NCBI GenBank assembly: GCA_947447005.1
Contig: CANFHO010000007.1
Location: 1 to 47,655, forward strand
Reading direction: 5' to 3'
DNA: 47,655 nt
From: Chitinophagaceae bacterium
GTDB lineage: Bacteria > Bacteroidota > Bacteroidia > Chitinophagales > Chitinophagaceae
In this document: piece after piece, positions 1 to 47,655 of the stretch
Position numbering within the stretch: the stretch's first letter is position 1
Layout of the letters: every line of letters starts with the position of its first letter
Position numbers and translations under genes: made by a program
Notes under the pieces: model-generated
The model's input: the letters and a program-made list of their open reading frames with translations, nothing else
Database searches by the model: none
Told to the model about the DNA's origin: nothing

Positions 1-59
1 GAAGGGAATCCTTCGAAATAAGATCAGTGAAAGAACTTATTGGACATTATAACTGTAAA

Positions 60-1109
60 ATGAAAAAGATTCTGATTACCGGGGGAGCCGGATTTATTGG
101 CTCTCATGTAGTAAGATTGTTTGTAAACAAATATCCTGCTTACCAGATTGTTAATTTGGATGTATTGACGTACGCTGGAAATTTGGAGAACCTCACTGAT
201 GTAGAAAAATCCCCTAATTATTCTTTTGTCAAAGGGGATATCACAGACGAACAATTCATCAATTCACTTTTTGAAAACAATTCCTTTGATGCAGTCATAC
301 ACTTGGCAGCAGAAAGTCATGTAGATCGCTCCATTTTAGATCCATTGGCTTTTGTGCGCACCAATGTGATGGGCACTGCGGTATTACTGAACGCAGCCAA
401 AAAATCGTGGAAAGATCAAGAAGGAAAGTTGTTTTATCATGTATCAACTGATGAGGTATATGGCTCGTTGGGAGAAACCGGTTTCTTTACAGAAGAAACA
501 CCCTACGACCCACGTTCACCATATTCATCTTCTAAAGCATCTTCTGATCATTTAGTAAAAGCATATCATCATACATACAACTTGCCAATTGTGATTTCCA
601 ATTGTTCAAACAATTATGGATCTCATCAATTTCCTGAAAAGCTTTTGCCATTGATGATTAATAATATTCTGCATTCAAAGCCATTGCCTGTATATGGTAA
701 AGGGGAAAATGTGCGGGATTGGTTGTGGGTGGAAGATCATGCCAGGGCTATTGATGTGATTTTTCATACTGGTTTGATAGGAGAGACATATAATATCGGT
801 GGTTTTAATGAGTGGAAGAATATAGACATTGTATATCTCTTGTGTGAAATCATGGATAAAAAATTGGGTAGAGCCAAAGGGGACAGTGCTCAATTAATCA
901 CTTTTGTAAAAGACAGGGCGGGTCACGATATGCGATATGCCATTGATGCAACCAAGTTGGAACGTGAACTAGGTTGGAAGCCTTCACTTCAGTTTGAGGA
1001 AGGACTTGATAAAACAATTGATTGGTACTTGGCCAACAATGAATGGATTACCCGGATTACTTCTGGTACATATCAACAATATTACGAAGACCAATATTCA
1101 AAGAGATAA
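60..1109 (+). CDS. rfbB: dTDP-glucose 4,6-dehydratase
   Basis: MKKILITGGAGFIGSHVVRLF Rossmann motif, STDEVYGSL, YSSSKASSDH; ATG at 60 preferred over the tracked start at 27; followed by rfbC and rfbD. Confidence 0.95.
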   Translation: MKKILITGGAGFIGSHVVRLFVNKYPAYQIVNLDVLTYAGNLENLTDVEKSPNYSFVKGDITDEQFINSLFENNSFDAVIHLAAESHVDRSILDPLAFVRTNVMGTAVLLNAAKKSWKDQEGKLFYHVSTDEVYGSLGETGFFTEETPYDPRSPYSSSKASSDHLVKAYHHTYNLPIVISNCSNNYGSHQFPEKLLPLMINNILHSKPLPVYGKGENVRDWLWVEDHARAIDVIFHTGLIGETYNIGGFNEWKNIDIVYLLCEIMDKKLGRAKGDSAQLITFVKDRAGHDMRYAIDATKLERELGWKPSLQFEEGLDKTIDWYLANNEWITRITSGTYQQYYEDQYSKR

Positions 1110-1111
1110 GG

Positions 1112-1660
1112 ATGCAATTTGAAGCTACATCATTTCAGGGGTTGATGGTACTGACACCGCGTGTTTTTGGAGATGCGCGCGGCTATTTTTTTGAAAGCTA
1201 TAACCTGCAAGCCATGCGCAATGCAGGGCTGGAGTATAATTGGGTTCAGGATAATCAATCACATTCTGTTCATGGTGTTATAAGAGGATTGCATTTTCAA
1301 AATCCCCCTCATGCACAATCTAAATTGGTTAGAGTATTACAAGGGGAAATTCTTGATGTAGTTGTTGATCTTAGAAAAGAGCAACCCACATTTGGAAAAT
1401 CTTTTGGGGTATTGCTTTCTTCAGAAAATAAAAAGCAGTTACTAATTCCCAAAGGTTTTGCACATGGCTTTTCGGTTTTAAGTGAAACAGCTGATGTGAT
1501 GTATAAATGTGATGCATTGTATAATAAAGAAAGCGAAGGTGGTATTTTGTTTAATGATCCATCGCTTGCCATTGATTGGATGTTGTCTGCAGATCAATTC
1601 AATGTTTCAGATAAAGATCTAATTCTCCCTCTTTTAAAGGATACAGAGACTGGATTCTAA
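1112..1660 (+). CDS. rfbC: dTDP-4-dehydrorhamnose 3,5-epimerase
   Basis: RGYFFESYN, QDNQSHSVHGVIRGLHFQNPPHAQSKLVRV, PKGFAHGFSVLS; start at MQFEATSFQG. Confidence 0.94.
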   Translation: MQFEATSFQGLMVLTPRVFGDARGYFFESYNLQAMRNAGLEYNWVQDNQSHSVHGVIRGLHFQNPPHAQSKLVRVLQGEILDVVVDLRKEQPTFGKSFGVLLSSENKKQLLIPKGFAHGFSVLSETADVMYKCDALYNKESEGGILFNDPSLAIDWMLSADQFNVSDKDLILPLLKDTETGF

Positions 1661-1669
1661 TACTTATTC

Positions 1670-2527
1670 ATGATGAAAAAGATCCTTGTTACAGGTGCCA
1701 ATGGTCAATTGGGTAAAGAATTCAGGGATCTTGCACCTTCTTTTCCGCATATTGAATTCTTGTTTCTATCCAGGGAAGATTTACCTATTCATCACTTCGA
1801 ATTGGTGAGAAATGTGTTTCAAGGTTTTAATCCTGATGTATGCATCAATTGTGCTGCATACACTGCTGTTGATAAGGCAGAAACAGAGAAAGAATTGGCT
1901 TTTTTGGTCAATGCAGAATCGGTAGGTGTACTATCTGCGGTTGCTCATGAGAATAATTGCAAGTTTATTCATGTTTCAACTGATTATGTGTATGATGGAA
2001 ATGGTGAAAAACCTTATTTGGAAACAGATTCGACCAATCCAGTTTCTGTTTATGGGCAGTCAAAATTGGATGGTGAGAGACAAGCTTTGAAGAACAATCC
2101 TGAATCTGTTATCGTACGCACATCCTGGGTGTATTCTGTTCATGGAAAGAATTTTGTAAAGACCATGATGAAGTTAATGGGTGAAAAATCTGATTTGAAC
2201 GTGGTTTCAGATCAGATTGGCTCCCCAACATGGGCGGCTGATATTGCAGAATCCATCATGATAATTATCTCAAATGAAAAATGGATTCCGGGAATTTACA
2301 ATTTTTCAAATGATGGAGTAATTAGCTGGTTTGATTTTGCACAAGAAATAAAGACAATCATTCAGAGTCAATGTCATGTTCACCCAATCCCAACCAGTGC
2401 ATATCCAACCCCTGCAAAAAGACCAGCATACAGTGTTTTAAATAAAAGCAAGATTGTTGACATGTATCATATTCACCTCAAAAACTGGAAGGAAAGTCTG
2501 GCCTCTTGCATTATAAAAATGAATTGA
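1670..2527 (+). CDS. rfbD: dTDP-4-dehydrorhamnose reductase
   Basis: MMKKILVTGANGQLGKEF, STDYVYDG, YGQSKLDGE, RTSWVYS. Confidence 0.94.
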   Translation: MMKKILVTGANGQLGKEFRDLAPSFPHIEFLFLSREDLPIHHFELVRNVFQGFNPDVCINCAAYTAVDKAETEKELAFLVNAESVGVLSAVAHENNCKFIHVSTDYVYDGNGEKPYLETDSTNPVSVYGQSKLDGERQALKNNPESVIVRTSWVYSVHGKNFVKTMMKLMGEKSDLNVVSDQIGSPTWAADIAESIMIIISNEKWIPGIYNFSNDGVISWFDFAQEIKTIIQSQCHVHPIPTSAYPTPAKRPAYSVLNKSKIVDMYHIHLKNWKESLASCIIKMN

Positions 2528-2542
2528 TTGTTGTTCCAGTAC

Positions 2543-2812
2543 TTAAAAGTCTTTTTCTAATCTTTCCAATGAACTCATCAAAGAATTTAATTGAGATTCA
2601 AGTAAAATATTTTTGCTTTTTAACTCACTGGTGATTTGTTCCATTTCAGTAAATTCTGTCAGCGCTTTGAGTAGAATTTGTTTTTCTTGATTCAACAAAT
2701 CAACATCTGATTGCAGTTTAAGCTTCTCATCTTGTAGTTTTCTTAATGTGCCTTGTAAGGCAGCAATTTTTTCCTGAAGCAATAAAAATGTTTGATTGTC
2801 AGACATATTCAA
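2543..2812 (-). CDS. Small coiled-coil protein, unknown function
   Basis: 89 aa with heptad-like Leu/Lys/Glu pattern; ORF convergent with rfbD. Confidence 0.6.
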   Translation of the reverse strand: MNMSDNQTFLLLQEKIAALQGTLRKLQDEKLKLQSDVDLLNQEKQILLKALTEFTEMEQITSELKSKNILLESQLNSLMSSLERLEKDF

Positions 2813-2864
2813 ATGTAAAGAATTCAGCTATATCTACCATCTGTCTCGTTTTGGTTGAATAGCT

Positions 2865-2872
2865 TATATTTG
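2865..2872 (+). promoter_or_regulatory. Putative Bacteroidota -7 element (TATATTTG) upstream of OsmC gene
   Basis: TAnnTTTG match with an upstream TTG, 17 bp before the ATG at 2890. Confidence 0.45.
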
Positions 2873-2889
2873 CAGGCAATTTAACAGAT

Positions 2890-3330
2890 ATGGCATTAAT
2901 AAAAGCAATATTGGCAGAAAAGGACTACGGCTTGGATATTTCAGATGTGGATGGTCATATCATGCGAATGGATATCCCTGTTGCTCAAGGTGGGAATGGA
3001 TCAGGATTTCGTCCTATGCAAACTTTGCTTGCAGCACTTTGTGGGTGCAGTGCCGTGGATGTTATCAGCATTCTTAAAAAACAAAAACAACAACTTACTC
3101 ATTTAGAAATTGAAACTGACGGTGACAGAGAACAGGGCACCGAACCATCCCTTTGGACCAAAGTAGAGCTGGTGTTTCTTTTATCAGGAGAAGTTGAACC
3201 ACTGAAAGGGTATCGTGCAGTGGATCTATCCATCAAAAAATATTGTTCTGTGGCAGAAACATTGCGCAGGGCAGGTGCCGAAATCAATTTCAAGGTATTG
3301 GTAAATGGTACCGAAGTAAATCCTTCTTAA
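2890..3330 (+). CDS. OsmC family protein
   Basis: GSGFRPMQTLLAALCGCSAVDVISILKKQKQ is the OsmC-type Cys motif. Confidence 0.88.
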   Translation: MALIKAILAEKDYGLDISDVDGHIMRMDIPVAQGGNGSGFRPMQTLLAALCGCSAVDVISILKKQKQQLTHLEIETDGDREQGTEPSLWTKVELVFLLSGEVEPLKGYRAVDLSIKKYCSVAETLRRAGAEINFKVLVNGTEVNPS

Positions 3331-3348
3331 TATAAATATCTATTATAC

Positions 3349-4512
3349 ATGCGTCCTGAAACTATTGCAATCAGAACACAAACAGAAAGAACAGGCGAAA
3401 AGGAGCATAGTACGCCCTTATTTCTTACCAGTAGTTTTGTTTATGATTCTGCTGAAGACATGGCAGATGCTTTCGCCATTGAAGATCTTGATGTAAATAT
3501 TTACACGCGATTTTCAAACCCGACGGTAGATGAGTTTATTAAAAAGGTTTGTTTATTGGAAGGTGCTGAAGATGGTATTGCTACGGGTACAGGAATGGCT
3601 GCGGTTTTTTCTGCGTTCATGACTTTTCTTTCTTCTGGCGATCATATCATTTCTGCTTCAGCTGTTTTTGGATCCACTCACACCATTCTTACGAAGTATC
3701 TTCCTAAGTGGGGTATTGAGTTTAGCTATTTCAATATGAATCAACCAGACTCTATTGAAGCACTTATCAAGCCCAATACCAAAATGCTGTATGTGGAAAC
3801 ACCATCCAATCCGGGTTTGGATATTATCGACCTTAAATTTGTTGCTGATATTTGCAAAAAGCATAACATTCTTTTTGTTGTTGATAACTGCTTTGCCACA
3901 CCCGCTGTTCAACGTCCGATGGACCTGGGTGCCGACCTGGTTTTACACTCAGCAACCAAATTCATGGACGGTCAAGGTCGTGTTTTAGGAGGAATTGTTG
4001 TTGGCAATAAAGCCTTGGTAAAGCAGATGTATTTGTTTGTCAGAAATACGGGTCCTTCGCTAAGCCCATTCAATGCCTGGGTTATTTCCAAAAGCCTTGA
4101 AACACTTTTTGTTCGTATGGACAAACATGCTGAAAATGCATTGAAAATCGCCCAATCTTTAGAAGGTCATCCTGCCATCAGTTGGGTGAAGTATCCATTT
4201 CTTCCATCACATCCTCAACATGACATAGCAAAGAAGCAAATGAAAAATGGGGGAGGTGTTTTAACATTCGAATTGAAAGCAGGTATTGAAGGTGGTCGAA
4301 AATTTCTAAATAATCTTAAGTGGTTGTCCATGACAAATAACCTGGGTGATAGCAGAACCATTGCCTCACATCCTGCCAGTACAACTCATTCAAAACTCTC
4401 TGAGGAAGAACGGGCTGCAGTTGGAATTTCACCAGGCTTGATCAGGCTTTCAGTGGGTTTAGAACATCCGGATGATATATTAGAAGAAATTTTACAAGCA
4501 TTAGGCTTATAA
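3349..4512 (+). CDS. metZ: Trans-sulfuration PLP enzyme, likely O-succinylhomoserine sulfhydrylase
   Basis: YTRFSNPTVDEF, YVETPSNPGLDIID, HSATKFMDGQGRVLGG (PLP Lys), Cys/Met metabolism fold. Confidence 0.85.
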   Translation: MRPETIAIRTQTERTGEKEHSTPLFLTSSFVYDSAEDMADAFAIEDLDVNIYTRFSNPTVDEFIKKVCLLEGAEDGIATGTGMAAVFSAFMTFLSSGDHIISASAVFGSTHTILTKYLPKWGIEFSYFNMNQPDSIEALIKPNTKMLYVETPSNPGLDIIDLKFVADICKKHNILFVVDNCFATPAVQRPMDLGADLVLHSATKFMDGQGRVLGGIVVGNKALVKQMYLFVRNTGPSLSPFNAWVISKSLETLFVRMDKHAENALKIAQSLEGHPAISWVKYPFLPSHPQHDIAKKQMKNGGGVLTFELKAGIEGGRKFLNNLKWLSMTNNLGDSRTIASHPASTTHSKLSEEERAAVGISPGLIRLSVGLEHPDDILEEILQALGL

Positions 4513-4531
4513 CAATAATAAATAGTTACTC

Positions 4532-5254
4532 ATGATTAAGATCGGCAACTTTTTTTTCAAATACAGGAATCAACTTTTCATCTTTTTGTATGCATTGCTG
4601 TTGATTCCATCTCCACAACTTTTTACTCCTGAAAAATTTGGCTCTGAACATTGGCAGCTGGCATTTTACATTGGCCTGCTCATTACTACGGCGGGTATTA
4701 TTATTAGGGGGATGACCATTGGACTGACTTTCATCGAAAGGGGTGGAAAGGATCTAAAGATTCATGCAGAAGCATTGATTACAAGAGGACTTTTTGTTCA
4801 TTGCAGAAACCCTTTGTATGTGGGTAACAATCTTATGTTATTAGGACTGGGTATACTTTCAAATTCATTGCTTTATGTAGTGATTGTTGTTCCGGTTTTT
4901 CTTTTTATTTATCAGGCGATTGTATTGGCTGAAGAGAACTTTTTAAAACAAAAATTCGGTCAGGAATATGTAGCCTATTGTTCTACTGTAAATCGCTGGA
5001 TTCCTTCACTGAAGGGGATTGGAACAACGTTGTCGAATATGAAATTCAACTGGACTCGTTGGTTGTTTACTGAGTATAATACTCAGATTTTTTGGTTGAC
5101 TGGTGTTGGGTTGACAATCATTTTTAAGTTCCCTGAATTGGTGGATCAGTCAAACAGAAACAGGTTATCCCTCTATCTCATTGCATTGATGGTTGTGTAT
5201 TATATTTTCTTGAGATGGTTGAGGAAGTCCGGTAAAGTGAAGTTTGAAAAATAG
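4532..5254 (+). CDS. Isoprenylcysteine carboxyl methyltransferase / PEMT-like membrane methyltransferase
   Basis: LFVHCRNPLYVGNNLMLLGLGI and EENFLKQKFGQEYVAYCSTVNRWIP motifs, multiple TM segments. Confidence 0.75.
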   Translation: MIKIGNFFFKYRNQLFIFLYALLLIPSPQLFTPEKFGSEHWQLAFYIGLLITTAGIIIRGMTIGLTFIERGGKDLKIHAEALITRGLFVHCRNPLYVGNNLMLLGLGILSNSLLYVVIVVPVFLFIYQAIVLAEENFLKQKFGQEYVAYCSTVNRWIPSLKGIGTTLSNMKFNWTRWLFTEYNTQIFWLTGVGLTIIFKFPELVDQSNRNRLSLYLIALMVVYYIFLRWLRKSGKVKFEK

Positions 5255-5273
5255 AACAGTCATTTGATATAAA

Positions 5274-5308
5274 AGAAAAAGTTCCGTTTTCACGGAACTT
5301 TTTCTTTT
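5274..5308 (+). terminator. Rho-independent terminator (bidirectional hairpin)
   Basis: AAAAAGTTCCGTTTTCACGGAACTTTTTC inverted repeat with T tract. Confidence 0.75.
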
Positions 5309-5310
5309 TG

Positions 5311-5381
5311 TTGCCCGACCTGGATTCGAACCAAGACAAACAGAACCAAAATCTGTCGTACTACCATTATACTATCGGGCA
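5311..5381 (-). tRNA. tRNA-Gln (TTG)
   Basis: Reverse complement TGCCCGATAGTATAATGGTAGTACGACAGATTTTGGTTCTGTTTGTCTTGGTTCGAATCCAGGTCGGGCA; 7-bp acceptor stem, T-loop GTTCGAATC, anticodon TTG. Confidence 0.92.
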
Positions 5382-5458
5382 TCCTCTCTAACGGAGCGCA
5401 AAAATAAGGATTTTATATTTCATGCCAAATTTTCAAGACAACAAGATGTGTGTTTTTT

Positions 5459-6742
5459 TTAATTCTGCTTCACCAGGAAGTAATTCTTTTTACCTTTTTG
5501 AATGAGGATATGATTTCCTGCCAAAAGTGCATCCTGATTTACGAGGAACCCAATATCTGTAATCTTCTCTTTATTCAGGCTGATCCCTCCGCCTTGAACC
5601 AATTTACGCGCTTCTCCCTTGCTTGGCATGATAGAAGATTCTGCCAAAAAGCCAACGATATCTATGCCTTGTTCAATGAAATGAGAAGCAATCTGATGAA
5701 CAGGTACACCATCCATGGCAGCCAACAAAGCAGCTTCATCCATTTCTTTCAGGTTGACATCTTCTTGTTTGCCAAACAATTGTTCAGTTGTTTGTCTCGC
5801 AATCTCAAATTCTTTTTCACCATGAACAAATGTCGTAACTGCCGCAGCAAGTTTTTTCTGTAAGATCCTGGCTCCGGGATCTTTTATATGCTCTTCTATC
5901 AATGAACTGATTTCTTCCTTGGAAATGAGTGTAAAAATCTTGATCCATTTTTCAGCATCTGCATCTGCGGCGTTGAGCCAAAACTGATAAAACTGAAATG
6001 GAGTGGTCTTCTCTGGGTCCAACCATACATTTCCTTTCTCTGTTTTCCCAAACTTACCCCCATCTGCCTTTGTGATCAAAGGGCACGTAAATGCAAATCC
6101 TTCTCCTCCTGCTTTCCTGCGAATCAATTCTGTTCCTGTGGTGATATTGCCCCATTGGTCGCTTCCTCCCATTTGAAGCTTACAATTTTTATGTTGATAT
6201 AACCAATAGAAATCATATCCCTGCATCAACTGATAGGCAAATTCTGTATAGCTGATGCCTGTTTCTCCCTCTATCCTCTTTCTCACACTGTCTTTCGACA
6301 TCATGTAATTCACTGTAAGGTGTTTTCCTACATCACGTAAGAAATCAATAAAGCCTAATCCCTTAAACCAATCATAGTTATTCACGATTTCAGCGGCATT
6401 GACTTTGCTTGGATCGAAGTCGAGAAATTTTTCCAATTGCTTTTTTACACCAGCAACATTTTTCTGAAGAGTTTCCTCATTCAATAAGTTTCGTTCTTCA
6501 CTTTTGCCACTGGGGTCGCCAACCATTCCTGTAGCACCACCAACAAGTGCAATTGGTTTATGACCTGCTTGTTGAAGATGATACAATAAAAGAATGGGCA
6601 CAAGACTGCCAATATGCAGGCTGTCTGCCGTAGGATCAAATCCAATATATGCTGTTGTAAACTCCTTTTCAAGTTGTTCGGATGTTCCAGGCATGATATC
6701 CTGAAGCATTCCTCGCCATTTTAATTCTTCGATCAGACTCAT
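5459..6742 (-). CDS. tyrS: Tyrosyl-tRNA synthetase
   Basis: TAYIGFDPTADSLHIGSLVP (HIGH-like), QMGGSDQWGNI, KFGKTEKGNVWL (KMSKS-like), C-terminal S4 domain; start at MSLIEELKWRGM. Confidence 0.95.
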   Translation of the reverse strand: MSLIEELKWRGMLQDIMPGTSEQLEKEFTTAYIGFDPTADSLHIGSLVPILLLYHLQQAGHKPIALVGGATGMVGDPSGKSEERNLLNEETLQKNVAGVKKQLEKFLDFDPSKVNAAEIVNNYDWFKGLGFIDFLRDVGKHLTVNYMMSKDSVRKRIEGETGISYTEFAYQLMQGYDFYWLYQHKNCKLQMGGSDQWGNITTGTELIRRKAGGEGFAFTCPLITKADGGKFGKTEKGNVWLDPEKTTPFQFYQFWLNAADADAEKWIKIFTLISKEEISSLIEEHIKDPGARILQKKLAAAVTTFVHGEKEFEIARQTTEQLFGKQEDVNLKEMDEAALLAAMDGVPVHQIASHFIEQGIDIVGFLAESSIMPSKGEARKLVQGGGISLNKEKITDIGFLVNQDALLAGNHILIQKGKKNYFLVKQN

Positions 6743-6934
6743 TTCAAAAACTTTGCGCAAAAGTAGCACAGATTGAGAAGACCACAAAAGGCGCAATATT
6801 TGGATCGTAAAAACGTTATGAATCGTTGACTTTATGTGTTTTATAACTTTTTAGGAGTAGAGAATATCTAACTTTGTCAAAGGTGAAAAAAATCACAACT
6901 GATTGAATTGAAACATTTTAACTGAAAACCTATC

Positions 6935-8104
6935 TTGAGAATTCGCTTTACCATATTTTTAAAAGGATTTTATCACCTCATTGCAAGTCGATCTTGTATC
7001 AGTTTGATTTTTTTGACCATGTGCCACTTTATCATTCTGTCAAAGGCACAAGGGCAATTCAGAAAATATTCAAATGAATTTTTAAATATCGGCGCAGGTG
7101 CCAGAGGGATGGCAATGGGAGGGGCACAGGTTGCTTCTGTTTCGGATGCAACAGCAGGTTATTGGAATCCGGCAGGTTTGGTTGATGTGAAAGATCATCC
7201 GGTTTTATCATTGATGCATGCTGAATATTTTGCAGGAATTGGAAAATATGATTATGCTTCCATAGCCATTCCTATTGGAGATCCAGCATTGGCTACCAAG
7301 ACTTTGGGTGTAACTTTGATGAGATTTGCTGTAGATGATATTCCCAATACGCTTTACCTGGTTGAACCTGATGGCACAATCAATTACAATAATATCCGAA
7401 CTTTTTCTTCTGCTGATTATGCTTTTTTGCTTTCCTATGGGCAAGTAATTTATGGCGACGATGAAAAAACGTTTTCATTTGGTACCAATGCCAAGTTGAT
7501 TCATAGAAACGTTGGAACCTTTGCAAAAGCCTGGGGTATAGGTGCTGATCTTTCATTGCAATATCATTCCAGCAAGTTTAATTTTGGTGTTGTTGCAAGA
7601 GATATTACAACCACTTTCAATGCATGGCAGTTCTCTTTTACCGACAAAGAAAAAGAGATTCTTTATCTTACCAACAATAAGATTCCTGTTCGATCAACGG
7701 AACTTACTGCTCCCCGGTTGATTATTGGAGCAGCCTATTCTGTTCCTCTTTCAGATGCACTCAAGTTGATGTCGGAAGTCAATATGGATCTAACTTTTGA
7801 TGGTAAAAGAAACGTCCTTATAAGCACCCAACCCATGAGTATTGATCCACGAATGGGACTTGAATTGGGATATAAAGAAACACTCTACGGACGATTGGGG
7901 GTATATAATTTTCAGCAGGCTTTGAAAGATGGTGACCTTACCAATCTTAAAAAAGTATGGATTTATCAACCTAGCTTAGGAGTTGGGTTTAAAGTAAAGA
8001 ACGTGGATATCGATTATGCTTTCACCAACCTGGCGAATCAATCCAATCCTTTGTATACCCATATTTTTTCATTGAAATTGAATTTGATCAGGACAGAAAA
8101 ATAA
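6935..8104 (+). CDS. PorV/PorQ-family outer-membrane beta-barrel protein (T9SS associated)
   Basis: FLNIGAGARGMAMGGAQVASVSDATAGYWNPAGL signature; immediately upstream of the PorU-like gene. Confidence 0.85.
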   Translation: MRIRFTIFLKGFYHLIASRSCISLIFLTMCHFIILSKAQGQFRKYSNEFLNIGAGARGMAMGGAQVASVSDATAGYWNPAGLVDVKDHPVLSLMHAEYFAGIGKYDYASIAIPIGDPALATKTLGVTLMRFAVDDIPNTLYLVEPDGTINYNNIRTFSSADYAFLLSYGQVIYGDDEKTFSFGTNAKLIHRNVGTFAKAWGIGADLSLQYHSSKFNFGVVARDITTTFNAWQFSFTDKEKEILYLTNNKIPVRSTELTAPRLIIGAAYSVPLSDALKLMSEVNMDLTFDGKRNVLISTQPMSIDPRMGLELGYKETLYGRLGVYNFQQALKDGDLTNLKKVWIYQPSLGVGFKVKNVDIDYAFTNLANQSNPLYTHIFSLKLNLIRTEK

Positions 8105-8110
8105 ATCATC

Positions 8111-11100
8111 ATGAAGAAAAGGATCCTGCAAACAATATTTCTGATTTCACTTGTGGTCATGGCCCATGTGAAGGCAGATGCTCAATTCAATAATGAATGG
8201 ATTGATTTTAATAAGACGTATTATAAATTCAGTGTTGGGAGCAACGGACTTTATCGCATTCCTTTTGGAACCTTGCAAGCAGCAGGACTCTCCTCAACAC
8301 CTGCTGAACAATTTCAACTTTGGAGGAACGGAAAAGAAGTATCTATCTATACATCGATTCAATCTGGCATGTTATCTGGCTCAGACTATATCGAGTTCTA
8401 TGGTCTGATGAATGATGGAAAACCAGATGCAGTATTATATAAAGATCCAGCTTTTCAATTGGCTGATAAATGGAGCCTGCAAACAGATACTTCCGCATAT
8501 TTCTTGACCATCAATCCAGCTCCCAATGCCAGGCTTGTTAATACTTCAAACAATGTATCGAGCAACACGTTGAGCCCAGAGCCATATTTCATGTATATGC
8601 TCTCTAAAAATTATAAGGATCAAATCAATCCCGGATATGCTTCCATTGTAGGGATTTATGTGTATTCATCTTCATATGACAATGGTGAAGGGTGGACAAG
8701 CCGTAATGTTCAAAGCAATTCACCTATCGTTGATCAATACAACGACTTGTATGTTTCAAGTGGCGGTCCTGATGCAAGTATCAGGGTTACTGCTTTTGGG
8801 AATACCTTAAGTACCAGAAAAGTACAGGTATCAGTCAATGCAAATGTACTCATTGATCAACCCATGGATTATTTTTCTGGAGCTGACAGACTGGTGAGTT
8901 TTCCAAGTTCTTTGTTGGGAAGAGCGATTGATACCATACGAATTTCAAACAGTACAAGTGTGTCAACAGATAGGATGGTGGTTGGAAAATATGAATTGAA
9001 ATATCCTCGCACTTTTAATTTTGGTGGGAATAGTATTTTTGAATTTAGTTTACCAGGCACATCAGTTGGGAATTATTTGGTGATTACCAATTTCAGCGCA
9101 GGCACTGTGGCTCCTATATTGTATGATTTAAGCAATGGCTTAAGATTCATTGCGGATATCACTGTAACAGGGAAATATCGATTTTTATTACCACCAGGAG
9201 GAAACAGGGATTTTGTTTTAATGAGTAACGCTTCATCTGCTATAAAAACCATTGATCTGCTGAAACAAAAAAAATTCATTGATTTTTCGGTAGCAGCCAA
9301 TCAAGCCAATTATCTAATCGTCTCTCATCCAAGTATGTCAATTAGCAACAATGGCGATGCATTGGATAAATACAAACTGTATCGCTCCAGTAATGCTGGA
9401 GGTAGTTATAAAGTTAAAATATATGATATTGATGAATTGGTTGACCAATTTGCATTCGGTATAAAAAAGCATCCATTATCGGTTAAAAATTTCCTTTCCT
9501 ATGCCAGACAATTTTTTGCACAAACACCTCAGTATGCGTTGTTGATTGGCAAAGGAATTACCTACGATCAATATCGACTAAATGAATCCAAGGCTGTAAC
9601 TGAACGCATCAATATTGTTCCAACATTCGGAAATCCTGGGTCTGACAATATTTTAGCCTCAGCAGATTTAGATGCTACTGCTGATATCTCCATTGGTAGA
9701 TTATCTGCTACAACAGGGGATGAGGTGTTGGCTTATCTGGATAAAGTCAAAGAGCATGATATAGTCATTTCATCTCCCAGTCAGACTGTCAAAGACAAAG
9801 GATGGATGAAAAATTTTGCCCATATCGTTGGTGGTGGAGATCCCTATCTTCAGTCAGTCATAGATGGGTACATGAGCAATGCCAGAAATATTATTGAGGA
9901 TACTTCGTATGGGGCACATGTATATACTTTTAATAAACTATCTGCAGCTGCGATTGAGCAAGTAAATTCCGGATTATTAAGCAGTCTGTTTTCCGAAGGA
10001 CTGGGAATGGTTACCTATTTTGGGCATTCTTCTGCGAATAGCATGGAATTCAATCTGGATGATCCCTCTATATTCAACAATCCAGGCAAGTATCCGCTGT
10101 TCATGGCCAATGGTTGTAATGCGGGTAACTTTTTTATATATGATACATTGCGTGCAACTGCAGGCAAGAAAAATATTGCTGAAAATTATGTACTGATTCC
10201 TTCCAAAGGTAGTATTGGGTTCATTGCCAGTACGCATTATGGAATTGTTAACTACCTGAATCTATACACATATCTTTTTTACAGTCATATGGCAAAGCAG
10301 GATTATCGATCCGGCATCGGCGATCTGCAACGAAATGTGATGCAGGAAATGTTAGCGGTTGGTGGTTCAGATGATTTTTACAATGTAATGACCGCGGAAC
10401 AGATGCTCTTGGGTGGCGACCCTGCCGTAAAATTATATGCGTTTGATCAAGCAGATTATGCGATCGAAGATCCATATATCAAGATCAGTCCCACGCCTTT
10501 GTCTGTCACCAATGCCAACTTCGATTTGAAAGTGAAATATTTCAATTTGGGCAAGGCTGTGAATGATTCAGTTCATGTTCGCATCAAAAGGGAATTGCCT
10601 GATGGCAGTCTGATAACATTGTTTGATCAAAACAGAGCACCTGTTCATTATGCTGATTCCATCAATTTGTCGGTGCCCATCAATCCGTATACCGACAAGG
10701 GACAAAACAAGATCATCGTTTCTCTGGATCCAGATGATGTGAATCAGGAGATTACCAACAACAATAACAATATCACCAAGTCGTTTCCCATTTTGGAAGA
10801 TGATGTGCGACCAGTATATCCTTTGAATTTTGCCATTGTAAATTCTAACGCAATCAAGCTTACAGCAACCACCAACAACTTCTTAGCTGTTCCAAAGAAT
10901 TTTATTGTGGAAGTGGATACTACAGAATTGTTTAACTCTCCTTTGAAAGTAACACAAACCCAATCATCTATTGGTGGGGTGATTGATTTTACACCAACCA
11001 TACCATTTAGGGACAGTACCGTTTTCTATTGGCGTGTTGCTAAAGTACCGGATACAGGCATTGTGAACAAATGGTCTTATTCATCTTTTGTTTATATCCC

Positions 11101-13174
11101 TGCCAGTTCCACCGGCTGGAACCAATCGCATTATTTTCAGTATTTGAAGGATAATTTTATAAACTACTATTTTGATAGTACAAGGATCGAGAAATTTTCG
11201 ATAAAAAAAAATGACTTTAGATATTTTACTGGGCTATATCCTGTTTCATTAAATTATGCCTATTCGAATCTTACTATTCTTACAAGTGGTGGTTGTGCAG
11301 AGTCTTTGGGCGCACTGGAGTTCTATATAATTAATCCTGAAAATAATTTGCCACTTGAAAATATACCTCGTGGAAGTGTGGGCAAATTTAATAGTATGAC
11401 ATCTTTTTGTAATACTACTCTAATGAGGAAATATCTTTTTTGGTATAAATATGATAATCCAGCTAGTCGGAAATACGCATATGATTTATTTGATTCTGTG
11501 TCTGTTGGTGCCACTGTTGTTATGAGTAGTTTTAATTTAGTAACAAATTCAAACCCTAATCTATTTATTAATGAATGGAAAAAAGATACATTAATCTATG
11601 GAGCTGGCAAGTCTCTTTACCATAGATTGAGATCAATTGGATTCAGTGGTATAGATTCATTTTATAGAAATATCCCAATACTTTTTGTTGCAAAGAAAAC
11701 TCGAAATGGGTGGACAGTAATTGAAGATAAAGTTGGAAATTCACAGACTGATATTTTGTCTACAAATTTTTCATATTACGGATTAGAAAGTAGAGGTGGT
11801 TATACTACCTCAATAATTGGACCTTCAAAATCATGGACATCTATTCACTGGAAAGGATTGTCACAAGAACTCAATTCAAAAGATGAAATAAACTATAAAG
11901 TCTTTGGGGTTAAGAATGATTTCACCGAAACCCTGATGTACTCCAGCACCGCGAAACAGAAAGATACTACCTTGTCTTTTGTAAGTGCATCTACTTATCC
12001 TTACTTGAAAATCTATCAGGAAAATACAGATACGCTCAACAATACACCCTGGCAAACAAAGTACCTGCAGGTCAAATACCAACTGGTTCCCGAAGGTGCC
12101 ATCACACCTGCCACCAATCTTGTTTTTAAGGACACCGTCGAAGTGGGTGAACCCATCAAAGTAAATATGGCTTTTAAAAATGTTACACCTGTTCCATTTG
12201 ATAGCATACGATTGTATATGACATCCACAGACCCATCTAACAATACAAAGGTCATTGTAGATGAAAATAAACGACCCATTACTGCGCAAGGGGATACAGT
12301 GTTGGTGAATTACAATATTGATACGAAAAATCTAGTAGGTGATAATTTAGTGAATATTACATTCAATCCCAATTATACACAACCTGAACAATACCTGTTT
12401 AATAATTTCATATCGAAGTCCATATATGTACGTCCAGATACCTATGCGCCCAATCTCGATGTAACTTTTGATGGTGTACATATCTTAAATAAGGATATTG
12501 TATCTCCTAAGCCAGTCATACTTGTGAAATTGAAAGATGACAGTCGTTTTCTTGCTTTGAATGATACCAGCCTGTTTTCTGTTAAACTCAGAATGCCCAA
12601 CGGACAAGTCAGAAACATTAAGTTTGACAGCGACACCTTATTGTTTACACCTTCTTCATTAACCCCTGGGGGAACTGATAATACTGCAATGGTAACTTAT
12701 AAGCCCTATTTGCCACTTGATGGAGAATATGAATTGATTGTTACAGGAAAAGATAGAAGCAACAATGCCTCCGGCGTATTTGAATACAGAGTTTTGTTTG
12801 AAGTATTCAATAAATCTATGATTACCAATTTATTGAACTATCCCAATCCATTTACAACAAGCACTTCTTTTGTCTTTACACTTACCGGATCTGAGCTACC
12901 AACAAATCTGCGCATACAAATCCTGACTGTATCTGGAAAGATTGTAAAAGAGATCAATAAGAATGAATTGGGCCCTATTCGCATTGGGAATAATATCACA
13001 GAATATAAATGGGATGGAACTGATCAGTTCGGTCAGCCCCTGGCAAATGGCGTGTATATTTACAGAGTGATTACTGATATCAATGGTAAGAAATTGGATA
13101 AACTTCGAAGTTCAGGATTTAATACTGATAAATATTTTCAAGGAGGTTATGGTAAAATGTATCTAATGCGATGA
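8111..13174 (+). CDS. Large C25-family (gingipain-like) cysteine peptidase, PorU2-type T9SS sortase-like protein with C-terminal sorting domain
   Basis: YFGHSSANSMEF (His) and PLFMANGCNAGNFF (Cys) C25-like motifs; C-terminal NYPNPF...WDGTDQFGQPLANGVYIYRV T9SS-type domain; adjacent porV-like gene. Confidence 0.8.
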   Translation: MKKRILQTIFLISLVVMAHVKADAQFNNEWIDFNKTYYKFSVGSNGLYRIPFGTLQAAGLSSTPAEQFQLWRNGKEVSIYTSIQSGMLSGSDYIEFYGLMNDGKPDAVLYKDPAFQLADKWSLQTDTSAYFLTINPAPNARLVNTSNNVSSNTLSPEPYFMYMLSKNYKDQINPGYASIVGIYVYSSSYDNGEGWTSRNVQSNSPIVDQYNDLYVSSGGPDASIRVTAFGNTLSTRKVQVSVNANVLIDQPMDYFSGADRLVSFPSSLLGRAIDTIRISNSTSVSTDRMVVGKYELKYPRTFNFGGNSIFEFSLPGTSVGNYLVITNFSAGTVAPILYDLSNGLRFIADITVTGKYRFLLPPGGNRDFVLMSNASSAIKTIDLLKQKKFIDFSVAANQANYLIVSHPSMSISNNGDALDKYKLYRSSNAGGSYKVKIYDIDELVDQFAFGIKKHPLSVKNFLSYARQFFAQTPQYALLIGKGITYDQYRLNESKAVTERINIVPTFGNPGSDNILASADLDATADISIGRLSATTGDEVLAYLDKVKEHDIVISSPSQTVKDKGWMKNFAHIVGGGDPYLQSVIDGYMSNARNIIEDTSYGAHVYTFNKLSAAAIEQVNSGLLSSLFSEGLGMVTYFGHSSANSMEFNLDDPSIFNNPGKYPLFMANGCNAGNFFIYDTLRATAGKKNIAENYVLIPSKGSIGFIASTHYGIVNYLNLYTYLFYSHMAKQDYRSGIGDLQRNVMQEMLAVGGSDDFYNVMTAEQMLLGGDPAVKLYAFDQADYAIEDPYIKISPTPLSVTNANFDLKVKYFNLGKAVNDSVHVRIKRELPDGSLITLFDQNRAPVHYADSINLSVPINPYTDKGQNKIIVSLDPDDVNQEITNNNNNITKSFPILEDDVRPVYPLNFAIVNSNAIKLTATTNNFLAVPKNFIVEVDTTELFNSPLKVTQTQSSIGGVIDFTPTIPFRDSTVFYWRVAKVPDTGIVNKWSYSSFVYIPASSTGWNQSHYFQYLKDNFINYYFDSTRIEKFSIKKNDFRYFTGLYPVSLNYAYSNLTILTSGGCAESLGALEFYIINPENNLPLENIPRGSVGKFNSMTSFCNTTLMRKYLFWYKYDNPASRKYAYDLFDSVSVGATVVMSSFNLVTNSNPNLFINEWKKDTLIYGAGKSLYHRLRSIGFSGIDSFYRNIPILFVAKKTRNGWTVIEDKVGNSQTDILSTNFSYYGLESRGGYTTSIIGPSKSWTSIHWKGLSQELNSKDEINYKVFGVKNDFTETLMYSSTAKQKDTTLSFVSASTYPYLKIYQENTDTLNNTPWQTKYLQVKYQLVPEGAITPATNLVFKDTVEVGEPIKVNMAFKNVTPVPFDSIRLYMTSTDPSNNTKVIVDENKRPITAQGDTVLVNYNIDTKNLVGDNLVNITFNPNYTQPEQYLFNNFISKSIYVRPDTYAPNLDVTFDGVHILNKDIVSPKPVILVKLKDDSRFLALNDTSLFSVKLRMPNGQVRNIKFDSDTLLFTPSSLTPGGTDNTAMVTYKPYLPLDGEYELIVTGKDRSNNASGVFEYRVLFEVFNKSMITNLLNYPNPFTTSTSFVFTLTGSELPTNLRIQILTVSGKIVKEINKNELGPIRIGNNITEYKWDGTDQFGQPLANGVYIYRVITDINGKKLDKLRSSGFNTDKYFQGGYGKMYLMR

Positions 13175-14358
13175 TGACGCACCAAGATATATCATCGACG
13201 GAGCTTCAACTTTTGTTGAGTAGCTGTAAAGAGTTGCTTTATCCAAATGCCAATCGTGGATTAGTTGAAACATTTTTAAGTAAAGTTGATTACAATAAAC
13301 TTTTAAGATTAATTAGAAGACATCAAATCGCTCCTGTTATTTATCAATCATTAAAAGATTTTGCGGATAAAATGAGCCCTGGTTTCAGCCATGAATTGAG
13401 GGGTGATATTCAGAGAATTCAACTAAAAGCACTTTCAACAAAAGCATTTTTATATGTTCTAAATAATAAATTAAAAGAGAAAGAGATTGAACTCTTTTTG
13501 TTAAAGGGAATTGCCCTTGCTGAAAAATATTATGGCGATATCGGATTGAGAGATGTCATGGACTTAGATTTGCTGGTTGAACCCCAAAATCTAGATACTG
13601 TCATACAGTTATTACAAGAACTGGGATACTCAATTTCTGGTGAGTATTCGACTTTTTCAAACAAGCAGAAGGAATTTGTAAAATATATAGACTATCATTT
13701 CGGGTTTTCAAAAATCAAGGAAGGACATCCCCGATATGTTGAATTGCATTGGGCTTTGAGAAACCGATTTGGGAATTTTGTCCTTGATCCTTTTATTTGC
13801 AAACAAGAAAAATCAACACAAAGTATCGTTAACCAAGAATACTTGTTAGAGCTTTCTGAAATCGATAACTTTCTTTTTTTATGCACGCATGGGGCAGAAC
13901 ATGCTTTTTATCGGTTGAAGTGGTTGGTTGACATTTACATGGTTTACAACAAAATTGACATTGATTTTAATGATTTGGTTGAGCGATCTATATCATTGCA
14001 ATGTTCTGAACAACTAGTACTATCTTTTAAGATGATGGAAATTTATTTTGCTATTCCAATCCCTGATCAGATACTTCAACTTTCAAAAAAATATAAAATC
14101 TCGCAGTGGCTTGTGAATTACTGTACTCATCAGATTATGTACAATGGTCAATATTGTGACTCTTTAGTAGAGAAAATGAGAAATTTGAGATTTTCATTTA
14201 TCATGAATAGAAAAGGTATTTTCAATAAGCGGTTATTTATGAGATACATGACCAGTCCCAAAGACTGGAGCATCTTGCCTTTGCCCAATTCATTGTTCTT
14301 TTTGTATTTCCCCCTGCGACCATTCCTGTTTTTATACAGAATACTTACTAGCTCCTAA
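13171..14358 (+). CDS. Nucleotidyltransferase family protein (NTP_transf_5-like), lasso-cluster tailoring candidate
   Basis: LFLLKGIALAEKYYGDIGLRDVMDLDLLVEPQNLD; ATGA overlap with the preceding porU2-like stop codon. Confidence 0.75.
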   Translation: MMTHQDISSTELQLLLSSCKELLYPNANRGLVETFLSKVDYNKLLRLIRRHQIAPVIYQSLKDFADKMSPGFSHELRGDIQRIQLKALSTKAFLYVLNNKLKEKEIELFLLKGIALAEKYYGDIGLRDVMDLDLLVEPQNLDTVIQLLQELGYSISGEYSTFSNKQKEFVKYIDYHFGFSKIKEGHPRYVELHWALRNRFGNFVLDPFICKQEKSTQSIVNQEYLLELSEIDNFLFLCTHGAEHAFYRLKWLVDIYMVYNKIDIDFNDLVERSISLQCSEQLVLSFKMMEIYFAIPIPDQILQLSKKYKISQWLVNYCTHQIMYNGQYCDSLVEKMRNLRFSFIMNRKGIFNKRLFMRYMTSPKDWSILPLPNSLFFLYFPLRPFLFLYRILTSS

Positions 14359-14371
14359 GTGTATTTAGTCG

Positions 14372-16150
14372 CTAAATTTTTTGTCTTGAGTATAATGCTT
14401 CAAATACCCCTCCATTATTGATCAGTTCATCAAATTTTCCATGTTCTTTGATCATCCCATTCTCCATCACATAAATATGATCTGTCATTTTCAGGTTGTA
14501 TAAGCGGTGTGAAACGAGTATCGTGATTTTGTCTTTACAATGCTCTTTCAGGTTATCGTATAAAGTCTGTTCAGAAATGGCATCCAATGCACTACTGGGC
14601 TCATCCAATACAACCAATTGAGATTGGCGATAGAATATTCGACTCAATGCCAGTTTCTGCCATTCTCCTCCACTTAACTGCTCACGACTTTGAAAAATAT
14701 GGCCAAGCCTTGTGTCGTACCCATTCGCTAATTTATCAATGAATTCATGTGCACCTGATTTTTTTGCAGCATCGGATATACTCGTATGATTAACTTTCGT
14801 CGACAGTAATTCGAAATGAATATTCTCATTGACTTTTAAAAAGTATTTTTCAAAGTCCTGGAAAAAGATTGCACTATTTTCAAACAGTGTCTGATTAGGA
14901 ATATTGCGACTTGATATATCATTGAAATAGATTTCACCTTGGTTTGCTTCATACATTCCAGTGATGAGTTTTACCAGGGTTGATTTTCCTGAGCCGTTTT
15001 CTCCTACGATGGCAATCACCTCACCTTTTTTTGCTTTGATGTTAATGTCCTGCAAAGTATTATCTGCTTTTCCTGGATAATGAAAGCTGAGATTTTTTAT
15101 TTCGAGGGAATGTAGATTCTGAGGGAAAGATGTTAATGTCGAAGCCTCTATTTCAGGATCTTTTATTTTCAAAAAAGCAAAAAGATCTCGGAAGAAGATC
15201 CGTAATTGAAACACTTGTAAAAACGATTGAAAAAATGTAGTGGAGACAGTTTGTAGTCGCTGTATTCCCTGCAGGTAAATAATAAAAAATCCGATGGTGA
15301 TTTCTTTTTGATAAGCCGATCTGGCCAAATACGTCAATGCAGTACTGAAAACAAGTATTTCCAATGCTTCTGCAAGGATATTTTTTTTTAAGCTAATGGA
15401 TTGAAGTTTATTTTTTTCGTCAACAATCCAGGATCGAATTGCTTTGAATGTTTGAAGAAAATTATGTCCAAATCCATACACCCTGAGCTCTTTTGCATAC
15501 TGAAACCCTGTCAACAATTGAAATATATACCCAGCTTCTCTTTCCTTGTTCACCAATTTAAATTCAAGGTCTGTCGCTTTCTTTGCCAACATCCATTTAT
15601 GAATAGCCGCAGGAATGGCAAAAAACATAAGTATGAGAAAAAAATAGGAATGCAGTGTGATGAAAAAAGCACACAATAAGAAAACGGAGATAAGGCTTGA
15701 AATCGTTCCGTTCAAAGCCGGAATCAATTGTGCAGTTCTGTACAGCGCCTGTTGTTGAGCGAGATGCAAGGTTTTATGGAAATGCGGGTCTTCGTAATAA
15801 GGATATGAAACCCTACCTGCTTTTTCAATTACTTGAAAGGAAAAATGGTCAGCCACTTTCAGTTGAAAACGGGTTGTAATATGGTCGCCCACCAATTGAC
15901 TGGCTGTTGCAAAGAGTAGGGATGCAGCCAGAATTCCCATCATGACGATAATCTGCTGAAATGTAGATGGATGAACTGTAAAGGCGTCAATAATTTGTTT
16001 GGTTTGGTAAATCGCAATCAGTGGCATGATGGATGAAATCAGCCTGATTCCCAGGATGCCTATCGACATGGAAGGGTCAATCTTCCACACGGACGTAAGC
16101 ACGTTTGCCATTTCTTTGATGCCTTTTCTCCAATTCATTAGCAGCTTCAT
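14372..16150 (-). CDS. ABC transporter, fused permease/ATPase (lasso peptide exporter candidate, D)
   Basis: Walker A VGENGSGKSTL, LSGGEWQKLALSRIFY signature, VLDEPSSALD Walker B, SHRLYN; N-terminal TM domain; ATG at 16150 (MKLLMNWRKG) avoids overlap with the divergent gene. Confidence 0.82.
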   Translation of the reverse strand: MKLLMNWRKGIKEMANVLTSVWKIDPSMSIGILGIRLISSIMPLIAIYQTKQIIDAFTVHPSTFQQIIVMMGILAASLLFATASQLVGDHITTRFQLKVADHFSFQVIEKAGRVSYPYYEDPHFHKTLHLAQQQALYRTAQLIPALNGTISSLISVFLLCAFFITLHSYFFLILMFFAIPAAIHKWMLAKKATDLEFKLVNKEREAGYIFQLLTGFQYAKELRVYGFGHNFLQTFKAIRSWIVDEKNKLQSISLKKNILAEALEILVFSTALTYLARSAYQKEITIGFFIIYLQGIQRLQTVSTTFFQSFLQVFQLRIFFRDLFAFLKIKDPEIEASTLTSFPQNLHSLEIKNLSFHYPGKADNTLQDINIKAKKGEVIAIVGENGSGKSTLVKLITGMYEANQGEIYFNDISSRNIPNQTLFENSAIFFQDFEKYFLKVNENIHFELLSTKVNHTSISDAAKKSGAHEFIDKLANGYDTRLGHIFQSREQLSGGEWQKLALSRIFYRQSQLVVLDEPSSALDAISEQTLYDNLKEHCKDKITILVSHRLYNLKMTDHIYVMENGMIKEHGKFDELINNGGVFEALYSRQKI

Positions 16151-16203
16151 TTGTACCTTGATGCGTTGGGTTGTATATTTACGTCTAAAGGTACTCAAAA
16201 CAG

Positions 16204-17109
16204 GTGTATTATTATTGGGCATATGGACTTACAATTGCGTCTGGAATTGAATTTCCTGAATTGTTTCCTATTGCATACACTGAAACAGTCGATGTTACGT
16301 TGGAATATGGGGTAGTGCCACCAAAAATTGAAGCCTCAACTGGATATGCCTCTGATTCCATCAGTATTTCTCCCATTGAGTATCTGTTGCATGTACAAAA
16401 AGTGGCGTCCTATTATGTATCTGATGGGAAAAAAATTGTGATACAATCGCTGGAAGATGCAGATGATACCAGTATCCGATTGTTTTGTTTGTCTAATGCG
16501 TTTGCCGCATTGCTGCATCAACGAGGTTCCATTCCGTTGCATTGTTCCGCTTTCATAGATCAGGAGCAATTGGTCTTGATTATGGGAGATTCTGGGGCAG
16601 GAAAATCGACTACTTTGGCCGCGATGGTCCAGGCAGGATATACCCCTTTTTCAGATGATGTCTGTGTGCCCTTGTGGGAAAAAGAACAAAAAAGGCTGAA
16701 TATGGTCAGTTCCTATCCGATGATGAAATATTGGGGCGACACATTTAAATTGATCAATTTGGGTGAAAGTGATCGTAAGATTCGGCCAGAGATTGATAAA
16801 TATGGGGTATATTTTCACGATCAGTTTATTTTGGACCCCATGCCCGTGAAAATGGTCATCATTTTAGAGAAAGATCCAGTGGCAGAAGGTGTTGTTGTCA
16901 AAAAATTAACAGGGGTGGATCTGTTTCAGCGTCTGGAACGTAATGCTTATAGAGGAGAGTATCTGGGGTATTCAGGATTGCAAAAAGAGCATTTCAAGCT
17001 TTTTGCTGGCATAGCCAATGCAACCAAAGCGTTTCTCATCAAACGTCCAGGGGTAGGAGATAGTATATTGGGAATGCAAAAAACTATTTTAGAATTATTG
17101 TCAATATAA
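16204..17109 (+). CDS. HPr kinase/phosphorylase-like protein (lasso peptide kinase candidate)
   Basis: LVLIMGDSGAGKSTTLAAMVQAGYTPFSDDVCV: P-loop plus downstream SDD typical of HprK-like proteins; GTG start giving YYYWAYGLTIASGIEFPEL. Confidence 0.8.
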   Translation: MYYYWAYGLTIASGIEFPELFPIAYTETVDVTLEYGVVPPKIEASTGYASDSISISPIEYLLHVQKVASYYVSDGKKIVIQSLEDADDTSIRLFCLSNAFAALLHQRGSIPLHCSAFIDQEQLVLIMGDSGAGKSTTLAAMVQAGYTPFSDDVCVPLWEKEQKRLNMVSSYPMMKYWGDTFKLINLGESDRKIRPEIDKYGVYFHDQFILDPMPVKMVIILEKDPVAEGVVVKKLTGVDLFQRLERNAYRGEYLGYSGLQKEHFKLFAGIANATKAFLIKRPGVGDSILGMQKTILELLSI

Positions 17110-17145
17110 GAACGGTAAGCATAATTTTACAGCATAGCTAACTTT

Positions 17146-17421
17146 ATGACAGAACAAATTAGGTATTTACAAAACAAGGAAATCATACAATCAAAGATTG
17201 GAGAAGAAGTGGTCATGTTGGATGTGGAAAGTGGATTTTATTTTGGGTTGAATTCGGTGGCCTCCATCATTTGGAGTCTGCTAGAGAAAGAAATTGCATT
17301 TGATGAATTGATCAGTCAGTTGATGTCGCAGTTTGAGGTCGAACGAGCATTGTGCGAGCAGGACACACAGGAGTTGTTGGATCAACTACTTGAAAAAAAT
17401 ATCATTCGTATTGCATCATGA
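17146..17421 (+). CDS. PqqD-like RiPP recognition element protein (lasso B1)
   Basis: 91 aa; VVMLDVESGFYFGLNSVASIIWSLLEKEIAFDELISQLMSQFEVE is a PqqD-family pattern. Confidence 0.85.
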   Translation: MTEQIRYLQNKEIIQSKIGEEVVMLDVESGFYFGLNSVASIIWSLLEKEIAFDELISQLMSQFEVERALCEQDTQELLDQLLEKNIIRIAS

Positions 17422-17828
17422 AAGTATATTCTTTCAGGGAGTATAGCTGTTTTCTCGAAGCGTGGGTTCTTTTGCATCTCATGAAAGGGGTAATCCTTTT
17501 TGTGCCATTTAAAAAGATCGCTTCTAAGATTGGCACAATCCAAAAAGAATCAGATCATCAGATTGTGGAATCCAAGGAGCTTGACATGGTTTGGAGATCC
17601 ATTCACCGGGCCAACAGATTTACAATTCACAAGAGTGTATGTTATGATCAGGCTTTAACTGCAAAGCTGATGTTGAAAAGAAGGGGAATAGTCTCTACCT
17701 TGTATTTCGGATTATCCAAAGATGAAAAGGAACAGATGATTGCACATTCCTGGGTTCGATGTGGAAACAAGATAGTTACTGGAAAATCAGGGATGGAGCG
17801 TTTTACGGTGGTGGCTTCTTTTACATAA
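17418..17828 (+). CDS. Lasso peptide biosynthesis B2 protein (transglutaminase-like leader peptidase)
   Basis: NRFTIHKSVCYDQALTAKLMLKRRGIVSTLYFGLSK...IAHSWVRCGNKIVTG: Cys and His motifs of B2; ATGA overlap with B1. Confidence 0.85.
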   Translation: MKVYSFREYSCFLEAWVLLHLMKGVILFVPFKKIASKIGTIQKESDHQIVESKELDMVWRSIHRANRFTIHKSVCYDQALTAKLMLKRRGIVSTLYFGLSKDEKEQMIAHSWVRCGNKIVTGKSGMERFTVVASFT

Positions 17829-17849
17829 ATCAAATAATTACATCATACC

Positions 17850-19835
17850 ATGAGCGGATTTTGGGGAATTTTCAGACCAGATGGTGGTCAGGTCGATATG
17901 GAGGCTTTCAATCAGATGTGTAAAGCATCTGAAAGGGATGGCTTTGATGGCATGGAAACCCATGTGGAGGATGGCATAGCGATGGGGCATCTCATGTTAA
18001 GGGTGTCACCAGAATCGCAGTATGATAAGCAACCTTTGAAAAGCGATTGTGGAAATTATCTATTGGTAGGGCATTTTCGGTTGGATTATCGTGATGAGTT
18101 AGGTGACAAGTTGGGTTTAACTCAATCTGAGCTGGAAAAAACACCAGACTCTCGTTTGGCAATGATGGCTTACATCAAATGGAAAGAAAAATGTGTTCAT
18201 CATCTTGAGGGAGACTGGGTGTTTTGTTTATATGAAAGCATTAGAAATAAGCTGTTTATCTTAAAAGATTCAATAGGAGTATCCGCATTATTTTATTTTA
18301 CTTTTAATGAGCAGTATTATTTTAGCACTAGTTTAGATGTTTTTATTAATAATACTAATTTTAATTTAAAATTTGACTTTGTTGAGTTGCATAGATTGAA
18401 GCTGAGGATGCTTCCATCAAATCTAGGGAGAACAATTATTAAAGATGTTTATTGTTTAAAAAATGGACATGCTGTTTCGATTGATAGTGATAAAAAATTG
18501 GTCGAGGTAAATTACTTTAATAAAATCCATGATTTAAGATTAGAGTACAGTCATATTTTAGATTATATTCTGGATTTTAAAATATTATTTTTTTTAGCAG
18601 TTAAAAGTAGGATGCTAAAAGATAATTCAATTGGGATTTTTTTGAGTAGCGGACTAGACTCCACAGCAACAACTTGTATGCTATCGAAGCAGTTGCCTTT
18701 TACAAAAAGCAAGTTATTTTCGTTTACTTCATTTCCCTATTATTTAAAAAATATTCCTCAGAAGTATCATAGCAAAGTAGATGAATCTCCTTTGGTTGAT
18801 GCTTTTTCTAAATCCTTTCCTGAAATTAATTTTTCATTTTTGAATTTTGAAAATGAAAAATTAAGTGCCTTGTTTAGCAACTCTAATGTGATTGATTATT
18901 TTGATCCTAGATTACATCAAAATACTTTTTGGATTCATGGTATTTTAAGAGAAGCAAAATCTAAGAAAATAAAAAGAGTTTTTAATGGGCAAATGGGGAA
19001 TTTTACTTTGACATGGGCGGGTGCAAACTTGAATTTTGAATTATTTAAATCCTTTAAGTTTAAAAGTTTATATAAAAACCTTAAACAAATTTCAGTGCTT
19101 GAAAACAAAACAATTTTATCGATAATTAAAGTTGATATCTTGAAAAAGATTTTCTATTTTTTAAAGCCACTTAATTCATTTGAAACCCCAAGTTGTTTTT
19201 TAGAAGTGTCAACAATCCTAATGTCGAAAAGCAAGTATAATTTATTGAAAAAAGAATCCAGAAGGAAGCTTAAAAACAATCTAATTTCAAATTCATTATC
19301 GTCAAGAGTTAATTCAGTAACTTATAGCATGGATTATCTTTCTATTAAATGGTATCTGCAAAGTCATAACTATTCTTTAGAAAGTGTGGATCCCACGATA
19401 GATAAACGGTTTTTAAATTATTGTTTGAGGATTCCCAATTATCTATTTAATTACAAAGGAGAGAAAAAATATATTTTTAGAATTGCATTTCAAAAGTTGT
19501 TGCCTGATCTAATTCTAAATCAAAAAAATAAAAAATCCCAGTCTGTTGATATCGGGGATAGAATAATTAGGGATGATCATTTTTTTGAATTATTAAATAA
19601 AGTTGCACAAGGTTTAAAAGATCATCCGTATATTAAATTGAATGATTCTATATTTACACAATTTGAAAAAATGAGTTCTAGTAGAATCTATTATAAAAAG
19701 CAGTTAATTGCAAATGAGATTCTTATGGAATTATCGCTAACAAATTTTTTATTTGAAAATTTAAATATGTTTCCTAATTTTGAAAAAAAAGTTTATAATG
19801 GAAACAACTTTCCTCGAAGCTTGGATAAAGCCTGA
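17850..19835 (+). CDS. Asparagine synthase-like lasso cyclase (C)
   Basis: MSGFWGIF...HLEGDWVFCLYE N-terminal AsnB-like domain with Ser instead of nucleophilic Cys2; IGIFLSSGLDSTATTCML ATP-PPase motif. Confidence 0.85.
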   Translation: MSGFWGIFRPDGGQVDMEAFNQMCKASERDGFDGMETHVEDGIAMGHLMLRVSPESQYDKQPLKSDCGNYLLVGHFRLDYRDELGDKLGLTQSELEKTPDSRLAMMAYIKWKEKCVHHLEGDWVFCLYESIRNKLFILKDSIGVSALFYFTFNEQYYFSTSLDVFINNTNFNLKFDFVELHRLKLRMLPSNLGRTIIKDVYCLKNGHAVSIDSDKKLVEVNYFNKIHDLRLEYSHILDYILDFKILFFLAVKSRMLKDNSIGIFLSSGLDSTATTCMLSKQLPFTKSKLFSFTSFPYYLKNIPQKYHSKVDESPLVDAFSKSFPEINFSFLNFENEKLSALFSNSNVIDYFDPRLHQNTFWIHGILREAKSKKIKRVFNGQMGNFTLTWAGANLNFELFKSFKFKSLYKNLKQISVLENKTILSIIKVDILKKIFYFLKPLNSFETPSCFLEVSTILMSKSKYNLLKKESRRKLKNNLISNSLSSRVNSVTYSMDYLSIKWYLQSHNYSLESVDPTIDKRFLNYCLRIPNYLFNYKGEKKYIFRIAFQKLLPDLILNQKNKKSQSVDIGDRIIRDDHFFELLNKVAQGLKDHPYIKLNDSIFTQFEKMSSSRIYYKKQLIANEILMELSLTNFLFENLNMFPNFEKKVYNGNNFPRSLDKA

Positions 19836-19926
19836 AATGATCCAGTTAGATACAATGTCTACTAATGACGTTGGTAAAAATGGTTTGACTGTAGATTGTT
19901 CAAATTGTACTGCTACATATTCATAA
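19798..19926 (+). CDS. Candidate lasso precursor peptide (A), 42 aa
   Basis: Translated by hand: METTFLEAWIKPEMIQLDTMSTNDVGKNGLTVDCSNCTATYS; WxxPxM leader motif (variant of YxxPxL), Gly26 with Asp8-of-core, C-terminal Ser; overlaps cyclase 3' end by 38 nt in another frame; too short for the ORF track. Confidence 0.7.
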   Translation: METTFLEAWIKPEMIQLDTMSTNDVGKNGLTVDCSNCTATYS

Positions 19927-19948
19927 TCAATAATTCGAATTTTTCCCT

Positions 19949-19956
19949 TACCTTTG
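19949..19956 (+). promoter_or_regulatory. Putative -7 element (TACCTTTG) of rpsU
   Basis: TAnnTTTG match 25 bp upstream of the rpsU ATG. Confidence 0.55.
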
Positions 19957-19980
19957 CACTCCCAAAAACAAAATTGATAT

Positions 19981-20175
19981 ATGTTAATCATCGATTCTAA
20001 AGATTGCGAAAACATCGACAAGGCTCTCAAGAAGTACAAGAAGAAGTTTGAAAAAGCTAAAATTTTGTTGCAACTCCGTGAGCGTCAATCATTTACCAAG
20101 CCTTCTATCAAGCGTAGGGGCGAAGTGTTGAAAGCAATCTACAAGCAGAAGATCTTCAACGGAGAAATCGAATAG
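19981..20175 (+). CDS. rpsU: 30S ribosomal protein bS21
   Basis: 64 aa MLIIDSKDCENIDKALKKYKKKFEKAKILLQLRERQSFTKPSIKRR. Confidence 0.93.
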   Translation: MLIIDSKDCENIDKALKKYKKKFEKAKILLQLRERQSFTKPSIKRRGEVLKAIYKQKIFNGEIE

Positions 20176-20227
20176 TCTGATCTGTTTAAACTAATTATAC
20201 CAAGTAGTCATATGGTTTTGTAACTTT

Positions 20228-21145
20228 ATGACTACTTTTTTTATGCCCCAAACTCCCCATATTGCGATCATTTCTTTCATCGATCATATCAAGTTCGAGA
20301 AACGGTTTTCTGCCCATACCATAAGAGCATATACGGATGACTTGAATGATTTTTTCGATTTTTTGAAGTCTCAGTTTGAAGTGGAGCATGCAGCAGAAGT
20401 AAACACCCCCATGATCCGCAGCTGGATGGCAGCTTTGTCGCATGCGGAAGTCCAGTCACGAAGTATCAACCGTAAAATCTCCTCATTGAAGTCCTTTTTC
20501 AAGTTTTCTATGGTCCAGGGACTGGTGTCAGTCAATCCTGCCAAGGGAATTACCGTGATGAAGGTCCGGAAAAGATTACCCAATTATGTGGATGAAGCAC
20601 AAATGGAGACACTTTTTACGGCGGTTCAGTTTCCGGAAGGATTTGAGGGTATAACGGACAGGGTTATTCTTTCTCTTTTATATCAAACCGGCATGCGCGT
20701 AAGTGAGCTGGTAAGCTTGAAGGAAGGGCAAATGGATAGGGGAGGAAAGCATATAAAGGTGTTGGGGAAGGGTAATAAAGAGCGCATTATCCCGGTTGGG
20801 GTTGAACTTCTGAAGATGATCGACATCTACATACAGGCAAAAAAAGAACAATTTGGGGGCTTAGAACTAACACATTTATTGGTTACTCCCAAGGGGAAGC
20901 CCCATACATCCAGATCTGTGTATGATGTGGTAAAAAAATATCTTTCTTTGGTGACAACTGCAGAGAAGAAGAGTCCACACGTATTGCGTCATAGTTTTGC
21001 CACACATCTTACTTCAAATGGTGCAGAGCTCAATGCGGTTAAAGAATTGCTTGGGCACAGCAGTTTGGCAGCTACCCAGGTGTATACCCATAATAGCATC
21101 GAGCGGTTAAGAGATATACACAAGAAGGCCCATCCCAAAGGATGA
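20228..21145 (+). CDS. Tyrosine recombinase XerC/XerD
   Basis: LLYQTGMRVSELVSLK, LGKGNKERIIPV, HVLRHSFATHLTSNGAELNAVKELLGHSSLAATQVYTH: complete R-K-HxxR-H-Y set. Confidence 0.93.
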   Translation: MTTFFMPQTPHIAIISFIDHIKFEKRFSAHTIRAYTDDLNDFFDFLKSQFEVEHAAEVNTPMIRSWMAALSHAEVQSRSINRKISSLKSFFKFSMVQGLVSVNPAKGITVMKVRKRLPNYVDEAQMETLFTAVQFPEGFEGITDRVILSLLYQTGMRVSELVSLKEGQMDRGGKHIKVLGKGNKERIIPVGVELLKMIDIYIQAKKEQFGGLELTHLLVTPKGKPHTSRSVYDVVKKYLSLVTTAEKKSPHVLRHSFATHLTSNGAELNAVKELLGHSSLAATQVYTHNSIERLRDIHKKAHPKG

Positions 21146-21255
21146 TTTTTAGTTTATTTTTAAGGAATAATATTTGCAGAAACGTTGGATGAATAGTAAC
21201 TTAATAGGGATATTCAAAGTATTCAGGAACGTGTATTGAAAACCTAAATTTTATT

Positions 21256-21555
21256 ATGACTACCAAAATTCAGACCATCCACTTCGATGCAGACGTAGCA
21301 TTGCTTGAGCATGTAAACAAGAAGATTGTGAAATTGGAAAGCCAGCATGATAGAATCATGAAGGTTGATGTTTTTTTAAAGTTAGATAATGTCGCTCATC
21401 AGATTAAAGACAAAGTAGCAGAAATACGAGTACAAGTGCCACGCCATGAGCTTTTCGTAAAACACACCACCAAATCTTTCGAGGAGTCATTCGACCTTGC
21501 ATTGGAGTCTATGTTGGTGCAAGTAAAGAAAGTAAAAGAGAAGGAAACTGCGTAA
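21256..21555 (+). CDS. hpf: Ribosome hibernation-promoting factor, HPF/RaiA family
   Basis: 99 aa; IQTIHFDADVALLEHVNKKIVKLESQHDRIMKVDVFLK HPF-like fold pattern. Confidence 0.85.
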   Translation: MTTKIQTIHFDADVALLEHVNKKIVKLESQHDRIMKVDVFLKLDNVAHQIKDKVAEIRVQVPRHELFVKHTTKSFEESFDLALESMLVQVKKVKEKETA

Positions 21556-21619
21556 GTTTTTTCAATTGAAAAATTTGAAAAAAAAACTGATTAAAATTTT
21601 TCCTTTTCAAGATTTCCAT

Positions 21620-21627
21620 TACCTTTG
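21620..21627 (+). promoter_or_regulatory. Putative -7 element (TACCTTTG) of the tRNA cluster
   Basis: TAnnTTTG match upstream of tRNA-Thr. Confidence 0.5.
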
Positions 21628-21709
21628 CCATCCCTTAAAACAGGGTAGATCTTTTGGATCAAGGATAAACTGGTAAGGAAGTCAAATTCAATTAACCGTT
21701 TTCAATCAA

Positions 21710-21782
21710 GCCAGAGTAGCTCAGCTGGTAGAGCAGCTGATTTGTAATCAGCTGGTCGGGGGTTCGAGTCCCTTCTCTGGCT
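21710..21782 (+). tRNA. tRNA-Thr (TGT)
   Basis: GCCAGAG...CTCTGGC acceptor stem, anticodon loop TTTGTAA, GGTTCGAGTC T-loop. Confidence 0.95.
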
Positions 21783-21835
21783 CTACATGAACAAGGGGCA
21801 TTAGGCCCCTTTGTTCGTAAATATTGAAAACGAAC

Positions 21836-21918
21836 GGGCAGGTTCCAGAGCGGCCAAACGGGGCGGACTGTAAATCCGCTGTCTTTCGACTTCAGTGGTT
21901 CGAATCCACTCCTGCCCA
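21836..21918 (+). tRNA. tRNA-Tyr (GTA)
   Basis: GGGCAGG...CCTGCCC acceptor stem, long variable arm, anticodon loop CTGTAAA. Confidence 0.95.
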
Positions 21919-21960
21919 CATCCTTCGGGAAGTGAATAGGCTTTTTTATCAGTTCATCAT

Positions 21961-22033
21961 GCGGGAGTAGCTCAGTTGGTAGAGCGATAGCCTTCCAAGC
22001 TATAGGTCGCGGGTTCGAGCCTCGTCTCCCGCT
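21961..22033 (+). tRNA. tRNA-Gly (TCC)
   Basis: GCGGGAG...CTCCCGC acceptor stem, anticodon loop CTTCCAA. Confidence 0.95.
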
Positions 22034-22060
22034 CACATGCCGCAGCTCAGCGGCTTTTCA

Positions 22061-22112
<52 letters not shown>

Positions 22113-22132
<20 letters not shown>

Positions 22133-22261
22133 CTTTCTTGTCGGGAAATTTGGTATTGAGGTAGAAAGAACGTGAGTCCTGACGCGGCGAAGCCGGTCAG
22201 GATGCAGACATCACGCGAAGCGTGATCGTCAGCATTCAATTCTCATCAACGGCTCTTTCTT
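22113..22261 (+). repeat. 27-bp direct repeat of tRNA-Thr(GGT) 3' end flanking a hairpin-rich ~95-bp segment
   Basis: TTCAATTCTCATCAACGGCTCTTTCTT identical at 22113-22139 and 22235-22261; GAA-loop hairpins between. Confidence 0.85.
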
Positions 22262-22302
22262 TCCGAGGAAAAATATTTTTTTTAAATCGTCCCAAAGTCA
22301 AT

Positions 22303-22310
22303 TAACTTTG
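22303..22310 (+). promoter_or_regulatory. Putative -7 element (TAACTTTG) of tuf
   Basis: TAnnTTTG match 50 bp upstream of the tuf ATG. Confidence 0.5.
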
Positions 22311-22359
22311 CGGCCGTTTAAATAGGTAAACAAGTAAAAACAAATTAAAACGGATAACA

Positions 22360-23547
22360 ATGTCTAAAGAGACTTTTAAGCGGGACAAACCCCACGTAAA
22401 CATTGGTACCATCGGCCACGTTGACCATGGTAAAACCACATTGACTGCTGCTATCACTGACATCCTCTCAAAAAGAGGTCTTGCTCAAGCAAAGAAGTAC
22501 GATGAAATTGATGGTGCACCTGAAGAAAGAGAAAGAGGTATCACAATCAATACTGCACACGTGGAGTACGAAACAGATTCTCGTCACTATGCGCACGTTG
22601 ACTGTCCAGGTCACGCCGACTATGTGAAGAACATGATTACTGGTGCTGCCCAAATGGACGGTGCTATCCTCGTTGTTGCCGCTACAGACGGTCCGATGCC
22701 ACAAACTAAAGAACACATCCTTCTTGCTCGTCAGGTTGGTGTACCTCGTATGGTTGTATTCATGAACAAGGTTGACCTTGTTGATGATCCAGAACTTCTC
22801 GAACTTGTTGAAATGGAAATCCGCGAAGAATTGACTAAGCGTGGTTTCGATGGTGATAGCACACCTATCATCAAAGGTTCTGCAACTGGTGCACTTGCTG
22901 GTGAAGAGAAGTGGGTTGCAACAGTAAACGAACTCATGAATGCTGTTGACGAATATATTCCATTGCCTCCTCGTCCGGTTGATCTTCCGTTCTTGATGTC
23001 TGTAGAAGACGTATTCACCATCACTGGTCGTGGTACAGTTGCTACAGGTCGTATTGAGCGTGGTAGGATTAAAGTTGGTGAAGGTGTTGAAATCGTAGGT
23101 ATGCAAGAAGATAAGCTTGTATCTACAGTTACAGGTGTTGAAATGTTCCGTAAGCTTCTTGATGAAGGTGAAGCTGGAGACAACGCTGGTCTTCTCCTCC
23201 GTGGTATTGAAAAATCACAAATTCGTCGTGGTATGGTAATCTGTAAGCCAGGTTCTATCACTCCACACACTGAATTCAAAGGTGAGGTTTACGTATTGAG
23301 TAAGGATGAAGGTGGCCGCCACACTCCATTCTTCAACAAATACCGTCCTCAGTTCTATTTCCGTACAACTGACGTAACAGGAGAGTGTGAACTTCCTGCA
23401 GGTACAGAAATGATCATGCCTGGTGATAATGCTAACTTGACTGTTAAGTTGATTCAGCCTATCGCGATGGAAAAAGGTTTGAAATTTGCGATCCGCGAAG
23501 GTGGACGTACAGTGGGTGCAGGCCAGGTGACTGAAATCCTGAAATAA
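22360..23547 (+). CDS. tuf: Elongation factor Tu
   Basis: [33 protein letters not shown]...[26 protein letters not shown]. Confidence 0.98.
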
Positions 23548-23592
23548 GCCCAACGACAATTCCGAAAGGAATTCGTCCTTAAAGCATAAAAA

Positions 23593-23628
23593 GAAAAGTA
23601 CCTGGATAACCTCCGGGTACTTTCTTTC
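23593..23628 (+). terminator. Rho-independent terminator after tuf
   Basis: AAAGTACCTGGATAACCTCCGGGTACTTTCTTTCT hairpin. Confidence 0.75.
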
Positions 23629-23658
23629 TAATGGGTAAGCCAAGTTGGTTTATCTTAT

Positions 23659-23729
23659 ACGGGCATAGTTCAATGGTAGAATAGAGGTCTCCAAAACCTT
23701 TGATCTGGGTTCGAATCCTAGTGCCCGTG
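23659..23729 (+). tRNA. tRNA-Trp (CCA)
   Basis: ACGGGCA...TGCCCGT acceptor stem, anticodon CCA; between tuf and secE. Confidence 0.93.
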
Positions 23730-23781
23730 CTAAGGAAAGTTTATTTATCTTCGGGTAGTATATTTTCAAAAATTGGTTATT

Positions 23782-23976
23782 ATGAATAAAATTCAAACAT
23801 ACTTCAAAGACTCATACAATGAGCTAACTGAGAAGGTAACTTGGCCCAATTGGCAACAACTCCAGCAATCCACTATGATCGTGTTGGCAGCAACGCTTGT
23901 GATCACAGTAATTGTATGGGTTCTTGATTTTGGAAGCAATTCAGTCCTTAAATTCATCTATTCATTATTCAAATAA
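23782..23976 (+). CDS. secE: Preprotein translocase subunit SecE
   Basis: YFKDSYNELTEKVTWPNWQQLQQSTMIVLAATLVITVIVWVLD; position between trnW and nusG. Confidence 0.93.
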   Translation: MNKIQTYFKDSYNELTEKVTWPNWQQLQQSTMIVLAATLVITVIVWVLDFGSNSVLKFIYSLFK

Positions 23977-24539
23977 TGGAAACGACTACACAGCAAGAAA
24001 CCAAGTGGTACGTGCTCAGGGTCATAAGTGGCAAGGAAAAAAAAGTCAAGGAATACCTTGATAAGGATATCCTTCGCAACAAATGGGACCATATTATAAA
24101 ACAGATATTTCTTCCTGTTGAGAAGGTATATAAAGTACAGAATGGCAAGAAGGTCATGCGTGAGCGTAACTTCTATCCAGGGTATGTGATGATTGAATGT
24201 GCAGGGGGAAAGCTACATGATGATATTATCTCTGCTATCAAGAATACAACCAATGTAATCCACTTCCTGGGTAAAGAAGATCCTATTGCCCTTCGTAAAG
24301 CTGAGGTTAATAAGATGCTTGGTAAGATTGACGAGATGAGTGATGCTGGCGGAATGATCATGAGTGAGCCATTTATCATAGGTGAAACCATAAAGATTGT
24401 TGACGGACCGTTCAACGACTTCAATGGTGTAATCGAAGAGGTAAACGATGAGAAGAAGAAACTTAAGGTAACTGTGAAAATTTTCGGTAGGTCGACTCCT
24501 GTGGAATTGAACTACATGCAGGTAGAAAAATTATCTTAA
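23976..24539 (+). CDS. nusG: Transcription termination/antitermination protein NusG
   Basis: KWYVLRVISGKEKKVKEYL, RNFYPGYVMIEC, GETIKIVDGPFNDFNGVIEEVN (KOW). Confidence 0.96.
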   Translation: METTTQQETKWYVLRVISGKEKKVKEYLDKDILRNKWDHIIKQIFLPVEKVYKVQNGKKVMRERNFYPGYVMIECAGGKLHDDIISAIKNTTNVIHFLGKEDPIALRKAEVNKMLGKIDEMSDAGGMIMSEPFIIGETIKIVDGPFNDFNGVIEEVNDEKKKLKVTVKIFGRSTPVELNYMQVEKLS

Positions 24540-24555
24540 GATTTCACCAAAACGC

Positions 24556-24592
24556 ATAAAAAAAAGGGTAGCAATTGCTACCCTTTTTTATT
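24556..24592 (+). terminator. Bidirectional Rho-independent terminator between nusG and the convergent H1-like gene
   Basis: AAAAAAAAGGGTAGCAATTGCTACCCTTTTTT perfect palindromic hairpin. Confidence 0.88.
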
Positions 24593-24607
24593 GTACTTCT
24601 AATCTTA

Positions 24608-25171
24608 TTAAGAAGCAGAACCTTCACCACCTTCAGTTGTTGGTGTATCAACCGTTGGGAACAGTGTTGGAGTTTCAACCACAGCAGGTGCTGCTGCAAC
24701 TACTGGAATTGGAGCTGGTTTTGCTTTTGGTTTAGAGATTTTTTTAGCTACTTTTTTAGGAGCAACTTTTGCTGCAACTGGAGCTGCCTTTTTGGGAGCT
24801 GCTTTCTTCGCTGCTGGTTTTACTGCAACCGGTGCAACTTTTTTAGGTGCTGCTTTTTTAGCCACTTTTTTAGGAGCAACTTTTGCTTTAACTGGAGCTG
24901 CTTTCTTTGCTGCTTTTTTAGGGGCTGCTTTCTTTGCTGCTTTTTTAGGAGCTGCTTTCTTTGCTGCTTTTTTAGGAGCTGCTTTCTTTACTGCTTTTTT
25001 AGGAGCTGCTTTCTTCGCTGCTTTTTTAGGAGCTGCTTTCTTTACTGCCTTTTTAGGAGCTGCTTTTTTCGCTGCTTTTTTAGGTGCTGCCTTTTTCACG
25101 GCTTTTTTAACAGCCTTTTTGGGTGCTGCTTTCTTTGCCGGCTTCTTTGTTGATTTTTTTGCTGATGCCAT
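24608..25171 (-). CDS. Histone H1-like Lys/Ala/Pro-rich repeat protein
   Basis: MASAKKSTKKPAKKAAPKKAVKKAVKKAAPKKAAKK... repeated KKAAPKKA units with an acidic/neutral C-terminal tail. Confidence 0.8.
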   Translation of the reverse strand: MASAKKSTKKPAKKAAPKKAVKKAVKKAAPKKAAKKAAPKKAVKKAAPKKAAKKAAPKKAVKKAAPKKAAKKAAPKKAAKKAAPKKAAKKAAPVKAKVAPKKVAKKAAPKKVAPVAVKPAAKKAAPKKAAPVAAKVAPKKVAKKISKPKAKPAPIPVVAAAPAVVETPTLFPTVDTPTTEGGEGSAS

Positions 25172-25403
25172 GGTGCTCGATTTTTTAATGGATTTTCAGT
25201 AATCTGTGTGAAATTTACTGCATAAATTTCAATCTTTTGCAATATTAAACCAACAATTTTTCATAGATCTTAAAATATCTGTTTTTTTGTGATTCCTTGA
25301 CTCTAAAATGGTAGTTTGATCTTTTTAGTACCGATTTTCATAAGATTTTTTTAGTCCTATAAAAAAAGTGAAGTACTGCGATTGTAATTTCAAAATCTAA
25401 TAT

Positions 25404-25411
25404 TACCTTTG
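25404..25411 (+). promoter_or_regulatory. Putative -7 element (TACCTTTG) of the rplK operon
   Basis: TAnnTTTG match 89 bp upstream of the rplK ATG. Confidence 0.55.
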
Positions 25412-25499
25412 CCGCCCCCAATCGAAAGTTCTTTTTTTGAATGGACTTGGGAGTTCAGGAATATTTCCTGGGCGTTATCACCAAAAAAACAATTTAATT

Positions 25500-25943
25500 A
25501 TGGCTAAGGAAATTTCTGGCTATGTAAAGTTGCAGGTCAAAGGCGGCCAAGCCAATCCTGCACCTCCTGTTGGACCAGCACTCGGTTCCAAAGGTGTTAA
25601 CATTATGGAGTTCTGTAAGCAGTACAATGCTAGAACGCAAGACAAAATAGGTAAAGTATTGCCTGTTTTGATCACCGTTTACACAGACAAATCATTCGAT
25701 TTTGTAATCAAAACCCCACCAGCAGCTGTTCAGTTGTTGGAGGCGAGCAAGCTTCAAAGTGGTTCCAAAGAGCCTAACCGTAACAAGGTGGGCAAAGTAA
25801 ACTGGTCACAGGTAGAAGCAATTGCACAAGACAAGATGTCTGACCTAAACTGTTTCACGCTTCACAGTGCCATGAAAATGGTTGCTGGCACAGCGCGTAG
25901 TATGGGTATCCTTGTTGATGGCAATGCACCCTGGGAAAATTAA
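25500..25943 (+). CDS. rplK: 50S ribosomal protein uL11
   Basis: [47 protein letters not shown] at 25500 rather than tracked start 25437. Confidence 0.97.
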
Positions 25944-25970
25944 TCAGTCACACCTTAAATCTTTATTAAG

Positions 25971-26663
25971 ATGGGAATCACAAAAAAAAGAAAAGCAGTT
26001 GCAAACAAAGTGGATGATACAAAATCATATTCACTTGCTGAAGCATCGAGCCTGGTCAAAGATATCAACTGCACAAAATTTGACAGCTCAGTAGACCTTC
26101 ACGTTAGGTTGGGTGTAGATCCAAAGAAAGCCGATCAGGCAGTTCGCGGAACCGTTACACTTCCTCATGGAACAGGTAAAACAAAGAAAGTACTTGTGCT
26201 TTGCACACCAGATAAAGAAGCAGAAGCAAATGCTGCTGGCGCTGATTTCGTTGGATTGGATGAATTCATTCAAAAAATTGAAAGCGGTTGGACAGATATC
26301 GATGTAATCATCGCTACTCCTGCAGTAATGCCTAAGATTGGTAAACTTGGTAAAGTATTAGGTCCTCGTAACCTGATGCCAAATCCTAAGACCGGAACCG
26401 TTACAAACAACGTTGCTGATGCAGTGAATGATGTTAAAGCGGGTAAGGTAGCTTTCAAGGTTGATAAAGCTGGTATTGTTCATGCGTCTATTGGAAGGGT
26501 GAGTTTTTCACCTGAGAAAATCGCAGAGAATAGCAATGAGTTCCTGAATGCAATTATCAAGGCAAAGCCTTCAACATCTAAAGGAACTTATCTGAAGAGC
26601 ATATTCATGGCTACAACTATGAGTCCTGCTATTCCAGTTGACACCAAAGCGCTCATTCATTGA
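25971..26663 (+). CDS. rplA: 50S ribosomal protein uL1
   Basis: [38 protein letters not shown]. Confidence 0.97.
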
Positions 26664-26703
26664 TCGCTGACGGCCACATTTTAAAACATTTAAAAGCTTT
26701 ATC

Positions 26704-27213
26704 ATGACAAAGCACGAAAAAAATGAAGTTATTGAAGTACTGAAGGGTAAATTCACTCAGTACAACAATTTCTATATCACAAATACAGAATCTCTTTCTG
26801 TTGCACAGATTTCTAATTTGAGAAGGGCTTGTTTCGACAAGAATGTTGAAATGAAAGTTGCCAAGAATACTTTGATCAGAAAGGCCTTGGAATCTTTGGA
26901 TTCAGAAAAATATGCAGGTGTTCTTGATTCATTGAATCATGTAACCGCCTTGATGTTCTCTGAAAACCCCAAGGAGCCAGCTTTGATTATCAGCTCATTC
27001 CGTGGAAAGGGCAACCAAGAGAAACCAGCATTGAAAGCTGCTTTCATCAATGGTGATATTTACACAGGAGATAACAACCTGAAAGCGCTCACTCAAATCA
27101 AAACCAAGAATGAGCTTATTGGTGAAGTTATCGGATTGTTGCAATCCCCTGCTAAGCGCGTATTGGCTGGTTTGTTGCAGCACCATGAAAAGCAAGCTGC
27201 AGCTGCTGAATAA
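26704..27213 (+). CDS. rplJ: 50S ribosomal protein uL10
   Basis: L10 pattern NNFYITNTESLSVAQISNLRRACFDKNVEMKVAKNTLIRKAL; operon position. Confidence 0.95.
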   Translation: MTKHEKNEVIEVLKGKFTQYNNFYITNTESLSVAQISNLRRACFDKNVEMKVAKNTLIRKALESLDSEKYAGVLDSLNHVTALMFSENPKEPALIISSFRGKGNQEKPALKAAFINGDIYTGDNNLKALTQIKTKNELIGEVIGLLQSPAKRVLAGLLQHHEKQAAAAE

Positions 27214-27315
27214 TAGAAAACGTGAAAATCCCAACGCCACTGAGGTTCAAATGTGGCATTATTTATAACCATCCGCTGGAGCAATGGCTTTGAAAGCGGT
27301 TTAAAAAGTAAAAAA

Positions 27316-27690
27316 ATGGCAGACGTAAAAGCATTAGCCGAACAACTCGTTGGCTTAACAGTAAAAGAAGTACAAGAATTAGCTGATGTATTGAAAGCTG
27401 ATTATGGAATTGAACCAGCAGCAGCAGCAGTAGTAGTAGCTGCAGGCGACGGTGGTGGAGCAGCAGCAGCTGAAGAGAAAACAGCTTTTGATGTTATTCT
27501 CGTTAGCGGTGGTGCAAGTAAATTGGGTGTTGTTAAAGTTGTTAAAGACTTGACAGGACTTGGACTTAAAGAAGCAAAAGACCTCGTTGATGGCGCTCCT
27601 AAGGCTGTTAAAGAAGGTGTATCTAAGGCAGAAGCTGATGATATCGCTGCTAAGCTTAAAGAAGCTGGTGCAGAAGTTGAAGTTAAATAA
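27316..27690 (+). CDS. rplL: 50S ribosomal protein bL12 (L7/L12)
   Basis: [27 protein letters not shown]... [52 protein letters not shown] at 27316. Confidence 0.96.
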
Positions 27691-27714
27691 TCTGTTTTAC
27701 AACAGTATTGATAA

Positions 27715-27746
27715 AGAAGCCGGACTTGTTCCGGCTTTTTTTATTT
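27715..27746 (+). terminator. Rho-independent terminator after rplL
   Basis: AAGCCGGACTTGTTCCGGCTTTTTTTATTTTT. Confidence 0.88.
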
Positions 27747-27749
27747 TTA

Positions 27750-27829
27750 GGCAAGGAGGCAAGGAGGCAAGGAGGCAAGGAGGCAAGGAGGCAAGGAGGC
27801 AAGGAGGCAAGGAGGCAAGGAGGCAAGGA
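27750..27829 (+). repeat. Tandem repeat, 10 exact copies of the 8-mer GGCAAGGA
   Basis: Counted directly in the sequence between rplL terminator and rpoB. Confidence 0.97.
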
Positions 27830-27948
27830 ACGATCTATTGAGTAAGTTACGAAAATCTAGGGTGATGTGTAAAGTTTCTCTTTGCCTCCTTGCCTCTTTC
27901 CCTCTCTGCCTTTTTTCAATAATTTTTTCTCAATTCCGGCTTTTTTTG

Positions 27949-27956
27949 TACCTTCG
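27949..27956 (+). promoter_or_regulatory. Putative -7 element (TACCTTCG) of rpoB
   Basis: Near match to TAnnTTTG upstream of rpoB leader. Confidence 0.4.
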
Positions 27957-28099
27957 CCTTCCTTTAAATTAGGCCTAATACAATTTGAACTCCCATGCTT
28001 AATATAACTAGCTGATAGTTAGTTACTTACATTCTGTAAGAAGAATGAGATTCACATTGTATTGTACATATAATCACAATAAAAAACCACGAATAGACT

Positions 28100-31000
28100 A
28101 TGTCTTCAGCAAAAGTGGCTTCAAACAGGGTACATTTTGGTAAGGTTCAACACCTTGCGGAAACACCAGATCTTTTGGAAATTCAGATTCAGTCTTTTAA
28201 AGACTATTTCCAGCTTGAAACAACCCCCGATAAACGTAATATCGAAGGTTTATTCCGCGTATTCAAGGAAAATTTTCCTATTACGGATACCAGGAATATT
28301 TTTATGTTGGAATTCCTTGATTACTTTATTGACCCACCCCGTTACACCATCGAAGAGTGTATGGAGCGTGGTCTCACATATGCAGTTCCGCTGAAAGCGA
28401 AATTGCGTTTGAGTTGTAATGATGAAGAGCACGTAGATTTCCAAACAATTGTTCAGGATGTATTCCTCGGAAACATCCCATACATGACCCCAAGAGGTAC
28501 GTTTGTTATCAACGGCGCTGAAAGGGTTGTTGTATCTCAGTTGCACCGTTCACCTGGTGTTTTCTTTGGACAATCTTTGCATCCAAATGGAACCAAAATT
28601 TACTCTGCCCGTGTAATCCCGTTCAAGGGTGCTTGGATGGAATTCGCAACAGATATCAACAATGTGATGTATGCTTACATCGATCGTAAGAAAAAGTTCC
28701 CTGTAACTACGCTCTTGCGTTCTATCGGTTTTGAAACAGACAAGGATATCCTTGAGCTTTTCGGCATGGCTGATGAAGTGAAGGCGGATAAAAAATCTCT
28801 TGGTGGCATGATCGGTAAACGTCTGGCAGCAAGGGTATTGAAAACATGGGTTGAAGATTTCGTCGATGAAGATTCTGGTGAAGTCGTTTCTCTGGAAAGA
28901 AATGAAGTTATCCTCGAGCGTGACAAGGTTCTTACAGAATCTGATATTGCCTTGATTATTGAGACTGAAGTGAAGAGTGTTTTCATTCAGAAAGAAGAGG
29001 TGAGCGGTGATTACGCCATCATCTACAATACCTTGAACAAGGATACTTCTAACTCAGAATTGGAAGCGGTTCAACATATATACAAACAACTTCGTGGTGC
29101 TGATGCTCCAGATAATGAGACCGCTCGCGGTATCATTGATAAATTGTTCTTTAGCGACAAGCGTTATGATCTTGGTGAAGTGGGTCGCTATAAGATCAAC
29201 AAAAAGTTGAATCTGAATTATTCATTGGATCAAAAAACATTGACCAAAGAAGATATCATTGAGATCATCAAATATCTCGTTCGTCTTACCAATGGTAAGG
29301 CTGAGATTGATGATATTGATCATCTGAGCAACAGACGTGTTCGTACTGTTGGAGAACAATTGTATGCACAGTTTGGTGTTGGTTTGGCAAGGATGGCAAG
29401 AACCATTCGTGAGCGTATGAATGTACGTGACAACGAGGTGTTCACGCCGGTTGACTTGATCAATGCTCGTACACTTTCCTCTGTGATCAATTCCTTCTTT
29501 GGAACATCACAGTTATCTCAGTTCCTCGATCAAACAAACCCATTGAGTGAGATCACGCACAAGCGTCGTATCTCCGCACTTGGTCCCGGTGGTTTGAGCA
29601 GGGAGCGTGCAGGTTTTGAGGTACGTGACGTACACTATTCACACTATGGTCGTCTTTGTACCATTGAGACTCCAGAAGGTCCAAACATCGGTTTGATTTC
29701 TACACTTTGCGTACATGCAAAGATCAACGAGATGGGCTTTATCGAGACTCCTTATCGCAAGGTAAATGATGGTAAAGTTGATGTAAAAAAACTTACATAC
29801 CTCAGTGCTGAAGAAGAAGATACTGCCAAGGTTGCACAGGCAAACGTTCCTTTGACTGACAAAGGAGAATTTGTGGAAGATAAGGTTAAGGCAAGGCAGA
29901 CAGGCGACTTCCCAATTCTGGATCCGAATGAGGTTGAATACATGGACGTTGCTCCCAACCAGATCGTAGGATTGAGCGCATCATTGATTCCGTTCCTGGA
30001 ACATGATGATGCCAACCGTGCTTTGATGGGATCAAACATGCAACGTCAGGCAGTTCCTTTGATTAAGCCACAGGCACCAATCGTTGGTACTGGTCTTGAA
30101 GCGAAAGCAGCAAGGGATGCGCGTATTCAGATTCACTCAGAAGGTGAGGGTGTTGTTGAATTCGTAGATGCAAATGAAATTCATGTTCGTTATGAGCGCG
30201 ATGAAGCACAAAAGCTTGTCAGCTTTGAAGATGACTTGAAAATATACAAGCTTACCAAGTTTATCAAAACCAACCAGGAAACTTCAATCACATTAAGGCC
30301 AGCTGTAGCTAAAGGTCAGCGTGTGAAGATGGGTGATTTCCTTACTGAAGGATATGCGGTAAAGAATGGTGAATTGGCTTTGGGTAGGAATTTGAAAGTG
30401 GCCTTCATGCCATGGAAAGGATACAACTTCGAGGATGCGATTGTGTTGAATGAGAAAGTAGTAAGTGAAGATTTGTTCACATCTATCCATATTTCTGAAT
30501 TCGAACTGGAAGTTCGTGATACGAAATTAGGTGAGGAAGAACTTACGCCAGATATTCCAAACGTTTCAGAAGAAGCCACCAAAGACCTCGATCAATATGG
30601 TATCATCCGTATTGGTGCTCAGGTGAAGGAAGGTGATATTCTGATCGGTAAGATCACTCCGAAAGGAGAAAGTGATCCAACTCCTGAAGAGAAACTTCTT
30701 CGTGCCATCTTCGGTGATAAAGCTGGTGATGCAAAAGATGCTTCATTGAAAGCTCCAAGTGGAACAGAAGGTGTTGTTATCGGTAAGAAGCTTTTCCAAC
30801 GTGCCAAGAAGGATAAAAATTCTAAAACGAAGGAAAAAGCTGCTATCGAGAAATTGGAAGCCATTCACCAACAAAATGAAAAGGATATCCTTGAACTCCT
30901 TGTTGGTAAGTTGCAAACATTGGTGAAGGATAAAGCCTCATCTGGTGTATCAAACAACTTCGGTGAAGTTATCATCGGAAAAGGTGCCAAGTTCAATCCA

Positions 31001-31909
31001 AAGGCATTGGCTTCGATTGATTATCAAAACATCAACCCATTGGGTTGGACAGGTGATGCAGATATCGACAACTCTATCAATACATTGTTGCACAACTACA
31101 ACATCAAGTACAATGAAGAACTCGGACGTTACAAACGTGAGAAGTTCAACATCTCCATTGGTGATGAATTACCTGCAGGTGTATTGAAGTTGGCCAAGGT
31201 TTACCTCGCTGTAAAACGTAAGTTGAAAGTTGGTGATAAAATGGCAGGTCGCCATGGTAACAAAGGTATTGTTGCAAAAATCGTTCGTGCTGAAGATATG
31301 CCTTTCCTTGAAGATGGAACTCCAGTTGATATTGTTCTGAATCCATTGGGTGTACCTTCACGTATGAACCTTGGACAGATCTATGAAACGATCCTTGGTT
31401 GGGCAGGGGAGAAGTTGGGCTTGAGGTTCTCAACTCCAATCTTCGATGGTGCAACTGTTGATGAGATTAAAGGTTTGATTGATCAAGCTGGCTTGCCAAG
31501 CTTTGGTCATACTTATCTCTACGATGGTGAAACTGGAGAACGTTTCCACCAAAAAGCTACCGTAGGTATCATCTATATGTTGAAACTTCACCACATGGTG
31601 GATGATAAGATGCACGCCCGTTCTATCGGTCCATACAGTCTCATTACGCAACAACCTTTGGGTGGTAAAGCACAGTTCGGTGGTCAGCGTTTTGGTGAGA
31701 TGGAAGTTTGGGCACTCGAAGCATATGGTGCATCCAACATTCTTCAGGAATTGCTTACACTCAAATCTGATGATATCATTGGGAGGGCTAAGACGTATGA
31801 AGCCATCGTTAAAGGTGACAACGTTCCGAAAGCAGGCATTCCAGAATCATTCAATGTACTTGTGCATGAATTGAGAGGTTTGGGTCTTGACTTGAAGTTT
31901 GAAAACTAA
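28100..31909 (+). CDS. rpoB: DNA-directed RNA polymerase subunit beta
   Basis: Full length 1269 aa; [72 protein letters not shown]-terminal [14 protein letters not shown]. Confidence 0.98.
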
Positions 31910-31932
31910 AATGCAGATTCGCTAAAAAATAC

Positions 31933-31960
31933 AAAGCCATCCGAAAGGGTGGCTTTTTTA
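31933..31960 (+). terminator. Rho-independent terminator directly after rpoB
   Basis: AAAGCCATCCGAAAGGGTGGCTTTTTT hairpin. Confidence 0.85.
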
Positions 31961-32014
31961 GTTCTGGGTTCTAGGTTCTTCATTGCGTATTAGCCAACAT
32001 ATTTAACCCATAAC

Positions 32015-32641
32015 CTACAACTTTGAAAAAAGAAAACTAATAATTCTGGGGGTTGAATTTCTGTCATTTTCATCAAACCATTCATCCAATCTAACGCAGG
32101 AAAATCCATTGTTGTATGCTGCATCCATGAAGTCAGACACATGATGATTATAACATGTTACAATCTGAATACCCTCTTCTGACTCAAATCTGGCCTTTGT
32201 GCCGTTGTATTGCTTAAAGGGGTGTAATTCCCCAACATAGTAATATCCGCCACTTTTAAGTGCATTTGAGGCCCTCTGGAATACAATTTTAAGATCTTGC
32301 ACATGTTCCAAGATCAGAGATGAGCTTATCAGGTCGATCGATTGGTTGGCAACAGGCCATTCATGGGTGATATCTCCTTGTAGAAATTGGATACCAGAAG
32401 TGCTGAATTTTGACTTAGCTTTTTCAAGCATGTGTTCAGAAAAATCAATGGCTATGAGGGTTTGACTTATAGATTTCAGGAACCCTGTGTTTTTACCAGT
32501 TCCACAGCCCCATTCTATGGAATGTGCCACATGTATGTTCTTCAGCACAGACCTGATTGCTTGTGCTTCCAGATCTCTGGTTTTGTTGGCCATGCTGTCA
32601 TATGTATCTGACCATTGGTTGTATGCGTATGCTACATTCAT
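32015..32641 (-). CDS. Class I SAM-dependent methyltransferase
   Basis: SIEWGCGTGKNTGFLKSISQTLIAIDFSEHMLEKAKSK, FLQGDITHEWPVANQSIDLISSSLILEHV. Confidence 0.88.
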   Translation of the reverse strand: MNVAYAYNQWSDTYDSMANKTRDLEAQAIRSVLKNIHVAHSIEWGCGTGKNTGFLKSISQTLIAIDFSEHMLEKAKSKFSTSGIQFLQGDITHEWPVANQSIDLISSSLILEHVQDLKIVFQRASNALKSGGYYYVGELHPFKQYNGTKARFESEEGIQIVTCYNHHVSDFMDAAYNNGFSCVRLDEWFDENDRNSTPRIISFLFSKL

Positions 32642-33516
32642 TTTTTTGTCATCAGGTGTTTAAAGAAATTCCATGCATACAGATGAACATCGATGTCGCC
32701 TGGATAGTCATGTTTACCTCCAACGACTTTCAGGAGCACAACCTCTTTCTTTTTACCCGTATAGCTATATTTTTCTATGCGTTTTCCGTCTTTCGGATCG
32801 GTGTCCTCTAACAATTCAAACGAAGGGTTTCCCGAATATCCAGCCAAGGCAGACCAGTAAGAAAAACTTTTATCGGTGGAAACAACCCTGCCAAAATTGC
32901 CTGTGTTGAGGATCACTTCTCCGCCAAGATATGGATTGATTTTGTCGTCTGTTCCATTTACAATCATCATGTTTGCAGGTCTGTTAGACGCAGTACAATC
33001 CATGTTGCTTGAATCAGGAATGTTCGCAATGATAGCTGTAAATGCCATGAAATCATTTGGCATGGTCAATGCAAGTTTGTATGCCATGTGTCCTCCACCT
33101 GATGTACCAATGGCAAAGACATGTTTTTTATTGATGTTGTATTTTGATTGAAAATATTCAATCATTTGTTTAAAGAAACCTTGTTCATTTATGTTTTGTG
33201 TATTGGCTTCAGCTGGGGATGATTGGCGGCATTCATTCCAGAAATTTTTATATCCTGTTGGAAAAACAGCTATATATTTTTCTTCTTGCGAAGAAGTAAC
33301 CATAGAACTTGCTCTTTCCATCATTTGCAAACCATTTCCACCAGATCCGTGCATGACAAAAACAAGGCTAAAATCATTTGTTTCTGATGTTGGTTTTTTA
33401 AAATAAAAACATCGGTAATTCCCGTCAATGAGCAATGAATCCTGAATGAGTGTTGCTTGTGAAAAAAGAGCAAAAGTTGACAAGACACATATGAATACCA
33501 GGTAGATTTTTTTCAT
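32638..33516 (-). CDS. PHB depolymerase/LpqC-like secreted esterase
   Basis: Signal peptide; VFVMHGSGGNG oxyanion region, FAIGTSGGGHMAYKLA nucleophile elbow; 4-bp overlap with the methyltransferase. Confidence 0.75.
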   Translation of the reverse strand: MKKIYLVFICVLSTFALFSQATLIQDSLLIDGNYRCFYFKKPTSETNDFSLVFVMHGSGGNGLQMMERASSMVTSSQEEKYIAVFPTGYKNFWNECRQSSPAEANTQNINEQGFFKQMIEYFQSKYNINKKHVFAIGTSGGGHMAYKLALTMPNDFMAFTAIIANIPDSSNMDCTASNRPANMMIVNGTDDKINPYLGGEVILNTGNFGRVVSTDKSFSYWSALAGYSGNPSFELLEDTDPKDGKRIEKYSYTGKKKEVVLLKVVGGKHDYPGDIDVHLYAWNFFKHLMTKK

Positions 33517-33558
33517 TATTTCAATTTGATGTCAATTTAGTGAAATGAACGAAATAAA

Positions 33559-33586
33559 AAAAGGGAGCATATCCATGCTCCCTTTT
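33559..33586 (-). terminator. Hairpin terminator downstream of PiT gene
   Basis: AAAAGGGAGCATATCCATGCTCCCTTTT perfect inverted repeat. Confidence 0.8.
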
Positions 33587-33604
33587 GAAATAATACTTTT
33601 TATT

Positions 33605-35314
33605 TTAGAAGAAAAAGGTTGTGATCCAATATGCCAAGCCTGCGAGTATGGCACTGACGGGAATTGTTAGAATCCAAGCTACCATCAATGAGGATGTAAC
33701 ACCCCAACGTACAGCACTCAGTCTTTTTGTTGCTCCTACGCCAATAATTGATCCGGTAATAGTATGAGTAGTTGAAACTGGGATACCCATTTGTCCGGTG
33801 AAGAAGAGTGTAAATGCACCGGCTGTTTCAGCTGCAACACCTTCGAGCGGTGTAACTTTGGTAATTTTCGTACCCATGGTTTTTACAATTTTCCAACCGC
33901 CACTCATAGTTCCTAATCCGATAGCTAAATAGCATGAAATAGGTACCCAATTTGGTAGCTGACTAAACTCTTGGATGTCGCCACTTGCAATCAATGCAGC
34001 ACCTATAATTCCCATCACTTTTTGGGCATCATTTCCACCATGGCCTATACTAAAAGCAGCAGAGCTAAGTAATTGAAGCTTTTTAAACATATTTCCTACA
34101 GAATAAGCTGAAGGTGTTTTGATCTTTTCAACATAGAGATAAACCAACATGAATAGCAAAGCAGTGAAAATAATACCCCACACAATAGTATGATTGTCTG
34201 ACTTTTCTATATCTTTTTTGAAAGAAGATTTTATGCTAAATTTCTCAATCTTAGATCGTACTTTATTTTTGTTTTCTGGTTGTAGCGGATAAATGGCATT
34301 GATTGCAATGATAGTACTATCAAGAGATAATTCTTTCTTTATGTATTTTTTAATTGGCTCTTTATATTTTTCAGTTTCCACTTTGGCAATGTCATACTCA
34401 TCCTTCATTTTTTTATTCTCTACAGACAGTGCTTCTATAATCAAAAAATTGTTTGCATTTCTTACATCATCTTTTAGTTTGCTAACTTCAATTTCAGATA
34501 AAAGACCTGAATTGTATGCAAATGAAGCAACTGAATCAGCCCCCAGCTTGTCATATTCTTTTACGATAGGAGACAATTGGGAATAAATTTCCTTGGTTTT
34601 ATTAAGTTTTGATTCAGCAGAAGTCAATGTAGCTTTTAACGTTGAGTCCGACTCATGACCTTTGTATGCGGCTTCAGCCTTTGAGAAATCGGTTTTGTAC
34701 TTATCCAGTTTGATAAATTTTACCAAACCTTCATCCATTTTAGTCTCTTCAAATCTGTCAAAAATAAGAACTGTTACTCCTGTTGCAGCCATGATAATCA
34801 ACAATCTTATCCAGATATTTTGATAGATGGTTACAATGGTGATGAAAATAGAAATCATCATACCAATCAATGGTGCAAAAAAGATGAAAAGTACTGTTTT
34901 TATGATAGTATCACTGTCAACTATTTTATCCCATGGTACCAATGCTCCATTTTTTAAAATAGCATGGGTAATAGCTGCACCAGCAAAACCACCAATCAAG
35001 GTATGAGAGGAAGATGATGGAATTCCATACCACCATGTTAGCAGATTCCAGGAAATGGCAGCAATGAGGCCTGCAAGAATAACCTGTAATGTGATATAAT
35101 CCTTAAAAACAGTTTTGCTGATTGTGTTTGCTACTGCATGGTCTTTGAAAATCCAAAATGCCACAAAATTGAATATAGCTGCCCAAATAACGGCTTGAAA
35201 AGGAGTTAAAACTTTTGTTGAAACAACTGTTGCGATGGAGTTTGCTGCATCGTGAAATCCATTGATGTAGTCGAATAACAATGCCAATACTACTATGATT
35301 ATCAAAAGAGACAT
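33605..35314 (-). CDS. Inorganic phosphate transporter, PiT family, with large central insertion
   Basis: DYINGFHDAANSIATVVSTKVLTP, GIPSSSSHTLIGGFAGA, SIGHGGNDAQKVMGII, IPVSTTHTITGSIIGVGA. Confidence 0.93.
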   Translation of the reverse strand: MSLLIIIVVLALLFDYINGFHDAANSIATVVSTKVLTPFQAVIWAAIFNFVAFWIFKDHAVANTISKTVFKDYITLQVILAGLIAAISWNLLTWWYGIPSSSSHTLIGGFAGAAITHAILKNGALVPWDKIVDSDTIIKTVLFIFFAPLIGMMISIFITIVTIYQNIWIRLLIIMAATGVTVLIFDRFEETKMDEGLVKFIKLDKYKTDFSKAEAAYKGHESDSTLKATLTSAESKLNKTKEIYSQLSPIVKEYDKLGADSVASFAYNSGLLSEIEVSKLKDDVRNANNFLIIEALSVENKKMKDEYDIAKVETEKYKEPIKKYIKKELSLDSTIIAINAIYPLQPENKNKVRSKIEKFSIKSSFKKDIEKSDNHTIVWGIIFTALLFMLVYLYVEKIKTPSAYSVGNMFKKLQLLSSAAFSIGHGGNDAQKVMGIIGAALIASGDIQEFSQLPNWVPISCYLAIGLGTMSGGWKIVKTMGTKITKVTPLEGVAAETAGAFTLFFTGQMGIPVSTTHTITGSIIGVGATKRLSAVRWGVTSSLMVAWILTIPVSAILAGLAYWITTFFF

Positions 35315-35344
35315 ATGTAGAGATTTAAGCCGATAGGGGAATTA

Positions 35345-35992
35345 TCAAGCGTATTTTATGATAATGGATTCAATAACATTTGCTGCATCTTCACATTTGT
35401 CAGTTGCAATTTCAAGTACTTGGTAGATTTCTCTCTTTTTAATAACTTCTTTAAAATCATTTTCCTCGCTGAAAAGTTTCTCAATGCTCATGTCAAAAAC
35501 ATCATCAGCTTGATTTTCAATGCTATTGATTTTTACCAGGGCTTCTGTCATCTCCCTTAGGTTTTTCATGTCTCTCAAACCTTTTACAGCTTTTTTTATC
35601 TCAATAGATCCCTGGTAAACCATTTCTGCAAGCTTATGGATACCCTGGTCGTTTGGATTTATTTTGTAAAAACTGATTTTTTTGGAAGAAGAGTAAATAT
35701 AATCTGCAATGTCATCTAATGCTGTTGCCAGTGAGTGAATATCCTCTCTGTCAAAAGGTGTTATGAAATTTCTACCTAGTTCAGTAAAAATGGTATGTGT
35801 AGAGTCATCATTTTTATGCTCAAGATTTTCAATTTGAGCCTGAATTTCTGCTCTTTTGTCTCCATCTGCTTGATTAACCATTTCCTGCAGCAGTATGGCC
35901 ATTTTATGAACAGTTTCAGATACCTCTTCAAATAGGGTATAAAAAATCCTGTCTTTGGGAAGAAAAATCTTAAAAAAAGAATTGGCGGCCAT
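35345..35992 (-). CDS. DUF47 (PhoU-like) family protein
   Basis: 215 aa helical protein, DREDIHSLATALDDIADYIY; directly upstream of PiT gene. Confidence 0.88.
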   Translation of the reverse strand: MAANSFFKIFLPKDRIFYTLFEEVSETVHKMAILLQEMVNQADGDKRAEIQAQIENLEHKNDDSTHTIFTELGRNFITPFDREDIHSLATALDDIADYIYSSSKKISFYKINPNDQGIHKLAEMVYQGSIEIKKAVKGLRDMKNLREMTEALVKINSIENQADDVFDMSIEKLFSEENDFKEVIKKREIYQVLEIATDKCEDAANVIESIIIKYA

Positions 35993-36192
35993 GGTAATTT
36001 TTTGAGGGTTTTAGGGAAAATTGAATATGAATTTTTTTATATCCTATTCAAATTCTAGATTACAAATTTCCCACATTGATTTTTTTAAATCGAATGTATA
36101 ATATTACGAAATTGTTAACAATGGTAGCTAGAAAAGGACTGAATTTGTAAATAAAACATACAATTCAATGATTCGGTCATCGGATCAGTCAA

Positions 36193-36939
36193 TTAGTGGG
36201 CTGCTAATGTGATTTTTTCTTCTTTGTATTTTTTGAATAGCTGATATAAACTATAAATCACAAAGAAATGAACAAGCGCAAGTATTTCAAATACAATGAT
36301 GTAAAAAGGCCATTTTCCAACGATGAGTGGATTCTCAACAATTGGGGGCGCAGATAAATACATATAATTCGCTCCTGTAAGCCAATTAAAGACTCCAATG
36401 GCAAGTGCTGGTATTTGTAAATAACAGAATGCTTTGATCCATGACCCCTTTTCGGGTGTGAATTCGAAATGTTTGATGATATAGAAACTTACCAATAAGA
36501 GACTACCATGGTTAATAAAATATGAATAGAAAAAATAGCCATTCATTCCTAAGTCGAATTCCGGAGTCAATAAAGAATGAATTCCCCCAGTCAATGCCCA
36601 ATAAAAAAATACCTGTGCAATGGCTGCATTGAATCGAAACATCAACATGATACCCATTATGCCACTGATTCCACATAGATGCAGGGGCAGATTGTCCTGG
36701 AAATGCCATTGTCCACTTTGGAAAGCATATACATTTTCAATGAACATATTTGAAATCATCAGAAATCCAATTGACCATTGATAGTATTTGCTTTTTGCCC
36801 AATTATAATACCTGGGTAAGGTGATGATTAATACAATAGAAGCAAGTGTGGCTAAAATACAAAGCCACCATAAAGGGGAGAGGCTGTCCATTGTTTCATG
36901 ACGAATCATAATATAGGAACTGAATTTATGATTTTTCAT
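36193..36939 (-). CDS. YwaF/TIGR02206-like integral membrane protein (start uncertain)
   Basis: DNLPLHLCGISGIMGIMLMFR, multiple TM segments; alternative start at MDSLSPLWW. Confidence 0.7.
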   Translation of the reverse strand: MKNHKFSSYIMIRHETMDSLSPLWWLCILATLASIVLIITLPRYYNWAKSKYYQWSIGFLMISNMFIENVYAFQSGQWHFQDNLPLHLCGISGIMGIMLMFRFNAAIAQVFFYWALTGGIHSLLTPEFDLGMNGYFFYSYFINHGSLLLVSFYIIKHFEFTPEKGSWIKAFCYLQIPALAIGVFNWLTGANYMYLSAPPIVENPLIVGKWPFYIIVFEILALVHFFVIYSLYQLFKKYKEEKITLAAH

Positions 36940-39333
36940 AGTTATTACAATAGAATTTATGGTTTTAAATTAATTTGTAGCATGCAATGTCTCAAGTGGC
37001 TTTTTTGGGGTTTTCTGTTTTTCTCATCTGAAAAAATATTTTCTCAGGTTCCTTTACAAAATGTACATGGAATTGTGAGGGGGAAATCAATTCATGAATC
37101 ATTGCGTGGAGTGACTGTCTTTCTTGATGATGTTTCAGTTGTTTACGTGCTTACAGATAGCATAGGGCGGTTTAAAATATCTGGAGTAAAAGTAGGCCGT
37201 CATTCATTTGTTTTTTCTTCGATGGGTTACAAGACAGTTGTTATTTCCAATATTCTGATTGAATCTGGAAAGGAGGTTGAATTGAATGTTGAAATGGAAG
37301 AAGATTTACGCACCGAAAAAGAAATCATCATCAGGGCGCAGCAGAACAAAAATAAGCCAGTCAATAACTTAGCCTTGGTCAGTGCCAGGATGTTCAGTGT
37401 AGAAGAAACCCGTCGATTTGCTGCAGGCTTAAATGATCCATCCAGAATTGCTACAGCTTTTGCAGGTGTAACATCCAATGGAGGTGATTACAATGCACTT
37501 GTAATTCGGGGGAATGCTCCCAATGGACTCTTGTGGCGAATGGAGGGGGTAGATATCCCCAATCCCAATCATTTTGCCCGTGTGGGAACATCCGGAGGTG
37601 CCATTTCGATATTGAGTGCTCAATTGTTGGCCAATTCTGATTTCATGACAGGTGCTTTTCCTTCAGAATATGGAAATGCGTTGTCAGGTGTTTTTGATAT
37701 TCATTTGAGAAAAGGAAATGCAGAAAAGCGTGAACATACTTTCTCGGTAAGTACCATTGGGGTGGATGCAGCTACTGAAGGATATTTCAAGAAAGGGAAG
37801 CGTTCCTCTTATTTGATCAACTATCGATATGGATTTCTTACACTGATGCAAAAAATCGGTTTTAATATTGGAGAGGCTGTAACAGCTTTTCAGGATCTAT
37901 CTTTTAACATGTATTTCCCAACGAAAAAGATAGGTGAGTTTACCCTATTTGGTTTTGGTGGAAAAAGCGAACAAAGAAGTGATCCCAGCAGGGATTCCCT
38001 TACTTGGCTAAAAGATCCAGCTAAAAGAAGCGGTTGGAGAGTAGGTGCTAATACGGGGGCTTTAGGTGCAACACATAGCCTTGTACTAGGCAAAAAAACG
38101 TTTCTTCGTTCTGTTTTGAGTGTCAATAGTTATTCATATTACGATGAGGACGACCGATTGGATAAATTCAATGGGCCATTGGTGTTTACCCGTAAAAACA
38201 AATTTGATGAATCTAATTTGATTTATTCCTTCAATGCATCTCATAAATTCAACAAGAGATTTCTGATTAAGAGCGGCATCGTTTTACGTTCCAAATCATT
38301 TGACTTGCTTCAACGTGAAACGGTATCCAATATATTGACAACGAAAATAAGTTCAAAAGGTTCCACTGCACTTCACAGTTCTTTTATACAGTTTAAATGG
38401 GATCCTTTAAGCAAGCTGACATTCCAGTTTGGTTTGCATCATCAATACTTGGGATTGAACAAAAAAAGCGTTTTTGAACCTCGCATTGGTGCACGATATA
38501 TGTTGAATGATAAGCAGTCCATTTCATTGGGATATGGTCTTCATAGTCAAATACAACCACTTGGAAATTATTTTGCAAGGATTAAAGTGGGCTCAGATAC
38601 CATTCTTGCAAATAGAGATCTTGATTTCAGCAGATCCAGGCATTGGGTTGTTGGTTATAATTTTCAATTCTTACCCAATTGGAATTTTAAGATGGAGACC
38701 TACTACCAATGGCTTTATAATATTCCCATTAGTCCGGTTACAGTATCAACATTTAGCCTGATCAATCAGGAAGATGATTTTGCCATTGAAAAGCTTGTCA
38801 ATAAAGGGCTTGGTCAAAATTATGGTGCAGAGTTTACCCTGGAAAAATTTTGGAATGATAGATTTTATATGTTGGCTACGTTGAGTTTATATGAATCCGG
38901 ATATAAAGTAAATGATGCAATTTGGCGCAGTACAAGATTCAATTCAAACAATGCATCTTCCTTTGTTATTGGAAAGGAATGGAGTCTTGGTGGAAAGAAG
39001 ATTTCTACCATTGCCATAGATGCTAAAATTTTGCAATCTGGTGGCATAAGAGTTACACCCATCGATTTGACAAAATCCATTGCTTTGAAGCGTACTGTTT
39101 TTTTGCCTGGAGCGATATACGAAGAAAAGCTTCCTTCATTTTTTCGCACAGATATTCAAATGGAATGGAAAAGGCAATATAAACGCTCCACTGGTTCCGC
39201 GATTTTGGGAGTTCAAAATGTGACCAACCGAAAAAATGCTTATTCTCAAACCTATGACGCAGGATTGGGAAAAATTCGTTACCGATATTTATTGGGTTTG
39301 ATTCCTGTGATGGGATATAAAATTGATTTCTAA
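36898..39333 (+). CDS. TonB-dependent receptor with carboxypeptidase-like N-terminal domain (probable true start near 36979)
   Basis: GIVRGKSIHESLRGVTVFLDDVSVVYVLTDSIGRFKISGV, plug-like VIRGNAPNGLLWRMEGVDIPNPNHF, beta-barrel repeats. Confidence 0.88.
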   Translation: MTNHNIGTEFMIFHSYYNRIYGFKLICSMQCLKWLFWGFLFFSSEKIFSQVPLQNVHGIVRGKSIHESLRGVTVFLDDVSVVYVLTDSIGRFKISGVKVGRHSFVFSSMGYKTVVISNILIESGKEVELNVEMEEDLRTEKEIIIRAQQNKNKPVNNLALVSARMFSVEETRRFAAGLNDPSRIATAFAGVTSNGGDYNALVIRGNAPNGLLWRMEGVDIPNPNHFARVGTSGGAISILSAQLLANSDFMTGAFPSEYGNALSGVFDIHLRKGNAEKREHTFSVSTIGVDAATEGYFKKGKRSSYLINYRYGFLTLMQKIGFNIGEAVTAFQDLSFNMYFPTKKIGEFTLFGFGGKSEQRSDPSRDSLTWLKDPAKRSGWRVGANTGALGATHSLVLGKKTFLRSVLSVNSYSYYDEDDRLDKFNGPLVFTRKNKFDESNLIYSFNASHKFNKRFLIKSGIVLRSKSFDLLQRETVSNILTTKISSKGSTALHSSFIQFKWDPLSKLTFQFGLHHQYLGLNKKSVFEPRIGARYMLNDKQSISLGYGLHSQIQPLGNYFARIKVGSDTILANRDLDFSRSRHWVVGYNFQFLPNWNFKMETYYQWLYNIPISPVTVSTFSLINQEDDFAIEKLVNKGLGQNYGAEFTLEKFWNDRFYMLATLSLYESGYKVNDAIWRSTRFNSNNASSFVIGKEWSLGGKKISTIAIDAKILQSGGIRVTPIDLTKSIALKRTVFLPGAIYEEKLPSFFRTDIQMEWKRQYKRSTGSAILGVQNVTNRKNAYSQTYDAGLGKIRYRYLLGLIPVMGYKIDF

Positions 39334-39337
39334 GAAC

Positions 39338-40765
39338 TCAAATAATTTTACCCTTTTCAAGTTGTAAGAATTTCGTTACAGCATTTGGGATGTCGCTTTT
39401 ATAGTGACTTACATAGATCAATGTGATGTTTTTGCTTGAACAAAGTTGGTCGATTAATGACTTGAAATAGGATGTTTGTTGCTTGTCGAGTCCCTGACAA
39501 GGTTCATCCAAAATCAATAGGGAAGGGGATTTGACCAATGCTCTTGCAAGGAGCACCAATCTTTGTTCTCCAAGGGAAAGTTGGTTCAAATATCTTTCCT
39601 GTAGATGATCGATTTGCAATAGTTTCATCCATTGCTGAATCGTGTTTTTTTGATCTGCATTGGGAATACGGAATAGGCCAATGGTATCAAATATTCCACA
39701 AGCCACCGCTTGGAAGCAGGTGATGCCTTGTTCAAAGAAAAGGTGTAATTCAGGAGAAAGATAACCAATATGTTTTTTTATATCCCAGATGCTTTCTCCC
39801 GACCCTCGCTTTCTGTCGAACAGATATATGTCGTTTGCATAGGCTTGGGGATTATCAGCTGTAATGAGACTTAGCAGGGTTGATTTTCCAGACCCATTAG
39901 GTCCGCTTACACACCATTTGTCACCTTTTTCCACAAGCCAATTTATATTGTTAAGGATCATTTTTTTTTCATAAGATATGCAAACGTTTTTCATGTTGAC
40001 TGCAAATTCAAATGGTGGTGTTTCGTTTTTTTGCAATTCAGATAATAGCGCTGTATCCAGTATTTGAATTTTATCAGAGTAAGCTTGATTTGTATAATCA
40101 TTTTTCAATCCTGTATAAGTCAGTGTTCCATTTTCAATGATGGCCAGATGGCTGATGCAGGATGGCATGTCTTCCGGCTCTGAAAATAGTATCATGGAAA
40201 CATGGCTTTCATTCAATCGATTGAGAGCGGTTCTTAAAATTTCCCTTCCTTCAATATCCAGCCCAATGAATGGATTGTCGAGTATGAGCAAGTCTGGCTT
40301 TTTCAGCATGGCCTTTGTAAGTTGCAGTCGCTTGTTTTCTCCGTTTGAAAGTTGAATGAGGGGCTCATCAAGAATGTGTTCGATGTTGAAAAAGGAGATC
40401 CATTTCGATTTTTCTTCTTCTGAAGAAGATTCAAGGTTAATATCTTCTTTGACGGTGACGGTATCTTCTGTATCTGCGGAATTGAATCTTTGCTGATAAT
40501 AGAAATTTTCCACATTGCTTTTATTCTTAAAACGATGCTGTTGTTCGATCAGGATAATTTTTGGAGGTACATTCTGATTCCAATTGATATTGATGTTACC
40601 TCTGAAGAATATTTTTTTGGCCAAGGCCCTTGCCAAGGTGGTTTTGCCTGATCCGCTCTTTCCATGAAATCCCCAAAGTTGGCCTTGGGGGATATGAAGA
40701 TTTATTCCATCCAATACCAATTTGCCTCCAAGCGAAACTTTCAGATTTGTCATGTCAATGTTCAT
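39338..40765 (-). CDS. Duplicated ABC ATPase (two nucleotide-binding domains, ModF-like)
   Basis: Two Walker A motifs (GFHGKSGSGKTTL, CVSGPNGSGKSTLL), two signatures (LSNGENKRLQL, LSLGEQRLVLL). Confidence 0.85.
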   Translation of the reverse strand: MNIDMTNLKVSLGGKLVLDGINLHIPQGQLWGFHGKSGSGKTTLARALAKKIFFRGNININWNQNVPPKIILIEQQHRFKNKSNVENFYYQQRFNSADTEDTVTVKEDINLESSSEEEKSKWISFFNIEHILDEPLIQLSNGENKRLQLTKAMLKKPDLLILDNPFIGLDIEGREILRTALNRLNESHVSMILFSEPEDMPSCISHLAIIENGTLTYTGLKNDYTNQAYSDKIQILDTALLSELQKNETPPFEFAVNMKNVCISYEKKMILNNINWLVEKGDKWCVSGPNGSGKSTLLSLITADNPQAYANDIYLFDRKRGSGESIWDIKKHIGYLSPELHLFFEQGITCFQAVACGIFDTIGLFRIPNADQKNTIQQWMKLLQIDHLQERYLNQLSLGEQRLVLLARALVKSPSLLILDEPCQGLDKQQTSYFKSLIDQLCSSKNITLIYVSHYKSDIPNAVTKFLQLEKGKII

Positions 40766-40930
40766 GTCAGCAATTTCAAATTAATTATGTTGTCCATATC
40801 CTGATTCGCAAAGCTATTTTTAATTCGGGTTCTTACGAAAATGATTTCGTTGACTGCATGAATTTCTTTCGAAGATATCAAGTTGAATTCCGTTTTATTC
40901 TATATATTGTTGAAATAAATTTGCTTGTAT

Positions 40931-42127
40931 ATGAAAAAAGGATTCGCTATTTCAGTTGCAGTAATACTTTTCAGCTGTTTTTCTATGATCGGTTTTTGTC
41001 AGCAGGTCGACATGGGTAAATTGATTGAAGGTCAATTCAAATTTGCTGCTCAGCAATACAAAGTATTGAATTCTCATGTTCCGGCAGATTCCATGCCGAA
41101 ATCTTATTACGCAAAAACAAACAGGTCTGAGTCGAGCAATACCAAATGGTGGTGCAGTGGTTTTTTTCCAGGCAGTTTGTTGTATATATATGAGCAAACA
41201 AAAGATCAGGAAATTTTAAAAATCGCAAAAGATCGCTTGGCGATTCAGGAAAAGGAAAAACATTATACTGGAAATCATGATCTGGGATTCATGATGTACT
41301 GCAGTTTTGGCAATGCTTACAGACTTTTCAAAGACGAGAAGGATCACAAAACCATTGATACTTCAGCCATGTCATTGATTACCCGTTACAGGCCACAAAT
41401 CAAATCCATTCAAAGCTGGAACAAGAATCAGAAATTCAATTGTCCGGTTATTATTGATAATATGATGAATCTTGAATTGTTGATGTGGGCTTCAGCGCAT
41501 GGTGGAGATCCAAAATTCAGGGAGATTGCCATCAACCATGCCAACAGTACCCTGAAGAATCATTACCGGGCTGACCACAGTGCATATCATGTGTTGGATT
41601 ATGATCTGGAGACTGGCGCTTTTACTGGAAGGAATCATCAGGGGTATAATGATGCATCTGCGTGGGCACGTGGACAAGCTTGGGGATTTTATGGATTTAC
41701 CATGATGTATAGGTTTGCAAAAGATCCTGCTTATTTAAAGCAGGCCAAGGATATTGCAGCATTCTTGTTGAATCATCCAAATATGCCATCAGACAAGATT
41801 CCATTCTGGGATTTCAATGCTCCAGATATTCCAAATGCTTTGAGGGATGCATCTGCTGCTTCCATTTTAGCATCTGGTTTGTTGGAATTATCTCAATATT
41901 CTCAAGGAGCTGAAAAGCAAAAATATATTGAGGTTGCAAAGCAAATTATTGTTGGATTGTCTTCTGATCATTATCGTGCAAAAGCAGGAGAGAATGGTGG
42001 TTTTCTGTTGATGCACAGTGTAGGGCATTTGCTTGGAAATTCAGAGATTGATGTTCCGTTGACGTATGCAGATTATTATTTTTTGGAAGCTATGGCTAGG
42101 TATAAGAAGTGGGTGTTGAAGAAATAG
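40931..42127 (+). CDS. Glycoside hydrolase family 88-like (unsaturated glucuronyl hydrolase)
   Basis: Signal peptide; KWWCSGFFPGSLLYIYE, HDLGFMMYCSFGNAYRL, DASAWARGQAWGFYGFTMMYR, DASAASILASGLLEL. Confidence 0.88.
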   Translation: MKKGFAISVAVILFSCFSMIGFCQQVDMGKLIEGQFKFAAQQYKVLNSHVPADSMPKSYYAKTNRSESSNTKWWCSGFFPGSLLYIYEQTKDQEILKIAKDRLAIQEKEKHYTGNHDLGFMMYCSFGNAYRLFKDEKDHKTIDTSAMSLITRYRPQIKSIQSWNKNQKFNCPVIIDNMMNLELLMWASAHGGDPKFREIAINHANSTLKNHYRADHSAYHVLDYDLETGAFTGRNHQGYNDASAWARGQAWGFYGFTMMYRFAKDPAYLKQAKDIAAFLLNHPNMPSDKIPFWDFNAPDIPNALRDASAASILASGLLELSQYSQGAEKQKYIEVAKQIIVGLSSDHYRAKAGENGGFLLMHSVGHLLGNSEIDVPLTYADYYFLEAMARYKKWVLKK

Positions 42128-42170
42128 GGATAGGCAAAGAGGCAAGGAGGGAAAGAGGAGGCAATAGGCA
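42128..42170 (+). repeat. Degenerate GGCAAGGA-related purine-rich repeat
   Basis: AGGCAAAGAGGCAAGGAGGGAAAGAGGAGGCAATAGGCAATAGGG, related to the 27750 array. Confidence 0.7.
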
Positions 42171-42176
42171 ATAGGG

Positions 42177-43196
42177 TTATGCTTTGAGGGTTATGATCCC
42201 TAGTATGCTGGAATCTTGGTATTTGAAATTGATGATACCTGAGGATGGGTTTTCAATGTTGATATGCTCTATGTGTATATTCTTTACATAGGTTGAAATA
42301 TCTAACGGAAATAGTCCTTGCCCTATACCACTGTTCAGCCACTCCTCAGATGGTGCATATCTTTCAAAGCGATGTTCATCCGGCAATGCAACTGCATCAA
42401 ACATTTCAGTGGAGAAAAATTGTTTCAGTCCTTTTTTCTCTTCAGGCTGCAAATCCAATGTGTTTATAAAATGGTATAATGCGCAAAAATGTTCATATAC
42501 GTTTTTTAGTCGCTGATCAAAGTTGTTGGTATGACAATCCGTATTTGGCTCAATTAAAGTAACCAGGCTGGGATGTAATGATGCTATTTTTTTCATTGTA
42601 TTCAAACGTGTGGATGTTGATTGAATATGATGAAGTGTCAATGATGCATTAACTAAAACACATTCGTTATTGGCAGGAATATGTTTATGTATTTCTTCCA
42701 TATTCATCTCTTCCACACTGGAATGTATTGGTATAAAGTTCAGCTGGTAATTTAATGAAGATTGAATTTTGCTTATTTGATCAATTGTAAAGTCAAGCGC
42801 ATCCTTAAAAATTTCAACACCAATGAGTGTAAGCGTTTGTATATTTTGTGATCTGTTGAATGTTTCGATTATTCTTTTTGCTTGTACACCACGACCAATA
42901 CCCAAGTCGATTAGCGTAATATTTTTTTTGCCTTTTGCTACTGATGAAATAGCATTTGAAACAATTTTTTGGGCATTTAAAACAACAGGGAATCTATTGG
43001 CGAGGATATCGAACAGAATAATTTGGGGGATTTCCAGGTCTTTCAGGTATGTATTTCTTACTGCCTCTGGGGATTTTCCTTCCAGTCGATATTGAAGTGC
43101 ACGTTTGAGGTCGATGATCATTGTTTCTTCTGGTTCAAAATCGAAACTTTTGATACAGTTCTCTATATATCCTTCAATCAAATCTGACTGTTTCAT
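42177..43196 (-). CDS. Bacterial GRAS-domain (Rossmann methyltransferase-like) protein
   Basis: ITLIDLGIGRGVQ (VHIID-like), VLVNASLTLHHI (NCxxxLHHL-like), SLHPSLVTLIEPNTDCHTNNFDQRLKNVYEHFCALYHFINTLD (LHR/PFYRE-like), FERYAPSEEWLNSGIGQGLFPLDIS (SAW-like region). Confidence 0.72.
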   Translation of the reverse strand: MKQSDLIEGYIENCIKSFDFEPEETMIIDLKRALQYRLEGKSPEAVRNTYLKDLEIPQIILFDILANRFPVVLNAQKIVSNAISSVAKGKKNITLIDLGIGRGVQAKRIIETFNRSQNIQTLTLIGVEIFKDALDFTIDQISKIQSSLNYQLNFIPIHSSVEEMNMEEIHKHIPANNECVLVNASLTLHHIQSTSTRLNTMKKIASLHPSLVTLIEPNTDCHTNNFDQRLKNVYEHFCALYHFINTLDLQPEEKKGLKQFFSTEMFDAVALPDEHRFERYAPSEEWLNSGIGQGLFPLDISTYVKNIHIEHINIENPSSGIINFKYQDSSILGIITLKA

Positions 43197-43275
43197 TTTA
43201 AAAAAATATGAGAACGAAATTACATGATTCTTTGGTTATTTTTGTTTTAGGTGACCATTGGTGTAATTAATTAAT

Positions 43276-43851
43276 ATGAAAGAACAATTTGCTTTTGGAG
43301 AGATATTTCAATCAGTCAACTTCAACGATACATTTTTTCAGTTGGGGGAGTATGATGAGTGTACTTTCATTCACTGTGATTTTTCCAGTATTGATCTTTC
43401 AGGTTCTGTATTTACAGATTGTGTTTTTACAGGGTGTAATTTTTCGATGACCAAGCTTACAGGAACATCATTCAGTAAAGTGAAATTCATGGATTGTAAA
43501 ATGATTGGAATACACTTTGAAACATGCAATCCATTTATGTTTACGGTTTTTTTCAAGCATTGTGTTTTGGACCTGAGTTCATTTCATGGTATGAAGATTC
43601 CCGCAATTCAGTTTTTAGATTGTTCCATGCGTGAGTCGGATTTTACAGAAACAAATTTAACTGGAGCCGTGTTTACGGCAACAGATCTTCATTTAGCGAT
43701 TTTTCAGCAAACAAATCTAGAAAAAGCAGATTTTAAAGGCGCTATGAATTATCAAATCAATCCGGTTCAAAATAAAATTAAAAGGGCACAATTTTCAAGG
43801 GATGGTCTAGATGGGCTGTTGGTTGGCTTTGATATAAAAATTATTGATTAG
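43276..43851 (+). CDS. Pentapeptide-repeat protein
   Basis: Repeats CTFIHCDFSSIDLSGSVFTDCVFTGCNFSMTKLTGTSF...DFTETNLTGAVFTATDLHLAIFQQTNLEKADFKGA. Confidence 0.92.
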   Translation: MKEQFAFGEIFQSVNFNDTFFQLGEYDECTFIHCDFSSIDLSGSVFTDCVFTGCNFSMTKLTGTSFSKVKFMDCKMIGIHFETCNPFMFTVFFKHCVLDLSSFHGMKIPAIQFLDCSMRESDFTETNLTGAVFTATDLHLAIFQQTNLEKADFKGAMNYQINPVQNKIKRAQFSRDGLDGLLVGFDIKIID

Positions 43852-43854
43852 GCT

Positions 43855-44361
43855 TTATCTAACATTGATCTCTGAGTCTTTGGCAACGAAGGCTTCCATG
43901 ACTTGATCTTTTGTTAAAATAGCATTTTTGCCCTTTTTCAATAAAAAAAGAGGGCTTACAAACATCGCCAATGCAGTAGCTGATTTTGATCTGTTTTTTC
44001 CTGATTCCTCTGCATCTTCAGTATACAATGGGATGATTTGACCATCTATGGTCATCACATTTTTAAATGACACTCTGAGGGTCCCTTCCTTACCCATTGA
44101 TTTAGCTTTTTCTGCTTTCTGTATGACAGCGAATACAGGGGATTTGGCCATAATTACTATTTTATCATCAACCAGGACATTTTCCGTGCAAATAAAGTTG
44201 ACGTTTTGGCCTTCTTTGAATTCCTTTGAAGAGATATCATACAGGGGGCTTACTTTTATAGGTGAGCCGGCTTTTAGAACTGTTTTTGGGAATTGTGCAT
44301 ATAAAATAAATGGTAAAAACAGCGTGCAAACAAATATAAAAAGGGTTCTGAGGATTGTCAT
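43855..44361 (-). CDS. Secreted hypothetical protein
   Basis: 168 aa with signal peptide MTILRTLFIFVCTLFLPFILYA; convergent with pentapeptide gene. Confidence 0.65.
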   Translation of the reverse strand: MTILRTLFIFVCTLFLPFILYAQFPKTVLKAGSPIKVSPLYDISSKEFKEGQNVNFICTENVLVDDKIVIMAKSPVFAVIQKAEKAKSMGKEGTLRVSFKNVMTIDGQIIPLYTEDAEESGKNRSKSATALAMFVSPLFLLKKGKNAILTKDQVMEAFVAKDSEINVR

Positions 44362-44453
44362 CTTTGTTTTTTATTATGATTCACTGAATTTACACAAAAG
44401 AAATTATTGTACAAATTGATTTTGGCACATCATTTTTTAAATATTTTCGTTGG

Positions 44454-45650
44454 ATGCAATTCAAACCAGAAAAAATGCAGACAATGAAGGAAAGTTTATT
44501 TTCTAAAAACCTTCATTTTTATTATTTAGTGGGATTGTTTGCAACTTTTGCTGTTACGCTTTCTGAGGTTTTGAAATGGAAGCAAAAGATTTATTTTGTT
44601 TACAGCAATGCAACCAGGGATTATTGGAATAATATAAATCCATATGATATTCATTGGGCAGGCACCAGTGCTCCGGATGAATTTTTATATGGACCACTTT
44701 TTAATTTTCTTTTTCTTCCTTTTAGTTTGATGCCGGATTGGATAGGGCCTTTCCTATGGAACATCTTTAGTTATTCTTGTTTTTTCTATGTTGTATTTAA
44801 TTTGCCCAATTCGTACAGTGAAAAAGCTAAAAAGACTATGTGGCTTTATATGCTTCCGCTTTTATTGAATAATTTGATGTATTATCAATATAATGTGCTT
44901 GTAGCAGCCTTTTTTTTATATGCTTTTTCAGAAATGGAGAAACGTGGATTTTTAAAAGCATCTTTTGTAATCGCTTTTTCTACGCTTACGAAGATTTATG
45001 GAGGGTTTCAATATGTATTGTTTTTAGTATATGAAAAACCATTTAAATATGGGTTTAAGTACATGATACCTTCTTTTTTACTTCTATTTTGTCTTCCTGT
45101 TTTGCATCATGATCCTTTTCATTTGTTACAAGTATATCAAAATTGGCTTTCAGGATTGTTCCATCATGCAAATACGAGAACCTGGCAATCTGTTTTCTAT
45201 ATCAAACTTTTTTTCAATAATCCTCCGGAAAATACGGGTATTTTTCAATTGGCCTCTGGCCTATTGGTTATTCTGATTGTTTTGCTGGGTATTCGTAAAA
45301 AGGCAGATATAAAAGTTAGAACTGGATTATTTGCAATTCTTCTGGGGTGGATGATTCTTTTTAGTTCTGCTCCAGAGATCAGTACATATTTAATCGCAAT
45401 ATCCGGTTATTTGATTTGGTATACTTGTGGGGTTCGAAGCAAATTTGAAAAAGTACTATTTTGGCTAAATTTCATTTTACTGATTGTGGTACCCCAGGAT
45501 ATCATATGTCCCAAACCGGTAATGCGTTTGCTTATTTATAGATTGAATTTAAATTTAATTGTATTCTTCATTACATGGATTTCTATTGTTACTACCACTT
45601 TAAAATCTATATTGTTTGATGATTCCTCTGATGAGGTGATTCTAGGTTAA
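44454..45650 (+). CDS. DUF2029/GT87-like polytopic membrane glycosyltransferase
   Basis: Multiple TM helices, YGPLFNFLFLPFSLMPD, LTKIYGGFQYVLFL. Confidence 0.7.
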   Translation: MQFKPEKMQTMKESLFSKNLHFYYLVGLFATFAVTLSEVLKWKQKIYFVYSNATRDYWNNINPYDIHWAGTSAPDEFLYGPLFNFLFLPFSLMPDWIGPFLWNIFSYSCFFYVVFNLPNSYSEKAKKTMWLYMLPLLLNNLMYYQYNVLVAAFFLYAFSEMEKRGFLKASFVIAFSTLTKIYGGFQYVLFLVYEKPFKYGFKYMIPSFLLLFCLPVLHHDPFHLLQVYQNWLSGLFHHANTRTWQSVFYIKLFFNNPPENTGIFQLASGLLVILIVLLGIRKKADIKVRTGLFAILLGWMILFSSAPEISTYLIAISGYLIWYTCGVRSKFEKVLFWLNFILLIVVPQDIICPKPVMRLLIYRLNLNLIVFFITWISIVTTTLKSILFDDSSDEVILG

Positions 45651-45760
45651 ACGATTTTGTCACGGAATAGTAAAAGTTTAATCTATATTGTTACATTAAC
45701 AAATATTTAACAAAAACGAGCGCAGGAAGACTATCTTCGCAATTCCAAAACTAATCGCTT

Positions 45761-46477
45761 TTGCAAAAAATTAATATAGTTTTTCCATGTTTCAATCCAT
45801 CTGAAACATGGGTAGAAACTTTTTTGTTTCACTCTAATCAATTGATATCCAATTTTTTGGATATTGATTTCCGTTTTATTGTAGTTAATGATGGTTCGTC
45901 AAAAGGAATAAGAGAAGTTGATATTCAAAAAATACAATCAGAGCTAACTAATTGTCAATTTATTTCTCATCATTACAATATCGGAAAGGGGCAAGCAATC
46001 AGAAGCGGTGTAGAATCCTGTTATGAAGGTCATATTATTTATTGTGACATAGATTTCCCTTTTGGTACTGAGCCATTTAATCGATTGATTGGAAAGTTAA
46101 ATGCTGGAAATCTGGTTGTGGTAGGTAAGCGAGATAATTCATACCATAAATGTCTTCCGTGGTTGAGGAGATCAATTTCTAAATTATTTCAGTTTATCAA
46201 TAAGTTGATGATTCCTTCAAATTTATCTGGATGTCAGGCTGGAATGATGGGTATGCAAAATGAGGTAAAGTCATTATTCCTATCAACTCGCATTAATCGG
46301 TTTTTGTTTTCAACTGAATTTGCAATCAAGATTCACAAAAAAAAGCTGAAATATACATGTGTTGCTTTGACTTTGAGAGACATTGATCCACACACAACTG
46401 TCAATATGAAGTCAATGTTTCAGGAATTCTCGAACTTACTTTTCATCATTACCAGAATTCCATTTTTTAAATTTTAA
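45761..46477 (+). CDS. Family 2 glycosyltransferase (dolichol-phosphate mannose synthase-like); TTG start
   Basis: NIVFPCFNPSETWVETFLFH, FIVVNDGSSKG, HHYNIGKGQAIRSGVESCYEGHIIYCDIDFPF. Confidence 0.85.
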   Translation: MQKINIVFPCFNPSETWVETFLFHSNQLISNFLDIDFRFIVVNDGSSKGIREVDIQKIQSELTNCQFISHHYNIGKGQAIRSGVESCYEGHIIYCDIDFPFGTEPFNRLIGKLNAGNLVVVGKRDNSYHKCLPWLRRSISKLFQFINKLMIPSNLSGCQAGMMGMQNEVKSLFLSTRINRFLFSTEFAIKIHKKKLKYTCVALTLRDIDPHTTVNMKSMFQEFSNLLFIITRIPFFKF

Positions 46478-46480
46478 GTT

Positions 46481-47260
46481 ATGATATTTCTGACTTTTGA
46501 TCTTGAGGAATTTGATTTACCCACTGAATTCGGTAATCAAATTTCTTTTGAAGATCAGTTGTCGTTATCTGCGATAGGTGCAAGAAAGATTCTTTCTTTA
46601 TTGAAAGAGAAAAATGTCAAGGCAACTTTCTTTGTAACTGTAGTTTTTGCTTTAAATAATAGGTCTATCATTGAAGACATTGTAGCTGATGGTCATGAAA
46701 TTGGGTCTCATGGATGGTCGCATTCAGGGTTTGAGCAATCTGATCCATTAAGATCCAGGTTAGAGCTAGAGAATATTACTGGTAAAAAGGTATATGGTTT
46801 CAGGATGCCAAGACTACAGAAAGTAGATGAGCAACTTTTATTAGATGCAGGATACACGTACGATTCGTCTTTAAGTCCGACATGTATTCCTGGCAGATAT
46901 AATAATCTTGGGAAGCCAATTTTGCCACATGTAAAAAATGGTCTAAGAGAGTTACCTGTTTCAGTTACACCTTTTTTAAAATTCCCCTTGTTTTGGTTAG
47001 CGTTTCATTTGATACCATCTTCAATTTTTGAATTTTTAAGTAAGTGGACTTTAAGGAAGACAGGCTATTTGAATCTTTATTTTCATCCATGGGAATTTTT
47101 GGATAAATCAATCTTAAAAAAGCATGGCTTACCTGTTTATATTCAGTATAATACAGGAGAAAAGATGACGAAGAGATTGGGAAGTCTGATTAAAAGTCTT
47201 TCCCCTCATGCATTATTCTTGTGTTGTAATGATATATGTGAAAGCATTTCGGGGTTGTAA
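46481..47260 (+). CDS. Polysaccharide deacetylase family protein
   Basis: LTFDLEEFDLP, VKATFFVTVVFA, DGHEIGSHGWSHSGFEQ, GFRMPRLQKVDEQLLLDAGYTYDSSL, FHPWEF. Confidence 0.9.
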   Translation: MIFLTFDLEEFDLPTEFGNQISFEDQLSLSAIGARKILSLLKEKNVKATFFVTVVFALNNRSIIEDIVADGHEIGSHGWSHSGFEQSDPLRSRLELENITGKKVYGFRMPRLQKVDEQLLLDAGYTYDSSLSPTCIPGRYNNLGKPILPHVKNGLRELPVSVTPFLKFPLFWLAFHLIPSSIFEFLSKWTLRKTGYLNLYFHPWEFLDKSILKKHGLPVYIQYNTGEKMTKRLGSLIKSLSPHALFLCCNDICESISGL

Positions 47261-47301
47261 TTTTTTTCATTATTTTTTTTCTGAATAATACATTATTTAC
47301 C

Positions 47302-47309
47302 TATATTTG
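47302..47309 (+). promoter_or_regulatory. Putative -7 element (TATATTTG) of tRNA-Asp
   Basis: TAnnTTTG match 33 bp upstream of tRNA-Asp. Confidence 0.5.
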
Positions 47310-47341
47310 CAACCCGATTTGAGCATAACTGCTCGATTTGA

Positions 47342-47415
47342 GGATCGGTAGTTCAGTTGGTTAGAATGCCGCCCTGTCACGGCGGAGGTCGCGGGTTCGA
47401 GTCCCGTCCGGTCCG
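47342..47415 (+). tRNA. tRNA-Asp (GTC)
   Basis: GGATCGG...CCGGTCC acceptor stem, anticodon loop CTGTCAC, GGTTCGAGTC. Confidence 0.94.
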
Positions 47416-47417
47416 CA

Positions 47418-47447
47418 AGAAGCCCTTCAGAAATGAGGGGCTTTTTC
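47418..47447 (+). terminator. Hairpin terminator after tRNA-Asp
   Basis: AGCCCTTCAGAAATGAGGGGCTTTTTC. Confidence 0.7.
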
Positions 47448-47655
47448 ATGTTTAAAATGTATTACGTTTACATCATAAAGAGTTTAAGCAAGGGGATTTA
47501 TTATAAAGGGGTAACGGAGGATTATCGCCGAAGGCTTCATCAGCATAATCAAGGCCTGTCTAGATATACTTCAACAGCAATACCCTGGGTATTGGTTTAT
47601 GTTGAGTTGCATGAAACTATGCGAGGCGCATTGATTCGAGAGAAGAAATTAAAGA
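47448..47655 (+). CDS. GIY-YIG nuclease family protein (truncated by window end)
   Basis: Hand translation MFKMYYVYIIKSLSKGIYYKGVTEDYRRRLHQHNQGLSRYTSTAIPWVLVYVELHETMRGALIREKKLK; missing from ORF track because it runs off the edge. Confidence 0.88.
   Translation, partial: MFKMYYVYIIKSLSKGIYYKGVTEDYRRRLHQHNQGLSRYTSTAIPWVLVYVELHETMRGALIREKKLK

What the first reader, a model, noticed from the sequence alone, without database searches (positions are those of the whole stretch)
13171..19926. Lasso-peptide biosynthetic gene cluster next to a T9SS sortase-like operon
Sequence shows, in order: nucleotidyltransferase (13171+), fused ABC exporter (14372-), HPr-kinase-like protein (16204+), PqqD-like RRE (17146+), B2-type Cys/His peptidase (17418+) and an AsnB-like cyclase (17850+). 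The B1/B2/C triad is the established hallmark of lasso peptides. Kinase and nucleotidyltransferase are known tailoring partners in some Firmicutes lasso clusters. The order, with the exporter divergent and the precursor last, differs from the classical A-C-B-D order.
Basis: partly seen in the sequence, partly recalled or inferred. Interest (0 to 1): 0.82.

Follow-up and report, generated by a model that had tools for sequence, protein, structure and literature searches.

The report
Lasso-type cluster with lysine-anchored cores
A lake bacterium carries a peptide-making gene cluster built like those for knotted 'lasso' peptides, but in it and its relatives the peptide's ring-closing spot seems to have moved from the front end to one invariant lysine, which would be a new way of closing such rings.

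Summary
13171-19926 encodes nucleotidyltransferase, divergent ABC exporter, HprK-like kinase, RRE (B1), B2 peptidase, AsnB-type cyclase and a 42-aa precursor, beside porV2/porU2. The cluster lies at the same site (porU2...rpsU-xerC) in about 17 congeneric freshwater Chitinophagaceae. Kinase plus nucleotidyltransferase in lasso clusters is already known (pseudomycoidin, bsf).

The precursor is new. All relatives keep the lasso leader (WxxP, Thr at W+13), but the canonical ring (acidic residue at core 7-9) occurs only at chance level (6/13), against 22/26 in other Bacteroidota clusters. Instead 13/13 different cores, and 3/3 found later as a test, have exactly one Lys with Asp six or seven residues on (shuffle product about 1e-13). 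15/16 have two Cys; 16/16 end in Ser. In one subgroup a 20-residue core starting right after T(-2)-x is invariant while its leader diverges, so leader removal looks ordinary and the Lys lies inside the mature peptide.

Best reading: the cyclase joins the Lys side chain to Asp, giving a 26/29-atom ring equal to lasso 8/9-residue Glu rings. The rival is a displaced cleavage with Lys at ring position 2. No chemistry was tested. The cyclase's last 80% plus precursor is also a hypervariable cassette.

The parts
13171..14358 (+). NTP_transf_5 nucleotidyltransferase (N); candidate tailoring enzyme, by analogy with PsmN/BsfN
   Evidence: PF14907 165.9 bits; conserved in the same place in relatives
14372..16222 (-). 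ABC exporter with fused permease/ATPase (D); the true start may be about 72-84 nt further in, since this ORF overlaps the divergent kinase start by 19 nt
   Evidence: PF00005 above cut-off, NHLM/MsbA-type hits
16204..17109 (+). HprK-like kinase (K); predicted to phosphorylate the invariant C-terminal Ser
   Evidence: weak HprK profiles; conserved Walker A and SDD motifs among 12 relatives
17146..17421 (+). B1, PqqD-type RiPP recognition element
   Evidence: PF05402 and NF033536; PDB 9x90_B lasso PqqD chaperone E 3.9e-13, TbiB1 4.9e-12
17418..17828 (+). B2 leader peptidase (transglutaminase-like Cys-His)
   Evidence: NF033537 81.5 bits, cut-off 33
17850..19835 (+). C, AsnB-type lasso cyclase; position 2 is Ser, so it lacks the glutaminase Cys; PPi loop SSGLDS intact
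   Evidence: NF033535 best hit; AF2 pLDDT 85.7, closest folds Asn synthetase and beta-lactam synthetase; clade 100/100
18210..19926 (+). hypervariable cassette: cyclase residues from about 125 to the end, plus precursor; both edges approximate
   Evidence: identity and GC break at about codons 121-130 in relatives
19798..19926 (+). precursor peptide A: leader METTFLEAWIKPEMIQLDTMSTN, predicted core DVGKNGLTVDCSNCTATYS with K4-x5-D10, two Cys, C-terminal Ser
6935..13174 (+). flank: porV2 (6935-8104) and porU2 (8111-13174), type IX secretion; fixed neighbours, not claimed to be part of the pathway
   Evidence: NF052325 530.7 bits, NF052324 845.7 bits, both above cut-off
19981..21145 (+). flank: rpsU (19981-20175) and xerC (20228-21145), fixed downstream neighbours

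Best explanation
This is a lasso-type RiPP cluster: B1 binds the WxxP leader, B2 cuts after T(-2)-x, C adenylates an Asp and forms a macrolactam, K phosphorylates the C-terminal Ser, N may extend that phosphate, D exports. What differs is the nucleophile. The ring is most likely closed by the side-chain amine of the single invariant core Lys onto the Asp six or seven residues later (window: K4 to D10 of DVGKNGLTVDCSNCTATYS), leaving a free N-terminal segment as well as a C-terminal tail, usually pinned by a disulfide. SHOWN by sequence: gene set, fixed site, conserved leader and Thr, loss of the canonical core register, K-x5/6-D rule, two Cys, C-terminal Ser. INFERRED: cleavage site in the window, Lys side chain as nucleophile, disulfide, phosphorylation, any threading.
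For: K-x5/6-D in 13/13 distinct cores; 20,000 within-core shuffles never exceeded 8. Canonical acceptor (D/E at core 7-9): 6/13 in this clade, shuffled mean 4.9; 22/26 in other Bacteroidota precursors, shuffled mean 8.6, where K-x5/6-D occurs in 1/26. Alpha-amine rings to that Asp would have to range from 7 to 20 residues, while the Lys-Asp span is constant. Ring atoms: Lys epsilon to Asp i+6/i+7 = 26/29, equal to lasso 8/9-residue Glu rings. Boundary: the core KNFIQCDGIGVPGEDYACFS is invariant in L035, L036, L038 with many synonymous and no nonsynonymous changes, while the leader upstream of T-S is full of nonsynonymous ones; L115 and L116 have the same core. Two Cys in 15/16 cores, mostly one on each side of the Lys, argue that both segments stay in the mature peptide. 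The cyclases form one clade, 100/100, sister to the genus-g24 cyclases, whose precursors fit an 8/9-residue ring.
Against: No chemical data. The residue before Lys is Gly/Ala/Ser in 10 of 15 cores against about 32% expected, which is what a displaced core with that residue at position 1 and Lys at position 2 would give; lariocidin (Ser1-Lys2...Asp8; PMC11451635) is a precedent for Lys2 with Asp8. The published rule for lasso cyclases is the N-terminal amine as nucleophile (PMC13352647). Lys could be conserved for target binding. Cores are few (16 distinct), and three come from loci where the cyclase is absent (L043, L111) or the contig is cut inside the precursor (L113).
Confidence: 0.47

Rival explanations
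1. Ordinary alpha-amine lasso ring with displaced leader removal: core residue 1 is the residue before Lys, Lys is ring position 2, Asp is position 8 or 9 (window: GKNGLTVD ring, tail CSNCTATYS). The extra residues after the conserved Thr are removed by B2 or by a second protease.
For: Ring sizes are exactly 8 or 9 in all cores. Gly/Ala/Ser precede Lys in 10/15. The window register then puts W(-17), P(-14), M(-12), as in BsfA. Lariocidin has Ser1-Lys2-Asp8.
Against: The Thr sits at a fixed W+13, where T/I/V(-2) sits in many relatives, but the would-be residue 1 lies from one residue before to eleven residues after the expected site. Phe, Asn, Gln, Thr would have to serve at position 1. In L035, L036, L038 the invariant block starts right after T-S. 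The first of the two conserved Cys would usually be lost. Invariance of Lys is not explained by the ring itself.
Confidence: 0.3
2. Ordinary lasso cluster whose rings close from the T(-2)x N-terminus at unusual sizes (window: a 10-residue ring, Asp1 to Asp10).
For: A few distant Bacteroidota precursors also put the acid at core 10 (L049, L050, L073).
Against: Across the clade the ring would have to run from 7 to 20 residues for homologous cyclases, while the Lys-Asp span stays at 6 or 7.
Confidence: 0.1
3. The invariant Lys and Asp serve recognition or activity (ribosome, lipid or receptor binding) and the product is linear or cyclised in some other way, for example only by disulfide.
For: No ring has been observed; cyclases diverge strongly while one core stays fixed.
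Against: The cyclase keeps its ATP-PPi loop and AsnB fold; a constant spacing equal to lasso ring size is not expected of a binding motif.
Confidence: 0.08

Closest known systems
Pseudomycoidin (psm) and paeninodin lasso clusters of Firmicutes
   Same: Split B1/B2, C, D, HprK-like kinase and (psm) nucleotidyltransferase; C-terminal Ser as kinase target (PMC8498205)
   Different: Those cores close from the N-terminal amine. Here the core register fails, one Lys and two Cys are conserved, the precursor comes last and D is divergent. The window precursor does not match the paeninodin profile NF033524.
bsf cluster of Bradymonas (kinase, nucleotidyltransferase, Ile(-2))
   Same: A, B1, B2, C, D, K, N gene content; YxxPxL leader (PMC10368454)
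   Different: bsf has Gly1-Asp8 and kinase action on Ser3; here Thr is kept and the invariant Ser is C-terminal
Lariocidin B, proposed class V lasso
   Same: A Lys side chain takes part in an isopeptide bond; Lys six residues before the ring Asp (PMC11451635)
   Different: There Lys2 joins the C-terminal carboxyl as a second ring; the main ring is still Ser1-Asp8
Sister cyclases of Chitinophagaceae genus g24 (L039, L070, L098, L099), two of them (L039, L070) also beside porU2
   Same: Same enzymes, sister cyclase clade, same upstream neighbour where seen
   Different: No Thr at W+13 and no conserved Lys; cores fit an 8/9-residue ring from I(-2)N(-1)

Membership tests
Lasso peptide cluster (split-B type) | Stand-alone RRE (B1) | tested here: met
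   PF05402 above cut-off; PDB lasso RRE matches; NF033536 just below its cut-off
Lasso peptide cluster (split-B type) | B2 transglutaminase-like leader peptidase | tested here: met
   NF033537 81.5 bits, cut-off 33
Lasso peptide cluster (split-B type) | AsnB-type cyclase, lasso-specific model | tested here: inconclusive
   NF033535 is the best hit at 221.6 bits but its cut-off is 525; fold and PPi loop fit
Lasso peptide cluster (split-B type) | Precursor leader with aromatic-xxP motif and penultimate Thr | tested here: met
   W..P and Thr at W+13 in the window and relatives
Lasso peptide cluster (split-B type) | Asp/Glu at core 7-9 for the alpha-amine ring, counted from T(-2)x | tested here: not met
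   Window L7 T8 V9; clade 6/13, chance 4.9
Lasso peptide cluster (split-B type) | Threaded [1]rotaxane topology | not testable with these tools
   needs NMR, ion mobility or a crystal structure
Phosphorylated lasso type (paeninodin/pseudomycoidin) | HprK-like kinase with C-terminal Ser in the core | tested here: met
   Kinase adjacent; C-terminal Ser 16/16. Activity not tested.
Phosphorylated lasso type (paeninodin/pseudomycoidin) | NCBIfam NF033524 paeninodin-family precursor | tested here: not met
   No hit for the window precursor; 2 of 15 aligned precursors hit, best E 7.1e-5
Class III/IV lasso (one disulfide) | Two Cys forming one disulfide in the mature peptide | not testable with these tools
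   Two Cys in 15/16 cores; oxidation state unknown

The most novel reading that the evidence does not exclude
A clade of lasso-type cyclases uses the side-chain amine of an internal lysine, not the N-terminal amine, to close the ring on Asp, so the mature peptide has tails at both ends. The cyclase body plus precursor is exchanged as a cassette at a fixed chromosomal site.
Probability: 0.42. Interest if true: 0.85.

Novelty: new variant of a known kind. Interest (0 to 1): 0.62.

Why it matters
Every lasso peptide described in the papers read here has its main ring closed from its N-terminus, which limits design to peptides with a fixed start. A natural cyclase clade that closes on an internal lysine would allow rings with extensions on both sides, give a new macrolactam type for genome mining (current rules would miss or misread these precursors), and provide about a dozen natural cyclase/substrate pairs with which to ask how these enzymes choose their nucleophile.

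Tried and rejected
Canonical core from T(-2)x: rejected, chance-level acceptors. Core starting at the Cys: no consistent acceptor. NF033524 search of own genome: no hit anywhere, uninformative alone. Direct genome-collection scan with the cyclase gave only 4 relatives, all already in the genus set. Order-, phylum- and family-wide searches gave comparators but no further member of the Lys clade. Other clusters of the same genus (L045, L047, L049, L050) sit elsewhere in the tree and have I(-2) precursors; they are a second family. Literature searches for a lasso cyclase using a Lys side chain found only lariocidin's second ring; subscription papers were not searchable.
Full report
OBSERVATION. 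The window carries, in order, nucleotidyltransferase (13171+), divergent ABC exporter (14372-16222-), HprK-like kinase (16204+), PqqD-type RRE (17146+), B2 peptidase (17418+), AsnB-type cyclase (17850-19835+) and a 42-aa precursor (ATG 19798..19926+). B2 passes its lasso-specific cut-off (NF033537, 81.5 vs 33 bits). B1 matches solved lasso RREs (PDB 9x90_B E 3.9e-13; TbiB1 4.9e-12). The cyclase's best model is the lasso cyclase NF033535 (221.6 bits) but below that model's cut-off of 525. The kinase is only weakly HprK-like by profile. Upstream are PorV2 and PorU2 (both above NCBIfam cut-off), downstream rpsU, xerC and then tRNA genes with tuf and ribosomal protein genes.

PLACE. The window is contig C7 of a 2.9-Mb genome. 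Relatives are Chitinophagaceae MAGs, one of them named as from Erken; 'freshwater lake' rests on such sample names. The cluster stands at the same address, porV2-porU2-N-(D)-K-B1-B2-C-A-rpsU-xerC, wholly or in cut contigs, in about 17 congeneric genomes besides the window's own. D is not found at the site in some (L031-L033, L035, L036). In G041 the site is empty (porU2, a phosphatase-like gene, riboflavin synthase, rpsU). Kinase plus nucleotidyltransferase in lasso clusters is published (pseudomycoidin, bsf), so gene content alone is not new.

PRECURSORS. Right after C in each complete locus lies a short ORF with a WxxP leader and a Thr exactly 13 residues after the Trp (one search lists them). 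In other Bacteroidota clusters fetched as comparators, with T, I or V near W+13 taken as -2 (W+14, W+15 or W+10 in some), an Asp/Glu follows at core 7-9 in 22 of 26 against a shuffled mean of 8.6. Because I chose the register of comparators by hand, that count leans towards the rule. In the window's clade, with the Thr as -2, the acidic residue at 7-9 is at chance (6/13, mean 4.9, P 0.35).

THE LYS-ASP RULE. Each of 13 distinct cores has exactly one Lys, and Asp (never only Glu) stands six or seven residues later; 20,000 within-core shuffles never exceeded 8 of 13. When any residue pair and spacing is allowed, shuffles reached 12 of 13 twice in 1500 and 13 never; that is the looser, multiple-testing-aware figure. 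The rule was then tested on precursors found later by walking upstream from rpsU: L127 (G030), L111 (G038) and L113 (G037) are new cores and all obey it. Combined shuffle product 10^-12.9 for 16 cores. Two Cys occur in 15/16 and a C-terminal Ser in 16/16. The cyclase tree shows a single clade (100/100) for the Lys type, sister to the cyclases of another genus whose precursors lack a conserved Lys.

WHERE THE LEADER ENDS. L035, L036 and L038 share the core KNFIQCDGIGVPGEDYACFS letter for letter, with many synonymous changes and no amino-acid change, although their cyclases are only about 45% identical and their leaders are full of amino-acid changes up to the T-S. L115 and L116 have the same core after T-T. 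This places the boundary at T(-2)-x in this clade, so the segment between Thr and Lys (core residues 1 to 12 at most) should stay on the product. L032 and L127 have similar cores (LC.GK...NDDAE.GSTCS.S), the similarity again including residues before the Lys.

MECHANISM. With a fixed leader cut and a Lys at core position 1 to 13, rings made by the N-terminal amine would need 7 to 20 residues, whereas Lys epsilon-amine to Asp gives constant rings of 26 or 29 atoms, the size of lasso 8- and 9-residue Glu rings. I therefore favour a side-chain-to-side-chain macrolactam (about 0.47). The main rival, displaced cleavage with Lys at ring position 2, keeps about 0.3, because Gly/Ala/Ser precede the Lys in 10/15 cores and lariocidin shows Ser1-Lys2-Asp8. 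AlphaFold gives the cyclase an AsnB/beta-lactam-synthetase fold (pLDDT 85.7); it does not decide the nucleophile. The role of the kinase (C-terminal Ser) and nucleotidyltransferase (sugar on the phosphate) is by analogy with paeninodin and pseudomycoidin. The biological activity is unknown; export and the lack of any obvious regulator are compatible with a secreted antagonist or signal.

CASSETTE. Cyclase residues 1-125 are conserved (92-96% among L025, L026, L029, L030), but residues 126-370 fall to 27-35% between those same loci. L025, L026 and L030 are about 77-92% identical in DNA over N, D, K, B1 and B2. The break lies within about 30-60 nt at codons 121-130 in every pair examined, and GC drops there (window 0.44 to 0.28). 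L022 and L029 share an allele (66%). I read this as exchange of a cassette holding the cyclase body and precursor. Very fast divergence with a constrained N-terminus is not excluded, and the 3' edge was not mapped beyond lying before rpsU. In the L035 group the core is fixed while the cyclase diverges, so cyclase divergence is not driven by core change alone.

LIMITS. No chemistry, no topology, no activity; 16 distinct cores from one genus, three from loci where the cyclase is absent or the contig is cut; MAG contigs; subscription literature not searchable.

Noticed in passing
18210-19926 and relatives L022-L030: Sharp loss of identity and GC at codons 121-130 of the cyclase in every pair examined; the cyclase body plus precursor looks like an exchanged cassette.
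   Followed up: partly
L135, L136, L138, L043: Precursor ORFs left behind at the rpsU site without a full cyclase, next to porV2 fragments or tyrS in some: repeated deletions that seem to have removed porU2 and the cluster together. The L136 precursor also diverges from its relative L037 at the 3' end.
   Followed up: partly
L032 4390-6550: The precursor is in frame with the cyclase with no stop between them, a cyclase-precursor fusion or a sequence error; in the window the two overlap by 38 nt just after an A8 run.
   Followed up: no
L049 2261-2554, L050 11820-12014, L073 15090-15269: Lasso-like precursors of other clades with the acidic residue at core 10 counted from W+15; possible 10-residue rings or shifted starts.
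   Followed up: no
L039, L070, L098, L099: In Chitinophagaceae genus g24 lasso-type clusters also lie beside porU2 in L039 and L070; precursors have I(-2)N(-1) near W+10 with Asp at core 8 or 9.
   Followed up: partly
24608-25171: Histone H1-like Lys/Ala/Pro repeat protein (KKAAPKKA) on the minus strand between nusG and rplK.
   Followed up: no
16204-16222: Listed starts of the divergent exporter and kinase overlap by 19 nt; an internal Met of the exporter (about 16150) is a likelier start.
   Followed up: no

Follow-up and report, generated by a model that had tools for sequence, protein, structure and literature searches.

A 42-codon reading frame at the 3' end of a cyclase gene almost certainly encodes the precursor for the B1-B2-cyclase-kinase-nucleotidyltransferase cluster beside it. 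The best explanation of the whole, which we hold with moderate confidence, is that lasso-type machinery would close a lactam between the side chains of Lys27 and Asp33 of this peptide; we infer every chemical step, and any threading, from the sequences. The window, i.e., the whole stretch of DNA analysed (47,655 nt of Chitinophagaceae bacterium, assembly GCA_947447005.1, contig CANFHO010000007.1, positions 1 to 47,655 of the forward strand), carries the genes in the order N-D-K-B1-B2-C-A. They are flanked by rpsU and, on the 5' side, by a gene whose product ends in GYGKMYLMR, presumably porU. The features are as follows.

13171 to 14358, + strand: N, nucleotidyltransferase of the NTP_transf_5 family (PF14907, 1.6e-48), syntenic in relatives
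14372 to 16222, - strand: D, export ABC transporter of the MsbA/NHLM type (domain match; syntenic), divergent to K
16204 to 17109, + strand: K, HprK-like kinase, H..GxGKS..DD residues present
17146 to 17421, + strand: B1, PqqD-like RRE (PF05402, 2.7e-18), similar to 9x90 (PbaB1) and 5v1u (TbiB1)
17418 to 17828, + strand: B2, transglutaminase-like leader peptidase (PF13471, 5.7e-21; NF033537, 6.9e-23, exceeding the cut-off)
17850 to 19835, + strand: C, Asn-synthetase-like cyclase with clade-specific GQxGN and Lys540; Ser2, without a Cys2 nucleophile
19798 to 19926, + strand: A, precursor peptide gene, 42 codons and stop (from sequence and syntenic conservation)
19798 to 19866, + strand: leader M1-N23, with W9 (19822), P12 (19831), M14 (19837), L17 (19846) and T22 (19861)
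19867 to 19923, + strand: predicted core D24-S42, DVGKNGLTVDCSNCTATYS (from the W+15 register, the purely synonymous codon changes in G013-group cores and the control set)
19876 to 19896, + strand: predicted Lys-Asp isopeptide pair K-x5-D, K27 (19876-19878) to D33 (19894-19896)
19897 to 19908, + strand: C34 and C37, predicted disulfide, from two Cys conserved in the cores
19921 to 19923, + strand: Ser42, predicted target of the HprK-like kinase
19981 to 20175: rpsU, followed by xerC

The same gene set is found in phosphorylated lasso clusters of the paeninodin/pseudomycoidin type (PMC9266682). The enzymes and leader expected for lasso biosynthesis are all present: a discrete RRE, a B2 peptidase with intact catalytic Cys and His motifs, a cyclase and a W-x-x-P leader. 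The likeness to the paeninodin and pseudomycoidin systems (PadeA/PadeK; PsmK/PsmN) further includes the W-15 and Thr-2 positions, the split B1/B2, the HprK-like kinase, the C-terminal Ser, the nucleotidyltransferase and the MsbA-like exporter. The system differs from them in having its precursor 3' of the cyclase, a GQxGN cyclase motif, no above-chance acid at core positions 7-9, a single Lys with an Asp at +6 or +7, and usually two Cys. We thus speak of lasso-type machinery, as read from the genes, and withhold the name "lasso peptide" until a product is seen. In three members of the genus (G032, G003, G018), the GYGKMYLMR gene is joined to rpsU by 715-850 nt with no cluster between them, which places the cluster borders at about 13171 and 19926. 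No RNA family was found by Rfam in positions 17000-20700.

The precursor frame runs from the ATG at 19798 to the stop at 19924-19926 and encodes METTFLEAWIKPEMIQLDTMSTNDVGKNGLTVDCSNCTATYS. Its 5' end shares 38 nt with the 3' end of the cyclase gene, which is read in a different frame, and a TAnnTTTG-like rpsU -7 element lies about 22 nt 3' of its stop. The first-pass annotation had described this frame as a lasso precursor candidate overlapping the cyclase 3' end; its coordinates and frame are confirmed, and its role as cluster precursor is borne out by the relatives, i.e., clusters that adjoin rpsU in many genomes of the genus to which the window belongs (MAGs of freshwater Chitinophagaceae). 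A homologous frame, following or overlapping the cyclase gene, lies between cyclase and rpsU in every one of the 14 related clusters whose cyclase is complete; G030, with a cyclase divided between two contigs, has one too. This is the conservation downstream of related cyclases that the annotation had proposed looking for. A precursor between B2 and C or elsewhere was considered and rejected: no small frame is conserved there, and a profile of the family matches the window's own genome once, at this frame. An alignment of 14 rows shows invariant M, W, P, L and T, in the pattern W-x2-P-x4-L-x4-T, with few other fixed positions. The paeninodin-family precursor model NF033524 recognises relatives barely under its cut-off (7e-5 and 2e-4; at best 22.5 bits against a cut-off of 27), so that the family fails it, and it does not match the window precursor. 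Searches outside the genus returned no convincing further members, and no additional precursors were found upstream of rpsU in other members of the genus.

The boundary between leader and core can be read from the leader motif. Leaders of the Y type have their Tyr at -17 (PMC10368454), and the W-type leader PbaA, for which the complex with the RRE has been solved, has W-15, P-12, L-10 and L-7 (PMC13381572). W9, P12, M14 and L17 fit the W-type spacing with a core starting at D24 and T22 at -2, and a Thr at W+13 is invariant in the clade. W9/P12/M14/L17 is thus the predicted RRE-binding motif, and the conserved T22, in this register, is the -2 Thr. The annotation had rightly picked W9-x-x-P12-x-M14 as the leader motif, of which W and P are invariant in the clade, but its count of 17 residues placed the core start at Gly26, two residues too far, and its apparent anomaly of an Asp at -2 instead of Thr vanishes in the W-15 register.

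The codons of the G013 group (G013, G023, G024, G021, G039) agree with D24. The leaders of these five precursors differ at many amino acids and have Ser or Thr at W+14. The 20 residues that follow, from W+15 to the C-terminus, do not vary at all, despite nearly saturated synonymous sites; between G024 and G023 this part has 11 synonymous and no non-synonymous differences. Since the frozen part begins at W+15, the simplest reading is that the mature peptide starts there, and we place the predicted boundary at D24, with D24-S42 as the putative core. As controls we used 15 precursors found beside cyclases of other Chitinophagaceae lasso clusters, in all of which the core begins at W+15 or W+16 and has an acidic residue at positions 7-9. 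This set was not blind: the core was read from W+16 when the -2 residue stood at W+14, and the W-type L084, L089 and L094, which break the W+15 rule, were left out together with the Y-type L098, so that the figure becomes 15/18 once the three W-type precursors count as failures. These three make up a group in which an Asp at W+19 is conserved. Short lasso precursors stand beside cyclases in many other Chitinophagaceae genomes (L074-L108), some with Ile or Val at -2 and with first residues other than Gly (Phe, Ser, Thr). These resemble the present family in their W-x-x-P motif, their core mostly at W+15/W+16, their mostly C-terminal Ser and their frequent position downstream of the cyclase; they differ in that most have an acid at 7-9 and in that their W-type controls lack Cys. 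Attempts to set the core register from acid positions relative to the Thr gave no offset clearly above chance (best 9/12, P about 0.09).

The acid that would close a canonical N-terminal ring is no more frequent in these cores than by chance. An Asp or Glu occurs at core positions 7-9 in 5 of 12 clade cores, which is the chance level, shuffles averaging 4.5. All 15 controls have one (Fisher p 9e-4, or p 0.045 with the control figure of 15/18). In the window core, the Asp is at position 10, outside the 7-9 range of an N-terminal lactam. It is highly improbable that D24 itself closes such a lactam with a larger or variable ring, of 10 residues in the window: the core does start at D24 with D33 as its tenth residue, and fusilassin tolerates engineered rings of 7-10 residues (PMC13352647), but in relatives the Asp moves between core positions 7 and 20 while its distance from the Lys stays fixed. 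The Gly-Asp8 pattern of the first-pass annotation is weak by itself, since 36% of shuffled versions of the window peptide contain a Gly with an acid at 7-9. Across the clade, the pattern of any Gly with an acid 7-9 residues later was also rejected (9/12 cores against 6.8 in shuffles, P 0.13).

What the cores share is a Lys-Asp pair. All 15 contain a single Lys, followed by an Asp at a distance of six or seven residues (K-x5/6-D), at core positions K4-D10 in the window, K10-D16 in G012, K9-D16 in G004, K13-D20 in G011, K7-D14 in G027, K8-D14 in G017, K2-D9 in G009, K6-D12 in G038, K8-D14 in G008, K6-D12 in G025, G030 and G037, K10-D16 in G001, K1-D7 in the G013 group and K3-D9 in a second locus of G023. 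Shuffled cores give a mean of 2.4, none of 20,000 shuffles reaches 15, and the pattern ranks first in an unbiased scan of all residue pairs and spacings. When only nine roughly independent cores are kept (one of the G-K-x5-D subfamily), the probability is about 5e-8, or 2e-4 after some 4800 tests; the pattern was spotted by inspecting the cores, several of which are related, and the correction for tests is approximate. K-x5/6-D is present in 1 of the 15 control cores. Out-of-sample members were searched for, and none was found. Such a constant distance between Lys and Asp suggests the Lys side chain as the source of the attacking amine in this clade. The computed rings have 26 atoms for K-x5-D and 29 for K-x6-D, and canonical lasso rings of 7-9 residues span 22-29. 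In the G013 group, the Lys is core residue 1, and its alpha and epsilon amines are indistinguishable in this respect.

That position of the Lys, directly after the T-x cleavage site, is also what one would expect if the peptides were trimmed further, down to the Lys, whose alpha-amine would then close an ordinary lasso ring of seven or eight residues with the Asp (K27-D33); K-x5-D and K-x6-D correspond to exactly these ring sizes, both known in lasso peptides. We consider this unlikely. The spacer between the T-x site and the Lys varies from 0 to 12 residues without a common protease motif or a Thr two residues before the Lys, a second peptidase is not seen in the cluster, and trimming would discard one of the two Cys in 11 of the 15 cores. 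The model of the first-pass annotation, with a leader M1-V25, a core G26-S42 and a canonical Gly1-Asp8 macrolactam, draws on the Gly that adjoins the conserved Lys, and G-K-x5-D is indeed also found in G017, G008, G025, G030 and G037. It has nevertheless become very unlikely: it requires W at -17, when W-type leaders have W-15 (PMC13381572) and most controls start at W+15/16, it takes the -2 place from T22, and it leaves the G013-group cores frozen from two residues too early. Moreover, the Gly before the Lys is absent in 9 of the 15 cores, and the Lys in none. Of that macrolactam, D33 as the ring acid is probably right and the Gly26 amine probably wrong, since the Gly-Asp pair is not conserved.

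In addition to the Lys-Asp pair, exactly two Cys are present in 14 of the 15 cores, including each of the 12 compared with controls; the W-type control cores have none. In 11 of the 15, one Cys precedes the Lys and the other follows the Asp, and in the window both follow the Asp. Class III/IV lasso peptides are not known to have a Lys-Asp pair or a C-terminal kinase target. They do share with this family a single disulfide from two Cys (BI-32169, pandonodin; classes as in PMC13352647), and differ from it by their N-terminal lactam.

The cyclases of the clade differ as well. The window cyclase matches NF033535 at 2e-65, below the cut-off of the model, with SSGLDS intact. In the clade, GxGGD has become GQxGN, with N for D in 14 of 14 cyclases (D in 13 of 14 controls) and K for R in 13 of 14 (R in 14 of 14 controls), SxGxDS and the other synthetase residues are intact in 14 of 14, and a branch with 100/100 support separates clade from control cyclases. 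The altered motifs could fit a changed nucleophile, without demonstrating one. A search of the PDB with the cyclase returned only distant Asn synthetases and one hydroxyamidotransferase, and an AlphaFold2 model built from 8 sequences had a pLDDT of 50 and was not used.

Two genomes carry the precursor without its cluster. G021 and G039 have a common deletion junction, and the cluster is lost save for a 3' scrap of the cyclase gene; the orphan precursors lie at L129:7242-7400 (-) and L130:7940-8110 (-). The rest of these genomes yielded neither B2 nor cyclase under the thresholds applied, nor B1 in a search at 1e-5. From Trp to the end, the two precursors have identical amino acids and differ by synonymous changes only, and they seem, from these codons, to have been kept under selection after the loss of the cluster. 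Maturation in trans is possible, the genomes being incomplete (87% and 84%); a reading centred on the cyclase does not explain these orphans. Such apparent selection without a cyclase, together with the change of GD to GN, the lack of an acid in the canonical register and the two Cys in nearly all cores, would suit a peptide without any lactam, linear, disulfide-closed and phosphorylated at its C-terminus, if the altered cyclase were inactive. We regard this as quite unlikely, given that SxGxDS and its companion residues persist in every one of the 14 cyclases and that it leaves the fixed Lys-Asp spacing unexplained. Such a product would resemble the linear polyphosphorylated peptides (LPP), whose clusters also combine an RRE, an HprK kinase, an NTP transferase and an MsbA-like exporter, but lack a cyclase and use a Y-type leader and an SpI-like peptidase (PMC13381572). 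Two other loci hold related remnants or variants. On contig C240 of G023 (L134:3719-4260 (+)), a B2-like gene is followed directly by a precursor, without a cyclase between them, whose core HFKLLYLLDEQGFS has K-x5-D and no Cys. In G016 (L131:7170-7610 (+)), the cluster is lost, and a decayed relative of the G001 precursor remains beside rpsU.

The kinase suggests a role for the other end of the core. PadeK and PsmK phosphorylate a C-terminal Ser (PMC9266682), and, as in the paeninodin group, the C-terminal residue is Ser in all intact members of the family and the kinase residues (H..GKS..DD) are intact, which probably points to phosphorylation of Ser42. The RRE departs from that group: B1 (17146-17421) has Asn in place of Gly42 of PbaB1, the Gly of paeninodin RREs, and Asp in place of Gln79 (alignment read with PMC13381572). 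In Bacillota, Asn and Asp at these positions mark Y-binding RREs, yet the precursor here has a Trp (PMC13381572).

In the favoured pathway, B1 would bind the leader through W9/P12/M14, the HprK-like kinase would phosphorylate Ser42, which the nucleotidyltransferase may elaborate further, and B2 would cleave after T22-N23 to free D24-S42. Lasso cyclases adenylate an Asp or Glu side chain, which an amine then attacks. Here C would adenylate Asp33, and the side-chain amine of Lys27, not the N-terminus, would close a 26-atom lactam; the two Cys would probably pair as a disulfide, and the ABC transporter would export the product. We give even odds to the broader proposition that the clade has switched nucleophile from the N-terminus to the Lys side chain and makes internal Lys-Asp lactams, a new RiPP linkage produced by lasso machinery. 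The products are possibly threaded lariats with tails at both ends, pinned by the disulfide and capped by phospho-Ser. A limited literature search found no earlier case in which a lasso-cyclase homologue uses a Lys side chain, nor Lys-Asp lactams made by Asn-synthetase-like enzymes. Side-chain-to-side-chain rings are known from graspetides (macrolactams/macrolactones), which are made by ATP-grasp ligases; none was found among the cluster proteins scanned. In known lasso peptides the ring is closed at the N-terminus, so that the leader has to come off before cyclisation. If the pathway is right, a natural family of lasso-cyclase type using a Lys side chain would break this rule, would explain cores scored as non-lasso by rule-based mining and would provide a new tool for peptide cyclisation. 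The claim is testable because the clade supplies about 15 natural precursors with both the x5 and x6 spacings and highly variable sequences.

The cyclase gene itself is divided in its conservation. Among 8 clade members (window 17850-19926, L029-L040), residues 1-120 are about 80% identical, identity beyond residue 125 is 15-43%, and GC falls there from about 42% to 27-35%. The synthetase domain and the precursor resemble a cassette that diversifies jointly, and is perhaps exchanged, with the conserved GATase part on one side and rpsU on the other. In G025 (L068:1141-3279 (-), the same as L042:4472-6610 (-)), cyclase and precursor lie in one frame of 712 aa with no intervening stop, which is either a natural fusion or an assembly error.
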